Assembly (NCBI RefSeq): GCF_004345735.1
Contig: NZ_SLXL01000005.1
Location: 62,001 to 126,000 of the forward strand
Source: Rhodovulum adriaticum
GTDB taxonomy: Bacteria > Pseudomonadota > Alphaproteobacteria > Rhodobacterales > Rhodobacteraceae
Direction of reading: 5' to 3'
DNA: 64,000 bases
The position numbers and the translations under genes are program-made. The notes below the pieces were generated by a model, which saw nothing but the letters and a program-made list of their open reading frames with translations, had not been told where the DNA came from and did not search any database. The number at the start of each line of letters is the position of its first letter. Position 1 is the stretch's first letter. Below, in pieces: positions 1-64,000 of this stretch.

Positions 1-223
1 TCAGCAGGTCGTCGAATTTGGCCGGGCTCAGGTAATCGGCCTCGACCCGCCGGACGGCGAAAACGACGCCCTCCTCGGCCTTCAGCCGGTTCTGGTCCAC
101 CCCCAGCCCGCGCACCCATTCGCTGCGCGCGCGTTCAATGAATTTCAGATAGTTGGCGTAATAGACGATACCGGCCAGGTCGGTGTCCTCGTAATAGACG
201 CGCATCTGGCAGCTATGGGTCAT
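1..223 (-). CDS. ybgC: YbgC-type acyl-CoA thioesterase, 3' end outside window
   Basis: This is the first 74 codons of a hotdog-fold acyl-CoA thioesterase; the gene runs off the left edge. The start of the protein carries the family signature VYYEDTDLAGIVYYANYLKF near residues 9-28, in which the Asp of the DTD segment is the catalytic residue of YbgC/4-hydroxybenzoyl-CoA thioesterases. ERARSEW follows, as in Escherichia coli YbgC. The family is about 130-140 residues, so roughly half is visible. The ATG overlaps the TGA of the upstream gene (ATGA), indicating translational coupling. YbgC is usually the first gene of the tol-pal locus, so tolQRAB-pal may follow to the left, but that is inference from other genomes. 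Confidence 0.9.
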   Translation of the reverse strand, partial: MTHSCQMRVYYEDTDLAGIVYYANYLKFIERARSEWVRGLGVDQNRLKAEEGVVFAVRRVEADYLSPAKFDDLL

Positions 224-846
224 TGCACCGCCCCCATTCGTGCCGCCAGCCGCAGCGCGTGGCTGGCATCCTCGGCCATCGCGGGCATCACCGGATCGTA
301 CCCCGCGCGGATCACCCCCGCGATTTCAGGGCGCAGGACCAGCGTGCCGTCAGGCGTGCGCGCCAGCGGCCCGCGGTCGGTGAATGCTGTATCCGACCAC
401 AGCAGGATGGTCTGCACCATCTGGTTCAGCGCGATGGTCTCTGCCGGCAGTGTCGACAATTCGTCATCCATCCGCACAAAGACGAAGGCCGCCTTGATCG
501 CGCCGCCCTCATCGAACCGAAAGAACCGATACTGGTTCGCGCCCGCCACCCGCAGGCGCGCCACCAGCGGGCCCAGATCGGGCACCAGCCTTTCCAGGTT
601 GGGCGTTTCCAGCAACTCGCCCCACTCGCGGAAGAAGAATACCATCAGGTTGGCGCCCAGTTCCGGGTCGGTCTCGGCCATCTTGTGGCCCGCCAGCGCG
701 ACCACGGCCTCGCACGCGCCCTTGACGGTGGCCAGCGTTTCCTCGGCCACGCCGAATACCACCGGCGCAATCGGCCGCCCCCAGCGCGCAAACAGATATC
801 TGCCGTCCCCGCGGGTAAACAGCGCCTCGACCGCCTGCGGTGTCAT
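220..846 (-). CDS. Conserved hypothetical protein upstream of ybgC
   Basis: A 208-residue protein with no signal peptide or membrane segment that I can see. I do not recognise a named domain. The composition is that of a soluble globular protein, with LVARLRVAGANQYRFFRFDEGG in the middle and a Met/Ala-rich C-terminal helix. The ATG at 846 is chosen because AAGGACAAGGG lies directly upstream; the open frame extends 18 codons further without a ribosome site. The stop overlaps the ybgC start, so the two are probably co-translated. Proteins of this size are commonly found beside ybgC in Rhodobacterales, but I cannot assign a function. Confidence 0.75.
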   Translation of the reverse strand: MTPQAVEALFTRGDGRYLFARWGRPIAPVVFGVAEETLATVKGACEAVVALAGHKMAETDPELGANLMVFFFREWGELLETPNLERLVPDLGPLVARLRVAGANQYRFFRFDEGGAIKAAFVFVRMDDELSTLPAETIALNQMVQTILLWSDTAFTDRGPLARTPDGTLVLRPEIAGVIRAGYDPVMPAMAEDASHALRLAARMGAVQ

Positions 847-853
847 CCCTTGT

Positions 854-876
854 CCTTCTTCTTGGTCCAAATACCC
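854..876 (+). repeat. Intergenic element copy 1 (TTCTTCTTGGTCCAAATACC)
   Basis: A 23-bp copy of an element found six times in this window. Here it sits in the 54-bp gap between the aldolase stop and the next minus-strand gene. Read in the direction of that gene its end becomes AAGAAGAAGG, 8 bases before the start codon, so it overlaps or supplies the purine-rich ribosome-binding region. Confidence 0.7.
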
Positions 877-900
877 AAATCCCGCACGGGCCACGGGCAC

Positions 901-1689
901 CTAGGCCGGATCGGCGCGCATACCGTCCAGCAGGTCCAGTGCCGCGCGGGTCAACAGCCCCGCATCGACGGCCAGCGCGACAAAGGCCGCGCCCAGTTCC
1001 GCGCAGCGCCGGGCATAGGCCGGGTCGGTCGCCAGGATGCCGCCGGGCACGCCGATTGCATTCAGCCGGGCAAAGGCCCCCTCGATGGCGGCAACGACCT
1101 CTGGATGGGCCATGTCGCCGGGATGGCCCAGGCTGGCCGCCAGGTCCGCCGGGCCGATGAACACGGCATCCACGCCCTCGACCCCGGCGATCTCTTCCAG
1201 CCGATCCAGCCCGTCGCGGGTTTCCACCTGCACGATCAGGCACAACTCGGCCTCGGCCCGGCCGATATAGTCGTCCACCAGCCCGAACCGGCTGGCCCGC
1301 GTCACACCGGCCACGCCCCGGATGCCGCGCGGCGGATAGCGCATCGCCTGCACCGCCGCGCGCGCCTCGTCCGCCGATTGCACGTAAGGCACCAGCAGGG
1401 TCTGCGCCCCCATGTCCAGCAACCGCTTGAACAGGACGGGATCGTTGATCGCGGGCCGCACCACGGGGGCGCAGCCGGGATAGCCGCCCATGGCCTGCAA
1501 CGCGGGCAGCACGTCGGTTGGTTCCAGCGGTCCGTGCTCGGTGTCGATCACCACCCAGTCATAGCCGCAGGCGGCCAGCGCCTCTGACACCACCGGCCCC
1601 GGAATCGCGTTCCAGATGCCCCATTGCAGCCGCCCCTCGGCCAGCCCGGCCTTGAAGCGGTTGACAGGCAGCGGCAGAGGCGCGGCCAT
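901..1689 (-). CDS. HpcH/HpaI-family aldolase
   Basis: A 262-residue class II pyruvate-type aldolase. Family members cleave or form 4-hydroxy-2-oxo acids (pyruvate plus an aldehyde) using a divalent metal. Visible signatures are VVIDTEHGPLEPTDV near residue 45 (catalytic His), LIVQVETRDGLDRLEEI near 150 (metal-binding Glu) and VFIGPADLAASLG near 175 (metal-binding Asp). The length matches HpaI/GarL/RhmA proteins (250-270). The exact substrate cannot be read from sequence. The gene starts 1 bp before the stop of the upstream TRAP binding-protein gene, so it belongs to that transporter operon. A 2-oxo-acid importer next to an enzyme that handles 2-oxo acids is a coherent pair, but that link is inference. 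Confidence 0.88.
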   Translation of the reverse strand: MAAPLPLPVNRFKAGLAEGRLQWGIWNAIPGPVVSEALAACGYDWVVIDTEHGPLEPTDVLPALQAMGGYPGCAPVVRPAINDPVLFKRLLDMGAQTLLVPYVQSADEARAAVQAMRYPPRGIRGVAGVTRASRFGLVDDYIGRAEAELCLIVQVETRDGLDRLEEIAGVEGVDAVFIGPADLAASLGHPGDMAHPEVVAAIEGAFARLNAIGVPGGILATDPAYARRCAELGAAFVALAVDAGLLTRAALDLLDGMRADPA

Positions 1690-1690
1690 A

Positions 1691-2755
1691 TCAGCCCCGC
1701 CCGGTCAGCAGCGGCGCCGTCATCGCCACGGCGTAATCGCGGGCCTGTGCCAGGGCCGGATCGTAGCTTTCACGCACGCGCGCCACATCCGGGTTCGCGG
1801 CGGCCAGGTCGTCCTGCACCTCGTCCCAGGCCGCGCGCAGACCGGCGATCACGTCCGCGGGGAAATTGCGGAACTCGACGCCCTGCGCCTTCAGCTCGAC
1901 CAGGGCCTTGGCGTTGAAGTGGTCGAACTGGGCCTGTGCCTCCAGCGCGGCGGTCAGCGCGGCGCTTTCGCAGATAGCTTGCAGATCGGCGGGCAGTTCG
2001 GCCCAGGCGTCGGCGTTGAACACCACGGCCAGCCCCGCCCCCGGTTCGTTGAAGGCAGGCAGGTAGCACAGGTTGGTGATCTTTTGCAGACCGAACGCCT
2101 GGTCCAGCATCGGCCCGACCCATTCAGCGGCATCAATGGCGCCCGATTGCAGCGCCTGGAAGATTTCCGGCGGGGGCATCAGCACCGCGTTCACGCCCAG
2201 CTTGCGGTAGATCTCGCCGCCCAGACCGGCGATGCGCATGTTCAGGCCCTGCAGGTCGGCCACCGACTCGATCGGTTTCTTGAACCAGCCGCCCGACTGG
2301 GTGTTGGAGTTGCCGGAATAGATCGGCTTCAGGTTCCGCTGGGCATAGATCTCGTCCCAGACCTCTTGCCCGCCGCCCCAACGCAGCCAAGCGTAATGCT
2401 CGTTCGAGGTCATGCCAAAGGGCACGCCGGTAAACCAGTGCAGCGCGGGGTTCTTGCCCGCCGCGTAATAGGTGGGGCCGTGCCCCACGGGCGCCTTGCC
2501 CTGCTGCACGGCATCCTCCACCCCGAAGGGCGGCACCAGTTCGCCCGCGCCGTAGACATCGAACGTCAGCCGCCCGTCCGACATCGCCGCAACCCGCGCG
2601 GCAAAGGTGGTCACGTTGGTCCCGACCCCCGGCGCCATCTTGGGAAAGGCGGTGGGCAGCTTCCACTTGATCTTGCCCTGCGCGATGGCAGGCGTGGCAA
2701 GCGCCCCGGCGGCGGTCACGCCCGCGCCGGTCTTGAGGAAGGTTCTGCGGTGCAT
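1691..2755 (-). CDS. TRAP transporter substrate-binding protein, TakP-like (DctP family)
   Basis: A 354-residue periplasmic binding protein. The N-terminus MHRRTFLKTGAG followed by a hydrophobic stretch and AIAQG is a twin-arginine (Tat) signal with a cleavage site near residue 26. The mature part resembles the 2-oxo-monocarboxylate binding protein TakP of Rhodobacter sphaeroides: GELVPPFGVEDAVQQG, NTQSGGWFKKPI, LNMRIAGLGGE and AAEWVGP, where the Glu of EWVGP and the Arg of the MRI segment are ligand and cation contacts in that family. I therefore expect a small 2-oxo acid rather than a C4-dicarboxylate. The start is set by the Tat signal; the frame is open 82 codons further upstream without meaning. 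It follows the membrane subunits after 23 bp. Confidence 0.9.
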   Translation of the reverse strand: MHRRTFLKTGAGVTAAGALATPAIAQGKIKWKLPTAFPKMAPGVGTNVTTFAARVAAMSDGRLTFDVYGAGELVPPFGVEDAVQQGKAPVGHGPTYYAAGKNPALHWFTGVPFGMTSNEHYAWLRWGGGQEVWDEIYAQRNLKPIYSGNSNTQSGGWFKKPIESVADLQGLNMRIAGLGGEIYRKLGVNAVLMPPPEIFQALQSGAIDAAEWVGPMLDQAFGLQKITNLCYLPAFNEPGAGLAVVFNADAWAELPADLQAICESAALTAALEAQAQFDHFNAKALVELKAQGVEFRNFPADVIAGLRAAWDEVQDDLAAANPDVARVRESYDPALAQARDYAVAMTAPLLTGRG

Positions 2756-2778
2756 TTCGGTCCCTTTCGTCTGGGGTC

Positions 2779-4320
2779 TCAGCGGAAAATCAGGTCGGGC
2801 AGCCATGTTGCCAGCCCCGGCACGGCGATCAGAACCCCAAGCGCCATCAACTGCAAGAGCACAAAGGGCAAGACGCCGCGATAGGTATCGACGGTCGAGA
2901 TGTCGCGCGGCGCGACAGAGCGGAAATAGAACAGCGCAAAGCCGAAGGGCGGCGTCAGGAAACTGGTTTGCAGGTTCATCGCGATCAGGATGGCGAACCA
3001 CACGGGCGAGATATCGGTGCCCAGGATCGGCGGCCCCAAAAGGGGCACGACGATATAGATGATCTCCACCGCCTCCAGGATGAAGCCCAGCACGAAGATC
3101 AGCGCCATCACCAGCGCGATGGCTGTCATGCCGCCCCCGGGCAGGCCTGCCATCAGATCCGCCACCATGCGGTCACCGCCAAAGCCGCGAAAGACCAGCG
3201 ACAACAGCGCAGCCGCCACGACGATGCCGAACACCATACCGGAAATGCGGATCGTTTCCTCCATCGCGCCGGGCAACAGGCCTGCGCGCCAGGTGCGCCA
3301 GCCGGCGGCCAGCGTGCCCAGCCCGATCAGCGCACCGGCGGCCAGTGCCACCGCGCCCGCTATGCTGCCCGCGCCCGCGCGGCCCAGCCCGGCCAGCCCG
3401 ATGGCAACCAGCACCAGCGCGGCCAGGGCACCGGCGGCAATCGCCCAGCGGCCCGTGCGCCCGCCCTCTGTGCCATAGCCCGCCAGAAACAGTGCCCCGA
3501 TGGCGCCCAGGCCTGCGGCCTCGGTCGTCGTGGCCACACCGGCCAGGATAGACCCCAGCACCGCCAGGATCAGCAGGATCGGCGGCAGAAAGGTAAACAC
3601 TACCTCGCCCATCGGCACGGGATCGCGCGGTGTGGGCACGGCGTTGTGGGCCGGTTTCAGACGGATCGCCAGATAGACAGCGTAAAGACCGACCAGCATC
3701 AGCCCCGGCACCAGCGCGCCTGCGAACAAATCGCCCACCGACACCGGGTCGGGCGCGAAATTACCGGCGGCCTGCTGCGCCTCAAGATACACATTGCCGA
3801 TCTGGTCGCCCAGCAGCACCAGGATGATAGAGGGCGGGATCACCTGCCCCAGCGTCCCGCTGGCACAGACCAGCCCGGCGGCCAGCCGCTTGTCCACGCC
3901 CGCCGCGCGCATGGCGGGCAGGCTAATCAGCACCAGCATCACCACGGTCGCCCCGATAATGCCGGTAGAGGCCGCAATCAGCGTGGAAAAGGCCAGCACG
4001 CTTAGCCCCATGCCGCGCGCCGATCCGCCGGTCAGGCGGCCCAGCACGCCCAGCATGCGTTCGGCCAGACGCGCGCGTTCCAGCAGCACGCCCATCAGCA
4101 CGAACAGCGGCACCGCCATCAGCAGGCGGTTGGACATCACCCCCCAGACCCGGCCGGGAAAGAAGTTCAGGAAATCCAGGTCGAACACGCCGACGCCCGC
4201 GCCGATCAGCGCGGTCAGCATCGGCACGCCCGCAATCGCCAGCATCGCCGGAATACCGCTGAGGATGCCCGCGAACAGCCCAACCAGCATCGCCAGCAGG
4301 AAACCGGCCTCGACCGTCAT
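2779..4320 (-). CDS. TRAP transporter large permease (DctM family)
   Basis: A 513-residue, strongly hydrophobic inner-membrane protein of the DctM family, the 12-TM sodium-coupled subunit of the TRAP importer. It begins with long hydrophobic helices (FLLAMLVGLFAGILSGIP) and holds typical conserved stretches such as ASTGIIGATVVML, CASGTLGQVIPPS and LTPPFGFALFYF. It is longer than the usual 425-450 residues because of an extra hydrophobic segment around residues 250-340, as in TakM-type permeases. The start codon overlaps the stop of the small permease (ATGA). Together with DctQ and DctP it forms a complete three-part uptake system. Confidence 0.92.
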   Translation of the reverse strand: MTVEAGFLLAMLVGLFAGILSGIPAMLAIAGVPMLTALIGAGVGVFDLDFLNFFPGRVWGVMSNRLLMAVPLFVLMGVLLERARLAERMLGVLGRLTGGSARGMGLSVLAFSTLIAASTGIIGATVVMLVLISLPAMRAAGVDKRLAAGLVCASGTLGQVIPPSIILVLLGDQIGNVYLEAQQAAGNFAPDPVSVGDLFAGALVPGLMLVGLYAVYLAIRLKPAHNAVPTPRDPVPMGEVVFTFLPPILLILAVLGSILAGVATTTEAAGLGAIGALFLAGYGTEGGRTGRWAIAAGALAALVLVAIGLAGLGRAGAGSIAGAVALAAGALIGLGTLAAGWRTWRAGLLPGAMEETIRISGMVFGIVVAAALLSLVFRGFGGDRMVADLMAGLPGGGMTAIALVMALIFVLGFILEAVEIIYIVVPLLGPPILGTDISPVWFAILIAMNLQTSFLTPPFGFALFYFRSVAPRDISTVDTYRGVLPFVLLQLMALGVLIAVPGLATWLPDLIFR

Positions 4321-4832
4321 GCGCTGTCCTTTCCGGGTGCGGGGCGCAGCACCTGCGCCAGCCCTTGCAGGATGGTCAGACCGGCGGCCACCGGCAGCGC
4401 GGTCTTGACCAGGTAAAGGCCACCCAGCCCCCCTGTTTCCACAGACCCTTCGCGGATCGACCAGCTATAGGCCAGATCGGGCCAGAACGCGCGGATCAAC
4501 AAGCCAAAGACCGGGATCAGAAAGATTACCAGCGCCACCGCATCGGCCCCGCGCAGATAGGCCTGCGGCAGGCGTTCGGAAATGACCTCGACCCGGACAT
4601 GGCCGCCACGGGCCAGCGTCACGGGAATGGACAGCGCCATCAGCGCGGCAAAGGCATAGGCGGCGGCGTCCTGCAATTCGATGAACCCGGTGCCAAAGCC
4701 GTAGCGCAGTACCACGATGGCCAGCACCGCGCCGGTCAGGAACAGACCGGCCACCACGCACAGCCCCAACGCCAGCCGGTCCAGCCAGCGGCAGAGGCCA
4801 AGATAGGCGGTTATGGCAGCAGATCGGCGCAT
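4317..4832 (-). CDS. TRAP transporter small permease (DctQ family)
   Basis: A 171-residue membrane protein with four predicted helices, including LALGLCVVAGLFLTGAVLAIVVL near residues 20-45 and the conserved GGHVRVEVISERLP loop of DctQ subunits. It partners the large permease, with which it overlaps by 4 bp. I chose the ATG at 4832; a GTG at 4850 in the same frame would add six residues, and neither has a strong ribosome site. A 49-bp gap separates it from the upstream dehydrogenase, so the transporter may be transcribed together with it. Confidence 0.85.
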   Translation of the reverse strand: MRRSAAITAYLGLCRWLDRLALGLCVVAGLFLTGAVLAIVVLRYGFGTGFIELQDAAAYAFAALMALSIPVTLARGGHVRVEVISERLPQAYLRGADAVALVIFLIPVFGLLIRAFWPDLAYSWSIREGSVETGGLGGLYLVKTALPVAAGLTILQGLAQVLRPAPGKDSA

Positions 4833-4881
4833 CTGCGGGGGAAGTGCCACAGCACCGCGCGGGCCGCAATCGGCGTTTCGG

Positions 4882-5616
4882 TCACCCCCGGCCGATATAG
4901 GGCATGGTTGTGGCCATCACCGTCATGAATTGCACGTTGGCCTCAAGCGGTAGGCTGGCCATGTGCAGGACGGAGCGCGCGGCATCCTCTACCGCCATGG
5001 TGGGCTGCACCGGCTGGCCGCTGGCACGGGCGCGCTGGTTCAGATCCTCGACGATCGGGGTGCGGGCGTTGCCGATGTCGATCTGGCCGCAGGCGATGCC
5101 ATGGGGGCGCCCGTCCAGCGACAGCGATTTGGTCAGCCCAGTGATCGCGTGTTTCGTGGTGGTATAGCAGACCGAGCCGGGCCGCGGCGTGTGCGCGGAA
5201 ATCGAGCCGTTGTTGATGATCCGCCCGCCCTGCGGGGTCTGCGCGCGCATCCGGGCGAACGCGGCGCGGGCACACAGGAACATGCCGTTCAGGTTCACCG
5301 CCAGCACCTGCGCCCAATCGTCCAGCGCGACCTCATCAATCGGGGCAGAGGGACCGAACAGCCCCGCATTGTTGAACAGCACGTCCAGCCGCCCGGCCCA
5401 TTCCGTGAAACGGTCGAATGCCGCCTCCACCGCCTGCGGATCGGTTACGTCGGCGGGCAGCGCCAGCGCGCCGTCATGCCCTGCCGCGATGTCCGCCAGC
5501 ACCTCGGCGCGGCGGGCCAACAGGCCCACGCGCCAGCCCTGGGCCAGGAACATCTCGGCACAGGCCCGCCCGATGCCGCTGCTGGCGCCGGTAATCAGGA
5601 TGGACTGTCCGCTCAT
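4882..5616 (-). CDS. Short-chain dehydrogenase/reductase (SDR family)
   Basis: A 244-residue classical SDR. The Rossmann nucleotide site TGASSGIG is at residues 9-16, NNAG at 82-85, and the catalytic Tyr-x3-Lys is Y151-K155 (YTTTK) with a Ser about ten residues earlier (NNGSIS). Basic residues after the second strand (LLARR) favour NADP(H). The substrate cannot be deduced; neighbouring TRAP and aldolase genes suggest a hydroxy or oxo acid. The start is the ATG with the Rossmann motif immediately after it, overlapping the TGA of the upstream helicase gene by 4 bp; 52 more open codons upstream lie inside that gene and are ignored. Confidence 0.85.
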
Positions 5617-7145
5617 GGCGCTGGCTCCTCTGCACTCAGGGTCAGGGGCGCGGCGGGTGCGGCCAGATCGCCCGTGGACAGCGGCTGTTTCGGCCGGGCC
5701 AGCGCGTAGCGGGTGACCCAGATCAGCCGGTGTTCGGCCCGGGTGATCGCGACATAAGCCAGCCGTTTCCACAGCGGTTGCCCGGCCTCCACCCGGCCCA
5801 TTCGCGCGGCGGAGTACAGGTCAGGGGCAAAGACCTGGACCGTGTCCCATTGCGACCCCTGCGCCTTGTGAATGGTCACCGCCGCGCCATGCAGGAAGGT
5901 GGCCCCCATATGCGCGGCAAACGGGATGAAGGGTTCCTCTTCCTCGGGCAGTTCGATCTTGACGATCGAGGCGGCCGAAAGCTGCGGCTCTTCGGCCCCG
6001 ATGACGTGCAGGCGGGAAAAGCCGGGCTTGCGGCCGGGGCCAAGGTAAATCACCTGCGCCCCCTTGATCAGGCCGCGCGCCTCAAGGTCCAGCCGTTTCT
6101 TGCGATGTTTCAGCGGCAGTTCGATCCCGTCGCAAATCAACGGCTCGCCCGGCAGCAGGTCGTCGGCGGGGGCGCTATGGGCGGCGCGAAAGGCATGGAT
6201 CAGCCGGATTCGCGTCGCGTTACGCCAGACCAGCACGGGGGAACGCGCCATCAGGTCGGAATCGACCCGGCGGCCGATCTGAACCCGATCGTCCTGCGCA
6301 GCCTTTTGTTCGATCAGCCGCTCGAAATCCTCGAACCCTAGGTCGGGGTCGGCCAACGCGTGGGCCAGGTCCAGGATCGGGTTATCGTCGGCCTGCCGGT
6401 GGATGCGGTGCAGGTGCATCACCTGATCGGCATCCAGCCCGTCGAACACCATCTTGCCGGACTGTTTCACCGGCGCCAGCTGCGCGGGATCGCCGAACAG
6501 GACCAGGGTCGAGAAGATGTCCTGCAAATCCTCGAACTGGCGTTCGTCCAGCATCGACGCCTCGTCCACGAAACCGATATCCAGCGGATCCTCGCGCCGG
6601 GTCCAGCCCAGGATGAAATCGCTGCCCCGCAGCCCCGCGGCGGCCAACGCACCGGGAACCGAGTTGTTGCTCTGGTAAAAGGCATGGGCGCGGTCCAGCG
6701 CCTCTTCGGTCAGCCCCTCGATTTCCGGGCGGTCGCCCTCGCCCGTCAGCCACTGGGCGATCTTTTCGTATTCGGGATCGTAGACAGGGGTATAGATGAT
6801 GCGGTGGATCGTGGTCGCTGGCACGCCGCGTTGCCGCAAAACGCTGGCCGCCTTGTTGGTCGGGGCCAGGATCGCCAGGGTCCGCCGGTCGCGCCCGCGC
6901 CGCCCCTCGTAATCGCCCGACACGGTCTTGACCCCGACCTCGCCCAGCGCCTTGACCAGTTCGGCCAGCAGCATCGTCTTGCCGGACCCTGCCTTGCCGG
7001 TCACGGCCAAGAGGCCCGCCTTGCCCTCTACGCGTGGGGTCAGGCGGGCGTTCAACAGGTCGACGCCCATGCCGCGCAGCAGGTCTGCCACGCGGTCATG
7101 GGCCTGGGCCTGGTCATCAGAAAATGTCAGCGCGGGCAGGGTCAT
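5613..7145 (-). CDS. RecD-like SF1 DNA helicase / ATP-dependent exonuclease-type protein
   Basis: A 510-residue superfamily 1 helicase resembling the RecD/Dda group. Walker A is GKAGSGKT at residues 50-57, Walker B is FVDEASMLD near 195-203, a QLAPV motif III follows, and the C-terminal UvrD-like motifs [13 protein letters not shown] and [15 protein letters not shown] are present. It lacks the N-terminal region of RecD2 and no recB/recC lie nearby, so it is a stand-alone helicase of the short AAA_30 plus UvrD_C_2 architecture common in alphaproteobacteria. It starts 38 bp downstream of the ccr stop on the same strand and overlaps the SDR gene; it could be read from the ccr promoter or an internal one. 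Confidence 0.85.
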
Positions 7146-7183
7146 GGGCGGACCCTACCGCCCCGCCCCGCGCTGCACCAGCC

Positions 7184-8476
7184 TTAGACGGTCGGGCCGG
7201 CCTCCAGCACGTCCTCGAACGTGCGCAGCCCGGTGCGCGGCGCCTGCACCAGAACGGCCATGTTGCCCGGCTTGTGCTCGTTGCGCAGCATCTTCAGGTG
7301 GGCCTGGGGGATTTCCGCCCAGGGGAAGACCTCGGACATGCAGGGATCAAGGCGCCGCTGGCACATCAGCCGGTTGGCGGCGGCGGCCTGTTTCAGGTGG
7401 GCAAAGTGGCTGCCCTGCACGCGCTTTTGGTGCATCCAGACATAGCGCGCATCCATCGTCAGGTTGAACCCGCTGGTGCCCGCACAGATCACCACCATGC
7501 CGCCGCGTTTCACCACAAAGGTCGAAACTGGGAACGTCGCCTCGCCGGGGTGTTCGAACACCATGTCGACATTGTTGCCCTTGCCGGTGATGTCCCAGAT
7601 CGCCTTGCCGAACTTGCGCGCCTCGGTGAACCATTCCTTGTATTCGGGCGTGTTGACCTTGGGCAGTTGCCCCCAGCACTTGAAATCCTTGCGGTTGATC
7701 ACGCCCTTGGCGCCCAGGTCCATGACGAAATCGCGCTTGGTTTCATCCGAGATCACGCCGATGGCGTTCGCACCGGCGGTGTTGATCAGCTGGATCGCGA
7801 ACGAGCCCAGACCGCCCGACGCACCCCAGACCAGCACGTTCTGGCCCGGCTTCAGCTCATGCGGGTGGTGGCCGAAAAGCATGCGATAGGCGGTGGCCAG
7901 CGTCAGCGTGTAGCAGGCCGCTTCCTCCCAGCTCAGGTGCTTGGGGCGGGGCAGCAATTGCTGCGCCTGCACGCGGGTGAACTGCGCAAACGACCCGTCC
8001 GGGGTTTCATAGCCCCAGATCCGCTGGCTGGGGCTGAACATCGGATCGCCGCCGTTGCATTCCTCGTCGTCACCGTCATCCTGGTTGCAGTGGATCACGA
8101 CCTCGTCGCCCACCTTCCAGTTCTTCACGGCCGAACCGACCTTCCAGATGATGCCCGACGCATCCGAACCGGCAATGTGATAGGGCGCGCCATGCCCGTC
8201 GAAAGGCGACACAGGGATGCCCAGGCCGGCCCAGATGCCGTTATAGTTCACGCCTGCGGCCATCACGAGGACCAGCACTTCGTGGCTGTCGATCTCGGGG
8301 GTTTCCACGACCTCGACCTGGAAGGACTTGTCCGGCTCGCCATGGCGTTCGCGCCGGATGGCCCAAGCGTACATCTTGGACGGCACATAGCCCATAGGGG
8401 GCATCTCGCCGATTTCGTACAGGTCCTTTTCGGGCGCCTCGTAGGGGACGACGGACGGGTTGGTGTCGAGTGCCAT
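7184..8476 (-). CDS. ccr: Crotonyl-CoA carboxylase/reductase
   Basis: A 430-residue MDR-superfamily enzyme that reductively carboxylates crotonyl-CoA with NADPH and CO2 to (2S)-ethylmalonyl-CoA, the committing step of the ethylmalonyl-CoA pathway for acetyl-CoA assimilation. Family hallmarks are YVPSKMYAWAIRRERHGEP at the N-terminus, GVNYNGIWAGLGIPVSPFDGHG, HCNQDDGDDEECNGGDPMFS, a VWGASGGLGSFAIQL Rossmann motif, and MVFEHPGEATFPVSTFV with GSHFAHLKQA in the C-terminal half; the Glu and His of these last two are in the CO2-binding region known from other Ccr enzymes. A clear AAGGAGG ribosome site precedes the ATG. It diverges from ecm, the next but one enzyme of the same pathway. Confidence 0.98.
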   Translation of the reverse strand: MALDTNPSVVPYEAPEKDLYEIGEMPPMGYVPSKMYAWAIRRERHGEPDKSFQVEVVETPEIDSHEVLVLVMAAGVNYNGIWAGLGIPVSPFDGHGAPYHIAGSDASGIIWKVGSAVKNWKVGDEVVIHCNQDDGDDEECNGGDPMFSPSQRIWGYETPDGSFAQFTRVQAQQLLPRPKHLSWEEAACYTLTLATAYRMLFGHHPHELKPGQNVLVWGASGGLGSFAIQLINTAGANAIGVISDETKRDFVMDLGAKGVINRKDFKCWGQLPKVNTPEYKEWFTEARKFGKAIWDITGKGNNVDMVFEHPGEATFPVSTFVVKRGGMVVICAGTSGFNLTMDARYVWMHQKRVQGSHFAHLKQAAAANRLMCQRRLDPCMSEVFPWAEIPQAHLKMLRNEHKPGNMAVLVQAPRTGLRTFEDVLEAGPTV

Positions 8477-8708
8477 CGGGGCCTCCTTGCTGGTTATTCG
8501 GTTCGCCGCAGCGCAGAATCGCGCGGTGGTTCCCCGTCAGATAGAATTCCACGCGCAACTTTGCAACGCATTTTGGGGTCTGATTGGTAATTTTATGACC
8601 CTTACGTTGCAACCCGTGCCGCGACGCAGCGAATTGACATCGACATGATATTTTCATTATGACGCCTGAAGCGAAATTTTATTGCCACCCCGAATCCCGA
8701 GGCGTGCC
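8477..8708. promoter_or_regulatory. Divergent ccr/ecm control region with TTGCAA sites
   Basis: The 232-bp gap between ccr and ecm is A+T-richer than its surroundings. It holds TTTGCAAC at 8560-8567 and the perfect palindrome GTTGCAAC at 8606-8613, 46 bp centre to centre. A TTGACA hexamer at 8634-8639 followed after 17 bp by TTATGA (8657-8662) is a plausible ecm promoter, which puts the palindrome 20 bp upstream of its -35, an activator position. On the ccr side TTGCAA (inside the first site) and TATCTG are spaced 17 bp. RamB/ScfR-type regulators of short-chain acyl-CoA metabolism are known to bind TTTGC-type sites; assigning one here is inference. Confidence 0.55.
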
Positions 8709-10676
8709 ATGACCGAAACCACCAAAGACCGCCCCTGGCTGTTCCGTACCTATGCGGGCCATTCCACCGCCAAGGCGTCCAACGCCCTTTATCGCGGCAA
8801 CCTTGCCAAGGGCCAGACAGGTCTGTCGGTGGCCTTCGACCTGCCCACCCAGACGGGATATGACAGCGACCACGAACTGGCCCGCGGCGAGGTCGGCAAG
8901 GTCGGCGTGCCGGTCGATCACCTGGGCGACATGCGCCTGCTGTTCGATCAGATCCCGCTGGAACAGATGAACACCTCGATGACGATCAACGCGCCCGCGC
9001 CCTGGCTGCTGTCGCTTTACATCGCCGTGGCCGAGGAACAGGGCGCCGACATCAGCAAGCTGCAAGGCACGGTGCAGAATGACCTGATCAAGGAATACCT
9101 CAGCCGCGGCACCTATATCTGCCCGCCAAAACCGTCCCTGCGCATGATTACCGATGTCGCCGCCTATACCCGCGAACATCTGCCCAAATGGAACCCGATG
9201 AACGTGTGTTCCTACCACCTGCAAGAGGCCGGCGCGACGCCGGAACAGGAACTGTCCTACGCGCTGGCCACCGCGACGGCGGTGCTGGACGACCTGAAGG
9301 GCAAGGTCGCACCCGAGGATTTCCCGGCCATGGTCGGACGGATTTCCTTCTTCGTGAATGCGGGCATCCGTTTCGTCACCGAGATGTGCAAGATGCGCGC
9401 CTTCGTCGATCTGTGGGACGAGATCTGCGTCGAACGCTACGGGGTCGAGGATCCAAAATACCGCCGCTTCCGCTACGGGGTGCAGGTGAACAGCCTGGGC
9501 CTGACCGAGCAGCAGCCGGAAAACAATGTCTACCGCATCCTGATCGAGATGCTGGCCGTGACCCTGTCGAAAAAGGCCCGCGCCCGCGCCGTGCAGCTGC
9601 CCGCCTGGAACGAGGCCCTGGGCCTGCCGCGCCCCTGGGATCAGCAATGGTCGCTGCGCATGCAGCAGATCGTGGCCTACGAAACCGACCTGCTGGAATA
9701 CGAGGATCTGTTCGACGGCAACCCGGCCGTGACCAAGAAGGTCGAGGAACTGAAGGAAAACGCCCGCGCCGAACTGGCCCAGATCGACGCGATGGGCGGT
9801 GCCGTGGCGGCGATCGAATACATGAAATCCCGCCTGGTCGAAAGCCACTCGGACCGCATCACCGGGATTGAGGGCGGCGCAACGACCGTCGTCGGCGTCA
9901 ACCGCTGGACCGAGGCCGAACCCTCGCCGCTGACCGCCGGCGACGAGGCGATCATGGTCGCCGACAAGGATGCCGAGGCCGACCAGATCGCCCGCCTGAA
10001 CGCCTGGCGGCGCGACCGCGACGGCGACCGCGTCGCCAAGGCCCTGGCCGCGCTGCGCCTGGCCGCCGAAACCGGCGAAAACATCATGCCCCCCTCGATC
10101 GAGGCCGCCCGCGCGGGCGCCACCACTGGCGAATGGGCCGACGTGATGCGCGCCGTCTTCGGCCAGTATCGCGGCCCCACCGGCGTGTCGAAAAACCCCT
10201 CCAACCGGACCGAGGGCCTGGACGAGATCCGCGCCGAGGTGGACGCGCTGGCCGGCCGCCTGGGCCGCCGGCCCAAACTGCTGGTCGGCAAGCCGGGGCT
10301 GGACGGCCATTCCAACGGCGCCGAACAGATCGCCGCCCGCGCCCGCGATTGCGGGATGGACATCACCTATGAGGGCATCCGCCTGACCCCCGGCGAAATC
10401 GTCGAGGCCGCCAAGACCGAAGACGTGCATGTCGTGGGCCTGTCGATCCTCTCGGGCAGCCATATCCCGCTGCTTGAGGCGCTGATGCGCCTGATGAAGG
10501 AAAACGACCTGATGCACATCCCGGTCGTGGTCGGCGGCATCATCCCCGACGACGACGCCGCGCGCCTGCGCGCGATGGGGGTGGCCAAGGTCTATACGCC
10601 CAAGGATTTCGAACTGAACCGCATCATGTTCGACATCGTCGGCCTGATCGACCCGGCCCCGGTGGCCGCCGAATAG
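8709..10676 (+). CDS. ecm: Ethylmalonyl-CoA mutase (B12-dependent)
   Basis: A 655-residue coenzyme-B12-dependent acyl-CoA mutase that converts (2R)-ethylmalonyl-CoA to (2S)-methylsuccinyl-CoA. The N-terminal catalytic barrel starts with [17 protein letters not shown] and [16 protein letters not shown]; the short N-terminus and single-chain layout match Ecm/MeaA rather than methylmalonyl-CoA mutase. The C-terminal cobalamin domain has [13 protein letters not shown] (DxHxxG, lower axial His) near residue 532, GLSILSGSH and VVVGGIIP. The ATG at 8709 is taken because the protein then begins [10 protein letters not shown] as in relatives; an in-frame start nine codons earlier is possible. Its B12 demand links it to the cob cluster at the right of the window. 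Confidence 0.96.
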
Positions 10677-10688
10677 GCGCCCGCCGCC

Positions 10689-10755
10689 CCTTCTTCTTGG
10701 GCCAAATACCCCGGGGGAGTCGCCCGGAACGGGCGACGGGGGCAGCGCCCCCTGC
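10689..10755 (+). repeat. Intergenic element copy 2 with two following hairpins
   Basis: Twelve bases after the ecm stop comes TTCTTCTTGGGCCAAATACC, then CGGGGG, then a hairpin GTCGCCCGGAACGGGCGAC (10720-10738) and a second hairpin GGGGGCAGCGCCCCC (10738-10752). The same composite order recurs at 29710 with different stem sequences but conserved pairing. It could act as a 3'-end processing or termination element for ecm. Confidence 0.7.
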
Positions 10756-10830
10756 GCGATCCGACATGGGCGGGGCTTGGCCGCCCCGCGCCGCCGCGCT
10801 AGCCTGCGCCGACGCTTTGACGAGGGGCCA

Positions 10831-11535
10831 ATGACCATCCATATCGGCGCAAATCCCGGCGAGATCGCTGAAACCGTCCTGATGCCCGGCGACCCGATGC
10901 GGGCGAAATGGGCGGCGGAAACCTTCCTGACCGATCCGGTCTGCGTGAACAGGGTGCGGGGCATGCTGGGCTATACCGGCACCTGGAACGGCCACCGCGT
11001 GACGATCCATGGCAGCGGTATGGGCATGCCCTCGCTGTCGATCTACGCCAACGAACTGATCCGCGATTTCGGGGCCAAAACGCTGATCCGCATCGGCTCG
11101 ACCGGGGGAATGCAGGATCATATCCGGCTGCGCGACATCGTGCTGGCGATGACGGCCTCGTCGCTATCGACGCCGTCCAAGGGGCTTTTCGGCGATCTGA
11201 ACTTCGCCCCTTGTGCGGATTACGGGCTGCTGGCCGCGGCGGAACGATCCGCCCGCGCGCGGGGGATCGTGCCCCATGTGGGCGGCATCTATTCGACCGA
11301 CAGCTTTTATGACGAACGCCCCGACCTGACCGCGCAGATGACGCGGCACGGCGTCCTGGCGGTAGAGATGGAGGCGGCAGAGCTATACACCGTCGCCGCG
11401 CGCCACGGCGCCCGCGCGCTGGCGGTCCTGACCGTGTCCGATCACCTGTCCAGCGGCGCCGCCCTGACATCGGATGACCGCGAGCGGAGCTTTACCGACA
11501 TGGTCGAGATCGCGCTGTCAGCCGCCTTCGCCTGA
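10831..11535 (+). CDS. deoD: Purine-nucleoside phosphorylase, DeoD type
   Basis: A 234-residue hexameric-type purine nucleoside phosphorylase, which splits purine (deoxy)nucleosides with phosphate to base and (deoxy)ribose-1-phosphate. [18 protein letters not shown] near residues 14-31 (phosphate-binding GDPxR), [32 protein letters not shown] near 180 and TVSDHLSSG near 200 (catalytic Asp) align with E. coli DeoD. Length agrees (239 in E. coli). The ATG at 10831 is preceded by GACGAGGGGCC; 18 more in-frame codons upstream have no ribosome site. It stands alone, between ecm and a convergent gene, so it is probably a single transcription unit. Confidence 0.95.
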
Positions 11536-11571
11536 CCCCCGGCGCCGCGCCCGTGGCCCGCTTTGCGCCAT

Positions 11572-11593
11572 GGGTATTTTTACCAAGAAGAAG
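11572..11593 (-). repeat. Intergenic element copy 3
   Basis: On the minus strand this reads CTTCTTCTTGGTAAAAATAC, 7 bases after the stop of the DUF1989 gene, in the gap between two convergent genes. It shares the flanking GCGCCATGGG with copy 5 at 31388. The central GTCC of the consensus is replaced by GTAA, which makes an A-run instead. Confidence 0.6.
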
Positions 11594-11600
11594 ACAGGCG

Positions 11601-12443
11601 TTACGCCCCGTGCGAGCGGTCATAGCCATTGGGCGCGGGCGGCTGCCAGCCCGTCAGCGCATCCGGGTCCGGCGCGAGAACGGTCATGTCCAGGGGGTGG
11701 CAGCACGCGGTTTCGGTGCTGTTTGAGGCGCAATCGCCCCAGGGGCAGGCCGACAGCGCGGCCAGCAGGTCGATTTCGGCAAACAGGTCGATGTGGTCGC
11801 CGGGGCGGACCGGGCTGGCCTTGGTGAAATACTGGTGCATGTCGCGGGTGAAGCCGGTGCACATGAAGACGTTGAAAACGTCATGCACATGGGGTTCGGC
11901 CCGGTCCGGCGGCAGGCCGGTTGCCGCGGCCAGCGCACGCACCAGATTGGAATGGCAGCAATGGTGGTACTGCCCGCCGCTGAGCAGATGGTCGGTATAG
12001 GGGTCGCAGCGGGTGCCGATCACGTCATGCACCCCGGCCCCGTCCGCATCGAATCCGTACCAGGCCAGGCTGTCATGGATGATCGTAGCCATCGGGCGCA
12101 GATGTGGAAAGGACGACCACAGCCGGTGCCCGGTCGTCAGGTGCGTGCCGTACAGCGCGCGGGTCTTGCCGGAATAGAAACGTTCCGACAGGTCGTCCGC
12201 GTTCCACAGGTTCAGGTCGCCCACCTGTGGCCCCTGCACGCAGGAAATCCGCAGCACATGGCCCGCGGGCACGCGCAGGCAGCGGGCCGTGCGCGGCGGC
12301 ACGGTGAGGGTTTCGCGGGGCGTCAGCCCGGCGCGCAGACGTGCCATCCACCCCGCGTCGGGGGCGGGCAGGCGATCGGGCGGGTAGCAGACCACCGGGC
12401 GGGCGGCCCGGCGGGCATCTGCATCGGGGGGTGCATTGCTCAT
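11601..12443 (-). CDS. DUF1989 / urea carboxylase-associated family protein
   Basis: A 280-residue soluble protein of the DUF1989 family, often annotated urea amidolyase or urea carboxylase-associated. Family features seen are a PVVCYPPDRLP start, RISCVQGPQVGDLNLWNA, ERFYSGKTRALYGTHLTTG, GTRCDPYTDHLL, HHCCHSNLVRAL, a FNVFMCTGFTRD segment and CPWGDCASNS near the end. The Cys/His pattern (DPYTD, HCCHSN, MCT, CPWGDC) suggests a metal site. Its biochemical role is unknown. No urea carboxylase, allophanate hydrolase or urea transporter genes lie nearby, so the usual annotation should not be pressed here. The start is chosen after the last upstream stop-free stretch without conservation; MSNAPP is the first Met with plausible spacing. 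Confidence 0.8.
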   Translation of the reverse strand: MSNAPPDADARRAARPVVCYPPDRLPAPDAGWMARLRAGLTPRETLTVPPRTARCLRVPAGHVLRISCVQGPQVGDLNLWNADDLSERFYSGKTRALYGTHLTTGHRLWSSFPHLRPMATIIHDSLAWYGFDADGAGVHDVIGTRCDPYTDHLLSGGQYHHCCHSNLVRALAAATGLPPDRAEPHVHDVFNVFMCTGFTRDMHQYFTKASPVRPGDHIDLFAEIDLLAALSACPWGDCASNSTETACCHPLDMTVLAPDPDALTGWQPPAPNGYDRSHGA

Positions 12444-12504
12444 CCCCCCATCAGAACGCGGAACGAGACGCGCGGCAAGTGCCGCGGCGGCCCGGATCGC
12501 GTGC

Positions 12505-12654
12505 TCAGCTTGCCGCGCAGTATTCGTAGTATTCCTCGGGTTCGCGCTGGCCGGGCACGAACACATGCGCAGGCGCGTAGTAGGCGTAGGAATCTTCGAG
12601 GATTTTCAAGGCTTCTTTCGCACCGACATGGCGCGGCTTGGCAGTACGGGGCAT
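12505..12654 (-). CDS. Conserved 49-residue hypothetical protein
   Basis: A short protein of 49 residues, MPRTAKPRHVGAKEAL at the start, then ILEDSYAYYAPAH, FVPGQREP and a Tyr/Glu-rich end EEYYEYCAAS. The ATG is preceded by GGAGGG-type purines (ACCGAACGGAGGGTTAC). No domain is recognised; the basic N-terminus and acidic aromatic C-terminus make it a candidate small nucleic-acid- or protein-binding factor, but that is only composition. It sits between sdhB and the DUF1989 gene on the same strand, separated from the sdh operon by a terminator. Confidence 0.65.
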   Translation of the reverse strand: MPRTAKPRHVGAKEALKILEDSYAYYAPAHVFVPGQREPEEYYEYCAAS

Positions 12655-12775
12655 GTAACCCTCCGTTCGGGTTCGGTTACTCCTCCCGCTTTGGACGATA
12701 CGCCCCTTGGCGGGGCTGCGCACCTGCCGTTGCGCGAAACTCGGCATGTGCTGGGTGCAAGGGTCGCCAGCCACG

Positions 12776-12807
12776 AAAAACGGCCGGCCCACGGGGGACC
12801 GGCCGTT
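12776..12807 (-). terminator. Intrinsic terminator of the sdh operon
   Basis: On the minus strand, 25 bases after the sdhB stop, AACGGCCGG...CCGGCCGTT forms a long G+C-rich stem (one bulged base) and runs straight into TTTTT. This is a standard rho-independent terminator and separates sdhCDAB from the 49-residue protein gene downstream. Confidence 0.85.
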
Positions 12808-12831
12808 CGCGGATCGGATTTCCGGCAGCGT

Positions 12832-13611
12832 TCAGATCGCGCGGTCGACCATCATCTTCTTGATCGAGGCGATGGCCTTGGCCGGGTTCAGCCCCTTGGG
12901 GCAGGTCTTGGTGCAGTTCATGATCGTGTGGCAGCGGTACAGCTTGAACGGGTCTTCAAGCTGGTCCAGCCGTTCGCCCGTGGCCTCGTCGCGCGAGTCG
13001 ATGATCCAGCGATAGGCGTGCAGCAGGGCGGCGGGGCCGAGATACTTGTCGCCGTTCCACCAGTAGGACGGGCAGGCGGTCGAGCAGCTGGCGCACATGA
13101 TGCATTCGTAGAGACCGTCCAGCTTTTTCCGGTCCTCGGGCGACTGGCGCCATTCCTTGACCGGCTCGTTACTTTCGGTTTCCAGCCAGGGCATGATACT
13201 GGCGTGCTGGGCATAGAAATGCGTCAGGTCGGGGATCAGATCCTTGACCACGGGCATGTGCGGCAGCGGGTAGATCTTTACCGTGCCCTTGATTTCATCC
13301 ATGCCGCGGGTACAGGCCAGCGTGTTGGTCCCGTCGATATTCATCGCGCAGGACCCGCAGATCCCCTCGCGGCAAGAGCGGCGGAAGGTCAGGGTCGGGT
13401 CGATTTCGTTCTTGATCTTGATCAGCGCGTCCAGAACCATCGGGCCGCAGGTATCGAGATCGACGAAATAGGTATCCACCCGGGGGTTTTCGCCGGTATC
13501 CGGATCCCAGCGGTAGATCTGGAACTTGCGCACATTGGTTGCGCCGTCCGGTTTCGGCCAGGTCTTGCCGGTCTTGATGACCGAGTCCTTGGGGAGCGTC
13601 AGTTCAACCAT
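12832..13611 (-). CDS. sdhB: Succinate dehydrogenase iron-sulfur subunit
   Basis: A 259-residue subunit of complex II carrying three Fe-S clusters that pass electrons from FAD to ubiquinone. The [2Fe-2S] ligands are in [16 protein letters not shown] plus LACT near residues 70-95; the [4Fe-4S] site is [16 protein letters not shown] near 160-175 and the [3Fe-4S] region [17 protein letters not shown] near 215-232. All ligands are intact. It is last in the operon after sdhA, 12 bp downstream, and is followed by a strong terminator. Confidence 0.98.
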
Positions 13612-13623
13612 TCCCTCGTCTCC

Positions 13624-15429
13624 TCAGTAGACCCGCGCCTTGGGCGCGATCTTGGCCACGTCGATGCCGCCGTCCTCGGCGGTACTCAGCGGTTCCAGGT
13701 GCACCGGGCGGTAGGCAAGCCGCACGTTTTCGGCCTCGACCCAGGACAGCGTGTGCTTGCGCCAGTTGGCGTCGTCGCGGTCGGGGTAATCCTCGTGCGC
13801 GTGTGCGCCACGGCTTTCCTTGCGCGCCTCGGCGCTGACCACGGTGGCCAGGGCGTTGGGCATCAGGTTGGTCAGCTCCAGCGTTTCCATCAGGTCCGAG
13901 TTCCAGATGAGCGAGCGGTCGGTAACCTTGATATCGCCCATCTTGCCGGCGATGGCGGTCATGTTCCTGACACCGTCGGCCAGCGTCTTTTCGGTGCGGA
14001 AGACGGCGGCATCGGCCTGCATCGTCTTCTGCATCTCAAGGCGCAGCTCGGCGGTGGGGGTCTGACCCTCGGCATAGCGCAGCCCGTCAAAGCGGCTCAG
14101 CGCCGCGTCGATCGAGGCCTGGTTCGGCGTCGGAACGGCGGTGGTGGGGTCCACCACGTCCTTGGCCCGGATCGCGGCCGCCCGACCAAAGACCACCAGG
14201 TCGATCAACGAGTTGGAGCCAAGGCGGTTCGCGCCGTGCACGCTGGCGCAGCCGGCCTCGCCCACGGCCATCAGGCCGGGCGCGATGTTGTCGGGGTTGT
14301 CGGCGGTCGGGTTCAGCACCTCGCCCCAGTAGTTGGTGGGGATGCCGCCCATGTTGTAATGCACCGTCGGCAGAACCGGGATCGGTTCCTTGGTGACATC
14401 GACACCGGCAAAGATCTTGGCGCTTTCGGAAATGCCCGGCAGGCGTTCGGCCAGGGTTTCAGGCGGCAGGTGGGACAGGTTCAGGTGGATGTGATCCTTG
14501 CCCGCCCCCACGCCGCGACCCTCGCGGATTTCCATGGTCATGCAGCGGCTGACCACGTCGCGCGAGGCCAGATCCTTGTAGGTCGGGGCGTAGCGTTCCA
14601 TGAACCGCTCGCCTTCCGAGTTGGTCAGGTACCCGCCCTCGCCGCGCGCGCCTTCGGTAATCAGGCAGCCCGCGCCGTAGATGCCGGTGGGGTGGAACTG
14701 CACGAATTCCATGTCCTGCAGCGGCAGGCCCGCGCGCGCCACCATCCCGCCGCCGTCGCCGGTGCAGGTATGGGCCGAGGTCGCGCTGAAATAGGCCCGG
14801 CCATAGCCGCCGGTCGCCAGCACCACCATTTTCGAGGCAAAGACGTGAATGGACCCGTCATCCAGTTTCCATGCAACGACGCCCTGACATTGCCCGTCCT
14901 CAGACATGATCAGGTCGATGGCGAAGTACTCGATGAAGAATTCGGCCTTTTGCTTCAGCGACTGGCCGTAAAGCGTGTGCAGGATCGCGTGGCCGGTCCG
15001 GTCGGCGGCGGCGCAGGTGCGCTGCACCGGCGGGCCCTCGCCGAACTCGGTCGTGTGGCCGCCAAAGGGGCGCTGGTAAATCTTGCCCGCCTCGGTGCGG
15101 GAAAACGGCACGCCGTAGTGTTCCAGTTCATAGACCGCCTTGGGCGCCTCGCGCGCCAGGTATTCCATCGCGTCGGTGTCGCCCAGCCAGTCCGACCCCT
15201 TGACGGTGTCGTACATGTGCCATTGCCAGTGGTCCGGCCCCATGTTGCCCAGGGACGCCGCGATGCCGCCCTGGGCCGCGACCGTGTGGCTGCGGGTGGG
15301 GAACACCTTGGTAATGCAGGCGGTGCGCAGGCCCTGTTCGGCCATGCCCAGCGTGGCGCGCAGGCCCGCGCCACCGGCGCCGACCACAACCACGTCGTAT
15401 TCATGTGTCTCGTATTCGTAAGCGGCCAT
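13624..15429 (-). CDS. sdhA: Succinate dehydrogenase flavoprotein subunit
   Basis: A 601-residue catalytic subunit that oxidises succinate to fumarate in the TCA cycle. An N-terminal [17 protein letters not shown] dinucleotide-binding motif, [15 protein letters not shown] (the His carries covalent FAD, near residue 45), [32 protein letters not shown], a [17 protein letters not shown] motif near 390-410 and [14 protein letters not shown] are all present. Size is standard. It follows sdhD after 22 bp. Confidence 0.98.
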
Positions 15430-15451
15430 CTGCCCGTCTCTCCGTGAAATC

Positions 15452-15823
15452 TCAGATCGCGATGCGGACGATCGCGTAAAGGCCGGCCGCCATGGCCGTG
15501 TAGCTGATGCAGATCATCGCGATCAGCAGGATCTTGCGGGTCACGCCGCGGGCGTAATCCTCGATCATCATCTGCGCGCCGTGCCGGAAATGCATCAGGC
15601 CGACCCAAATCGTCAGCAGCGTCACCACCGCCGGGAAGGGGCGCGAGAAGGTCGCCACGACCTCTTCATACGGCTTGCCGAGGGTCGAGCCGAAGATGAT
15701 AACGAAAAGCGGGATCAATCCGATCAGCGCAACAGAGCTGACGATCATGTACCAGTGATGCTCGGTCCCTGCGTGAGCGGCGCCGAGACCCACGGCACGC
15801 TTGCGGTCGGTGATGAAGCGCAT
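15452..15823 (-). CDS. sdhD: Succinate dehydrogenase membrane anchor subunit
   Basis: A 123-residue hydrophobic anchor with three membrane helices ([56 protein letters not shown]). [18 protein letters not shown] holds the His expected to ligate haem b and the conserved Asp-Tyr of the quinone site. It ends 22 bp before sdhA and starts 13 bp after sdhC. Confidence 0.95.
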
Positions 15824-15836
15824 CGTGTCCCCCTAA

Positions 15837-16220
15837 TCAGACGATGATAACGGTGAGGATGGTCAGGATGGCCGAGCCCGCGATGATCGCGAGGCCAAGC
15901 TTTTCGGCGGTCTCGATCGCCAGGCCGCGGCCGGTGTCCCAGATCAGGTGCCGGATCCCCGCCAGCGTGTGATACCAAAGCGCCCAGGCCGACAGGAACA
16001 TCACCAGATCGCCCAGGTAAGAGGTCAGCACCCAATCCGCGCGGGCGAATGCCTCTGGCCCCTTGGCCGCGGCGATGAACCACCAAACGACCAGGATGGC
16101 CCCCACGATCAGTGCGTTGCCGGTGATCCGGGTAAAGATCGAGGTCACCGAGGTCAGCTGAGGACGGTAAACCTGAAGATGCGGGGAAAGCGGACGATTG
16201 CCGCGATTGACGTCAGCCAT
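15837..16220 (-). CDS. sdhC: Succinate dehydrogenase cytochrome b556 subunit
   Basis: A 127-residue cytochrome b subunit. RPLSPHLQVYRPQLTSVTSIFTRITGNAL at residues 8-36 is the SdhC signature (SPHLxxY, Ser of the quinone site and SITHRITG-like helix start). Three helices follow, and WYHTLAGIRHLIWDTG provides the haem-binding His. The ATG at 16220 is chosen because MADVNRGNRPLSPH matches relatives and GAGAGGGACACC precedes it; the frame stays open 22 codons upstream. It is the first gene of sdhCDAB. Its upstream gap holds two GTGATCAC operators. Confidence 0.95.
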   Translation of the reverse strand: MADVNRGNRPLSPHLQVYRPQLTSVTSIFTRITGNALIVGAILVVWWFIAAAKGPEAFARADWVLTSYLGDLVMFLSAWALWYHTLAGIRHLIWDTGRGLAIETAEKLGLAIIAGSAILTILTVIIV

Positions 16221-16295
16221 GGTGTCCCTCTCGTGCTGGGGCGCGGTCGTGGACCGATGTGATAACAAGTTTTCCGCCGGAGTCACGGGGCTGAC

Positions 16296-16335
16296 CGGGT
16301 TTCAAGCCCGTTTTTTCGCTGCGGACGCGAAAAAA
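16296..16335. other. Two stacked hairpins in the sdhC leader region
   Basis: CGGGTTTCAAGCCCG (16296-16310) followed by TTTTTT, and then a perfect 9-bp inverted repeat TTTTTTCGC / GCGAAAAAA (16311-16319 and 16327-16335) around a 7-base loop. On the plus strand the first unit looks like an intrinsic terminator; on the minus strand the same sequences lie between the GTGATCAC pair and sdhC. They may insulate sdh from the mch operon or fold in the sdhC leader. Confidence 0.5.
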
Positions 16336-16344
16336 TCCAGATTT

Positions 16345-16373
16345 GTGATCACGGAATAGGTCACCGTGATCAC
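16345..16373. promoter_or_regulatory. Paired GTGATCAC operators upstream of sdhC
   Basis: Two identical perfect palindromes GTGATCAC at 16345-16352 and 16366-16373, centres 21 bp apart (two helical turns) and 128/149 bp upstream of the sdhC start. The same pair with the same 21-bp spacing lies upstream of sucC, and a single copy lies upstream of the gntR gene at 31421. The palindrome is of the type bound by GntR/FCD-family dimers. Confidence 0.75.
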
Positions 16374-16391
16374 AATTTTCCAGTCCAACCG

Positions 16392-17432
16392 TCAAAGCGG
16401 CATCAAGGCCCAGTAGTCCAGGTCCAGCAGAACGTGCGGCAGATACTTGCCGTCCTCGCCCTTCAGGGTGCCCGGCACGCCGCCCTGCTTGACCGCGACC
16501 AGCCGCAGCCGCAACGCGCCCACGCCCGGCGCGCCGGTTTCCGCCTTGTCCAGAACCTCGGTCCAGGCGCGCACCGTATCCCCGCTGAAACAGGGGTTGG
16601 CATGCGCCCCCCCGTTCAGCCCCGCGATCATCTGCGCGTTGGCCAGCCCGTTGAAGGACAGCGCGCGCGCCATGCTGATGACATGGCCGCCATAGATCAG
16701 CCGCTTGCCATCCTCGCGGAAGGTGGCGTCGAAATGCACCTTGGCGGTGTTCTGCCACAGGCGCGTAGCCTGCATGTGCTCGGCCTCTTCGATGGTCACG
16801 CCGTCGACATGGTCGATGATCTCGCCCACCTCGTAGTCACCCCAGCGATGCGGTTCCCCCGCCAGGGTGAAATCGTAGTTGGTAAAGTTCAGCACCTCGG
16901 GCACGACCAGATCCGCGGCCGCGACCGATTTCGCCAGATCGGGGATCACGGTTTCGGGCGCGGGGGCGTCCAGGTCGCGCTTTTTCACCATTACCCAGCG
17001 GACATAGTCCAGAACGACCTCGTCCTTCTGGTTCAGGCCGCGAGTGCGGACCCAGACGACGCCGGACTTGCCGTTGGAATTCTGCTTTAGCCCGATCACC
17101 TCGGATTCGGACCGCAGCGTATCGCCGGGCCAGACCGGGCGGTGCCAGCGCCCCTCGGCATAGCCCAGGTTTGCCACCGCGTTCAGGCTGATGTCCGGCA
17201 CCGTCTTGCCGAACACGGTGTGGAACGCGATCAGGTCGTCCAGCGGCGCGGCGGGCAGGCCGCAGGATTGCGCAAAGGCATCCGAGGAATACAGCGCATG
17301 CCGCGCGGGGTAGAGCGCGTGATACAGCGCCCGTTCCCCCCCCGACAGGGTGCGCGGCACGGCATGGGCGATCACCTGCCCCACCGTGTAATCCTCGAAA
17401 AACCGGCCCGGGTTGGTTTTGGCCATGCTCAT
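16392..17432 (-). CDS. mch: Mesaconyl-CoA hydratase (double MaoC-like hotdog)
   Basis: A 346-residue hydratase that interconverts mesaconyl-C1-CoA and beta-methylmalyl-CoA in the ethylmalonyl-CoA pathway. It is two fused MaoC-like hotdog domains: residues 1-160 (FFEDYTVGQVIAHAVPRTLS, then HTVFGKTVPDISLNAVANLGYA and WHRPVWPGDTLRSESEVIG) and 180-340 (RWGDYEVGEIIDHVDGVTI, ANPCFSGDTVRAWTEVLDK). Length and double-domain layout match Mch of Rhodobacter and Chloroflexus. The start lies in ATGAGCATG overlapping the upstream stop; a Met two codons later is an alternative. It is last in the mcl2-nnrU-DUF1737-mch operon, which supports the assignment. Confidence 0.92.
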   Translation of the reverse strand: MSMAKTNPGRFFEDYTVGQVIAHAVPRTLSGGERALYHALYPARHALYSSDAFAQSCGLPAAPLDDLIAFHTVFGKTVPDISLNAVANLGYAEGRWHRPVWPGDTLRSESEVIGLKQNSNGKSGVVWVRTRGLNQKDEVVLDYVRWVMVKKRDLDAPAPETVIPDLAKSVAAADLVVPEVLNFTNYDFTLAGEPHRWGDYEVGEIIDHVDGVTIEEAEHMQATRLWQNTAKVHFDATFREDGKRLIYGGHVISMARALSFNGLANAQMIAGLNGGAHANPCFSGDTVRAWTEVLDKAETGAPGVGALRLRLVAVKQGGVPGTLKGEDGKYLPHVLLDLDYWALMPL

Positions 17433-17629
17433 GCCTTTCCTTGTGTTTCGGGGGCATCCTCCCCCGTTTCGTCGCGGATCACCGCCTGTGCGCAGCGCAT
17501 CTGCCCGCTGACCGGGTCATGGGCATAGGCGGGGGAGCCGTACAGCTCCCACCCATCGGCCAGCGCCTTGGTCACCTTCTGGCAGAAGGCGGCGGTATCG
17601 ACCTCGGTCAACAGGCGATAGCGGCGCAT
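17429..17629 (-). CDS. DUF1737 small protein
   Basis: A 66-residue protein with the DUF1737 pattern RYRLLTEVDTAAFCQKVTKALADGWELYGSP, which occurs in many proteobacteria as a small stand-alone domain of unknown role. A second half rich in acidic residues follows (RDETGEDAPETQG). Its start overlaps the nnrU stop by 1 bp (TGATG) and its stop overlaps the mch start, so it is tightly coupled into the ethylmalonyl-CoA operon. Confidence 0.8.
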   Translation of the reverse strand: MRRYRLLTEVDTAAFCQKVTKALADGWELYGSPAYAHDPVSGQMRCAQAVIRDETGEDAPETQGKA

Positions 17630-18195
17630 CACGCACTGACCGGCAGCGGCCAGACACCGGCCCAGATGTGCAGCCCGATGATGACCAGGTACAGCGCGAT
17701 GCCGATGCCCAGCAGGCGCAGATCGCCCTTGAGCGAGCCGCCGGAATAGCGCGTGACCGCCTTGTCCTGACGGTTGATCAGAATGATCTCCGCGATCGCC
17801 CACAGGCCCAGACCGCCGAACAGGATGATCGAGGCCAGATCGCCATTCACCAGCAGGTGCGCCACGACCCAGGTCAAGAACCCGTAAAGCTGGGGATGGC
17901 GGAACCAGCGGCGGGCGTTGCTTTTCGACTGCCCCACACCAAAGAAGATGACCGCCAGCAGCATCAGCGTGTTGTTCAGGTGCACCGTCCAGGCCGGCGT
18001 GGTGTAGACCACCGGCGCCTCGTTGCCGCGATAGCCCATCACCATCAGCACGACCGAGGCCACCAGCGGCACCATGAAGATCAGCTTGGACCATTTGCCC
18101 AGCAGATCGTCCAGTTTTGCCCGCGCCGCGGGGAACAAACGTTTGAACAGGTGGGCGATACTCCACAGTAGAACGCCCAGGACCAGATACATCAT
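17629..18195 (-). CDS. NnrU family membrane protein
   Basis: A 188-residue integral membrane protein of the NnrU family with about five helices (YLVLGVLLWSIAHLFKRL, LIFMVPLVASVVLMVMGY, LMLLAVIFFGVG, FLTWVVAHLLVNGD, LGIGIALYLVIIGLHIWAG). Motifs AHLFKR, RHPQLYGF and WVVAHLLVNGD are typical of the family, named from a nitric-oxide regulated gene; related domains occur in isoprenylcysteine methyltransferase-like proteins. No denitrification genes are nearby. It lies between mcl2 and mch with 4-bp and 1-bp overlaps, so its use is linked to C2 assimilation or at least to its transcription. Confidence 0.85.
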   Translation of the reverse strand: MMYLVLGVLLWSIAHLFKRLFPAARAKLDDLLGKWSKLIFMVPLVASVVLMVMGYRGNEAPVVYTTPAWTVHLNNTLMLLAVIFFGVGQSKSNARRWFRHPQLYGFLTWVVAHLLVNGDLASIILFGGLGLWAIAEIILINRQDKAVTRYSGGSLKGDLRLLGIGIALYLVIIGLHIWAGVWPLPVSA

Positions 18196-19052
18196 GTCGA
18201 AGCCTCCAGTTGCGCAATCGCGGCTGCCTTGGCCAGCGTTTCCCGTGCGGTAACGATATGCAGATTCTCGACAATGCGGCCATCCACCACAGCGACCCCC
18301 TGGCCGTTTTTCTCGGCCTCTTCAAAGGCGGCGATCTGGCGGCGGGCCAGGTCGATCTCTTCTTCGCTGGGGGCGAATGCGGCGTTGGCGGTGGGAACCT
18401 GGGCAGGGTGGATCAGCGTCTTGCCGTCAAAGCCCAGGTCGCGGCCCTGCTCGCATTCGGCCATCAGCCCCTCCTCGTCCTTGAAGGCGTTGTAGACGCC
18501 ATCGACGGCCACCACACCATGGGCGCGCGCGGCCAGCAGGCAATGGGTCAGGCTGCTCATCATCGCCAGGCGGTCGGGGCGGAACCGGCAGCCCAGCTCC
18601 TTGGCCAGGTCGTTGGTCCCCATGACAAAGCCTTCCAGCCGGGGATGGGCGGCCAGGGCATCGGCGTTCAGGATGCCGCGCGGCGTTTCCATCATCGCCC
18701 ACAGCGGCATGCCCGGCAGCATCTCGGACAGCTCGTCCAGTTGGGCGGTCTTTTCCACCTTGGGCAGCAGCACCGCGTCGGCCCCGGCAAAGGCCATCGC
18801 CTGCACGTCCTTGCGGCCCCATTCGGTGTCCAGCCCGTTGACGCGCACGATCTTGAAGCGCGGGCCATAGCCCCCGGCCTTCAGCGTTTCGGTCAGCAGG
18901 CTGCGCGCGGCGGGCTTTTCCTCGACCGCGACGGCATCTTCCAGGTCAAAGATGATCGCGTCCACGGGCAGGGTCTTGGCCTTTTCCAGGGCGCGCTCTT
19001 TCGAGCCGGGGATATAAAGGACGGAGCGGAACGGGCGGGCGCGTGGATCCAT
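18192..19052 (-). CDS. mcl2: (3S)-malyl-CoA thioesterase, CitE-like (Mcl2)
   Basis: A 286-residue HpcH/CitE-family protein: FRSVLYIPGSKERALEKAKTL (residues 8-28), DAIIFDLEDAVAVEEK, IVRVNGLDTEWG, LWAMMETPRG (catalytic Glu region), GTNDLAKELG (metal-binding Asp), and DGKTLIHPAQV. It resembles Mcl2 of R. sphaeroides, which hydrolyses (3S)-malyl-CoA to malate, the last step of the ethylmalonyl-CoA pathway, more than the 318-residue lyase Mcl1, which begins differently. A citrate-lyase-beta-like or malyl-CoA lyase role is the alternative. It is the first gene of the operon ending in mch and is preceded by two TTGCGCAA palindromes. Confidence 0.78.
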   Translation of the reverse strand: MDPRARPFRSVLYIPGSKERALEKAKTLPVDAIIFDLEDAVAVEEKPAARSLLTETLKAGGYGPRFKIVRVNGLDTEWGRKDVQAMAFAGADAVLLPKVEKTAQLDELSEMLPGMPLWAMMETPRGILNADALAAHPRLEGFVMGTNDLAKELGCRFRPDRLAMMSSLTHCLLAARAHGVVAVDGVYNAFKDEEGLMAECEQGRDLGFDGKTLIHPAQVPTANAAFAPSEEEIDLARRQIAAFEEAEKNGQGVAVVDGRIVENLHIVTARETLAKAAAIAQLEAST

Positions 19053-19076
19053 TGATTCTAACCTCGGGTCATTTTG

Positions 19077-19112
19077 TTGCGCAAACCATCACAGCCGGGA
19101 CATATTGCGCAA
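19077..19112. promoter_or_regulatory. Two TTGCGCAA palindromes upstream of mcl2
   Basis: Perfect 8-bp palindromes TTGCGCAA at 19077-19084 and 19105-19112, centres 28 bp apart, in the 168-bp gap between divergent mcl2 and a small secreted-protein gene. The TTGC-GCAA half-sites resemble the TTGCAA sites at ccr/ecm, so the same acyl-CoA-responsive regulator may act at both loci (inference). Confidence 0.55.
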
Positions 19113-19220
19113 CCCCTATTATGCCGCGTCGCAGAAACGGGCGCGCGCAGGGGTAAGGCGGCATTCACCCCCCCTCGCGCAGGTTTTAGGCCCCCGCACC
19201 TGCCCGAAAGGATCAGCCCG

Positions 19221-19508
19221 ATGCGCCCGCTTCTTGTCGCTGCCGCCCTTGCCCTGCCGATCCCGGCGATGGCCGATCCCTGCGCCCCCCGCGCCGAAGC
19301 GCTGGTGCAGCTTGCACAACACTATGGCGAGGCCTTGCAGGCCACCGGCCTTGTCGGCGATCACGCGCTGGTCGAGCTATTCGCCAATCCCCGCACGGGC
19401 AGCTGGACGATCTTGGCCACCCTGCCCTCGGGGCTGTCCTGCGTGGTCGCGGCCGGCGATGCCTTTGGCGCGGCGCCCGGCGGGGCATTGTCCGATGAGG
19501 AGGCCTGA
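19221..19508 (+). CDS. Small secreted protein of unknown function
   Basis: A 95-residue protein with a Sec signal peptide (MRPLLVAAALALPIPAMADP, cleavage after AMA near residue 16). The mature 79 residues have a conserved-looking core LVQLAQHYGEALQATG, HALVELFANPRTGSWTIL and LSCVVAAGDAF with two Cys (positions about 19 and 75) that could form a disulfide. Similar small periplasmic proteins are annotated hypothetical in Rhodobacterales. GAAAGGATCAGCCCG precedes the ATG. It converges with the frameshifted TauE gene and diverges from mcl2. Confidence 0.65.
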   Translation: MRPLLVAAALALPIPAMADPCAPRAEALVQLAQHYGEALQATGLVGDHALVELFANPRTGSWTILATLPSGLSCVVAAGDAFGAAPGGALSDEEA

Positions 19509-19511
19509 CGC

Positions 19512-21391
<1,880 letters not shown>

Positions 21392-21410
21392 ACCAGCGCA
21401 CGGGCTGCTT

Positions 21411-21442
21411 TGTGATCACATCTTTTGCGGGTGTGATCACAA
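21411..21442. promoter_or_regulatory. Paired GTGATCAC operators upstream of sucC
   Basis: TGTGATCACA at 21411-21420 and TGTGATCACAA at 21432-21442; the GTGATCAC cores are again exactly 21 bp apart, 112/133 bp upstream of the sucC start. This matches the pair upstream of sdhC in sequence and spacing and points to common control of sucC onward by a GntR/FCD regulator. Confidence 0.75.
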
Positions 21443-21548
21443 ACCCCAAAAACATGACGAAATCCCGATAATTCCTGTGGAAAGGCGTTTCGTCGCACCC
21501 CTGTCCTGTGCTTAGAAGTTGGGAAACCAACCAGTACGGGACAGTTGC

Positions 21549-22742
21549 ATGAATATCCACGAGTACCAGGCCAAGGCGCTGCTGCGCAGCTACGGCGCGC
21601 CGGTGTCGGACGGCCATGTGGTCACCCGCGCCGAAGAGGCCAAGACCATCGCCGGCGAACTGGACGGCCCGCTTTGGGTGGTCAAGGCGCAGATCCACGC
21701 CGGCGGCCGCGGCAAGGGCCGGTTCATCGAGGAAGAAGCCGGCGAAAAGGGCGGCGTCCGCATCGCCAAATCGGTGGGCGAGGCCGCCGAACAGGCGCGC
21801 AAGATGCTGGGCCGCACGCTGGTCACGCACCAGACCGGCCCGGCGGGCAAACAGGTCGGCCGCGTCTATATCGAGGACGGCTCGGACATCGAGCGCGAAT
21901 TGTACCTTGCCCTGCTGGTAGATCGGCAATCCAGCCGCGTGGCCTTCGTCTGCTCGACCGAGGGCGGCATGGACATCGAGGATGTCGCCGCCAGCACCCC
22001 CGAAAAAATCCTGTCCTTCAGCGTCGATCCGGTGACGGGGTATCAGCCCTATCACGGCCGCCGCATCGCGTTTTCGCTGGGGCTGGAGGGCCAGCAGGTC
22101 AAGCAATGCGTCCGGCTGATGGGCCAGCTTTACAAATGCTTTACCGAAAAAGACTGTGAGATGCTGGAGATCAACCCCCTGATCGTGACGCAGGCGGGCG
22201 ATCTGAAATGCCTGGACGCCAAGATGGGCTTCGACTCCAACGCGCTGTACCGGAACGAGGATATCCTGGCCCTGCGCGACGAGACCGAGGAAGACCCCAA
22301 GGAGTTGCAGGCGTCGAAATACGACCTGAACTATATCGCGCTGGACGGTGAAATCGGCTGCATGGTCAACGGCGCGGGGCTGGCCATGGCCACGATGGAC
22401 ATCATCAAACTGTATGGGTCCGAACCCGCCAACTTCCTGGACGTGGGCGGCGGCGCCACCAAGGAAAAGGTGACAGAGGCGTTCAAGATCATCACCAGCG
22501 ATCCCAACGTCAAAGGCATCCTGGTCAACATCTTCGGCGGCATCATGCGCTGCGACGTGATCGCCGAGGGCGTGGTCGCGGCCGTCAAAGAGGTCGGCCT
22601 GCAAGTGCCGCTGGTGGTCCGGCTGGAAGGCACCAATGTCGAAAAGGGCAAGGACATCATCAACAATTCCGGCCTGGACGTGATCGCGGCGGATGATTTG
22701 AGTGATGCGGCGGTGAAGATCGTGGCGGCGGTGAAGGGGTAA
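21549..22742 (+). CDS. sucC: Succinyl-CoA synthetase beta subunit
   Basis: A 397-residue ATP-grasp subunit that with SucD makes succinate and ATP/GTP from succinyl-CoA. It begins [20 protein letters not shown], contains [15 protein letters not shown] (nucleotide-binding loop, residues 43-57), [41 protein letters not shown] and [10 protein letters not shown]. Length is standard. The ATG at 21549 is chosen on homology. It heads a transcription unit controlled by the GTGATCAC pair; the usual sucD partner is displaced by an inserted gene. Confidence 0.98.
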
Positions 22743-22747
22743 GGCAG

Positions 22748-23137
22748 ATGGGTGCCCTCGAAGCAGTAGCAATTATCTGCTTTGTCATTTTGGTCGTCAT
22801 CGTGGTGATGATCAAAGAACAGCGCCTCAGTGATCCGGATCGGCTAGACACAATATACAGCAACCAAATGCAAGATGTTTGTCTCTTGCGAAACGGCCCT
22901 GTATCCGCAGCGCTATTTCGTCAATCTGGAAACCTTTACAGAGACTTGGGACTCTTCGACGACTGGAAATCTGCAATGCACGAGATCGAAACGTCGTTCA
23001 GAAGAGCGAAGATCGACGCCGTATATGTTGTGAAAAACACACCAGACCATTTCGAGGTATTTCGGCTCCATCACTCGCACCGCGGCAAAGCGGAAGGAAA
23101 GAAACTAGGTGGGGCGGTAATCGCCTCCGAGACATAG
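22748..23137 (+). CDS. A+T-rich orphan membrane-anchored protein inserted between sucC and sucD
   Basis: A 129-residue protein that I do not recognise. Residues 4-22 ([19 protein letters not shown]) form one N-terminal membrane helix, followed by a soluble domain with [55 protein letters not shown] and a basic end. Base composition is unlike its neighbours: 57 of 120 bases at 22861-22980 are G or C, against well over 60 percent in sucC and sucD, and codon use is correspondingly relaxed. It starts 5 bp after sucC with AAGGCAG as ribosome site and ends 43 bp before sucD. This looks like a transferred gene that was accepted inside an essential operon. Confidence 0.7.
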
Positions 23138-23180
23138 TTAATAATGCGCGGAAGCGTGTCAGAGTAAGGAGAACGCCTTC

Positions 23181-24062
23181 ATGGCCGTACTCGTAGACGA
23201 AAACACCAAGGTCATCTGCCAGGGCTTCACCGGCTCGCAGGGCACCTTCCATTCCGAACAGGCCATCGCCTATGGCACGCAGATGGTCGGCGGGGTCACC
23301 CCCGGCAAGGGCGGGCAGACGCATCTGGACCTGCCGGTCTTCAACTCTTGCCACGAGGCGGTGCAAAAGACCGGGGCGAATGCGTCGGTGATCTATGTCC
23401 CCCCGCCCTTTGCCGCAGATTCCATCCTTGAGGCCATCGATGCCGAAATCCCGCTGATCGTCTGCATCACCGAGGGTATCCCGGTAATGGACATGATGAC
23501 GGTGAAACGCGCGCTGGCCGACAGCGATTGCGTGCTGATCGGCCCCAACTGCCCCGGCGTCATCACGCCCGATGCCTGCAAGATCGGCATCATGCCCGGC
23601 CATATCCACAAGCGCGGCAGCGTCGGCGTGGTCTCGCGCTCGGGCACGCTGACCTATGAGGCGGTCAAGCAGACCACCGATGTGGGCCTTGGCCAATCCA
23701 CCTGCGTCGGCATCGGCGGCGACCCGATCAAGGGCACCGAACATATCGACGTGCTGGAATGGTTCCTGGCCGACGATGAAACCGAATCCATCATCATGAT
23801 CGGTGAAATCGGCGGATCGGCCGAGGAAGAGGCCGCCCAGTTCCTGAAGGACGAGGCGAAAAAGGGCCGGTCGAAACCCACCGCAGGCTTTATCGCCGGG
23901 CGCACGGCCCCGCCGGGCCGCCGCATGGGCCACGCGGGCGCGATCGTTGCCGGCGGCAAGGGCGGCGCCGAAGACAAGATCGAGGCGATGAAATCCGCCG
24001 GGATCGTTGTCGCCGACAGCCCGGCCGAACTGGGCCAGGCCGTGCTGAAGGCGATCGGCTAG
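23181..24062 (+). CDS. sucD: Succinyl-CoA synthetase alpha subunit
   Basis: A 293-residue subunit with the CoA-binding Rossmann domain ([20 protein letters not shown], residues 9-28), [12 protein letters not shown], and the phosphorylated His in [16 protein letters not shown] near residue 250, plus [12 protein letters not shown]. It completes the SucCD enzyme. AAGGAGAACGCCTTC precedes the ATG. Confidence 0.98.
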
Positions 24063-24088
24063 AAAGACCGACCGCCAAGGGAGGAACC

Positions 24089-24616
24089 ATGGGCTTTGCA
24101 CGCTCCGTCAGGACATGCCTTGCCAAATACTTCACCTTTTCGGGGCGCGCCTCGCGCCCCGAATACTGGTGGTTCGTGTTGTTCCTGCTGCTGGGCAACG
24201 CCGTGACGGCGGCCATCGACCTGGCCCTGTTCGGGGGGACGCGCAACGTCACCGCTTCCGGCATCTCGGTCCAGTCGAACGGCCCGCTGGCCGCGGCCTT
24301 TGCGCTCGGCACACTTATTCCGGGGCTGTCCGCCGGCTGGCGGCGGATGCACGATACCGGTCGCTCCGGCCTGTTCATGATCTACCCGCTGATCGTGATG
24401 GTCGGCATGGGCAGCTTTGCCGGGCTGGTCGATGGCCTGGACGTATCCGCAGGGAACGAGGCCGCGCAGACGCTGGCCGGTTTCGTCGGCATCGTTCTGA
24501 TCGTCGCGGCGCTGGTTCTGCTGATTTCACCGCTGCTGGTGATCTGGTGGCTGTCCCGCCCCTCGGACCCCGGCCCCAACAAATACGGTCCCAACCCGCA
24601 AGAGGTACTTCAATGA
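24089..24616 (+). CDS. DUF805 membrane protein
   Basis: A 175-residue inner-membrane protein of the DUF805 family: FARSVRTCLAKYFTFSGRASRPEYWWF at residues 3-29 is the family signature, followed by four predicted helices, GWRRMHDTGRSGLF (also typical) and SDPGPNKYGPNP at the end. DUF805 proteins such as YhaH have no settled role. It lies between sucD (26 bp) and sucA (ATGA overlap), so it is cotranscribed with the TCA genes, an arrangement seen in other Rhodobacterales. Confidence 0.88.
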   Translation: MGFARSVRTCLAKYFTFSGRASRPEYWWFVLFLLLGNAVTAAIDLALFGGTRNVTASGISVQSNGPLAAAFALGTLIPGLSAGWRRMHDTGRSGLFMIYPLIVMVGMGSFAGLVDGLDVSAGNEAAQTLAGFVGIVLIVAALVLLISPLLVIWWLSRPSDPGPNKYGPNPQEVLQ

Positions 24617-27585
24617 CCGACCAAAGCGCGAACGACGCCTTTCACGGCACAAGCTTCCTGCAGGGCCACAACGCAGAATATGTCGAACAGCTTTACGCGC
24701 GCTACGCCAACGATCCGGCCTCGGTGGACGAGCAGTGGCAACGCTTCTTCGCCGAGATGGGCGATGACGAGGTGTCCGTCAAACGCGAGGCCGCAGGGCC
24801 AAGCTGGGCCCGCCGCGACTGGCCGCCCGCGCCCGCCGACGACCTGACCGCCGCGCTGGACGGGCAATGGCCCGGTCTACCCCCGGTGCAAGAGGTCAAG
24901 GCAACCGAGACAAAGATCCGCGAGAAGGCCCAGGAAAAGGGCGTCGAGGTCACCGACGACGACATCAAGCGCGCGGTGCTGGACAGTATCCGGGCGCTGA
25001 TGCTGATCCGGGCCTATCGTATCCGGGGCCACCTGGTCGCCGATCTGGACCCGCTGGGGCTGAACAACCCCACGCCGCACCCGGAACTGGACCCCGGTTC
25101 CTATGGCTTTACCGAGTCCGACATGGACCGGCCCATCTTCATCGACAACGTGCTGGGGCTGCAGGTCGCCTCGATCCGCGAGATCCTGACCATCGTCAAA
25201 CGCACCTATTGCGGCACCTTTGCCCTGCAATACATGCATATTTCCGACCCTGAGCAATCCGCCTGGCTGAAGGAACGGATCGAGGGTCTGGGTAAGGAAA
25301 TCAAGTTCACCCGCGAGGGTCGGCGCGCCATCCTGAACAAGCTGGTAGAGGCCGAAGGCTTTGAAAAGTTCCTGCATGTCAAATACATGGGCACCAAGCG
25401 TTTCGGCCTGGACGGGGGCGAGGCGCTGATCCCAGCGATGGAGCAGATCATCAAGCGCGGCGGCGCCCTGGGGGTGCAGGAACTGGTGATCGGGATGCCC
25501 CACCGCGGGCGCCTGTCGGTGCTGGCCAACGTGATGGGCAAACCCTACCGCGCCATTTTCCACGAGTTTCAGGGCGGCAGCTTCAAGCCCGAGGACGTGG
25601 ACGGTTCGGGCGACGTGAAATACCATCTGGGCGCCTCGTCCGACCGGGAATTCGACGGCCACCCGGTCCACCTGTCGCTGACCGCCAACCCCAGCCACCT
25701 GGAGGCCGTGAACCCCGTGGTGCTGGGCAAGACCCGCGCCAAGCAGGAACAGGCCAACGACCATGACCGCAAGACGGTTCTGCCCGTGCTGCTGCATGGC
25801 GACGCGGCCTTTGCGGGCCAGGGTGTCGTTGCGGAATGTTTCGGCATGTCGGGGCTGGTGGGCCATCGCACCGGCGGCACGATGCATATCGTGGTGAACA
25901 ACCAGATCGGGTTCACCACCGCGCCGCATTTCAGCCGGTCCTCGCCCTACCCCACCGATATCGCGCTGATGGTCGAGGCGCCGATTTTCCACGTCAACGG
26001 CGACGACCCCGAGGCGGTAGTCCACGCCGCCAAGGTCGCGACCGAGTTCCGCCAGAAATTCGGCAAGGACGTGGTGATCGACATCTTCTGCTATCGCCGC
26101 TTCGGCCACAACGAGGGGGACGAACCGATGTTCACCAACCCCCTGATGTACAAGAAGATCAAAAAGCACAAGACGACCCTGCAACTGTATACTGAACGGC
26201 TGGTGCAGGACGGGCTGATCCCCGAGGGCGAGATCGAGGACATGAAGGCCGCGTTCCAGGCGCACCTGAACGAGGAATTTGAGGCCGGCAAAGACTACAA
26301 GCCGAACAAGGCCGACTGGCTGGACGGGCGCTGGTCGCATATCACCCGCGGTGGCGGCGATGATTACCAGCGCGGCGATACCGCGATTTCCGAAGAAACC
26401 ATGCAGGCCCTTGGAACCGCCCTGACCACGGTGCCCGACGGCTTCAACCCGCACCGCACCGTGGGCCGCCTGCTGGAAACCAAGAAAGAGATGTTCGCCA
26501 ACGGCAAAGGCTTCGACTGGGCCACCGCCGAGGCGATGGCCTTTGGCTCGCTGCTGACCGAGGGGTACCCGGTGCGCCTGGCCGGGCAGGACAGCGCGCG
26601 CGGCACCTTCAGCCAGCGCCATTCCGCGATCATCAACCAGGACACCGAGGAACGCTATTTTCCCCTGAACCACATCCGCAAGGGACAGGCGAAATACGAT
26701 GTCATCGACTCGATGCTGTCCGAATATGCGGTGCTGGGCTTCGAATACGGCTACAGCCTTGCCGAACCCAACGCCCTGGTGATGTGGGAGGCCCAGTTCG
26801 GCGATTTCGCCAACGGCGCCCAGATCATGTTCGACCAGTTCATTTCCAGCGGCGAACGCAAATGGCTGCGGATGTCGGGCCTTGTGGTCCTGCTGCCCCA
26901 CGGGTTCGAGGGTCAGGGGCCGGAACACTCTTCCGCCCGGCTGGAACGTTTCCTGCAAATGTCGGCCGAGGATAACTGGATCGTCGCCAACTGCTCGACC
27001 CCGGCCAACTACTTTCACATCCTGCGCCGCCAGTTGCACCGCGATTTCCGCAAGCCGCTGATCCTGATGACGCCGAAATCCCTGCTGCGCCATCGCCTGG
27101 CGGTGTCCGAGGCCAAGGCCTTCCTGACCGGCTCTTCCTTCCACCGGGTGCTGTGGGATGATGCGGAAACCCACCGCGCCTCGGATTTCCAGCTCAAGCC
27201 GGATGAGGAAATCAAGCGCGTCGTGATCTGCTCGGGCAAGGTCTATTACGACCTGCTGGAGGAACGCGACGCCCGCGGCATCGACGATGTCTACCTGATG
27301 CGGCTGGAACAGTTCTATCCGTTCCCGGCGCTCAGCCTGGTCAAGGAATTGCAACGCTTCCGCGAGGCAGAGATTGTCTGGTGCCAGGAGGAACCCAAGA
27401 ACCAGGGCGCCTGGACCTTTATCGAACCCAACCTGGAATGGGTCCTGACCCGCATCAACGCCAAGCATGGCCGGCCCCGCTACGCCGGCCGCCCCGCCGC
27501 CGCCTCGCCCGCCACGGGCCTGGCAAGCACGCACAAGGCACAACAAGCCGCGCTCGTGAACGACGCGCTGACCATCGAAGGGTAA
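24613..27585 (+). CDS. sucA: 2-oxoglutarate dehydrogenase E1 component
   Basis: A 990-residue thiamine-diphosphate decarboxylase, first component of the 2-oxoglutarate dehydrogenase complex. The N-terminal SucB-binding segment is present ([17 protein letters not shown]), followed by [14 protein letters not shown], the substrate His motif [14 protein letters not shown] near 295, the TPP motif starting [13 protein letters not shown] near 396 and ending NNQIGFTT near 429, [11 protein letters not shown], and the transketolase-like C-terminal half ([28 protein letters not shown]). Length is typical. It overlaps the DUF805 stop and ends 4 bp before sucB. Confidence 0.98.
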
Positions 27586-27589
27586 ATTC

Positions 27590-29119
27590 ATGTCCACAGA
27601 AGTCCGCGTGCCCACCCTGGGCGAAAGCGTCACCGAAGCCACCGTCGCCACCTGGTTCAAGCAGCCCGGCGACGCGGTCGCCGCCGACGAGATGCTGTGC
27701 GAGCTGGAAACCGACAAGGTCACGGTCGAGGTGCCCGCACCCACCGCCGGCACCCTGGCCGAAATCGTCGCGGCCGAGGGCGAAACCGTGTCGGTCGACG
27801 CGCTGCTGGCCACCATCACCGAGGGCGCGGCTGCCTCTCCGGCGGACACCGGCGGCAAGAGCGTGGCCGAAGAGGCCACCGCCGAGGCCGACCAGGGCGG
27901 TGAAGAGATCGACGTGATGGTCCCCACCCTGGGCGAAAGCGTGGCAGAGGCGACAGTGTCGTCGTGGTTCAAGCAGCCCGGCGACGCCGTCGAACGCGAC
28001 GAAATGCTGTGCGAGCTGGAAACCGACAAGGTCTCGGTCGAGGTGCCCGCCCCGGCAAGCGGCACCCTGGGCCAGATCCTGGCCGGTGAGGGCGAAACCG
28101 TGCAGGCCGGCGGCAAACTGGCCACCATGACCACCGGCGCAGGCGCCCCCGCCTCTACCCCGGCCCCGGAACCCGAGGCCCCGGCCGCCGCATCCGGCGA
28201 CGGCAAGGACGTGGAACACGCCCCCTCGGCGAAAAAGCTGATGGCCGAAAAGGGCCTGTCGCCCGCGGATGTGCAAGGCACCGGCCGTGACGGCCGCATC
28301 ATGAAAGAGGATGTCCAGCGCGCGGCGCAGGCCCCGAAACCCGCCCCCAAACCGGCCGAGGCCCCGAAACCCGCGCCCGCCCCCGATGCGGCCCGCGGCC
28401 CCATCCCGGCCGAGGACGCCGCGCGCGAAGAACGGGTCAAGATGACCCGCCTGCGCCAGACCATCGCCCGGCGGCTGAAGGACGCGCAGAACACCGCCGC
28501 CATGCTGACCACGTATAACGAGATCGACATGTCCGGCGTCATGGCCCTGCGCCGCGAATACAAGGATCTCTTCGAAAAGAAACACGGCGTGAAACTGGGC
28601 TTCATGTCCTTCTTCACCAAGGCGTGCTGCCACGCCCTGTCAGAGGTGCCCGAGGTCAACGCCGAAATCGACGGGACGGAAATCGTCTACAAGAACTTCG
28701 TGCATATGGGCATCGCGGTGGGCACGCCGAACGGCCTGGTCGTGCCGGTGCTGCGCGACGCCCATTCCATGGGCTTTGCCGAGATCGAAAAGAAAATCGC
28801 CGAAATGGGCACCCGCGCCCGCGACGGCAAACTGTCCATGGCGGAAATGCAGGGCGGCACCTTCACCATCTCCAACGGCGGGGTCTACGGCTCGCTCATG
28901 TCCTCGCCGATCCTGAACCCGCCGCAATCGGGCATCCTGGGGATGCACAAGATCCAGGACCGCCCCGTGGTGGTGAACGGTGAAATCGTCATCCGCCCGA
29001 TGATGTACCTGGCCCTCAGCTACGACCACCGGATCGTCGACGGCAAGGGCGCCGTGACCTTCCTGGTGCGCGTGAAAGAGGCGCTGGAGGATCCGAGAAG
29101 GTTGTTGATGGATTTGTAA
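27590..29119 (+). CDS. sucB: 2-oxoglutarate dehydrogenase E2 (succinyltransferase) with two lipoyl domains
   Basis: A 509-residue E2 chain, longer than the usual 400-415 because the N-terminal lipoyl domain is duplicated. The lipoyl Lys lies in [15 protein letters not shown] near residue 43 and again in [15 protein letters not shown] near 145; WFKQPGDAV and [12 protein letters not shown] are identical in both copies, so the duplication is well conserved or recent. A Pro/Ala-rich linker leads to the E3/E1-binding domain ([18 protein letters not shown], 215-245), a second flexible linker, and the catalytic domain ending [12 protein letters not shown] with the active-site His near 476. It follows sucA by 4 bp. 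Two-lipoyl E2 chains are normal for pyruvate dehydrogenase but less so for SucB; the context and catalytic domain make SucB certain enough. Confidence 0.95.
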
Positions 29120-29122
29120 GCA

Positions 29123-29317
29123 ATGCCCGGCGACACAGGAATGAAACCCGGGGATGTCCATTGGGTGGTCGGCGTCAAGGATGCCTATCGCGCCGCCACC
29201 GGGCGCGAAGGCTTCAATTCGACCGAAGCCCGAAAATGGCTCAACGCCAATGGCTTTTCCGTCTTCAGACTGAAACACCCTGTTGATGAAATCGCGGTGG
29301 AGCGCGAAGACCCATGA
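29123..29317 (+). CDS. Small hypothetical protein downstream of sucB
   Basis: A 64-residue soluble protein starting 3 bp after the sucB stop and overlapping the MAPEG start (ATGA). It has GMKPGDVHWVVGVKDAYRAA, EARKWLNANGFSVFRLK and an acidic end. No domain recognised. The tight packing on both sides argues that it is a real, co-translated gene. Confidence 0.6.
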   Translation: MPGDTGMKPGDVHWVVGVKDAYRAATGREGFNSTEARKWLNANGFSVFRLKHPVDEIAVEREDP

Positions 29318-29709
29318 CCCCCGAACTCTACGCCCTCGCCCTCGCCATCCTCGTTCAGGCGGTCCAGTTCACCCTGCTGGCGGTCCCCGCCAATCGGGAA
29401 CTGGGCACCGAATACACCCTCTCGCCGCGCGACGAACCGCCCGCCGACCAGCTCTCGCGCCAGACCTCCCGCGCGCAGCGGGCGCTGAACAACCATTTCG
29501 AGGGGCTGATCCTGTTCACCGCGGCGGTGGTCCTGATCACCGTCTCCGACCAATCCACCTGGTTCACCGCGCTCTGCGCCTGGATCTACCTGGCCGCCCG
29601 CATCGCCTATGTGCCCGGCTATATCCGCGGCTGGGTGCCCGCGCGGTCCTACATCTGGGCGGCCGGTTTCGCGGCCACGATCCTGATGACCCTGGCCGCA
29701 CTGATATGA
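29314..29709 (+). CDS. MAPEG family membrane protein
   Basis: A 131-residue protein of the MAPEG family (membrane-associated eicosanoid/glutathione metabolism), with four helices: LYALALAILVQAVQFTLLAVP, GLILFTAAVVLITVSD, WFTALCAWIYLAARIAYVPGY and SYIWAAGFAATILMTLAALI. The loop RAQRALNNHFEGLILF and AARIAYVPGYIRG are family signatures. Bacterial members are mostly of unknown substrate. It sits between sucB and lpd; its stop abuts copy 4 of the intergenic element. Confidence 0.88.
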   Translation: MTPELYALALAILVQAVQFTLLAVPANRELGTEYTLSPRDEPPADQLSRQTSRAQRALNNHFEGLILFTAAVVLITVSDQSTWFTALCAWIYLAARIAYVPGYIRGWVPARSYIWAAGFAATILMTLAALI

Positions 29710-29781
29710 CCTTCTTCTTGGTCCAAATACCCTCGGGGGGGACGCGCCGCAGGCGCGGCGGGGGGCAGACAGCCCCCCTCT
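29710..29781 (+). repeat. Intergenic element copy 4 with two following hairpins
   Basis: TTCTTCTTGGTCCAAATACC begins two bases after the MAPEG stop codon, followed by a G-run, a hairpin GCGCCGCAGGCGC (29743-29755) and GGGGGCAGACAGCCCCC. The order of motif, G-run and two stems is as in copy 2 while the stem sequences differ, so the pairing is conserved rather than the bases. lpd starts 40 bp later after TAGGAGGCTCC. Confidence 0.7.
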
Positions 29782-29821
29782 CCGCCCAACACCCCACGAC
29801 ACGCCCCGATAGGAGGCTCCA

Positions 29822-31210
29822 ATGGCAAATTACGACGTCATCATCATCGGCTCCGGCCCCGGCGGCTATGTCTGCGCCATCCGCTGCGCGCAGCTTGGCC
29901 TGAAAACCGCCTGCGTCGAGGGGCGCGAAACGCTGGGGGGCACCTGCCTGAACGTGGGCTGCATCCCCTCCAAGGCGCTGCTGCATGCCAGCCACCAGTT
30001 GCACGAGGCTGAGCACAACTTTGCCCAGATGGGTCTGAAGGGCAAATCGCCCTCGGTCGACTGGGCGCAGATGCAATCCTACAAGGACGACGTGATCGGC
30101 CAGAACACCAAGGGGATCGAGTTCCTGTTCAAGAAGAACAAGGTCGACTGGATCAAGGGCTGGGCGCGCATCCCCGAACCCGGCGCGGTCGAGGTGGGCG
30201 AGGAAACCCATACCGCCAAACACATCATCATCGCCTCGGGGTCCGAACCGGCCAGCATTCCGGGTGTGGAAATCGACGAAAACACCGTCGTTTCCTCTAC
30301 CGGCGCGCTTAGCCTGCCCAAGGTGCCCAAGAAACTGGCCGTGATCGGCGCGGGCGTGATCGGGCTGGAACTGGGTTCGGTCTATGCCCGTCTGGGGGCA
30401 GAGGTCACGGTGCTGGAATACCTGGACCAGATCACGCCGGGCATGGATACCGACGTTGCGCGCAACTTCCGCACGCTGCTGAAAAAACAGGGGCTGGAAA
30501 TCGTCACCGGCGCCGCCGTGCAGGGGGTCGAGGCGCTGAAGACCAAGGCCAAGGTCGCCTATACCCTGCGCAAGGATGACAGCGAACACCAGCTGGACGC
30601 CGATGTGGTGCTGGTCGCCACGGGCCGCAAACCCTTTACCCAGGGGCTGGGGCTGGACGGGCTGGGGGTAGAGATGACCAAGCGCGGCCAGATCGCCACG
30701 GATGCCCATTACAAGACCTCCGTTGACGGGATCTATGCCATCGGCGACGTGATCGAGGGCCCGATGCTGGCCCACAAGGCCGAGGACGAGGGCATGGCCC
30801 TGGCCGAGATCCTGGCCGGCCAGGCGGGGCACGTGAATTACGACGTGATCCCGGGCGTGATCTACACCCACCCCGAGGTCGCCAGCGTGGGCAAGACCGA
30901 GGACAGCCTGAAAGAGGCGGGCCGCGCCTACAAGGTCGGCAAGTTCTCCTTCATGGGCAACGGTCGGGCCAAGGCGAATTTCGCCGCCGACGGTTTCGTC
31001 AAGATCCTGGCCGATGCGGAAACCGACCGTATCCTGGGCGCCCATATCATCGGCCCCGCGGCGGGCGAGCTGATCCACGAAATCTGTGTCGCCATGGAAT
31101 TCGGCGCCGCGGCCGAGGATCTGGCCCGCACCTGCCACGCCCACCCCACCTATTCCGAGGCCGTGCGCGAGGCGGCGCTGGCCTGCGGCGACGGGCCGAT
31201 CCACAGCTAA
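29822..31210 (+). CDS. lpd: Dihydrolipoyl dehydrogenase
   Basis: A 462-residue E3 flavoenzyme that reoxidises lipoamide of the 2-oxo acid dehydrogenases with NAD. FAD motif [17 protein letters not shown] (residues 9-25), redox-active disulfide [19 protein letters not shown] (39-57), NAD motif [21 protein letters not shown] near 175, ATGRKPFT, and the catalytic C-terminal [16 protein letters not shown] (His-x4-Glu) near 438. A strong TAGGAGG site precedes the ATG. It closes the suc cluster and is followed by an intrinsic terminator. Confidence 0.97.
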
Positions 31211-31322
31211 CCGCCGGGCCGAAGGGTTTTTCCGGCGCGGCACCGCGACCGGAAACGCCATGGGCGGCAGGATCATTCCCGCCGCCCACACCGCGCGGGG
31301 GTCGCGCGGGCGGCGGGCCATC

Positions 31323-31357
31323 GACTTGGGCCGGGGACCGGCCCGCCAAGTCTTTTA
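31323..31357 (+). terminator. Intrinsic terminator of the suc-lpd operon
   Basis: GACTTGGGCCGG (31323-31334) pairs with CCGGC...CCAAGTC (31338-31352), followed at once by TTTTA. It lies 112 bp after the lpd stop on the plus strand and before the convergent gntR gene. Confidence 0.85.
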
Positions 31358-31387
31358 CGGGGGCCGCCTGCGGTTCCGTCGCGCCAT

Positions 31388-31413
31388 GGGCATTTTTTCC
31401 AAGAAGAAGAAGG
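31388..31413 (-). repeat. Intergenic element copy 5
   Basis: On the minus strand CTTCTTCTTCTTGGAAAAAA followed by TGCCC begins 7 bases after the gntR stop. It shares GCGCCATGGG on its other side with copy 3, and has one extra CTT unit. Confidence 0.6.
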
Positions 31414-31420
31414 GGCGCGG

Positions 31421-32071
31421 TCAGTTCGCCAGCATGCGCAGGCCTTGGGTGACATCCGCGCGGACGGCCAGCCGCAGCGCCGGTTCGTCGCCCGCGCGCA
31501 GGGCGGCCAGGATCATACGGTGATGCTGGGGCGGTTCGGTCCGGCGCAGGCGGCCGTAAAGCGCGCGCATCGTCGGCCCCAGTTGCAACCAGACGGTTTC
31601 GGCCATGGCCAGCATCGCGGGGGCCTGCGCCCGCAGGTACAGCGCGCGGTGGAACTCCAGGTTCAGCCGGATATAGGCGACCGCATCGCCGCGGCTGACC
31701 ACCTCGCCGATCTGGCCGTTGATCTTCTGCATCCGCTCGATCAGCGCCATATGCGCGCGCGGCAGGGCACGGCTGGCCAGTTCGGGTTCCAGAAGCGCGC
31801 GCAGGGCGGCCAGTTCCTCGATCCGTTCGTTCGACAGTTCCGGCGTGGACACCCGCCCCGAGGCCGAGAGGGTCAGCGCGCCCTCGGCCACCAGACGGCG
31901 CACCGCCTCGCGCGCGGGGGTCATCGACACGCCGAATTGACGGCCGATACCGCGCAGGGTCAGGGCGGCGCCCGGCGTCAGTTCGCCGTGCATGATCTGG
32001 GTGCGCAGGGCGCGGTAAAGCCGGTCATGGGCGGCGCTGCCGCCTTCGCCCGGGCGGGTCTGGATCAGCAT
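31421..32071 (-). CDS. GntR-family (FCD) transcriptional regulator
   Basis: A 216-residue regulator with an N-terminal winged helix (residues 12-75: LYRALRTQIMHGELTPGAAL, GIGRQFGVSMTPAREAVRRLVAEGAL) and an all-helical FCD ligand-binding domain (ELAALRALLEPELASRAL, then FHRALYLRA and HHRMILAALRAGDEP with metal-ligand His residues). The palindrome TTGTGATCACAA lies 8 bp before the ATG. The same GTGATCAC core is doubled upstream of sdhC and sucC, so this protein is the best candidate for their regulator and for its own repression. R. sphaeroides has a GntR-type TCA-cycle activator described as AkgR; orthology is plausible from memory, not verified. The ATG at 32071 is preferred to one 25 codons upstream because that region holds the operator. 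Confidence 0.88.
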   Translation of the reverse strand: MLIQTRPGEGGSAAHDRLYRALRTQIMHGELTPGAALTLRGIGRQFGVSMTPAREAVRRLVAEGALTLSASGRVSTPELSNERIEELAALRALLEPELASRALPRAHMALIERMQKINGQIGEVVSRGDAVAYIRLNLEFHRALYLRAQAPAMLAMAETVWLQLGPTMRALYGRLRRTEPPQHHRMILAALRAGDEPALRLAVRADVTQGLRMLAN

Positions 32072-32078
32072 GGGATAA

Positions 32079-32090
32079 TTGTGATCACAA
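32079..32090. promoter_or_regulatory. Single TTGTGATCACAA operator at the gntR start
   Basis: A perfect 12-bp palindrome 8 bases upstream of the gntR ATG, where a bound repressor would block transcription start. It contains the GTGATCAC core found in pairs upstream of sdhC and sucC. Confidence 0.8.
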
Positions 32091-32102
32091 ACCCGGCCAG
32101 CG

Positions 32103-32795
32103 TCAATCGCCGAAGCGCAGCCGGTGCAGGTCCGCCCCGTTTTCACGCAGCCAGGCCCGCGGGGCCTGGTATTCGGGCATCAGCCGGGCCACCACCGACC
32201 AGAAAGCTGGCGAATGGTTCATCTCGGCCAGGTGCGCGACCTCGTGCGCGGCGACGTAATCCAGCACCTGCGGCGGGGCCATGATCAACCGCCAGGAAAA
32301 CATCAGATCACCCCGTGACGAGCAGGACCCCCATCGCGAGCGCGTATCGCGCAGGGTCAACCGTCCGTAGGGGCGGCCCAGCGTCCCGGCATGGACATCC
32401 GCCGCCCCAGCCAGCGCCTCGCGCGCCTGCATCCGCAAGAAGGCCCGGACCTGCGCAGGCACCTGTTCGGCGGGGCCGGGCACGGCCAGCCCCTGCGCGG
32501 TCAGCCGCGCGCCGCGGCCACTGCCCGCCACGATCGGCAGCGCGTCCCCCCGGAACGGCACATCCATGCCCCAGCCTATGGCAATGTCCGGCGGGCGGCC
32601 CGACAGGTGCCGGCGAATCCAGCCCTCCTTTTCCCGCAGAAAGGACAGCCCCTCGGCCAGGGGCGCGGATCTGGGCAAGGTCAGCGTCACCCGTCCGTCA
32701 AGCTGCGAGATGCGCAGGGAATAGCGCCGCGCCCGCGCCGAGCGGCGCAGCGTCACGTCGATGGCCGGGTCGCCGGGCAGGCGGGTGGCGCGCAT
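32103..32795 (-). CDS. YgjP-type M48-like zinc metalloprotease (DUF45)
   Basis: A 230-residue protein with the zinc motif HEVAH at 184-188 inside VLDYVAAHEVAHLAEMNHSPAFW and a third ligand His at 194. RRSARARRYSLRISQLDGRVTLTLP near the N-terminus and SRWGSCSSRGDLMFSWRL at 153-170 are signatures of the YgjP/DUF45 family, predicted metal-dependent hydrolases related to SprT. Cellular substrate unknown. It is upstream of gntR on the same strand with 31 bp between; the gntR operator lies in that gap, so gntR has its own promoter. Confidence 0.9.
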   Translation of the reverse strand: MRATRLPGDPAIDVTLRRSARARRYSLRISQLDGRVTLTLPRSAPLAEGLSFLREKEGWIRRHLSGRPPDIAIGWGMDVPFRGDALPIVAGSGRGARLTAQGLAVPGPAEQVPAQVRAFLRMQAREALAGAADVHAGTLGRPYGRLTLRDTRSRWGSCSSRGDLMFSWRLIMAPPQVLDYVAAHEVAHLAEMNHSPAFWSVVARLMPEYQAPRAWLRENGADLHRLRFGD

Positions 32796-32903
32796 CCTTG
32801 CCTCGTGTCTTGCGTTCCGGGTGGATCAAAAGAGCTTTGACACACAGGGGGCTTTGTGGCACGGGACTGCGACCGCGAAAAGACATGACGCAAGAGGATC
32901 TTC

Positions 32904-33236
32904 ATGCCCAAGGAAGAATGGGGCGTAAAGCGTGTGTGCCCGAATTGCTCCACCCGCTTTTATGACCTGCAGCGCGATCCGATGACCTGCCCCTCTTGTG
33001 GGCACAGTTTTTCGGTGGACAGCCTGTCGCCCGGCAAGAGCCGCAGCCTGACCCAGGACAAGGCCACGCCCGCCAAGGCCGCGCCCGCCAGCGACCTGAG
33101 CGACGACGAAGAGGTGATCGAGGACGACGAGGCGACCGATGTCGACCTGGGCGACGACGTGCTGGACGACGATGACGACGACAGCGTGTCGCTTGACGAT
33201 ATCGCGGACGTGTCCGCCGACGACGACGAAAACTGA
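32904..33236 (+). CDS. TIGR02300-type zinc-ribbon protein with acidic tail
   Basis: A 110-residue protein. The first 35 residues carry two CxxC pairs (Cys 12, 15, 29, 32) in WGVKRVCPNCSTRFYDLQRD and PMTCPSCG, the alphaproteobacterial TIGR02300 family signature. The rest is low-complexity and very acidic (DDEEVIEDDEATDVDL and a run of Asp), as in relatives. Function unknown; a zinc-binding nucleic-acid or ribosome-associated role is possible. It often precedes a tRNA gene in this group, as here. Confidence 0.88.
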   Translation: MPKEEWGVKRVCPNCSTRFYDLQRDPMTCPSCGHSFSVDSLSPGKSRSLTQDKATPAKAAPASDLSDDEEVIEDDEATDVDLGDDVLDDDDDDSVSLDDIADVSADDDEN

Positions 33237-33262
33237 GGGCCGCGGCGGGGCAAATTTTTTGC

Positions 33263-33291
33263 TTGCACTCCCCCCGCCGCTTCCATAGATA
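33263..33291 (+). promoter_or_regulatory. Sigma-70 promoter of tRNA-Ala
   Basis: TTGCAC (33263-33268), 17-bp spacer, TAGATA (33286-33291), 33 bp before the mature tRNA start. Spacing and hexamers fit a housekeeping promoter. Confidence 0.7.
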
Positions 33292-33324
33292 CACGCGGGC
33301 AAGCCGGAAGGGTTGCACAAGGTC

Positions 33325-33400
<76 letters not shown>

Positions 33401-33488
33401 AATCTCCAGAAATCCACTCTAAGCGATTGGTTTCCCTACCGGTCTATGCGTTACGCGCGCCTGCGGTGATGTTTCCGCACTTTACCGG

Positions 33489-34369
33489 ATGGGGCGTGGT
33501 GTGAGGGGCCGTTGGCGCCCATACCGGATCGCGGGGCTGGCCTGTGCGCTGACCGCGGCGTTGGCCGGATGCACCCCCCTCCTCCCCGGCGGTGACACCC
33601 CCGATGGCACACCGGCCGAGATCCTGGCCGGGTGTTGCGATCGGATCGGGGCCTATCCCGACTGGATGATCCGCCTTGCCGATGCCAATGCAGAGCCGCT
33701 GCGCCGCCTGGGCCTGATCCAGTTGCGCCCCGGTTGGATGAGTGGGCAGCCCGCCGCACGCACCCTGCTGGAGGACGCGTTGCGGCCGATGGATGTGCTG
33801 TTCTTTCATTCGGACAACCGGGTCTCCGGCCTGCTGATCCCCGGTCAATTCACCCACGGGGCCGTCTATATCGGGACAGAGGCGCAGCTGCGCGCGGCCG
33901 GGCTGTGGCACCTGCCTGCGCTGGCCCCCTGGCGCGACAGCATCGCGGCGGGCAACACCTACCTGGAATCCGTGGATGGCGGCGTGCGCCTGATCGGGGG
34001 CGATGTGGTGCTGGATACCGACACTGTCGTGGCGTTGCGCCCGCGCGGGGTGGATCGGGCTGCGGTGCTGCGCCGGGGGCTGGCGCGGATGGGGGTGCCG
34101 TTCGATATGCGATTCGACGCGGGCGATCCCTCGGCCCTGTTCTGTGCCGAGCTGATCGCACTGATGTTCCCCGCGGCAGACCTGCCGCGCACCCCGGTTG
34201 TCACGCGCGAAACGATCCTGATCGACGGCATCGTGGCCGGGGCGCTGAGCGGCGATCTGCCCTTTGACCTGATCGGCTATGTCGAGGCGACGCCGGGCGG
34301 CGGGGCGCGGGCGCTGTCGAGGCACGATCTGGCGCGGACCATCGCCGCGCAATGGGCAAGGCGCCCCAC

Positions 34370-34379
<10 letters not shown>
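33489..34379 (+). CDS. YiiX/YaeF-like permuted papain-fold lipoprotein
   Basis: A 296-residue lipoprotein: signal region with lipobox LAGC, Cys at 28. The rest matches permuted NlpC/P60-like (YiiX/YebB, DUF830) hydrolases: PMDVLFFHSD near 100-109, FTHGAVYIGT with the catalytic His at 123, and ALFCAELIALMF with Cys at 219. In this permuted fold the His precedes the Cys, as here. Substrates are thought to be amide or ester bonds of lipids or peptides; unknown for this one. The last 10 bp overlap the convergent aglK gene. The ribosome site is weak, so the exact start is uncertain. Confidence 0.8.
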
Positions 34380-35463
<1,084 letters not shown>

Positions 35464-35464
<1 letters not shown>

Positions 35465-37101
35465 CAGCCTGCCCCCTTGTTGTTCAGCATCAGGCAGGGT
35501 TGCCACGGCCCCAGATGCACCCGCCCGTCGGTGCCGGGATGGGCGGCGTTGATTTCACCCCCCACGGCCAGCCAATCGCCCGGCGGCAGGTCCAGCGCGG
35601 CCGGCGCGTCCCCTAGGTTGATCGCACAGAACATCCGCACGTCCCCCGCAACGCGTTCGAATATCAGCACATCGCCCTCGGCCCGCATGTCCGTCAGCGC
35701 CCCACGGGCCAGCACCGGGTTGGCATGGCGAAACGCGATGGCCCGGCGGTAGTGGTGAATGATCGCCTCGGGCGCGTGTTCCTGCGCATCGACCGCGTGG
35801 GACAGATGCGCAGGCGGCACCGGCAGCCAGGTATGGGGCGCTGCGGAAAACCCGCCATGCAGGCCCTGTTCCTGCCAGACCATGGGGGCACGGCAGCCGT
35901 CGCGGCCCTTGAACTCTGGCCAGAAGGCGATGCCATAGGGATCTTGCAGCGCCTCGAAGGGCACCTCGGCCTCGGGCAGGCCCAACTCCTCCCCCTGGTA
36001 CAGGCAGACAGTGCCGCGCAGGCAGATCAGCAGTGTCAGATAGGCGCGCAGCGCGGCGGGCGACAGATGCCAGCGCGTGACATGGCGCACCACGTCATGG
36101 TTCGACATCGCCCAGCACACCCAGCCATCGGCGGCCACCTGGCCCAGTTTCGCATAAAGCGCGGCGATGGCCGCCGCCGACAGCGGCGTGTTGCCCAGGA
36201 ACTGAAAGGCATAGCACATCTGCACCTTGTCCCCGCCGCCGGTATATTCGCCCAGGATTTCCAGATCGCGCTGCGCGTCGCCGACCTCGCCCAGGGCGAC
36301 CGCGCCGTAGCCATCCAGCACGGCGCGGAACCGGCGCAGGAAATCCAGGTTTTCCGGCTGGTTCTTGTCGTAGAGGTGCAGCTGGTGGTTATACGGGTTC
36401 ACGCGGGGCGCGATGTTGTCGTTGCGATCCTGGGGCGGCAGGGGCGGGTTGTCGCGCAGCGCCTTGTCCGCGAAGTAAAAGTTGATCGTATCCAGCCGGA
36501 ACCCATCCACGCCCCGATCCAGCCAGAACCGCGCGACATCCAGCAGCGCGCCCTGCACCGCAGCGCAATGCAGGTTCAGGTCGGGCTGGCTGGCGAGGAA
36601 ATTATGCAGGTAATACTGTTCGCGCCCGCCATCCCAGGCCCAGGCCGAGCCCCCAAAGATCGACAGCCAGTTGTTGGGCGGCGTGCCGTCCGGTTTCGGA
36701 TCGGCCCAGACATACCAGTCGGCGCGCGGATTGTCCCGGCTGGCGCGGCTTTCGACGAACCAGGGGTGCTGATCCGAGGAATGCGACAGCACCAGGTCGA
36801 TCATCACCCGCAGGCCCAGCGCATGCGCCGTTCCCACGATGCAGTCGAAATCGGCCAGGCTGCCGAACATCGGATCGACATCGCAGTAATCGCTGACATC
36901 ATAGCCGAAATCCTTCATCGGCGAGGTGAAGAAGGGCGAGATCCAGACCGCATCCACCCCCAGCGAGGCGACATAGGGCAGCCGCCGGGCGATCCCCAGC
37001 AGATCGCCGATCCCGTCGCCGTTACTGTCCTGAAAGCTGCGCGGATAGATCTGATAGATCACCGCGCCGCGCCACCATTCCGGGTCTGTTGCCAGCGCCA
37101 T
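35464..37101 (-). CDS. aglA: Alpha-glucosidase, GH13
   Basis: A 545-residue GH13 alpha-glucosidase that splits imported alpha-glucosides in the cytoplasm (no signal peptide). EWWRGAVIYQIYPRSFQDSN at residues 8-27, DLVLSHSSDQH, catalytic nucleophile Asp204 in DGFRLDTINFYF, acid/base Glu272 in ALGEVGD and the transition-state Asp336 in SNHDVVRH are all present. The start is the Met giving MALATDPEWW; upstream codons belong to a stop-free leader. It lies between aglG and aglK. Confidence 0.93.
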
Positions 37102-37109
37102 GCCGCCCC

Positions 37110-38252
37110 CTATTTGACCGAACCCGCCAGCAGCCCCCGCACCAGGTAACGCTGCAGCGTGAAGAACACCAACAAGGGCACCGCGATCGAGGTAAAGGCC
37201 GCCGCCGCCAGGATGCCCCAATCCCCCCCGCGCGAGCCCAGCAGGTCATCGGCGATCTTGACCGTCATCACCTTGGCCTCGTCGCTGGAGGGCAGGAAAA
37301 CCTTGGCCACAAGCAGATCGTTCCAGACCCACAGGAACTGAAAGATCGCGAAACTGGCCAGCGCCGGAAACGACAGCGGCAGCACGATCCGGGTAAAGAC
37401 CTGGAAATCGGTCGCCCCGTCCACCTTGGCGCATTCGATGATGTCGCGGGGCAGCCCGGCCATGTAGTTGCGCAACAGGTACACCGCCAGCGGCAGGCCG
37501 AACCCGGTATGGGCCATCCAGATCCCGACAAAGCTTTGGCCGATGCCGACCGTCTGGTGCAGTTTCAGCAGCGGCACCAGCGCCAGTTGCAGCGGCACCA
37601 CCAACAGCCCCACCACCGCCGCGATCAGCAGGCCCCGGCCCGGAAACTCCATCCAGGCCAGGGCATAGGCGGCAAAGGCGGCGATCAGGATGGGGATGAC
37701 CGTGGCCGGGATCGTGACCGTCAGCGTGTTGATAAAGGCCTGCCCCATCGCATCGGCCCCCAGCACGCGGGCGTAATTGTCCAGCGAGAACCGCGGCGGC
37801 GTGGCCGCCTGAAAATAGATGTTGGGGCCGCGGCGGCCGAAATCCTCGGGCGCGGTGACGCGGAACGCGCCATCCGGCTGCACGCTCACCGTGCCGCCGC
37901 GCCGCAGATCGGCCACCGCGCCGGGGGCAAAACCCGCCGGATCGCGCCCGGTGATGCCGAACCCCGTCACCCGCCCCGCCGCGCCCGCATAGCCGTCGCT
38001 GTCGAACACGTTGCCGACAATAACGTATTGCCCGCCCTCCTGCACCGCCGCGCCCGCATCGGCGCGCATGCGATAGGTCTGTTCCACCGCAAAGGGCGCC
38101 TGCCACCAGCCGGTGGCGGAAATCTGGTCGCGATCGCGAAACGAGGACACCAGCAGCCCCGCGGTCGGGATCAGCCACAACACCACCAGCGCCAGCACCG
38201 TCAGGTTCACCGCCCAGGTCAGGCGCGACTTGTGCCCCGCGACGCCCTGCAT
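37110..38252 (-). CDS. aglG: Alpha-glucoside ABC transporter permease AglG
   Basis: A 380-residue MalG-type permease. Compared with ordinary MalG (about 280-300) it carries roughly 100 extra residues between helix 1 (LTVLALVVLWLIPTAGLLVSSF) and helix 2: a soluble stretch around residues 45-145 with repeated Gly/Asp-rich beta-type segments (YVIVGNVFDSDGYAGAAGRV, GTVSVQPDGAFRVTAP), expected in the periplasm. The cytoplasmic EAA loop is ECAKVDGATDFQVFTRIVLPL. The start overlaps the aglF stop by 1 bp. Confidence 0.9.
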   Translation of the reverse strand: MQGVAGHKSRLTWAVNLTVLALVVLWLIPTAGLLVSSFRDRDQISATGWWQAPFAVEQTYRMRADAGAAVQEGGQYVIVGNVFDSDGYAGAAGRVTGFGITGRDPAGFAPGAVADLRRGGTVSVQPDGAFRVTAPEDFGRRGPNIYFQAATPPRFSLDNYARVLGADAMGQAFINTLTVTIPATVIPILIAAFAAYALAWMEFPGRGLLIAAVVGLLVVPLQLALVPLLKLHQTVGIGQSFVGIWMAHTGFGLPLAVYLLRNYMAGLPRDIIECAKVDGATDFQVFTRIVLPLSFPALASFAIFQFLWVWNDLLVAKVFLPSSDEAKVMTVKIADDLLGSRGGDWGILAAAAFTSIAVPLLVFFTLQRYLVRGLLAGSVK

Positions 38253-39232
38253 CAGCGTAACTCCTTGCGGGCCTGGCGGATGTTCCAGACCATCACCGGC
38301 AGCACCAGCACCATGATGACAAAGGCCACCGCCGTCGCCCGCCCGTCATCGCGGAACATGTAACCCATCATGTAAGAGGGCAGGATCTGGGTGCCGAAAT
38401 TGCCGCCGGTCATCGTGTAGACGATATCGAACACCTTCAGCACCAGGATCGTGATCGTCGTCCAGACCACTACGATGGTACCCATGATCTGCGGCACCTT
38501 GATGCGGAAAAAGATCTGAAAGGGGTTCGCCCCGTCGATGATCGCGGCCTCTACCGTTTCCTCGGGGATGCCGCGCAGGGCGGCCGACAGGATCACCATG
38601 GCGAAACCGGTCTGGATCCAGATCAGCACCATCATCAGGAAAAAGTTGTTCCAGAACGGGATTTGCAGCACGTCCACCGGGTTGTCCGCCCCCAGCGCGG
38701 CGCGGATCGCATTGATCAGCCCGATATCGGCCTCGTTCGCATAGACGAATTTCCAGATCAGCGAGGCCCCGACAAAGGAAATCGCCATCGGCATGAAGAT
38801 CATGGATTTCGCCAAGTTGCCCCAGCGCAGCCGGTCGGTCAGTTGGGCCGAGACCAGCCCGATGAACGTGGCCGCCGCCGGCACCACCAGCACCCACAGC
38901 AGGTTGTTGAACACCGCCGTTCGGAATGTTTCATCGGCGGCAAGGCTGGCATAGTTGCCCGCCCCGATGAATTCGTCCCCGTCCCGGTCGAACAGCGAAC
39001 GCCAGAACGAGCCCACGACCGGATAGACCAGGTACAACCCCAGCGCCGCCATCGCCGGGAACAGGAACAGCCAGGGCCGCACCGCGTTCGCCCGGCTGAT
39101 ATTGCGCCCCGGATCGGGCCCGCGCGCCGGAAAGATCACCCGGTCCAGCACAAGGTTGGAAAGGTAGAAATACCCCACGCAGCCCCCGACCCCGATCAGG
39201 ATCGTCACCAGGCCCTGAACCAGCGGCGACAT
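38252..39232 (-). CDS. aglF: Alpha-glucoside ABC transporter permease AglF
   Basis: A 326-residue MalF-type permease with six to seven helices (LVTILIGVGGCVGYFYLSNLV, PWLFLFPAMAALGLYLVYPVV, LLWVLVVPAAATFIGLVSAQL and others). The EAA-like loop EAAIIDGANPFQIFFRIKVP contacts the AglK ATPase. It follows aglE by 9 bp. Confidence 0.92.
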   Translation of the reverse strand: MSPLVQGLVTILIGVGGCVGYFYLSNLVLDRVIFPARGPDPGRNISRANAVRPWLFLFPAMAALGLYLVYPVVGSFWRSLFDRDGDEFIGAGNYASLAADETFRTAVFNNLLWVLVVPAAATFIGLVSAQLTDRLRWGNLAKSMIFMPMAISFVGASLIWKFVYANEADIGLINAIRAALGADNPVDVLQIPFWNNFFLMMVLIWIQTGFAMVILSAALRGIPEETVEAAIIDGANPFQIFFRIKVPQIMGTIVVVWTTITILVLKVFDIVYTMTGGNFGTQILPSYMMGYMFRDDGRATAVAFVIMVLVLPVMVWNIRQARKELR

Positions 39233-39241
39233 CCGCGCGCC

Positions 39242-40594
39242 CTACCGCAGCGCGTCCCAGCGGGCCTGAATGTCCCGGGCCACTGCCTTGGCCCCCTCGC
39301 CGGTGGTATAGGCGACCATGCCCTTCCAGAACGCATCCGCGCCGATTTCCCCCGGCATCAGGTCCGACCCGTCAAAGCGGAAGGTGGTGGCGTTGGTCAG
39401 GATCTCGCCCTGCGCGCGCAGGCTGTCGGTGGCATAGGCCTGCGGGTTGGCGGCCTTGTAGGGCGTCAGAAAACCCGACTGCGCCATCCAGACCTCATGC
39501 GCGATCGGCGTTTTCAGGAACTCGACAAAAGCGCGGGCGGCCGGGCTGTCCTGCATGATGGCCCACAGCGTGCCCGCCCCCAGAACGGGCGTGCCCAGAT
39601 CCTTGCCCGCATAGGCCGGGAAATAGAAGAAATCGACATCCAGCCCCATCTCGGCCCCTTCGGGGAAGAAGGTGGGAATGAAGCTGGCCTGCCGGTGCAT
39701 GTAGCATTCAGGCGGGAAGGAAAACAGACCGGCGGGGCTGTCGCGAAAATCGGTGGTGGCGACATTGGCCGCGCCCCCGGCCACGAAATCGTCGTTGCGC
39801 GCGAACCAGCCGAACTCTTCGATCGCGGCGATCACGCGCGGATCGTCAAAGGGCATCTCGTTGGCGACCCAGGCGTCATAGACCTCGGGCGGCTGGGTGC
39901 GCAGCATCAGATCCTCGACCCAGTCGGTGGCGGGCCAGCCCGTCGCCGCGGCGGACCCCAGGCCGATGCACCATGGCGTGCCGCCCTCTGCGGCGATGGT
40001 GACGGTCAGGTCTTTCAACTCTTCCATCGTCTGGGGGATGTCATATCCCGCCTCGTCGAAATTGTCGGGCACGTACCAGACCAGCGATTTCAGATCGACC
40101 TTGTAGAAGAACCCGAACAGCGCCTCTTGCCCCTCTGCATCCGCGTAGGTGCCCAGATCGACCCAGCTGTCCCCGGCGGCATAGTTCGACCGCACCCATT
40201 CGGCGGTGTCCGCCCCCAGCGGCGCCAGATAGCCGCGCCGCGCCATGTCCGCGGCCAGCCCCGGTTGCGGAAAGACCGCGATATCGGGGGGCGAACCGGC
40301 CTGCGCGGCGATCACCACATCCTGTTCGAAACTGTCCGAGCCGGAATAGTTCACGGTCGCGCCGGTTGCGGCCTCGAAATAGGCCAGAACGCTTTCGACC
40401 AGATCCTTGTCCGCGCCGGTCCACGGGCCGGTGATGGTCAGAACCTCGCCGGACAGATCGGTTTCGGAAAAGCTGTCGAAACTCTCCCAGTTGAACCGCG
40501 CATCCTCGCCCGGGGCGAACAGCAACTCTTGCGCCTGCGCCGTTCCGGCCGCCAAGGCAAGGACGGCCGCACAGGACATCCGCTTGGTATTCAT
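39242..40594 (-). CDS. aglE: Alpha-glucoside ABC transporter substrate-binding protein
   Basis: A 450-residue periplasmic binding protein of cluster B. Signal peptide MNTKRMSCAAVLALAAGTAQAQ, cleavage near residue 22. The mature part has ITGPWTGADKDLVESVLAYFE, GSDSFEQDVVIAAQAGSPPD and a C-terminal FWKGMVAYTTGEGAKAVARD, typical of the AglE group. GGGAGGAGTGCC precedes the ATG, a strong ribosome site. It is the first gene of aglEFGAK, 237 bp from the divergent LacI gene. A TTGACA hexamer at 40704-40709 (minus strand) is a possible -35. Confidence 0.92.
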   Translation of the reverse strand: MNTKRMSCAAVLALAAGTAQAQELLFAPGEDARFNWESFDSFSETDLSGEVLTITGPWTGADKDLVESVLAYFEAATGATVNYSGSDSFEQDVVIAAQAGSPPDIAVFPQPGLAADMARRGYLAPLGADTAEWVRSNYAAGDSWVDLGTYADAEGQEALFGFFYKVDLKSLVWYVPDNFDEAGYDIPQTMEELKDLTVTIAAEGGTPWCIGLGSAAATGWPATDWVEDLMLRTQPPEVYDAWVANEMPFDDPRVIAAIEEFGWFARNDDFVAGGAANVATTDFRDSPAGLFSFPPECYMHRQASFIPTFFPEGAEMGLDVDFFYFPAYAGKDLGTPVLGAGTLWAIMQDSPAARAFVEFLKTPIAHEVWMAQSGFLTPYKAANPQAYATDSLRAQGEILTNATTFRFDGSDLMPGEIGADAFWKGMVAYTTGEGAKAVARDIQARWDALR

Positions 40595-40831
40595 GGCACT
40601 CCTCCCATCGGCGCGCTGCACCGCGCCTGATCGTTGCGATGCCCCGCGCCCACGGTCGGCCGGGGCAATGTTCTGCACCAACGCTTGCCCATCGGCCGCG
40701 CCCTGTCAACCGAGGGCGGCAGAGGCGTCCGCGCGCTCTCGCGCTCTGCCACTTTCCTTTGACCCTGCGCCCGCGGCGGCGTTAACCTTTGGCCCCGAGG
40801 CAATGCGCGGGACGCGCGGGGGCAGGGAAAC

Positions 40832-41845
40832 ATGAACCTCAAGGAATTGTCGCGGCTCCTGGGTCTGTCGCAGACTACGGTCAGCCGGGCGCTGAACGGC
40901 TATCCCGAGGTCGCCGAGGCCACCCGCAAGCGCGTGGAACAGGCGGCGCAGGACCATGGCTACCGCCCGAACGCGCGGGCGCGCGGGCTGGCCACCGGGC
41001 GGGCGATGGCCGTGGCGCAGGTGATCCCGGCGGACTGGCTGGGCATGCTGGCCAATCCCATCCTGGCCGAGGCCGTGGCCGGCGCGACAGAGGCCTTTGC
41101 CGCGGCCGGGTACGAAACCACGCTGGCCCCTGTGACCGATGCCGCCGCCGCCACCGCCTATGGCGACATGGCCGCGCGCGGGGCGGTGGACGGCGCCCTG
41201 GTGCACATGCCCGCCGTGCTGGACCCGCATATCGCCGCGCTGGAGGAAACGCGCCTGCCCTTCGTCGTGCATGGCCAACCGCTGACCGTCGACGCGGCCT
41301 ATCCCTGGGTCGGCCTGAACGGGGTCGAGGCCGCGCGCCAGGCCACGCGGCTGCTGCTGCGCGGCGGGCACAGTCGGATCGGCCTGATAAACGGCCCCAC
41401 GGGGTTGGCGCTGTCGGCACAGCGCGCGCAGGGCTACCGCTCGGTCGTCAAGCGGCGCGGGCTGGACATGGCCCCCGACCTGATCCGCCATTGCGCGCTG
41501 AGCGAGATGGCCGGCCACGATGCCGCCGCCGCATTGCTGGACAGTGCCACGCCCCCCACCGCCCTGCTGACGGCGACCTTGCCCCAGGCCCTGGGCGCGG
41601 CGCGCGCCGTGGCAGAGCGCAGCGGCCAGGTTGCGCTGGCCACCCATGACGACGTGTTCGACATGATGGGCGGGACAGAGGCGCCGCCGCGCTTTGCCGG
41701 GACGCGCGCGCCGATCCGTGAAACCGCGCGCCGCGCCGCCGAAATGCTGCTGGAACGGATCGCCGCCCCCGACACCCCGGCACAGGGCGAACGGGCCGCA
41801 ATGCAGGTCGTCACCGATCCGGTGGTCCCCGCCCCCGGGGTCTAG
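40832..41845 (+). CDS. aglR: LacI-family regulator (AglR-like)
   Basis: A 337-residue LacI-type repressor. N-terminal HTH and hinge: LKELSRLLGLSQTTVSRALN (residues 3-22), VAEATRKRVEQAA and YRPNARARGLATGRAMAV; then a periplasmic-binding-protein-like sensor domain (GALVHMPAVLD, RIGLINGP, PPTALLTAT). Divergent from aglEFGAK and upstream of the GH1 and glucokinase genes, so it most likely responds to a glucoside and controls both sides. CCAACGCTTG at 40678-40687, with CAA and TTG arms, is a weak operator candidate in the gap. The symbol is by position and family. Confidence 0.82.
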   Translation: MNLKELSRLLGLSQTTVSRALNGYPEVAEATRKRVEQAAQDHGYRPNARARGLATGRAMAVAQVIPADWLGMLANPILAEAVAGATEAFAAAGYETTLAPVTDAAAATAYGDMAARGAVDGALVHMPAVLDPHIAALEETRLPFVVHGQPLTVDAAYPWVGLNGVEAARQATRLLLRGGHSRIGLINGPTGLALSAQRAQGYRSVVKRRGLDMAPDLIRHCALSEMAGHDAAAALLDSATPPTALLTATLPQALGAARAVAERSGQVALATHDDVFDMMGGTEAPPRFAGTRAPIRETARRAAEMLLERIAAPDTPAQGERAAMQVVTDPVVPAPGV

Positions 41846-41847
41846 CC

Positions 41848-43173
41848 ATGCTGCCCCGCCGCACCGATTTCCCAAAGGGGTTCCTGTTCGGCACCGCCAC
41901 CTCTGCCTACCAGATCGAGGGGTACGGCACGGGCGGTGCAGGCCCCACACATTGGGACAGTTTCGCCGCCACGCCGGGCAATGTGGCGGGCGCGGCCGAC
42001 GGCGCGCGGGCCTGCGATCATTACCACCGCTTCGCGAACGATCTGGACCTTGTGGCGGGGGCGGGGTTCGACATCTACCGCTTTTCCACCTCGTGGGCGC
42101 GGGTGATGCCGGATGGGGGCACCTTGAACCCGCAGGGGCTGGATTTCTACGACCGGCTGGTCGATGCGATGCTGGCGCGCGGGCTGCGACCGGCGCTGAC
42201 CCTCTATCACTGGGAACTGCCCGCCGCGCTGGCCGACCGGGGCGGCTGGGCGAACCGGGACACCGCAGAGCGTTTCGCCGATTTCGCCGCGCAGATCGCG
42301 CGGCGGCTGGGGGATCGGGTCTGGTCCTGGGCCACGATCAACGAACCCTGGTGCGTGTCCTGGCTCAGCCATTTCGAGGGGCACCACGCGCCCGGCCTGC
42401 GCGACATCCGCGCCACCGCGCGGGCAATGCACCATGTGGAGCTGGCCCACGGGCGGGCCCTGGCCGCGCTGCGGGCCGAGGGCATGGACAACTGCGGCGT
42501 GGTGCTGAATTTCGAACCCGCCCAGCCCGCCACGGACAGCCCCGCCACCCACGCCGCCACCGACCTGTTCGACGCGGTGATGAACCGCTTTTTCCTGGGG
42601 GCGATGACGCGCGGGGAATATCCCGACACGGTTCTGGCGGGGCTTGGCCCCCACATGCCCCCGGGCTGGGCGGCCGACATGCCCGCGATTGCGGCCCCGC
42701 TGGATTGGCTGGGGGTGAATTACTACACGATCAAACGCATCGACGCCGCCCCCGGCCCCTGGCCCGGCTGGCGCATCGCCCCGCCCCAGGGCGCAACAAC
42801 CGACATGGGATGGGAAATCGCGCCCGACGCGCTGACCGGCCTGCTGGACCGGATCGCGGCGCAAACCGGCGACCTGCCGCTTTATGTCACCGAAAACGGC
42901 ATGGCCGCACCGGACACGGTGCAGAACGGCAAGGTTCAGGATGACGACCGCATCGCCTATATCGCCGCACATCTGCGCGCCGCGCGTGCAGCCATCGACC
43001 GGGGCGTGCCGCTACGGGGCTATGTGGTCTGGTCGCTGATGGATAATTTCGAGTGGGCCTTTGGCTATGGCAAACGCTTCGGTCTGGTCCATGTGGATGT
43101 CGACACCCAGCGCCGCACGCCCAAGGCATCCTGGCACGCGCTGGCCCAAATGCTGACAGGGGACGGCACATGA
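41848..43173 (+). CDS. Beta-glucosidase, GH1
   Basis: A 441-residue GH1 enzyme. FPKGFLFGTATSAYQIEGYG at residues 8-27 is the family N-terminal signature; acid/base Glu166 in ATINEPWC and nucleophile Glu349 in LYVTENGMA are present, as is YVVWSLMDNFEWAFGYGKRFG near the end. No signal peptide, so it acts on imported sugars. It starts 2 bp after the lacI stop and overlaps glk by 4 bp. A beta-specific enzyme in an alpha-glucoside locus is noteworthy; the imported range is probably mixed disaccharides. Confidence 0.93.
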   Translation: MLPRRTDFPKGFLFGTATSAYQIEGYGTGGAGPTHWDSFAATPGNVAGAADGARACDHYHRFANDLDLVAGAGFDIYRFSTSWARVMPDGGTLNPQGLDFYDRLVDAMLARGLRPALTLYHWELPAALADRGGWANRDTAERFADFAAQIARRLGDRVWSWATINEPWCVSWLSHFEGHHAPGLRDIRATARAMHHVELAHGRALAALRAEGMDNCGVVLNFEPAQPATDSPATHAATDLFDAVMNRFFLGAMTRGEYPDTVLAGLGPHMPPGWAADMPAIAAPLDWLGVNYYTIKRIDAAPGPWPGWRIAPPQGATTDMGWEIAPDALTGLLDRIAAQTGDLPLYVTENGMAAPDTVQNGKVQDDDRIAYIAAHLRAARAAIDRGVPLRGYVVWSLMDNFEWAFGYGKRFGLVHVDVDTQRRTPKASWHALAQMLTGDGT

Positions 43174-44111
43174 CCGCGCTTGTGGCGGATATCGGCGGCA
43201 CCAATACCCGCGTCGCGCTGGCCGAGGGGGCAAAGGTGCTGGCCGACAGCGTGCGCCGGTATCGCAATGCCGACCATGACGGGCTGAACGGGGTGCTGGC
43301 GGCCTTCATGGCGCAGGCCGGGCATCCGGCGTTGACGGGGGCCTGCGTCGCGCTGGCCGGGCCGGTGCGCGACGGCGTGGGCCGGATGACGAACCTGGAC
43401 TGGACCGTCACCGAAACCGATATCGCCGGGGTCACGGGCGCGGGGCGGGTCGCGCTGTTGAACGATTTGCAGGCCCAGGGCCACGCCCTGGACCACCTGC
43501 CCGGCGGCGCGCTGGCCCCGGTGCTGCCCGGGCCGCAGGCGCCCGGGGCGGCGCGGCTGGTGATCGGGCTGGGCACCGGGGTGAATGTCAGCGCCGTTCA
43601 CCGCTGCGGGTCCGCGCTGATCGCGACAGCCGCCGAGGCGGGCCATGTCACCCTGCCCGCCATGCGGGCCGAGGAGCTGGCGCTTGCACAGCATGCCGCC
43701 GGGGCGGACGGCTTTGCCTCGGTCGAGGATGTGCTGTCCGGCCGGGGGGTGGAGGCATTGTTCGCCTGGGTCACGATGCGCGCGGGCACGCCCCGACGCA
43801 TGACCGCCTCGCAGATCGTCGCCGCCGCCCCCGACGATGCCGGGGCCGAGGCCGCGCTGGAACTGTATACCCGGCTGCTGGGCCGCGTGGCGGGCGATCT
43901 GGCGCTGCACCACCTGCCCTTTGGCGGGATCTACCTGATCGGCGGCGTGGCCCGCGCGGTGACCCCGCACCTGCCCCGGCTGGGACTGGCTGACAGCTTT
44001 CGCGACAAGGGGCGGTTCGCCGGGTTGATGGAAGAATTTGCCATCCACACCCTGACCGACGATTATGCCGCCTTGACCGGATGCGCGGCCTGTCTGAACC
44101 ATCCCGACTGA
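43170..44111 (+). CDS. glk: Glucokinase
   Basis: A 313-residue hexokinase-fold glucokinase that phosphorylates the glucose released by AglA and the GH1 enzyme. [18 protein letters not shown] (residues 3-20) is the phosphate-1 motif, NLDWTVTE and [15 protein letters not shown] hold the catalytic Asp, [11 protein letters not shown] is phosphate-2, and [17 protein letters not shown] is the adenosine motif. It lacks the CxCGxxGC zinc motif of ROK kinases and so belongs to the Glk group A family. ATGA overlap with the GH1 gene. Confidence 0.92.
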
Positions 44112-44145
44112 GACGACCGACCGCCTTTCGCCCCTGTCCGCACTT

Positions 44146-44172
44146 GGGCAAAATGCCCCGACCAAGAAGAGG
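44146..44172 (-). repeat. Intergenic element copy 6 (diverged) in front of mtnA
   Basis: On the minus strand CCTCTTCTTGGTCGGGGCAT then TTTGCCC. On the plus strand it reads AAGAAGAGGG ending 12 bases before the mtnA ATG, so the reverse of the element supplies the purine-rich ribosome site, as in copy 1. Confidence 0.5.
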
Positions 44173-44184
44173 GATACCCACGCC

Positions 44185-45276
44185 ATGAAGATCGACGGCA
44201 CCCATTACCGCTCCATCTGGCGCGAGGCGGACGGAACGGTGAAGATCATCGACCAGCGCTGGCTGCCGCATGAATTGCGCATCGTGCCGCTGACCAACCG
44301 CAAGGAATTCGCCGCTGCAATCCGCGACATGTGGGTACGCGGCGCACCGCTGATCGGGGCGACGGCGGCCTATGGGGTGGCGGTGCAAATGGCGCATGAC
44401 CCCTCGGATGCGTCGCTGGCGGAAACCTGGGACGTGCTGCACGAAACCCGGCCCACCGCGATCAACCTGCGTTGGGCGCTGGATGAAATGACGCGCGTCC
44501 TGAAACCGCTGCCCGCCGCCGACCGGGCCACCGCCGCGTTCAAGCGCGCCGCCGAGATCTGCGACGAGGACGTTGAAACCAACCGCCAGATCGGCCTACA
44601 CGGGCAGGAACTGATCCGCGAGATCGCCGCAAAAAAGGGCGGCGGGCGCGTCAACGTGCTGACCCATTGCAACGCGGGCTGGCTGGCGACCGTGGACTGG
44701 GGCACCGCGACCTCGCCCATCTATCACGCGATAGAGGCCGGGATCGACGTGCATGTCTTTGTCGATGAAACCCGCCCCCGCAATCAGGGCGCGCAACTGA
44801 CCGCTTGGGAAATGCTGCATCACGGGGTCAGCCACGACCTGATCGTGGACAATGCCGGCGGCCACCTGATGCAGCACGGGGAAATCGACCTGTGCATCGT
44901 CGGCACCGACCGCACCACCGCCCAGGGCGATGTCTGCAACAAGATCGGCACCTATCTGAAGGCGCTGGCAGCCAAGGATAACAACGTGCCCTTCTACGTG
45001 GCGCTGCCCTCGCCCACCATCGACTGGACGGTGCGGGACGGCGTCGCCGAAATCCCGATCGAGGAACGCGCCCAATCCGAGGTCACCCATGTGCAGGGCA
45101 AGATGCCCAGCGGCGTAGTGGGTCAGGTGCTGATCTGCCCCGAGGGCAGCCCGGCGCGCAATCCCGCCTTTGACGTGACACCGGCACGGCTGGTGACCGG
45201 GCTGATTACCGAACGCGGGGTGGCCCCTGCCAGCGCCGAGGGGCTGGCCGCGATGTTCCCGGACCGCGCGTCCTAG
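44185..45276 (+). CDS. mtnA: S-methyl-5-thioribose-1-phosphate isomerase
   Basis: A 363-residue isomerase of the methionine salvage family (eIF2B-like fold) that converts methylthioribose-1-P to methylthioribulose-1-P. The catalytic Cys162 is in [17 protein letters not shown] and Asp242 in [37 protein letters not shown] near 49-65 is also typical. No other mtn genes are adjacent, so it may serve a methylthioadenosine shunt instead of full salvage, as known in related phototrophs. It converges with aroQ; the two stop codons share bases of a CTAG. Confidence 0.95.
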
Positions 45277-45710
45277 GCGATCAGGCGCAACAACCGCGCC
45301 ACTGCCAGTTCATAGCCCTGCACGCCGCACCCGGCGATCACGCCGTCGGCGCGCAGGGAAACGTATGAATGGTGGCGGAACGCCTCGCGCTGGTGGACGT
45401 TGGAAATGTGCACCTCGATCACCGGGCCGTCATAGGCGTTCAGCGCGTCCAGGATCGCCACGGATGTATGGGTATAGGCCGCGGGGTTGATGACGATCCC
45501 GGCGGCGCCTGCGCGCGCGCGATGGATCGTATCGATAATCTCGCCCTCGTGGTTCGACTGGAACAGTTGCACCTCAACCCCCGCCGCGCGGGCCAGTTCG
45601 GCACAGGCGCGCTCCACGTCGGCCAAGGTTTCGTGGCCATAGATCTCGGGCTGGCGCTGACCCAGCAGGTTCAGGTTCGGCCCGTTCAGGATGTAGATGC
45701 ACTTGGCCAT
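45273..45710 (-). CDS. aroQ: 3-dehydroquinate dehydratase, type II
   Basis: A 145-residue type II dehydroquinase of the shikimate pathway. [20 protein letters not shown] (residues 6-25) has the catalytic Tyr24 and Arg19, [26 protein letters not shown] and [20 protein letters not shown] (catalytic His) follow. Length is standard. It starts with GGAGGGCGCG upstream. Divergent from the NUDIX gene across a 249-bp gap. Confidence 0.96.
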
Positions 45711-45959
45711 CGCGCCCTCCCCGCGGTTATCGCTGTGGCGGTCAAGGGCTAGCACAGCACCCCCGCGCCCGCCAGCGCCTTGCCCACCGCTGACGCGGCA
45801 TCATGGCGCAAGGCCGCCCTATTTGCGGACAAGGCGATGCTTTCCTGTATCAACAGGCGGCGATTCGGGGCATATGACACGATACGACCTTTAAAACGCA
45901 AGGCTGCACCCCACGTGCAGACATCAGGCCTTTGCATTCCCGGTTTAAGCATTCCGAAA

Positions 45960-46442
45960 ATGGACCAGCCCCTTCTTCCAGCCAGGGCCCGGCAGATCGC
46001 CGCGCTGCCCCTGCACCGCGACGCGGGCGGGCGGTTGCAGGTTCTGATGGTCACCTCTCGGCGCACGAAACGCTGGGTCATGCCCAAGGGCTGGCACATG
46101 GACGGCAAGAAACCCTGGCGCGCCGCTGAAATCGAGGCCCTGGAAGAGGCGGGCGCCGTCGGCCATATCGCCACCACGCCCATCGGCGAATACACCTACG
46201 ACAAGATTCTGGACAACGGCGATGGCCTGCCCTGCACCGTCGAGGTGTTCCCGATGCTGGTCGACCGGCTGAAACGCAACTGGAAAGAGCGCAAGGAACG
46301 CAAGCGCCACTGGTTCAACCTGCGCCAGGCGGCCAAGCGGGTGGACGAACCCGACCTTGCCGCGTTGCTGAACCGCCTGCACAAGGATCAGGACAAACAC
46401 CCGGAATTGCGCGCCCTGATCAAATCCGCCCGCGCACGCTGA
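45960..46442 (+). CDS. NUDIX hydrolase, DIPP-like
   Basis: A 160-residue NUDIX protein of the group related to diphosphoinositol-polyphosphate phosphohydrolases: RWVMPKGWHMDGKKPWRAA then EIEALEEAG at 57-65. The canonical REUXEEXG box is changed to IEALEEAG, Arg replaced by Ile, while the metal-binding Glu residues remain. ERKRHWFNLRQAAKRVDEPDLAALL near 120 is typical of the alphaproteobacterial subfamily. Substrate unknown (dinucleoside polyphosphates or similar). The start is uncertain: in-frame codons continue to 45780, but homology begins at MDQPLL. The 249-bp upstream gap holds a short hairpin CTGCAC/GTGCAG (45904-45920) and no other clear signal. Confidence 0.82.
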   Translation: MDQPLLPARARQIAALPLHRDAGGRLQVLMVTSRRTKRWVMPKGWHMDGKKPWRAAEIEALEEAGAVGHIATTPIGEYTYDKILDNGDGLPCTVEVFPMLVDRLKRNWKERKERKRHWFNLRQAAKRVDEPDLAALLNRLHKDQDKHPELRALIKSARAR

Positions 46443-46507
46443 GCCGCCCTTTACCTGCCCCGCAAGGGCGCCTAGCAAGGAACGGACCATCCCGCGAAGG
46501 TGCGCCC

Positions 46508-47218
46508 ATGCCAGACAACACCCGCAACGACCTGACGATCTATGACGACGCCGCCGCGCAGTGGTGGTCGGACGACCTGCGATGGGTGCGGACCCTGCGC
46601 AACATGGTGCCCGGCCGGCTGGACTGGTTCGACCGCTTCGTGTCCTGGCCCGGCACGCAGGCGCTGGATCTGGGATGCGCCGGCGGCTTCATGGCCGAGG
46701 CGATGGACGCGCGCGGCGCCCAGGTGACGGGGATCGACCCCTCGGCCCCCGCGATCGCCGCCGCCCGCGCCCATGCCGCCCAGACCGGCCGCGACATCCG
46801 CTACGACACCGGGGTCGGAGAGGACCTGCCCTATCCCGACGCGGCCTTCGACATCGTGGTCTGCGTGGACGTGCTGGAACATGTGTCGGACCTGGATCGC
46901 GTTCTGGCGCAGGTGGCGCGCGTTCTGAAACCCGGCGGCACGTTCCTGTATGACACGATCAACCGGACCCTGCTGGCCCGCTTCGGCGTGGTCACGGTGG
47001 CCGAGGATATCCTGGGCCTGCTGCCGCGGGGCACCCATGACCCGGCGATGTTCATCCGCCCGAAAGAGCTGGACCGCGCCCTGACCGGGGCCGGGCTGGT
47101 TTGCGGCGAACGGGTCGGTCTGGGGCCGCGCGGGATCAACCGGCGGCTGGATTTCACCTTTGGCCCGCTGCCTGGCACGCCACTGCTGTATATGGGCGTT
47201 GCGCGCAAACCGGGCTGA
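46508..47218 (+). CDS. UbiG-like SAM-dependent methyltransferase
   Basis: A 236-residue class I methyltransferase. Motif I ALDLGCAGGFMAEAMDARGA near 55-74, motif IV FDIVVCVDVLEHVSDLDRVL near 115-134, and GGTFLYDTINRTLLA, a segment typical of UbiG (3-demethylubiquinol O-methyltransferase). The C-terminal part (GTHDPAMFIRPKELDRAL, FTFGPLPG) also fits. UbiG proper or a paralogue acting on another phenol or polyol cannot be separated here. GCGAAGGTGCGCCC precedes the ATG. It lies just before cobZ on the same strand. Confidence 0.75.
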   Translation: MPDNTRNDLTIYDDAAAQWWSDDLRWVRTLRNMVPGRLDWFDRFVSWPGTQALDLGCAGGFMAEAMDARGAQVTGIDPSAPAIAAARAHAAQTGRDIRYDTGVGEDLPYPDAAFDIVVCVDVLEHVSDLDRVLAQVARVLKPGGTFLYDTINRTLLARFGVVTVAEDILGLLPRGTHDPAMFIRPKELDRALTGAGLVCGERVGLGPRGINRRLDFTFGPLPGTPLLYMGVARKPG

Positions 47219-47239
47219 GCGTTGCCGGAGCCGCCGACC

Positions 47240-49810
47240 ATGCCCGCCCCAGCCACAGAGACCGGCCCCGCAGACCGCACGCAAGTGCTGGTGATCGGTG
47301 GCGGATTTGCCGGTCTGTGCGCCGCGATCCAGGCGGCGCGCGACGGGGCGCAGACCACCCTGCTGGATGCAGCACCGGCCCACCTGCGCGGCGGCAATGC
47401 CCGCCATTGCCGCAATATCCGGCTGGCCCATCTGGACGAAACCCCATGGCAGCGCGACACCTACCCGGTGGCAGAGTTCACAGCCGACATGGCCCGGATG
47501 GGCACGCCCGACGCCGCGCTTGCCGCTGTGCTGGCCGAAGGGGCGCGCGACCTGGGGCCGTGGCTGGCAGAACTGGGCGTCGCGTTCGAGCCGTGGGCCG
47601 ATGGTAACCTGCCCTATTCGCGGCGCACCGCCTTTTTCCGCGGGGGCGGACAGGCGCTGGTGAACGCGCTGACCCGTGCCGCGCAGCGGGCGGGGGTGGA
47701 AATCCGCCACGAATGGCACGTCACGGCGCTACCCTGCCCGACGCAGACCGGCCCGCTGCGCGTGGCCGCCGACACGCCCGACGGGCACCGAACGATCCAG
47801 GCTGCCGCCCTGGTGCTGGCCTGCGGCGGATACGGGGGCGACCGCGACCGCCTGTCCGAAACGCTGGGGCCACGCGGCGCCGGGATCGCCAACCGGGGCA
47901 CCCCGCATCAGCGGGGCGCGCCGCTGCACTGGCTGCTGGAAAACGGCGCGGCGGCGGCGGGCCAGCCGGGCGACGGACACCTGGTCGCCGTGGACGCCCG
48001 CGCCCCGCTGGACGATGCCGGAATCGTCAGCCGCGTGGACGGGATGCAGCTGGGCATCGTGGTGGACGCCACCGGGCACAGGTTCATGGACGAGGGCGAG
48101 ACAGCCACGCCCGCGCGCTATTCCACATGGGGGCGGGCGCTGGCCGCGCGCCCCGACCCGCGCGCCTGGCTGGTGCTGGGCGCCGACACACTGCGCCACC
48201 TGCCGCCGATGCTGTATCCGCCGATCCGGGCGGACGGCGCCGCCGCGCTGGCCCTGCAAAGCGGGATCGATGCAGCGGGGCTGGCCGCCACGCTGGCGCA
48301 GGTCAACGCCCACCTGTCCGGCGGCCCGCCCCCGGACCCGCCGCGCAGCCGGTGGGACAAGGCACCCCTGGCCCCGCTGACCGGCCCGCTGGCCGCGATC
48401 CCGATGCAGCCCGGGCTGGCCTTTACCCGGCACGGGCTGGCCGTCGATGCCGGGGCGCGGGTGCAACTGACCAACGGCGCCCCGGCGCCCCGCCTGTTCG
48501 CGGCCGGAACAGCGATGTGCGGCGCGGTGCTGGGGCAGGGATATCTGTCGGGCACGGCGCTGACCATCGCCGGCGTGTTCGGGCGGATCGCCGGGGAAAA
48601 CGCGGCGAGGCAAGCGCGCGAGGCCCCCGCCGCGCCCATCAAATGCCGAACCGCCGCCGCCCCGCGACCAGTCGCACCACCACCGCCCCCCTCCGCCGAC
48701 CCGCTGGCCGAGGCCCGGCGCGCCCTGAACATCTGCAACACCTGCGGGTTCTGCACCGGGCTGTGCGACGTGTTCCCGGCGGCGCAGGCCCGCCCGGACC
48801 TGACCGCGGGCGACCTGCGCCACCTGGCGCATCTGTGCCACGATTGCCGGTCCTGCTATTACGATTGCCAATACGCCCCGCCGCACGATTTCGCCGTGAA
48901 CGTGCCCGCCGCGATGGCAGAGATGCGGACCCGGGAATACCGCAGCACCCTGATCCCCCGCGGGCGCGAGGCCGCAATCATGGCGGCGGTGTTCACCCTG
49001 TGCCTGCTGGGCGTGCCGCTGGCCGCCCTGCTGGCCGTGCCTGCCCCGGTGCTGTTCGCGGTGCAAAGCGGGCCGGGCGCATTCTACGCCGTGATCCCGC
49101 ACGGGGTCATGTCCGGGGGCGCGGCGCTGGCCTTTGGCGGGGCGGGGGCGCTGTTGGCGCTGCGTGTGGTGCGGTTCTGGCGCGCGGGCAGCGGCCCCGC
49201 GATGCGACTGAGCCCCGGCGCAATGGCCCGCGCACTTGGCGACGTGCTGCGCCTGCGCAACCTGGGCGGCGGTACGCCGGGGTGCGAAGATCGGGCCGGC
49301 CCCACCGGAACGGCGCGGCGATGGGCGCATCACCTGCTGGCCTACGGGTTCGGCCTGACCTTTCTGGCCACGATGGCAGGGGCGGTGCTGCACCGGGCCG
49401 GGCATTTGGCCCCCTACCCGCTGGCCAGCGCGCCGGTTCTGCTGGGCGGGGTGGGCGGTATCGCCATGCTGGCCGGGCTGGCGGGGCTGGAATGGCGGCG
49501 CAGGCACGCCGACCGCGCCCCGGCAACACCGGGGATGGAGCGGGCCGACCGGGTGCTGCGCGCCCAGCTGGCCGTTGTCGCGGCCTCTGGTCTGGTGCTG
49601 CTGGCCGCGCGCGATACCGCCGCGATGGGGGTGCTGCTGGCCCTGCACTTGGGCAGCGTTCTGGGGCTGGCGCTGTGCCTGCCCTTTGGCAAGCTGTCCC
49701 ACGGTGCCTACCGCGCCGCGGCGCTGCTGCGCCACGCGGGCGAACGGGCGGCCTGGCGCGCACCCGGCTTGACATCCGCCGCCGATCGGGGGCATCACCC
49801 GGACCGCTAA
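47240..49810 (+). CDS. cobZ: CobZ-type precorrin-3B synthase (flavoprotein fused to Fe-S/haem membrane protein)
   Basis: An 856-residue fusion of two proteins known elsewhere as TcuA and TcuB. The N-terminal part (residues 1-470) is an FAD enzyme: VLVIGGGFAGLCAAIQAARD near 16-35, LRGGNARHCRNIRLAH, and a C-terminal GTAMCGAVLGQGYLSGTAL. A Pro-rich linker (near 485-500) leads to a ferredoxin-like segment with CNTCGFCTGLCDVFPA and CHDCRSCYYDCQYAPPH, then several membrane helices with His residues fitting b-haem. This layout matches CobZ of Rhodobacter capsulatus, an FAD, Fe-S and haem enzyme that replaces CobG in ring contraction. The cob genes follow and no cobG is present, which decides against tricarballylate oxidation. 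The ATG at 47240 has GGAG nine bases upstream. Confidence 0.85.
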   Translation: MPAPATETGPADRTQVLVIGGGFAGLCAAIQAARDGAQTTLLDAAPAHLRGGNARHCRNIRLAHLDETPWQRDTYPVAEFTADMARMGTPDAALAAVLAEGARDLGPWLAELGVAFEPWADGNLPYSRRTAFFRGGGQALVNALTRAAQRAGVEIRHEWHVTALPCPTQTGPLRVAADTPDGHRTIQAAALVLACGGYGGDRDRLSETLGPRGAGIANRGTPHQRGAPLHWLLENGAAAAGQPGDGHLVAVDARAPLDDAGIVSRVDGMQLGIVVDATGHRFMDEGETATPARYSTWGRALAARPDPRAWLVLGADTLRHLPPMLYPPIRADGAAALALQSGIDAAGLAATLAQVNAHLSGGPPPDPPRSRWDKAPLAPLTGPLAAIPMQPGLAFTRHGLAVDAGARVQLTNGAPAPRLFAAGTAMCGAVLGQGYLSGTALTIAGVFGRIAGENAARQAREAPAAPIKCRTAAAPRPVAPPPPPSADPLAEARRALNICNTCGFCTGLCDVFPAAQARPDLTAGDLRHLAHLCHDCRSCYYDCQYAPPHDFAVNVPAAMAEMRTREYRSTLIPRGREAAIMAAVFTLCLLGVPLAALLAVPAPVLFAVQSGPGAFYAVIPHGVMSGGAALAFGGAGALLALRVVRFWRAGSGPAMRLSPGAMARALGDVLRLRNLGGGTPGCEDRAGPTGTARRWAHHLLAYGFGLTFLATMAGAVLHRAGHLAPYPLASAPVLLGGVGGIAMLAGLAGLEWRRRHADRAPATPGMERADRVLRAQLAVVAASGLVLLAARDTAAMGVLLALHLGSVLGLALCLPFGKLSHGAYRAAALLRHAGERAAWRAPGLTSAADRGHHPDR

Positions 49811-49915
49811 GCCGCCCGCCGGAACGCCGCCGGTCAATGCGGCAAGAGGTCCAATCGCCCATCCCGGGCGCCCCGGACCGGCCCGACGATCACCAAACCG
49901 GGGGACCGGGACGCC

Positions 49916-50932
49916 ATGCACGATATCCTTCGCGGCAGCCAGGGGCTGGACCACCCGGCAGCGCTGGACGACCTGGCCCAGGATCCGGCCCCGCTGATCG
50001 TGCTGTCGGGCGAAGAGGCCACCCTGGTCGCCTTTGCCGCCGGGTGGCATCGCGGCGGCGGATGCACGGGACGCCTGCCGGGCCTGCGGCTGACACGGCT
50101 GGACGCCCTGCGCGATCAGCACCGGGCCGAGCGGTATGCCGCGCGCACGCTGGCCGGGGCGCAGGGTATCCTTGTGCGTCCGGCGCAGGATCAGGCCGGG
50201 CTGGACCCCGTGCTGAACCGCATCGCGGCACTGGCCCGCGACACCGGCATCGCCTTGGCCATCCTGCCCGCTGGCGGGGCGCCCGATCCGCGCTCCAGCC
50301 TGCCGCTTTCCACCCTGAGCCGCCTGGCCGCGCTGTGCGACAGCGGCGGCGCGGTCGCCGCACAGGCGGCGCTGGCGCAACTGGCACTGGCGGCGGGGCT
50401 GTATGCCGGACCGGTCGCAGGCCCCAAGCTGTTGCCCCCGGTCGGCACCTGGACGCCCGAACATGGCCCTGGCTGCCCGCTGGCCGGGTTGGAACCGGAT
50501 ACCACCCGCCCACGCGTCGCGCTGTGCTTTGACCGGGCCGATCTGGCCGGGGCGGATATTGCCCCGATCGCAGCGCTGACCCATGCCCTGCGCGATCGCG
50601 GCTGCGCGGTCACCGCACTGTTCAGGGCCGACACGCAGGCCGACAGCGCATGGATGGCGCGGCAACTGACGGCGCTGGCCCCCGCGGCGATCCTGAGCAC
50701 ACGGCCCGGCGCCCCCGTTGCGGACAGCCCCGCGCCGGTGCTGGTGGCCGCCCTGCTGGAGGCCGACAAACCCGCTGCAACGCTGGCCCCGACACCCGAT
50801 TTCGCCGGGATCGCAGCCATCCGCAGCGCCGGTGCACGCGACCCGCACCTGCAATTCACACCCCGCCGGTATGACATCTGCCCCGACCGTATCGCGGCCA
50901 TCGCGAACCGGGTGATCGGGCGGATCGGCTGA
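49916..50932 (+). CDS. CobN-like N-terminal fragment (338 residues)
   Basis: A protein resembling only the first quarter of cobaltochelatase subunit CobN (about 1200-1270 residues in full). The start MHDILRGSQGLDHP, LIVLSGEE, ERYAARTLAGAQGILVRPAQ, IALAILPAGGAPDPRSSLPL and RPRVALCFDRADLAGADIAP follow the order of the N-terminal domain of CobN, then the protein ends with a unique tail (FTPRRYDICPDRIAAIANRV). The chelatase core, with the metal and porphyrin-binding regions, is missing and no frame continues it. It may be a relic of a deleted cobN, or a stand-alone domain with a new role; position between cobZ and cobH suits either. A full cobN must lie elsewhere for aerobic cobalt insertion. Confidence 0.65.
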   Translation: MHDILRGSQGLDHPAALDDLAQDPAPLIVLSGEEATLVAFAAGWHRGGGCTGRLPGLRLTRLDALRDQHRAERYAARTLAGAQGILVRPAQDQAGLDPVLNRIAALARDTGIALAILPAGGAPDPRSSLPLSTLSRLAALCDSGGAVAAQAALAQLALAAGLYAGPVAGPKLLPPVGTWTPEHGPGCPLAGLEPDTTRPRVALCFDRADLAGADIAPIAALTHALRDRGCAVTALFRADTQADSAWMARQLTALAPAAILSTRPGAPVADSPAPVLVAALLEADKPAATLAPTPDFAGIAAIRSAGARDPHLQFTPRRYDICPDRIAAIANRVIGRIG

Positions 50933-51038
50933 CCCCGGCGGCCCCCGGGGGCGTTTGAGGCTTGCCTCGCGCCGCCCTACATGGGATGTGGCCGGTCTGA
51001 CGCACCCCAGGCGGAGCACACCGGAACGAGGCCAGGCG

Positions 51039-51668
51039 ATGCCCCATGCTTATGAAAAAGACGGCGCGGCGATCTATGCGGAATCCTTCGCGATCATCCG
51101 GGCAGAGGCCGATCTGGCCCGGTTCGACGCGGACGAGGAACAGGTCGCGGTCCGCATGATCCACGCCGCGGGCATGGTGGACCTTGCCCCGCATATCCAC
51201 TTCTCCCCTGGTTTCGTGACGGCCGCGCGCACCGCGCTGGAGGACGGCGCGCCGATCCTGTGCGACGCGCGCATGGTGTCCGAGGGCGTGACCCGCGCCC
51301 GCCTGCCCGCCGACAATCAGGTGATCTGCACCCTGTGGGCCGAGGGGATCGCCGAAAAGGCCGCCGCAATGGGCAACACGCGATCCGCCGCCGCGCTGGA
51401 ACTATGGCGCCCGCACCTGGCCGGGGCGGTCGTCGCCATTGGCAACGCACCCACCGCCCTGTTCCACCTGCTGAACATGCTGGAAGACCCCGATTGCCCG
51501 CGCCCCGCCGCGATCATCGGCTGCCCGGTCGGCTTTGTCGGGGCGGCGGAATCCAAGGCCGCGCTGTGGGCCGAACAACCCGTGCCCTGCGGCATCATCG
51601 AGGGGCGGCTGGGCGGTAGCGCGATCACGGTTGCCGCCATCAACGCCATCGCGAGCCGCAAGGAATGA
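51039..51668 (+). CDS. cobH: Precorrin-8X methylmutase
   Basis: A 209-residue mutase that moves the C-11 methyl of precorrin-8X to C-12, giving hydrogenobyrinic acid. RMIHAAGMVDLAPHI near 40-54 carries the catalytic His; ALEDGAPILCDARMVSEGVTR, GNAPTALFHLLNML and VGFVGAAESKAAL are family motifs. The ATG at 51039 has CCAGGCG upstream; it begins MPHAYEKDGAAIYAESF as in relatives. It overlaps cobI by 4 bp. Confidence 0.96.
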   Translation: MPHAYEKDGAAIYAESFAIIRAEADLARFDADEEQVAVRMIHAAGMVDLAPHIHFSPGFVTAARTALEDGAPILCDARMVSEGVTRARLPADNQVICTLWAEGIAEKAAAMGNTRSAAALELWRPHLAGAVVAIGNAPTALFHLLNMLEDPDCPRPAAIIGCPVGFVGAAESKAALWAEQPVPCGIIEGRLGGSAITVAAINAIASRKE

Positions 51669-52393
51669 CCACGGGCACCGTATACGGCCTGGGGCTTGGC
51701 CCCGGCGCAGCCGATCTGATGAGCGTGCGCGCCGACCGCCTGCTGCGCGCGGCCACCCATGTCGCCTATTTCCGCAAGGCGGGGCGCGCCGGACAGGCCC
51801 GCCAGATCGTTCAGGGGCTGATCCCCGAGGGGGCCGTCGAATTCCCGATGGAATACCCCGTCACCACTGAAATCCCGCTGGACGACCCGCGCTATAACCA
51901 GATCATGTCCGCCTTTTACGCCGACTGCACCGCGCATCTGCAGGCGCTGGCCCAGGGCGGCGCGGATGTGGTGGTGTTGTGCGAGGGCGATCCGTTCTTC
52001 TACGGCTCGTTCATGCATCTTTACACCCGGCTCAACGGCGTCGTCCCGGTCGAGATCGTGCCCGGCATCACCGGCATGTCGGCCGCCTGGACGGCCAGCG
52101 GCGCGCCGATCACCTGGGGCGACGACATCCTGACCGTGCTGCCCGGCACCCTGCCCGAGGATACCTTGGTCGAGGGCATAACGGGCGCGGATGCCCTGGT
52201 CGTGATGAAGATGGGCCGCCACCTGCCCAAGCTGCGCCGCGCGCTGGACCGCGCCGGGCGCTTGGCCGAGGCCTGGCTGGTCGAATACGCCGCCATGCCG
52301 AACCAGCGCGTAACGCGGCTGACCGAATACGCGGGCGAAACGGCGCCCTATTTCTCGATCCTTTTGCTGCACGGGCGGGGGCGGCGGCCATGA
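51665..52393 (+). CDS. cobI: Precorrin-2 C20-methyltransferase
   Basis: A 242-residue cobalamin-type SAM methyltransferase. VYGLGLGPGAADLMSVRADRLL near 5-26, VVVLCEGDPFFYGSFMHLYTRL near 100-121 and IVPGITGMSAAWTASG are the CobI/CbiL motifs. It adds the C-20 methyl to precorrin-2. Start overlaps cobH and stop overlaps cobJ (ATGA both times). Confidence 0.96.
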   Translation: MTTGTVYGLGLGPGAADLMSVRADRLLRAATHVAYFRKAGRAGQARQIVQGLIPEGAVEFPMEYPVTTEIPLDDPRYNQIMSAFYADCTAHLQALAQGGADVVVLCEGDPFFYGSFMHLYTRLNGVVPVEIVPGITGMSAAWTASGAPITWGDDILTVLPGTLPEDTLVEGITGADALVVMKMGRHLPKLRRALDRAGRLAEAWLVEYAAMPNQRVTRLTEYAGETAPYFSILLLHGRGRRP

Positions 52394-53142
52394 GCGGCTG
52401 GGTCGTCATCGCCGGGCTGGGCCCCGGATCGGACGCGCTGGTCACGCCAGAGGTGACGGTCGCGCTGGCGCAGGCAACCGACGTGGTGGGCTATGTCCCC
52501 TATGTGGCCCGCGTCGCCCCGCGCGCAGGGCTGGTGCTGCATGCCTCTGACAACCGGGTGGAACTGGACCGCGCGCGCCATGCGCTGGAAATGGCCGCAG
52601 CGGGGCGGCGCGTGGTCGTCGTATCCTCGGGCGATCCGGGGGTGTTCGCCATGGCCTCGGCCGTGTTCGAGGCGGTAGAGGCCGGGCCAGACGCATGGCG
52701 CGACCTGGACATCCGCGTCCTGCCCGGCATCACCGCGATGCTGGCCGCCGCCGCGCGCGCGGGCGCACCCCTGGGGCACGATTTCTGCGCGATCAACCTG
52801 TCCGACAACCTGAAACCCTGGACGCTGATCGAAAAACGCCTGCGCCTGGCGGTTGAGGCCGATTTCGCCATGGCCTTTTACAACCCGCGATCCAAGGCCC
52901 GGCCCGAGGGGTTCGCCCGCGCACTGGACGTTCTGCGCGCGGCCTGTGGCGATGCCCGCCCGGTGATCTTTGCCCGTGCGGTATCCACCCCCGAAGAGGC
53001 GATCCGCACCGTCCCCCTGACCGAGGCCACCCCCGAGATGGCCGATATGCGCACCGTGGTCATCGTGGGTTCTTCCCTGACGCGGATCATCGCGCGAAAC
53101 GGGGCGCCCATCGTCTATACCCCGAGGTTCACCCCGGAATGA
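52390..53142 (+). CDS. cobJ: Precorrin-3B C17-methyltransferase
   Basis: A 250-residue methyltransferase: WVVIAGLGPGSDALVTPEV near 4-22, VVVVSSGDPGVFAMASAVFE near 78-97, VLPGITAMLAAAARAGAPLGHD and FAMAFYNPRSKAR with VSTPEEAIR, all CobJ features. It performs the methylation that accompanies ring contraction after CobZ/CobG. Its last 28 bp overlap the convergent cobK gene. Confidence 0.96.
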   Translation: MSGWVVIAGLGPGSDALVTPEVTVALAQATDVVGYVPYVARVAPRAGLVLHASDNRVELDRARHALEMAAAGRRVVVVSSGDPGVFAMASAVFEAVEAGPDAWRDLDIRVLPGITAMLAAAARAGAPLGHDFCAINLSDNLKPWTLIEKRLRLAVEADFAMAFYNPRSKARPEGFARALDVLRAACGDARPVIFARAVSTPEEAIRTVPLTEATPEMADMRTVVIVGSSLTRIIARNGAPIVYTPRFTPE

Positions 53143-53870
53143 GCCAGCCAGTCCAGAACCTGGTCCGGCGTTGCGCATTCGGGCCGCACGGGCAGGGCCG
53201 GCCGGTCGATCATCAGCACCGGCAGGTTCAGGGCGCGCGCCGCGTCGATCTTGGCCCGCGCGCCGGTGCCGCCTGCGTTCTTGGACACCACCAGGTCGAT
53301 TGCGTGCTCTTGCATCAGGGCGCGGTCGCCCGCCTGGGTGAATGGCCCGCGCGAGATCACGGCGACATGATCGGGCAAGGGCGGCGGCGCATCCGGCGCA
53401 TCCACCAGTCGCAACAGGTAGAAATGCTGCGGCTGGGCGGCAAAGGCATCCAGATGCATCCGCCCCACGGCCAGCATAACCCGGCGCGCGGGACCGGCCA
53501 GCGCGTCTACCGCGGCAGGGATGTCGGCCACACGCTGCCAGCGGTCGTCGGGCTGTTCGTCCCATGCCGGGCGGGTCAGGGCGATCAGCGGCACACCCTC
53601 GGCGGCGCAGGCGTCAGCGGCGTTCCGGCTCATCTGCGCGGCAAAGGGATGGGTGGCATCGACCACATGCGTTACCGCATTATCGCGCAGCCAGGCACGC
53701 AGGCCCGCGACACCACCAAACCCGCCACTGCGCGTGGGGATCGGCTGGGGTTTGGGCCGGTCCACCCGGCCCGCATAGGACAGCACCGCCGGGATATCGC
53801 GCCCGGCCACAACGCGGGCCAGCGCGCTGGCCTCGGTCGTGCCGCCAAGGATCAAGAGGTTGGGTCGCAT
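53115..53870 (-). CDS. cobK: Precorrin-6A reductase
   Basis: A 251-residue NADPH-dependent reductase. NLLILGGTTEASALARVVAG near 4-23, THVVDATHPFAAQMSRNA, RRVMLAVGRMHLDAF and VVSKNAGGTGARAKIDAA are CobK/CbiJ signatures. It is the only minus-strand gene within the main cob block. Its ATG and the cobL ATG overlap by two bases in the sequence CATG, so the two genes start head to head with no gap, and its 3' end overlaps cobJ. Confidence 0.95.
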   Translation of the reverse strand: MRPNLLILGGTTEASALARVVAGRDIPAVLSYAGRVDRPKPQPIPTRSGGFGGVAGLRAWLRDNAVTHVVDATHPFAAQMSRNAADACAAEGVPLIALTRPAWDEQPDDRWQRVADIPAAVDALAGPARRVMLAVGRMHLDAFAAQPQHFYLLRLVDAPDAPPPLPDHVAVISRGPFTQAGDRALMQEHAIDLVVSKNAGGTGARAKIDAARALNLPVLMIDRPALPVRPECATPDQVLDWLAHSGVNLGV

Positions 53871-55068
53871 GGCTAAGGCTCCTTGGCTGACCATCGTTGG
53901 GTTGGGCGAAGATGGCCCGGACGGCCTGCCGCCCGCAAGCCGCGCCGCGCTGGACGCCGCCGAAATCGTGATGGGCCCGCCCCGGCACCTGGCCCTGCTG
54001 CCCGATCTGGGGGCCGAGCGGGTGGAATGGCCCGCACCCTTTGCCGATGGCCTGCCGCTGCTGCATGGAATGCGCGGGCGGCGGGTCGTCGTGCTGGCCT
54101 CGGGCGATCCGTTCTGGTTCGGCGCGGGCAGCGTGATCGCGCGAGAATTCGACCCGGGCGAGTGGCGCGCCCTGCCCGGCCCGTCCACCTTTTCGCTGGC
54201 CGCCGCCCGGCTGGGCTGGCCGTTGGAGGTCACGCTATGCCTGGGCCTGCACGCCGCGCCCCTGGCCCGGCTGCGCCCGCACCTGGCACGCGGCGCGCGT
54301 GCGCTGGTGCTGGTGCGCGACGGCGCGGCGGTGCACGATCTGGCCCGCTGGCTGTGCGGGCAGGGGTTTGGCGCCAGCACCCTGTGGGTGATGCAGGCGC
54401 TTGGCGGCCCGCGCGAACATGTGCGCCGCGCCACCGCCGACACCCTGGATTTCGACGATATCGCCCACCCGGTCTGCGTCGGGCTGGATTGCGCCGGCAA
54501 CGGCGCCACGATCCCGGCGGCCAGCGGCTGGCCTGACGAGGTGTTCGCCCATGACGGCCAGATCACCAAGCGCCCGGTGCGCGCGCTGACCCTGTCGGCC
54601 CTGGCCCCGCATCCGGGTGAACAGCTGTGGGATATCGGCGGCGGGTCGGGTTCTATCGCGATCGAATGGCTGGCCTGCCACCCGTCGCTGTCCGCCACCA
54701 GCATAGAGGCCGACCCCGACCGCGCCGCCCGCATCCGCGCCAATGCGGATGCCCTGGGGGCCGACCGCCTGCGCGTGGTGCAGGGCTGCGCGCCGGACGC
54801 GCTAGCGGATCTTGCCCCGCCCGATACGGTGTTCATCGGCGGGGGGCTGTCGCAGGCGTTGCTGACCGATCTGTGGGCGCGGCTGACCCCCGGCGTGCGG
54901 ATCGTGGCCAACGCCGTCACGCTGGAATCCGAGGCACTGCTGACCACATGGCAAGCCGATCACGGCGGCGATTTGCTGCGGCTGGAGTTGTCCCACGCGC
55001 AACCGCTGGGGGGCAAGCGCGGCTGGCGCGCGGCCTACCCCATCGTGCAATGGAGCGTGACACGATGA
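53869..55068 (+). CDS. cobL: Precorrin-6Y C5,15-methyltransferase (decarboxylating)
   Basis: A 399-residue fusion of CbiE-like (residues 1-205) and CbiT-like (215-399) domains that methylates C-5 and C-15 and decarboxylates precorrin-6B. N-terminal [34 protein letters not shown] and [16 protein letters not shown]-terminal [18 protein letters not shown] (SAM motif) and [12 protein letters not shown]. Stop overlaps cobE. Confidence 0.96.
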
Positions 55069-55433
55069 GGGTAGCAGGCTTCGGCTTTCGACAGGCCGCG
55101 ACGGTGGACAGCCTGACCGATGCGCTGGCGCAGGCCGGGGGCGCCGTGGGGCTGGCCGCGCTGGCCGCGCCCGCGGACAAGGCCGCCGCGCAATGCCTGG
55201 CGGGTCTTGCCGCGCGGCTGGGCCTGCCGATCCAACCCGTGCCCGCCGACCGGCTACGCGCGATCGACACCCCGACGCAGGCCGCCCGCGTACTGGCCGC
55301 GCGCGGCACCGGATCGGTGGCAGAGGCCGCCGCGCTGTCCGCTGCCGGGCCCGGCGCGCGACTGCTGAGTTCCCGCCAGATTTCCACCGACCGGATGGCC
55401 AGTTGCGCCATCGCAACCGGAGACACGCCATGA
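55065..55433 (+). CDS. cobE: CobE/CbiG C-terminal-like cobalamin biosynthesis protein
   Basis: A 122-residue CobE protein: [19 protein letters not shown] near 3-21, [30 protein letters not shown] and [11 protein letters not shown] follow the CbiG C-terminal domain, whose anaerobic relatives open the precorrin lactone. Its exact role in the aerobic path is unsettled. ATGA overlaps on both sides show tight coupling. Confidence 0.92.
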
Positions 55434-56209
55434 CCGTTCATTTCATCGGCGCCGGCCCCGGCGCCCCCGACCTGCTGACCCTGCGCGGGCGCGACCTGAT
55501 CGCGACCTGCCCGGTCTGCCTGTATGCCGGGTCGCTGGTGCCAGAGGCAATCTTGGACCATTGCCCCCCCGGCGCGCGGATCGTGAACACCGCGCCCCTG
55601 GACCTGGACGCCATCGTCGCCGAGTGCCGCGCCGCCCATGACGCAGGTCACGACGTGGCGCGGCTGCATTCGGGCGATCTGTCGGTCTGGTCGGCGATGG
55701 GCGAACAACTGCGCCGCCTGCGGGCCGAGGGCATCCCGGTCAGCGTCACGCCCGGCGTGCCCTCCTTTGCCGCGGCGGCGGCCGCATTGGGCACGGAACT
55801 GACCCTGCCGGGACTGGCGCAATCGGTGGTGCTGACCCGCACGCCGGGGCGGGCGTCATCGATGCCAGAGGGCGAAAGCCTGGCCAATTTCGCCGCCACC
55901 GGCGCGACGCTGGCCATTCACCTGTCGATCCACAACCTAGGCACCGTGGTCGCCGACCTGACACCGCATTACGGCGCCGATTGCCCGGTCGCCATCGTCT
56001 ATCGCGCCAGTTGGCCGGAACAGCAGATCCTGCGCGGCACGCTGGCCACCATCCAGAATGCGATGCCCGACGATATCGAACGCACGGCGCTGATTCTGGT
56101 CGGCCCGGCCCTGGGGGGCGAGGGGTTCGACGAAAGCTGCCTGTACGCGCCCGATTACGACCGGCGTTTCCGCCCGCAACGGGCAACCGGAGGGCACGAT
56201 GGGGACTAG
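55430..56209 (+). CDS. cobM: Precorrin-4 C11-methyltransferase
   Basis: A 259-residue SAM methyltransferase: [20 protein letters not shown] near 3-22, [33 protein letters not shown] near 83, [16 protein letters not shown] and [11 protein letters not shown] are CobM/CbiF motifs. It methylates C-11 of precorrin-4. The stop lies 11 bp inside cobB. Confidence 0.96.
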
Positions 56210-57515
56210 CCCGCCCGGCCTGGTGATCGCCGCCCCCGCCTCGGGCAGCGGCAAGACGACCCTGATGCTGGGCCTGCTGCGCGCCCTGCGCGAGGCCGGG
56301 TTGCGGGTGCAACCGTTCAAGAACGGCCCCGATTACATCGACCCGGCCTTTCACCGGATCGCTGCGGGGCGGGCGTCCTACAACCTGGACCTTTGGGCGA
56401 TGGGCGGGGGGCTGTTGCAGGCCATCGCCGCGCAGGCGGGGGACGCGGACATCGTGATCGCCGAGGGGGCGATGGGTCTGTATGACGGCACGCTGACGCC
56501 GGGCGTGTCGGGACGCGGGTCCAGCGCGGAACTGGCGCGCGCCTTTGGCTGGCCGGTGGTGCTGGTGCTGGATGTGGGCGGGCAGGCGCAATCGGCGGCG
56601 GCCACGGCCCTGGGCTTTGCCCGCCATCCCGACGCGCCGCCGCTGGCCGGCGTGATCCTGAACCGGCTGGGCGGGGCACGCCACGCCGACATGATCCGCG
56701 CGGAAATGGACCGATTGGGCATCGCCGTTCTGGGCGCCCTGCCCCGCCGACCGGAAATCACCCTGCCCGAACGCCACCTGGGGCTGGTGCAGGCGCAGGA
56801 ACATGCCGATGCCGAGGGCGCGATTGCGCAACTGGCCGCGCTGATGCGCGACCATGTCGATCTGGACGCCCTGCGCGCCGCGGCCCGCACCGCCCCCACA
56901 GCTACCGCCGCGGACTGGCCGCGCCCGCCCGCGCAGCGGATCGCACTGGCCCGGGACGCGGCGTTTTCCTTTACGTACCCGCACCTTCTGGAGGGCTGGC
57001 GCCGCGCGGGGGCGGAAATTCTGCCGTTTTCACCCCTGGCCGATCAGGCGCCCGATCCCTCTGCCGATCTGGTCTGGCTGCCCGGCGGTTATCCGGAACT
57101 GCATGCCGGCCGACTGGCGGCGGCAGGCACCTTTCTGGACGGTCTGCGCCGCCATGCCGAAACGCGCCCGGTGCATGGCGAATGCGGCGGCTACATGGTG
57201 CTGGGGCAGGCGCTGGTCGATGGGGACGGGCAGCGCCACGCGATGGCGGGTCTGCTGGGCCTTGTGACCAGCTATGAACACCGCCGGTTGCACCTGGGCT
57301 ATCGCCGCGCCACGCTGGCCGCAGACATGCCCGGCGCCGCGCAAGGGGCGGTGTTGAACGGGCACGAATTCCATTATTCCACCATACTGGAACAGCCCGA
57401 TCCGCCGCTGGCCCACGTCACCGATGCAAACGGGCGCGCCGTGCCCGAAACCGGGTCGGTCCGGGGGCGGGTCACGGGCTCTTTCTTTCACCTCATCGCA
57501 GAGGCTGCCGCATGA
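56199..57515 (+). CDS. cobB: Hydrogenobyrinic acid a,c-diamide synthase
   Basis: A 438-residue amidotransferase. N-terminal ATPase: [20 protein letters not shown] near 8-27 and [16 protein letters not shown] near 37-52; GATase domain with [13 protein letters not shown] (catalytic Cys near 328) and [10 protein letters not shown] (His near 390). It amidates the a and c side chains with glutamine. The start at 56199 overlaps cobM; no other in-frame Met fits the P-loop. Confidence 0.96.
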
Positions 57516-58243
57516 CAGGTTTCGTCAGTTTCGTCAGTTCCGGGCCGGGCGATCCCGAGCTTTTGACCCTCAAGGCCGTGGATCGCCTGAAACGCGCCGA
57601 CGCGGTGCTTTTCGACGATCTGTCCTCGGGGCCGATCCTGACCCATGCGCGGGCCGGGGCCGACCTTGTGGGGGTGGGCAAGCGGGCGGGCCGGGCCTCG
57701 CCCCGGCAGGACCATGTCAGCCGGTTGCTGGTGGATTACGCCGCCACCGGACAGCGCGTGGTGCGGCTGAAATCGGGCGATGCGGGGCTGTTCGGCCGCC
57801 TGGAAGAGGAAATCACCGCGCTGGAAGCCGCCGGCATCGGCTATGAAATCGTGCCCGGCGTCACCTCGGCCTGTGCGGCGGCGGCGGTGGCGGGCCTGCC
57901 GCTGACCCGGCGGCTGACCGCGCGGCGGGTGCAGTTCGTCACCGGCCATGACGTAACCGGCCAGTTGCCCCGCGATATCGACCTGGCGGCCCTGGCCGAT
58001 CCGCATGCGACCACGGTGGTCTATATGGGGCGGCGCACCTTTCCCGACCTGGCCCGCGCGCTGATGGAGCGCGGCCTGCCCGGCGACACCCCCGCCCTGC
58101 TGGCCGAGGGCGTGACGACAGAGGCCCAGACCCTGACCCGCAGTACCGTGGCGGGGCTGGCGGCGGGCGCGCTGGATACCGGATCGCCCGCGCCCGCGCT
58201 TATCCTTTACGGCCCCCTGGTAGGGGAGGCGGGCGATGGATGA
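57512..58243 (+). CDS. cobA: Uroporphyrinogen-III C-methyltransferase
   Basis: A 243-residue SUMT, which methylates uroporphyrinogen III to precorrin-2, the branch point into B12. SSGPGDPELLTLKAVDRL near 9-26, VVRLKSGDAGLFGRLEEEI near 83 (SUMT usually RLKGGDPFxFGRG), YEIVPGVTSACAAAA and TVVYMGRRT. The box near 83 departs from the SUMT consensus (SGDAGLF) but other motifs hold; with all other cob methyltransferases assigned, cobA is the remaining call. It overlaps cobB and cobF. Confidence 0.88.
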   Translation: MTGFVSFVSSGPGDPELLTLKAVDRLKRADAVLFDDLSSGPILTHARAGADLVGVGKRAGRASPRQDHVSRLLVDYAATGQRVVRLKSGDAGLFGRLEEEITALEAAGIGYEIVPGVTSACAAAAVAGLPLTRRLTARRVQFVTGHDVTGQLPRDIDLAALADPHATTVVYMGRRTFPDLARALMERGLPGDTPALLAEGVTTEAQTLTRSTVAGLAAGALDTGSPAPALILYGPLVGEAGDG

Positions 58244-58982
58244 ACTGCTGCTGATCGGTATCGGCACCGGCAACCCCGACCACCTGACGCTACAGGGCGT
58301 GGCGGCGATCCGGTCCGCCGATGTGATCCTGATCCCGCGCAAGGGCGCGGACAAGGCCGACCTGGCCGATCTGCGGCGCGAAATCTGCGCCGGCATTCTG
58401 GGGGACGACACCGCCCGTATCGTGGAATTCGATCTGCCCCGCCGCGCGTCCGAGGGCGATTACCTTGCCAATGTCGAGGATTGGCACGACGCCATCGCGC
58501 AGGCCTGGACCCGGGCCATTGCCGCCACCCCCGGCCCCGCACCGCGCAAGGTGGCGCTGCTGATCTGGGGCGACCCGTCGCTGTATGACAGTTCCCTGCG
58601 CATCGCCGGGCGGCTGTCGCCCGCGCCGCAGATCACCGTCCTGCCCGGCATCACCGCATTGCAGGCCCTGTGTGCCGCCCACCGCATGCCCCTGAACCGG
58701 GTCGGAGCCCCCTTTCTGGTGACCACCGGGCGGCGGCTGCGGGAAAACGGCTGGCCTGCGGATGCGGATACGGTTGCCGTGATGCTGGACGGCAGTTGTG
58801 CCTTTACCACGCTGGACCCGGCCGGGCTGTCGATCTGGTGGGGCGCCTATCTGGGCATGCCGAACGAGCTGACCCTGTCCGGCCCGCTGGCCGACACCGC
58901 CCCCCGGATACAGGCGCTGCGGGACGAGGCCCGCGCGCGCCATGGCTGGATCATGGACATCTATCTGCTGCGCCGGGGCTGA
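58236..58982 (+). CDS. cobF: Precorrin-6A synthase (deacetylating)
   Basis: A 248-residue methyltransferase specific to the aerobic pathway: LLLIGIGTGNPDHLTLQGV near 4-22, VILIPRKGADKADLADLRRE, VALLIWGDPSLYDSSLRI near 108 and VLPGITALQALCAAH. It methylates C-1 and releases the C-20 fragment as acetate. It is the last gene before a 612-bp gap that contains a minus-strand riboswitch. Confidence 0.96.
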   Translation: MDELLLIGIGTGNPDHLTLQGVAAIRSADVILIPRKGADKADLADLRREICAGILGDDTARIVEFDLPRRASEGDYLANVEDWHDAIAQAWTRAIAATPGPAPRKVALLIWGDPSLYDSSLRIAGRLSPAPQITVLPGITALQALCAAHRMPLNRVGAPFLVTTGRRLRENGWPADADTVAVMLDGSCAFTTLDPAGLSIWWGAYLGMPNELTLSGPLADTAPRIQALRDEARARHGWIMDIYLLRRG

Positions 58983-59142
58983 TGGCCCCGTCCGCCGCAG
59001 CCTTGGCCGGATCGTTTTCGCCACTGGCCGGCGGCGTGCGCCGGGGCGGTTCTGCGCGCGGGTCCAGATCGGGGCGCGGCCCCAGGCCCGGCACCAGCGT
59101 CAGCGCCAGTGCGGCGGTCATCATATTGCCGTGAAACAACAT
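58951..59142 (-). CDS. Possible 63-residue protein downstream of the B12 riboswitch
   Basis: A short frame beginning MLFHGNMMTAALALTLVPG, that is, a hydrophobic start that could be a signal or single membrane helix, followed by a Pro/Arg/Asp-rich tail with no recognised domain. GGAACCGAAAG precedes the ATG. It is the first frame after the minus-strand B12 riboswitch, 146 bases away, and its last 32 bases overlap the end of cobF on the other strand. It does not resemble CbtB, the small cobalt-transport protein often found after such riboswitches (no His-rich end). It may be a real small protein, a remnant, or not translated. Confidence 0.35.
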   Translation of the reverse strand: MLFHGNMMTAALALTLVPGLGPRPDLDPRAEPPRRTPPASGENDPAKAAADGAISPGAADRCP

Positions 59143-59288
59143 CTTTCGGTTCCTTTCATCGGTGGCGGCAAAAGGGCCGCACGCAGAAAGGACGAAGGGG
59201 GATCGAAGGCACGAACAGGCCACGCAGGCCGATCCGGGCCAGACGCGCACCCCGGCGTCCGGTGGAGACCGCGCGGATTGCACGCGGG

Positions 59289-59470
59289 CGATTGGCAGGT
59301 CTCCTGGCTGGCGGGTCGTTGCCTGGCTGGCCTTCCCGGGGTGGTCCCAGTGGCATACCTCAGCCGTGCTACCGCTTACAGTTGCGGGGGCAGCCGCGGC
59401 GTTGCACCTGTCGGTGCGCACCGCGTTCCCTTTTCACCTCTGCCCGCCGGGCGCGCAGAGGAACCAATCG
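59289..59470 (-). promoter_or_regulatory. Cobalamin riboswitch 1 (minus strand)
   Basis: Read on the minus strand, a perfect P1 stem CGATTGG (59464-59470) / CCAATCG (59289-59295) encloses AAAAGGGAA, GGTGC...GCACC, CTGCCCCCGCAACTGT (the B12 box core) and CCAGGAGACCTGCC, the conserved landmarks of the AdoCbl riboswitch in order. The orientation is opposite to all flanking cob genes except cobK. It therefore cannot control cobQ to its right; it controls RNA running leftwards, over the 63-residue frame and antisense to cobF. Confidence 0.95.
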
Positions 59471-59594
59471 CATCGCCATCTTTCCGGGCACGGCCAGCCC
59501 CGTCAACCTTGTTGGCCGGGGCGTGACCGCGCGCCGCGCATGGCTTGACACCTTGGCGCGCGGGCCGCATTCCCATTGGTTCAGGAGATGCGCG

Positions 59595-61169
59595 ATGACC
59601 TACGACCTGCCCCCCGACGACGCCCCGCCGCCGATGCCGGACATCTCGGTCCCGATCCTTGATCCGGCGCCGCGCCGCGCGGGCCGGGCGCTGATGATCC
59701 AGGGTACCAGTTCCGATGTCGGCAAAAGCCTGCTGGTCGCGGGGCTGTGCCGGGCCTATGCGCGGCGGGGCCTGCGCGTGGCGCCGTTCAAGGCGCAGAA
59801 CATGTCCAACAACGCCGCCGTGACGGTGGACAGCGATCTGCCCCCCGGCCCCGACGGCACCGCGCCCGGGGGCGAGATCGGGCGCGCGCAGGCGTTGCAG
59901 GCGCGGGCGGCGGGGCTGCCACCGTCGATCCACATGAACCCGGTGCTGTTAAAGCCGCAGGCGATGGTCGGCTCGCAGGTGGTGCTGCGGGGGCGCGCTT
60001 TGGGCAACTGGCCCGCGCGGCATTACCACGGGCTGAAACCCCTGCTGCTGCCCGCGGTGCTGGACAGTTACCGCCGGGTCGCCGCCCAGGCCGACCTGGT
60101 GCTGGTCGAGGGCGCAGGCGCGGGCACCGAAACCTGGCTGCGCCATTGCGACATCACCAACATGCGCCTGGCCGCCGAGGCCGATTTGCCCGTGGTGCTG
60201 CTGACCGATAACGACCGGGGCGGGGCGATGGCCGCCATGGTGGGCAGCTGGCTGCTGCATACCGAGGACGAGCGCGCCCGCATCAAGGGCTATATCATCA
60301 ACAAATTTCGCGGCTATTTCTCGCTTTACGAACCGGCCTGCGAAACGATCACGCAAACCACCGGCTGGCCGCTGCTGGGGGTGGCCCGCTGGTTCGACGC
60401 GGCAACCCAGTTGCCCGCCGAGGATGCGCTGGCGCTGGAACGGCCGCAGGCGGGCGGCGGGGCCGGACTGGTGATCGCGGTGCCGCAGATCGCGCGGATG
60501 GCCAATTTCGACGATCTGGACCCGCTATCGGCCGAACCCGGCGTCGATCTGCGCTGGGTCCGCCCCGGCCAGCCCATCCCGGCAGAGGCCGATGTGGTTC
60601 TGCTGCCGGGGTCCAAGACGACACGGCCCGCGCTGGACTCGCTCCGCCAGAATGGCTGGGATATCGACATCGCCGCCCATGTGCGGCGCGGCGGGCGCGT
60701 CGTGGGGATTTGCGCAGGCTTCCAGATGCTGGGCCGCGTGGTGCGCGACCCCGACGGGATAGAGGGGGCGCCGGGCGAAACGCCGGGGCTGGGCCTGCTG
60801 GATATCGAAACCACCATCGGCGGTGACAAGAAACTGATCGAGATCGACGCAACGGATACGGCCAGCGGCGTGCGGGTCACCGGGTACGAGATGCACATGG
60901 GCCGGACCGATGGCCCCGGCCTGTCGCGCCCCTGGCTGCGCCTGAACGGGGTTGATGAGGGCGCGGTTTCCCCCGATGGGCGGGTGATGGGCGGCTATGT
61001 TCACGGCATCTTTGGCGCAGACAGCTATCGCCGCCACTGGTTGCAGGCGATGGGCGGGCGGGCCTCTGGCCTGGATTACGAGGCGCAGGTCGAGGCCGCG
61101 TTGGACGCGCTGGCCGACCAATTGGAAACCGATCTGGATCTGGACGCGCTGTTGGCGCTGGCGACATGA
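59595..61169 (+). CDS. cobQ: Cobyric acid synthase paralogue 1 (with 13-residue insertion)
   Basis: A 524-residue CobQ-type amidotransferase. After a 30-residue Pro/Asp-rich extension comes IQGTSSDVGKSLLVAGLCRA (36-55), VAPFKAQNMSNNAAVT, then an insertion of about 13 residues (VDSDLPPGPDGTAP) before GGEIGRAQALQARAA. VEGAGAGTETWL, DNDRGG and INKFRG follow. The GATase domain has Cys373 in GICAGFQMLG and His470 in GGYVHGIF. It amidates the b, d, e and g side chains of the corrin with glutamine and ATP. AGGAG seven bases before the ATG. It overlaps a second cobQ by 4 bp. Confidence 0.88.
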   Translation: MTYDLPPDDAPPPMPDISVPILDPAPRRAGRALMIQGTSSDVGKSLLVAGLCRAYARRGLRVAPFKAQNMSNNAAVTVDSDLPPGPDGTAPGGEIGRAQALQARAAGLPPSIHMNPVLLKPQAMVGSQVVLRGRALGNWPARHYHGLKPLLLPAVLDSYRRVAAQADLVLVEGAGAGTETWLRHCDITNMRLAAEADLPVVLLTDNDRGGAMAAMVGSWLLHTEDERARIKGYIINKFRGYFSLYEPACETITQTTGWPLLGVARWFDAATQLPAEDALALERPQAGGGAGLVIAVPQIARMANFDDLDPLSAEPGVDLRWVRPGQPIPAEADVVLLPGSKTTRPALDSLRQNGWDIDIAAHVRRGGRVVGICAGFQMLGRVVRDPDGIEGAPGETPGLGLLDIETTIGGDKKLIEIDATDTASGVRVTGYEMHMGRTDGPGLSRPWLRLNGVDEGAVSPDGRVMGGYVHGIFGADSYRRHWLQAMGGRASGLDYEAQVEAALDALADQLETDLDLDALLALAT

Positions 61170-62620
61170 CCGCGCGACGGTTGATGGTGCTGGGCACCGG
61201 GTCGGATGTGGGTAAAAGCCTGCTGGTCGCGGGGCTGGCGCGCGCCTATGCCCGGCGGGGGCTGAAGGTCGCCCCCTTCAAGGCGCAGAACATGTCGAAC
61301 AACGCCGCCGTGACGGCGGATGGGGGCGAGATCGGGCGCGCCCAGGCGTTGCAGGCGCGCGCGGCGGGGGTGCCGCTGTCGGTGCACATGAACCCGGTGC
61401 TGCTGAAGCCCGAAACAGACGTGGACGCGCAGGTGGTGGTGCAGGGGCGTGTGCTGGGCCGCTATTCGGCCAGCGCCTATCAACGGCTAAAGCCAGAATT
61501 GCGGCAGGCGGTCTGCGACAGCCTGAACACGCTTTCGGAAACGCACGACCTGGTGCTGGTCGAGGGCGCGGGCAGCGGGGCGGAACGCTACCTGCGGCCG
61601 CAGGATATTTCCAACATGGGGCTGGCAGAGGCGGCGGATTTGCCCGTCCTGCTGGTCGCCGATGAATCGCGCGGGGGCGTCACCGCCGCCGCCATCGGGC
61701 ACCACCGTTTGTGGACCGCCACCGAACGTGCCCGCGTGGCCGGTGTGGTGGTGAACAAGTTCCGCGGCGACCCCGCCGTGTTTGCCCCCGCAGCCGATGA
61801 CATCCGGACCGAAACCGGCTGGCCCGTGCTGGGGCTTGTGCGCTGGTCGCAGGCCGCCCGCGCCCTGCCCGAAGAGGATTCGCTGGGCTACGGGCGGGCG
61901 CGCGGTGCGGGCGGCGGGTTGGTCATCGCGGTGCCGGAACTGCCCCGTATGGCCAATTTCGACGATCTGGACCCGCTGGCCGCCGAACCCGGGGTGGAGC
62001 TGCGCTGGATTCGCCCCGGTCAGCCGATCCCGGCAGAAGCCGATGTGGTGCTGCTGTTGGGCTCCAAGGCCACGCGCGCCGCGCTGCAGGCCCTGCACGA
62101 TGAGGGCTGGGAGATCGACATTCGCGCCCATCTGCGGCGTGGCGGGCGTGTCGCGGGGCTGTGCGCGGGGTTCCAAATGCTGGGCCGCGTGGTGCGCGAC
62201 CCTGATGGGGTAGAGGGACCGCCAGGTGAAACGCAGGGGCTGGGCCTGCTGGAGGTCGATACCACCATCGGCGGGGGAAAGCGGCTGGTGGAAATCGTTG
62301 CCACGGACTCGATCAGCGGGGCGCGGGTGGCGGGCTATGAAATGCACATGGGGCGTACGGACGGTCCCGGCCTGTCGCGCCCCTGGCTGCGCCTGGACGG
62401 TCGGGCCGAGGGTGCGGTGTCACCCGATGGCCGCGTGATGGGCTGCTACCTGCACGGCCTGTTCGGCGCGGACGACTTTCGCGCGCATTGGCTGCGGGCC
62501 ATGGGCGCGGTGGCGGGAGAGCAGAACCACGCCGCCCGGCTGGACGCGGCGCTCGACGCGTTTGCCGACGATATAGCGGCCGATCTGGACCTGGACGCGC
62601 TGGCCGCGCACGCGCGCTAG
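61166..62620 (+). CDS. cobQ: Cobyric acid synthase paralogue 2
   Basis: A 484-residue CobQ, the usual family length, directly after and overlapping paralogue 1. LGTGSDVGKSLLVAGLARA (9-27), FKAQNMSNNAAVTADGGEIG (no insertion), VEGAGSGAERYL and VVNKFRGDP. The DxDRGG motif is DESRGG here, so the second Asp is lost, and PGSKxT is LGSKAT. GATase Cys333 (GLCAGFQMLG) and His430 (GCYLHGLF) are kept. Long DNA stretches match paralogue 1 (for example around 60498 and 61950), so this is a tandem duplication. Whether both are active, specialised or form a pair is open. Confidence 0.88.
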   Translation: MTARRLMVLGTGSDVGKSLLVAGLARAYARRGLKVAPFKAQNMSNNAAVTADGGEIGRAQALQARAAGVPLSVHMNPVLLKPETDVDAQVVVQGRVLGRYSASAYQRLKPELRQAVCDSLNTLSETHDLVLVEGAGSGAERYLRPQDISNMGLAEAADLPVLLVADESRGGVTAAAIGHHRLWTATERARVAGVVVNKFRGDPAVFAPAADDIRTETGWPVLGLVRWSQAARALPEEDSLGYGRARGAGGGLVIAVPELPRMANFDDLDPLAAEPGVELRWIRPGQPIPAEADVVLLLGSKATRAALQALHDEGWEIDIRAHLRRGGRVAGLCAGFQMLGRVVRDPDGVEGPPGETQGLGLLEVDTTIGGGKRLVEIVATDSISGARVAGYEMHMGRTDGPGLSRPWLRLDGRAEGAVSPDGRVMGCYLHGLFGADDFRAHWLRAMGAVAGEQNHAARLDAALDAFADDIAADLDLDALAAHAR

Positions 62621-62764
62621 CGGCACAGCCTGCCGATCCCCCCCGCGACGGAATCCGCCCGCGCCCGCGTTTCATAGGTATGCTGCCCGGTCCGTGGACT
62701 GCAGGAGCAAGGGGGTCGGGGGAGCGCGGCCCTCCCATACCGATCGCAAATGGAAGGACATCCC

Positions 62765-63220
62765 GTGAAAACACCGATGATCGCCGCTGTTGCCATTGCC
62801 CTGGGACTGACCGGGGCAACCGGTGCCGGTGCGCAGGGTGCGCCGCTTTTGAAATGCCGCCCCGGCGACACGAACTGTCAGCAACAGCAACAGCCGGGCA
62901 GCGCCGCCCAACCCGGCCAGAAGACGAAACCCGCCGCGACCCAAGACCATTCCGCAAAGGCAAAGGCACCCGGCACAGCCGCCCCGCGCGCGCAGGCCGA
63001 AACGCGCGTGCCCAAGGGAAAGGCCGCCCAGCCTGACAGCCCCCGCGTGGGCGACAGCGCCAAGCATGCCAAGCATTTCCAACGGGCCGAACGCAGCCGC
63101 TTGCCCGAACCGCCGCAGGGGCGGGAATACCGGGTGGTGAACGACAACCTTGTGCTTGTGGACAAGGAAACGATGCGGATCGTCGCCATCGTAGGGGTGC
63201 TGAGCGCGCTGTTCGACTGA
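62765..63220 (+). CDS. RcnB-like periplasmic protein
   Basis: A 151-residue secreted protein. GTG start chosen for GGAAGGACATCCC just upstream and for the signal peptide MKTPMIAAVAIALGLTGATG plus AGAQG. The middle (residues 30-100) is low-complexity Gln/Pro/Lys/Ala-rich with CRPGDTNCQ at its start (two Cys). The last 40 residues, LPEPPQGREYRVVNDNLVLV then DKETMRIVAIVG, fit the RcnB domain of periplasmic nickel/cobalt homeostasis proteins. Next to the cob genes a cobalt-related role is attractive but inferred. 144 bp separate it from cobQ; that gap shows no clear signal. Confidence 0.65.
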   Translation: MKTPMIAAVAIALGLTGATGAGAQGAPLLKCRPGDTNCQQQQQPGSAAQPGQKTKPAATQDHSAKAKAPGTAAPRAQAETRVPKGKAAQPDSPRVGDSAKHAKHFQRAERSRLPEPPQGREYRVVNDNLVLVDKETMRIVAIVGVLSALFD

Positions 63221-63237
63221 CGGGAAAGACCCCGGCG

Positions 63238-63585
63238 TTATTCCTCGCCGTCCTCTTGCCCCGGCGGGCGGGGGCGGCGCACCGGCGGGTCGGTCTGTTC
63301 ATGGCCGGACCAGACCACCGGATATTCCAGCCAGCGCTGGATAAAGTTCCAGGACTGGTGATAGCCATCATGGGGCAGCGTGCAGGAAGAGCAATCCTTG
63401 CGTTTCACCCCGTTCTTGTCGGTGAACACCTCGTAGGGGCCGGGGCACTCATAGGCGATCAGGGGGCAGTAGCAGAACAGGCAGTTGAATTCCCGCTGCA
63501 CCCCTTGGTGGCAGGGCAGGAAGGGGCAGGTCTTGTTCGTGAACCCCTTGAAGCCCTCGTTCGTCGTCGTGTCCTTGGGTTGCAT
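63238..63585 (-). CDS. Cysteine-rich small-domain protein under B12 riboswitch control
   Basis: A 115-residue protein with nine Cys in a tight pattern: KTCPFLPCHQG, FNCLFCYCPLIAYECPGPY and KDCSSCTLPHDGYHQSWNFI, the cysteine-rich small domain (PF04071-type) found beside cobalamin genes in many bacteria and archaea. It probably binds metal or an Fe-S cluster; function unknown. The C-terminal 25 residues are Pro/Arg/Glu-rich. AAAGGAGTTGCCCCC before the ATG is a strong ribosome site. The leader contains a complete B12 riboswitch 148 bases upstream, so expression should fall when cobalamin is plentiful. Confidence 0.88.
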   Translation of the reverse strand: MQPKDTTTNEGFKGFTNKTCPFLPCHQGVQREFNCLFCYCPLIAYECPGPYEVFTDKNGVKRKDCSSCTLPHDGYHQSWNFIQRWLEYPVVWSGHEQTDPPVRRPRPPGQEDGEE

Positions 63586-63732
63586 GGGGGCAACTCCTTT
63601 CCGGCGTTCGGTCCCTTGCCGTGCATTCCCCGCACGGACCGTCGGGCACCGCAGCACCCCGCGAGGCGGGGCGCGGTTCTGACCCGGGGGCAGCGCGGCG
63701 GAGCGCATCAGGCCGCCCGGGGTCGGTTCGCT

Positions 63733-63892
63733 GTTCTGGCAGGTCTCCTGGCTTGCGGGTCGGGGCCGGTCCGCCCGCCTTCCCGGCCGGGGCCGGTGGC
63801 GTTCGGGGCGACGGCTCGCCGCTGACAGTTGCGGGGGCAGCGCCGGATTTGCACCGGCTTCCCTTTTCACACCCTTGCGGGCGCACCAGAAC
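63733..63892 (-). promoter_or_regulatory. Cobalamin riboswitch 2 (minus strand)
   Basis: P1 stem GTTCTGG (63886-63892) / CCAGAAC (63733-63739) encloses AAAAGGGAAGCCGGTGC, GCTGCCCCCGCAACTGT and CCAGGAGACCTGCC on the minus strand. Between it and the Cys-rich gene are stems GCCCCGC/GCGGGGT and CCGTGC/GCACGG (63600-63690), possible expression-platform parts. Confidence 0.95.
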
Positions 63893-63938
63893 GGATCAAC
63901 AGGTGGCGCGCGGTGCCCGGCCTGTCAAGCGGCGCGGA

Positions 63939-64000
63939 TCACTTCACCCGCAGCGGCAGGCCCGAGACAACGAATTCAACCTCATCCGCGACCTGGGCGA
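63939..64000 (-). CDS. cobP: C-terminus of adenosylcobinamide kinase/guanylyltransferase
   Basis: The last 20 codons of a minus-strand gene running off the right edge, ending ADEVEFVVSGLPLRVK. This matches the usual end of CobP/CobU (VxxVxAGLPLxLK), which phosphorylates and guanylylates adenosylcobinamide in the nucleotide-loop steps. The call rests on this short tail and the neighbourhood. It ends 47 bp before riboswitch 2. Confidence 0.6.
   Translation of the reverse strand, partial: AQVADEVEFVVSGLPLRVK

Follow-up and report, generated by a model that had tools for sequence, protein, structure and literature searches.

A complete cobalamin riboswitch lies on the minus strand between cobF and cobQ of Rhodovulum adriaticum, opposed to both genes, and no B12 or cobalt gene follows it on its own strand apart from the first 20 codons of cbiK. 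The locus raises the question of what this riboswitch controls, or once controlled. The first-pass annotation had recognized the riboswitch and its orientation, both of which were confirmed, and had considered an antisense RNA directed at cobF and cobA, a new small B12-regulated protein, and a relic of cbtBA or another lost operon. In what follows, the window is the whole stretch of DNA that was analyzed (64,000 nucleotides of contig NZ_SLXL01000005.1), and its genome is referred to as G000. The features of the locus are given in window coordinates; the 13 intact copies used for the alignments are described below.

58236..58982, plus strand: cobF, the convergent neighbor (TIGR02434, 318.6 bits)
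58951..59142, minus strand: chimeric 63-codon frame consisting of the cbiK start, then non-cbiK sequence, then antisense of the end of cobF (open reading frame and homology)
59083..59142, minus strand: cbiK (DUF4198) from its start codon to codon 20, MLFHGNMMTAALALTLVPGL, covering only the signal-peptide part (aligned with 13 intact copies)
59143..59276, minus strand: leader or expression platform, with a hairpin at its end that sequesters the Shine-Dalgarno sequence (RNAalifold, 13 intact leaders)
59277..59483, minus strand: cobalamin riboswitch aptamer RF00174, orphaned (119.2 bits; 38/39 helix pairs kept)
59478..59506, minus strand: remains of the ancestral promoter region (alignment to intact copies)
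59595..61169, plus strand: cobQ, the divergent neighbor (NF001989, 584.3 bits)

The aptamer and its surroundings

The RF00174 match at 59483-59277 (minus strand) covered the full model (positions 1 to 189), and its score of 119.2 bits compares with a gathering score of 31.5; the E value of 2.6e-29 rules out a chance match. The first 13 bases of the aptamer fall outside the interval originally annotated (58951-59470). The covariance model score is inside the range of nine intact copies (110.5 to 132.8 bits). Of 39 helix pairs, 38 form in the window aptamer, versus 34 to 39 of 38 to 39 in intact copies, although the helices were placed by hand on the window's own sequence, which favors it in these counts. 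Compensatory changes on both sides of the helix, from C-G to U-A, were found in P1 (59466/59293; C-G in 13 of 13 intact copies) and in P2 (59457/59441; C-G in 12 of 13). Judged from its sequence, the aptamer looks to be in working order. It is one of eight RF00174 matches in G000.

A number of further genes surround this site. Two cobQ-like genes lie in tandem at 59595-61169 and 61166-62620 (plus strand), each with CbiA and GATase_3 domains; ten further genomes of the genus have such a pair, and contig C2 carries a third cobQ that is more distantly related. At 62750-63220 (plus strand), between cobQ and a second riboswitch, a 156-aa secreted-looking protein is encoded, with a match to RcnB (nickel/cobalt regulator) that is below threshold (24.3 versus 25.9 bits). 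The second cobalamin riboswitch (63905-63721, minus strand, 120.3 bits) is directed towards the gene for a small protein rich in cysteine (PF04071, 63579-63241), and the same pairing of riboswitch and PF04071 gene occurs in G003.

The same site in related genomes and intact copies elsewhere

Searching same-genus genomes with 58951-59620 recovered a block homologous to the aptamer and leader that extends a short way further. A cobF match at an E value of ≤1e-30 was present in 13 of 16 such genomes, that of the window included, while G002, G011, and G012 had no match at this threshold and are outside the 13. Mapping by tblastn showed that in 10 of the 13 (G001, G004, G005, G006, G007, G008, G009, G013, G014, and G015) a riboswitch-led cbiK-cbiM-cbiL-cbiQ-cbiO operon converges on cobF and diverges from cobO. 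The aptamers of seven of these operons (G001, G004, G007, G008, G009, G013, and G014) were covered by an Rfam scan, and those of G005, G006, and G015 are known from alignments. In eight of the ten genomes cobO is followed by cobQ, which is found elsewhere in G007 and G013; in the window, cobO is absent in front of cobQ. In the ten genomes, 5 to 129 bases lie between the end of the cbiO match and that of the cobF match, so read-through onto the antisense strand of cobF would be nothing new at this locus.

The remaining two genomes with cobF carry different remnants at this site. In G003 the gap between cobF and cobQ is approximately 490 bases and contains a 107-aa minus-strand frame (L051, 2494-2171), residues 26 to 105 of which match positions 101 to 180 of the 180-position NikL profile with 60.5 bits, below the cutoff of 100. 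By eye, the frame starts like cbiL; it has what looks like a signal peptide, fused to the C-terminal portion of NikL. This mini-cbiL could be either a relic or a subunit that still works in shortened form. At the G010 site, pieces of cbiO were identified in three frames, with an adjoining frame that harbors a DDE transposase domain. No riboswitch match was found in the G003 gap or at the G010 site. All three cobF genomes that do not have an intact operon at the site (those of the window, G003, and G010) thus keep some piece of it, and from their sequences the remnants look like a redundant operon in decay. The relatives had been expected to show an antisense arrangement without a sense gene if the antisense reading held; instead, ten have a sense operon and G003 and G010 have other remnants.

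To place this arrangement more widely, 80 cobF loci from named genomes were scanned with a strict riboswitch regular expression and tblastn. Among the loci listed, a convergent cbi operon beside cobF was found only in Rhodovulum (L057 and L104), but known aptamers escaped the expression (two of the three in L039 and the single one in L051) and several loci end shortly after cobF, so that other genera may also have the operon. A lone cbiO-like match was located about 5 kb from cobF in L085.

An intact copy is also present in the genome of the window itself. Positions 59102-59439 are 87% identical over 345 aligned columns to G000:C3:312350-312690, where the riboswitch leads an open operon of cbiK (DUF4198, PF10670), cbiM, a NikL-family subunit ("cbiL"), cbiQ, and a cbiO-like ATPase. 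This C3 block is flanked by a divergent cobO on one side, and cobN adjoins cbiO on the other. The cobO/cbi block (L054 and L039; G000:C3:305612-311348) has CRISPR-cas genes on one side (Cas7, Cas5, and Cas3 by Pfam) and cobN on the other. On contig C2 of G003 the same block lies beside a region 77% identical to the cobN region, inverted relative to the block. Two more distant homologs of cbiK were found in G000, on C8 and C15. A second cobO/riboswitch/cbiK copy was identified on contig C28 of G008 (L055, 6249-6457); apart from a weak cbiM-like match, the rest of the operon is absent in this stretch. The C28 copy groups with the G007 operon with a support of 100, which hints at transfer between species.

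Together, the ten operons, the C3 copy, the G003 C2 copy, and the G008 C28 copy make up the 13 intact copies in the alignments. The window sequence aligns with them from the TTGAC(A/G) at 59506 through codon 20 of cbiK, a region that includes the aptamer, leader, Shine-Dalgarno sequence, and start codon, and similarity stops there. Relatives carry intact forms, G000 itself has an intact copy, and the homology ends inside cbiK. On these grounds we consider it highly likely that the element is the 5' stub left by a B12-repressed operon for a cobalt ECF transporter (cbiK-cbiM-cbiL-cbiQ-cbiO), formerly situated between cobF and cobO-cobQ and transcribed towards cobF. The idea of a relic was thus supported insofar as a lost operon is involved, one that is intact at this site in 10 of 13 genomes, but that operon is cbiKMLQO; cbtBA was rejected as the remnant aligns with cbiK (DUF4198).

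A plausible sequence of events is that an ancestor duplicated or moved the cobO/riboswitch/cbi block to beside cobN. The old copy would then have been redundant and may have been deleted from about cbiK codon 21 through cbiO, almost to the cobF stop, with cobO probably also lost from in front of cobQ. The RNA that remains still looks foldable and would hide its Shine-Dalgarno sequence when B12 binds; the product gated in this way would now be a 63-residue peptide with a nonsense tail, and any transcription continuing into cobF would be by-product read-through, equally possible at the ends of intact operons. A tree of the 14 leaders was too weak to place the stub (with G003_C2 at a bootstrap value of 41), so both duplication and transfer are possible. 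As G000 and G003 are not sisters in a cobB/cobA/cobF tree, their shared cobN-side location may reflect one event or more.

Condition of the stub and competing readings

The 63-codon frame extends from the ATG at 59142 to a stop at 58951. Its first 20 residues are the signal-peptide part of cbiK, the other 43 are not derived from cbiK, and the frame has no Pfam match up to an E value of 1. The stub and G003_C2 begin cbiK with ATG, and the other 12 intact copies begin with TTG. For the 100 bases at 58983-59082, no convincing homolog was found in 16 loci: the best E value was 0.015 over 43 bases, from 281 weak matches at an E value of ≤10 of which the best 6 were inspected, and under other scoring, among the matches listed, one in L041 reached 72% over 68 bases (E value of 0.001). 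Given the GC richness of the DNA, we read these weak matches as chance. The frame of at most 63 residues reported in the first-pass annotation exists, but it is not the longest downstream: a mechanical search also yields a minus-strand frame of 244 aa with a GTG start (59024-58290), opposite cobF, which we judge to be a shadow frame of GC-rich coding DNA.

RNAalifold of the 13 intact leaders predicted a terminal hairpin just 5' of the start codon (CCTTTC/GAAAGG and GCGGC/GCCGC), and 37 of the 38 consensus leader pairs are kept in the stub. When single sequences were folded, the hairpin appeared in the stub and G004, while the C3, G003, and G008 leaders partly fold otherwise. A simple consensus scan, blind to Rho-dependent stops, found no terminator-like sites in 58150-59700 (shuffled sequences had a mean of 0.6). 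With a predicted Shine-Dalgarno sequestor and no terminator found, the switch looks translational, and B12 should therefore act on translation of the truncated frame and not on RNA that reaches cobF. Upstream, a -35-like TTGACG is located at 59506-59501, where all 13 aligned intact copies have TTGACA; the -10-like stretch at 59483-59478 is our own placement. The promoter region is 31.6 to 51.4% identical to the intact copies, and a consensus scan of 58150-59700 found no sigma-70-like site.

Signs of decay in the stub are mixed. To compare decay with constraint, columns invariant among the 13 intact copies were examined by leave-one-out counting, in which G005, G015, and G008_C28 were dropped as near-duplicates. 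In the aptamer, the stub differs at 9 of 134 such columns, versus 0 to 2 of 135 to 137 in each of the 10 intact copies counted. Four of the nine changed columns lie in helices, and pairing there is kept or improved. Changes in the stub aptamer include those at 59400 and 59323 and a one-base gap. The promoter stretch of the stub differs at 2.2 of 9 invariant columns (0 to 1 in intact copies). No excess was seen in the leader (2.2 of 79 columns changed, versus 0 to 7 of 77 to 84 in intact copies), and none of the 27 invariant columns in the cbiK codons is changed. The start region of the C3 cbiK (L039, about 4651-4720) is itself unusual, with a signal peptide two codons shorter and 9 of 36 otherwise invariant columns changed.

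A model in which the same number of substitutions was placed at random lost about 9 to 11 pairs on average. With 20,000 runs for each of four assumed ancestors, the reported probability of keeping 38 pairs was 0.0000; it was 0.0000 to 0.0036 when the number of helix changes was fixed. The intact pairing thus requires either a recent truncation or continuing selection. Across the 20 cbiK codons, the stub shows five synonymous and two nonsynonymous differences from G004, five and seven from C3, and four and six from G003_C2; the comparison is short and is less clear against C3 and G003_C2 than against G004. Conservation of cbiK codons would be of no consequence to an antisense RNA, and we counted it, like the nine changed aptamer columns, in favor of recency. 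The simplest reading is that most of the divergence predates the loss of the operon and that the truncation is recent.

Retention of the stub by selection as a stand-alone B12-responsive RNA, either damping cobF from the antisense strand or serving as a B12-binding sponge, is very improbable in our assessment. If it were true, that selection would have left its mark in the intact helices and the two compensatory changes, and a functional stub would represent a riboswitch co-opted as a free regulator. A residual B12-dependent function of the stub is unlikely.

The reading put first in the first-pass annotation was a B12-controlled antisense RNA, in which the stub transcript enters the 3' part of cobF and tunes cobF/cobA by B12, as at pocR of Listeria. 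The geometry fits, as the riboswitch is on the minus strand and 3' of cobF; the aptamer is structurally intact, with compensatory changes; and a significant antisense tendency of cobalamin riboswitches is reported in a survey of antisense-acting riboswitches (PMC9943018). Nevertheless, we regard this reading as very unlikely. The same riboswitch serves, in 10 of 13 genomes, a sense operon that merely converges on cobF, and the present arrangement appears to have arisen by loss of that operon. A terminator-type platform was not found, and B12 acting through a translational-looking switch would have no direct means of halting the RNA ahead of cobF. None of the other 12 cobF-bearing genomes of the genus was found to have a stub of this type, and conservation of the promoter region is among the lowest in the stub. 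The logic would also be odd, as a B12-synthesis gene would be opposed at low B12, when it is needed. It had been proposed that a decayed riboswitch core would speak against the antisense RNA; the core was found to be intact, but this does not rescue the reading because a recent truncation explains an intact core equally well. In our reading, the evidence points to a recent truncation and not to an antisense switch of the Listeria type; that the element is a device dedicated to antisense control is very improbable.

An origin of the stub by insertion or duplication of part of the C3 operon into the cob locus, and not from a full operon at this site, is most unlikely. The stub leader is closest to the C3 copy (90.3% identity, the highest of the 13 copies, with the next best at 82.1%), but the first 20 codons are nearer to G004 (86.7%) than to C3 (66.7%), a complete operon lies at exactly the same place and in the same orientation in ten relatives, and G003 and G010 retain other pieces of the operon at the site. 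A new B12-regulated protein of 63 residues is extremely unlikely: the start codon, Shine-Dalgarno sequence, and sequestor are intact, but residues 1 to 20 belong to the cbiK signal peptide, the frame has no Pfam match, its middle has no convincing DNA homolog in the 16 loci compared, and its end is the antisense of the cobF stop region.

Comparison with known systems

Among the papers listed in literature searches, no title or abstract start concerned this locus. The closest known system to the stub of the cobalt transporter operon is the riboswitch-led cbiK-M-L-Q-O operon itself: the aptamer, leader, cbiK start, and place in the cob cluster are shared with the ten same-genus genomes, while the window lacks everything in the operon past about codon 20 of cbiK and has no cobO before cobQ. 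At pocR of Listeria monocytogenes, as described in PMC9943018, high B12 induces a Rho-independent terminator that prevents the antisense effect. The stub resembles that system in having a B12 aptamer 3' of a gene on the opposite strand (cobF at 58236-58982, plus; riboswitch at 59483-59277, minus). It differs in that the search for a terminator found none, that its leader looks built to mask a Shine-Dalgarno sequence, and that in relatives the target lies in sense orientation. As pocR depends on the B12-induced terminator, its mechanism is not transferable to the stub.

The survey counts 1,185 antisense versus 98,082 sense riboswitches across all families, and 190 versus 10,769 for cobalamin riboswitches, with 292 antisense cases of all families inferred to be meaningful (PMC9943018). 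Where transposases, pseudogenes, or small hypothetical genes lie opposite, it proposes a fortuitous arrangement, with the true target to be seen in related genomes. The stub is like these riboswitches that face the wrong gene after disruption of their context, in that the genuine target can be recognized from gene order in close relatives. It differs in how the context was disrupted: in the cases given in the survey, by an inserted transposase, a pseudogene, or a probably misannotated small open reading frame, and in the window by deletion of the target, with a complete copy elsewhere. The element at this locus falls in that class. The locus provides a clear case of an apparent antisense riboswitch arising by operon loss, in which G000 still has an intact copy and the site is eroded in two other ways in relatives, and surveys that call antisense riboswitches by position alone need a synteny check first.
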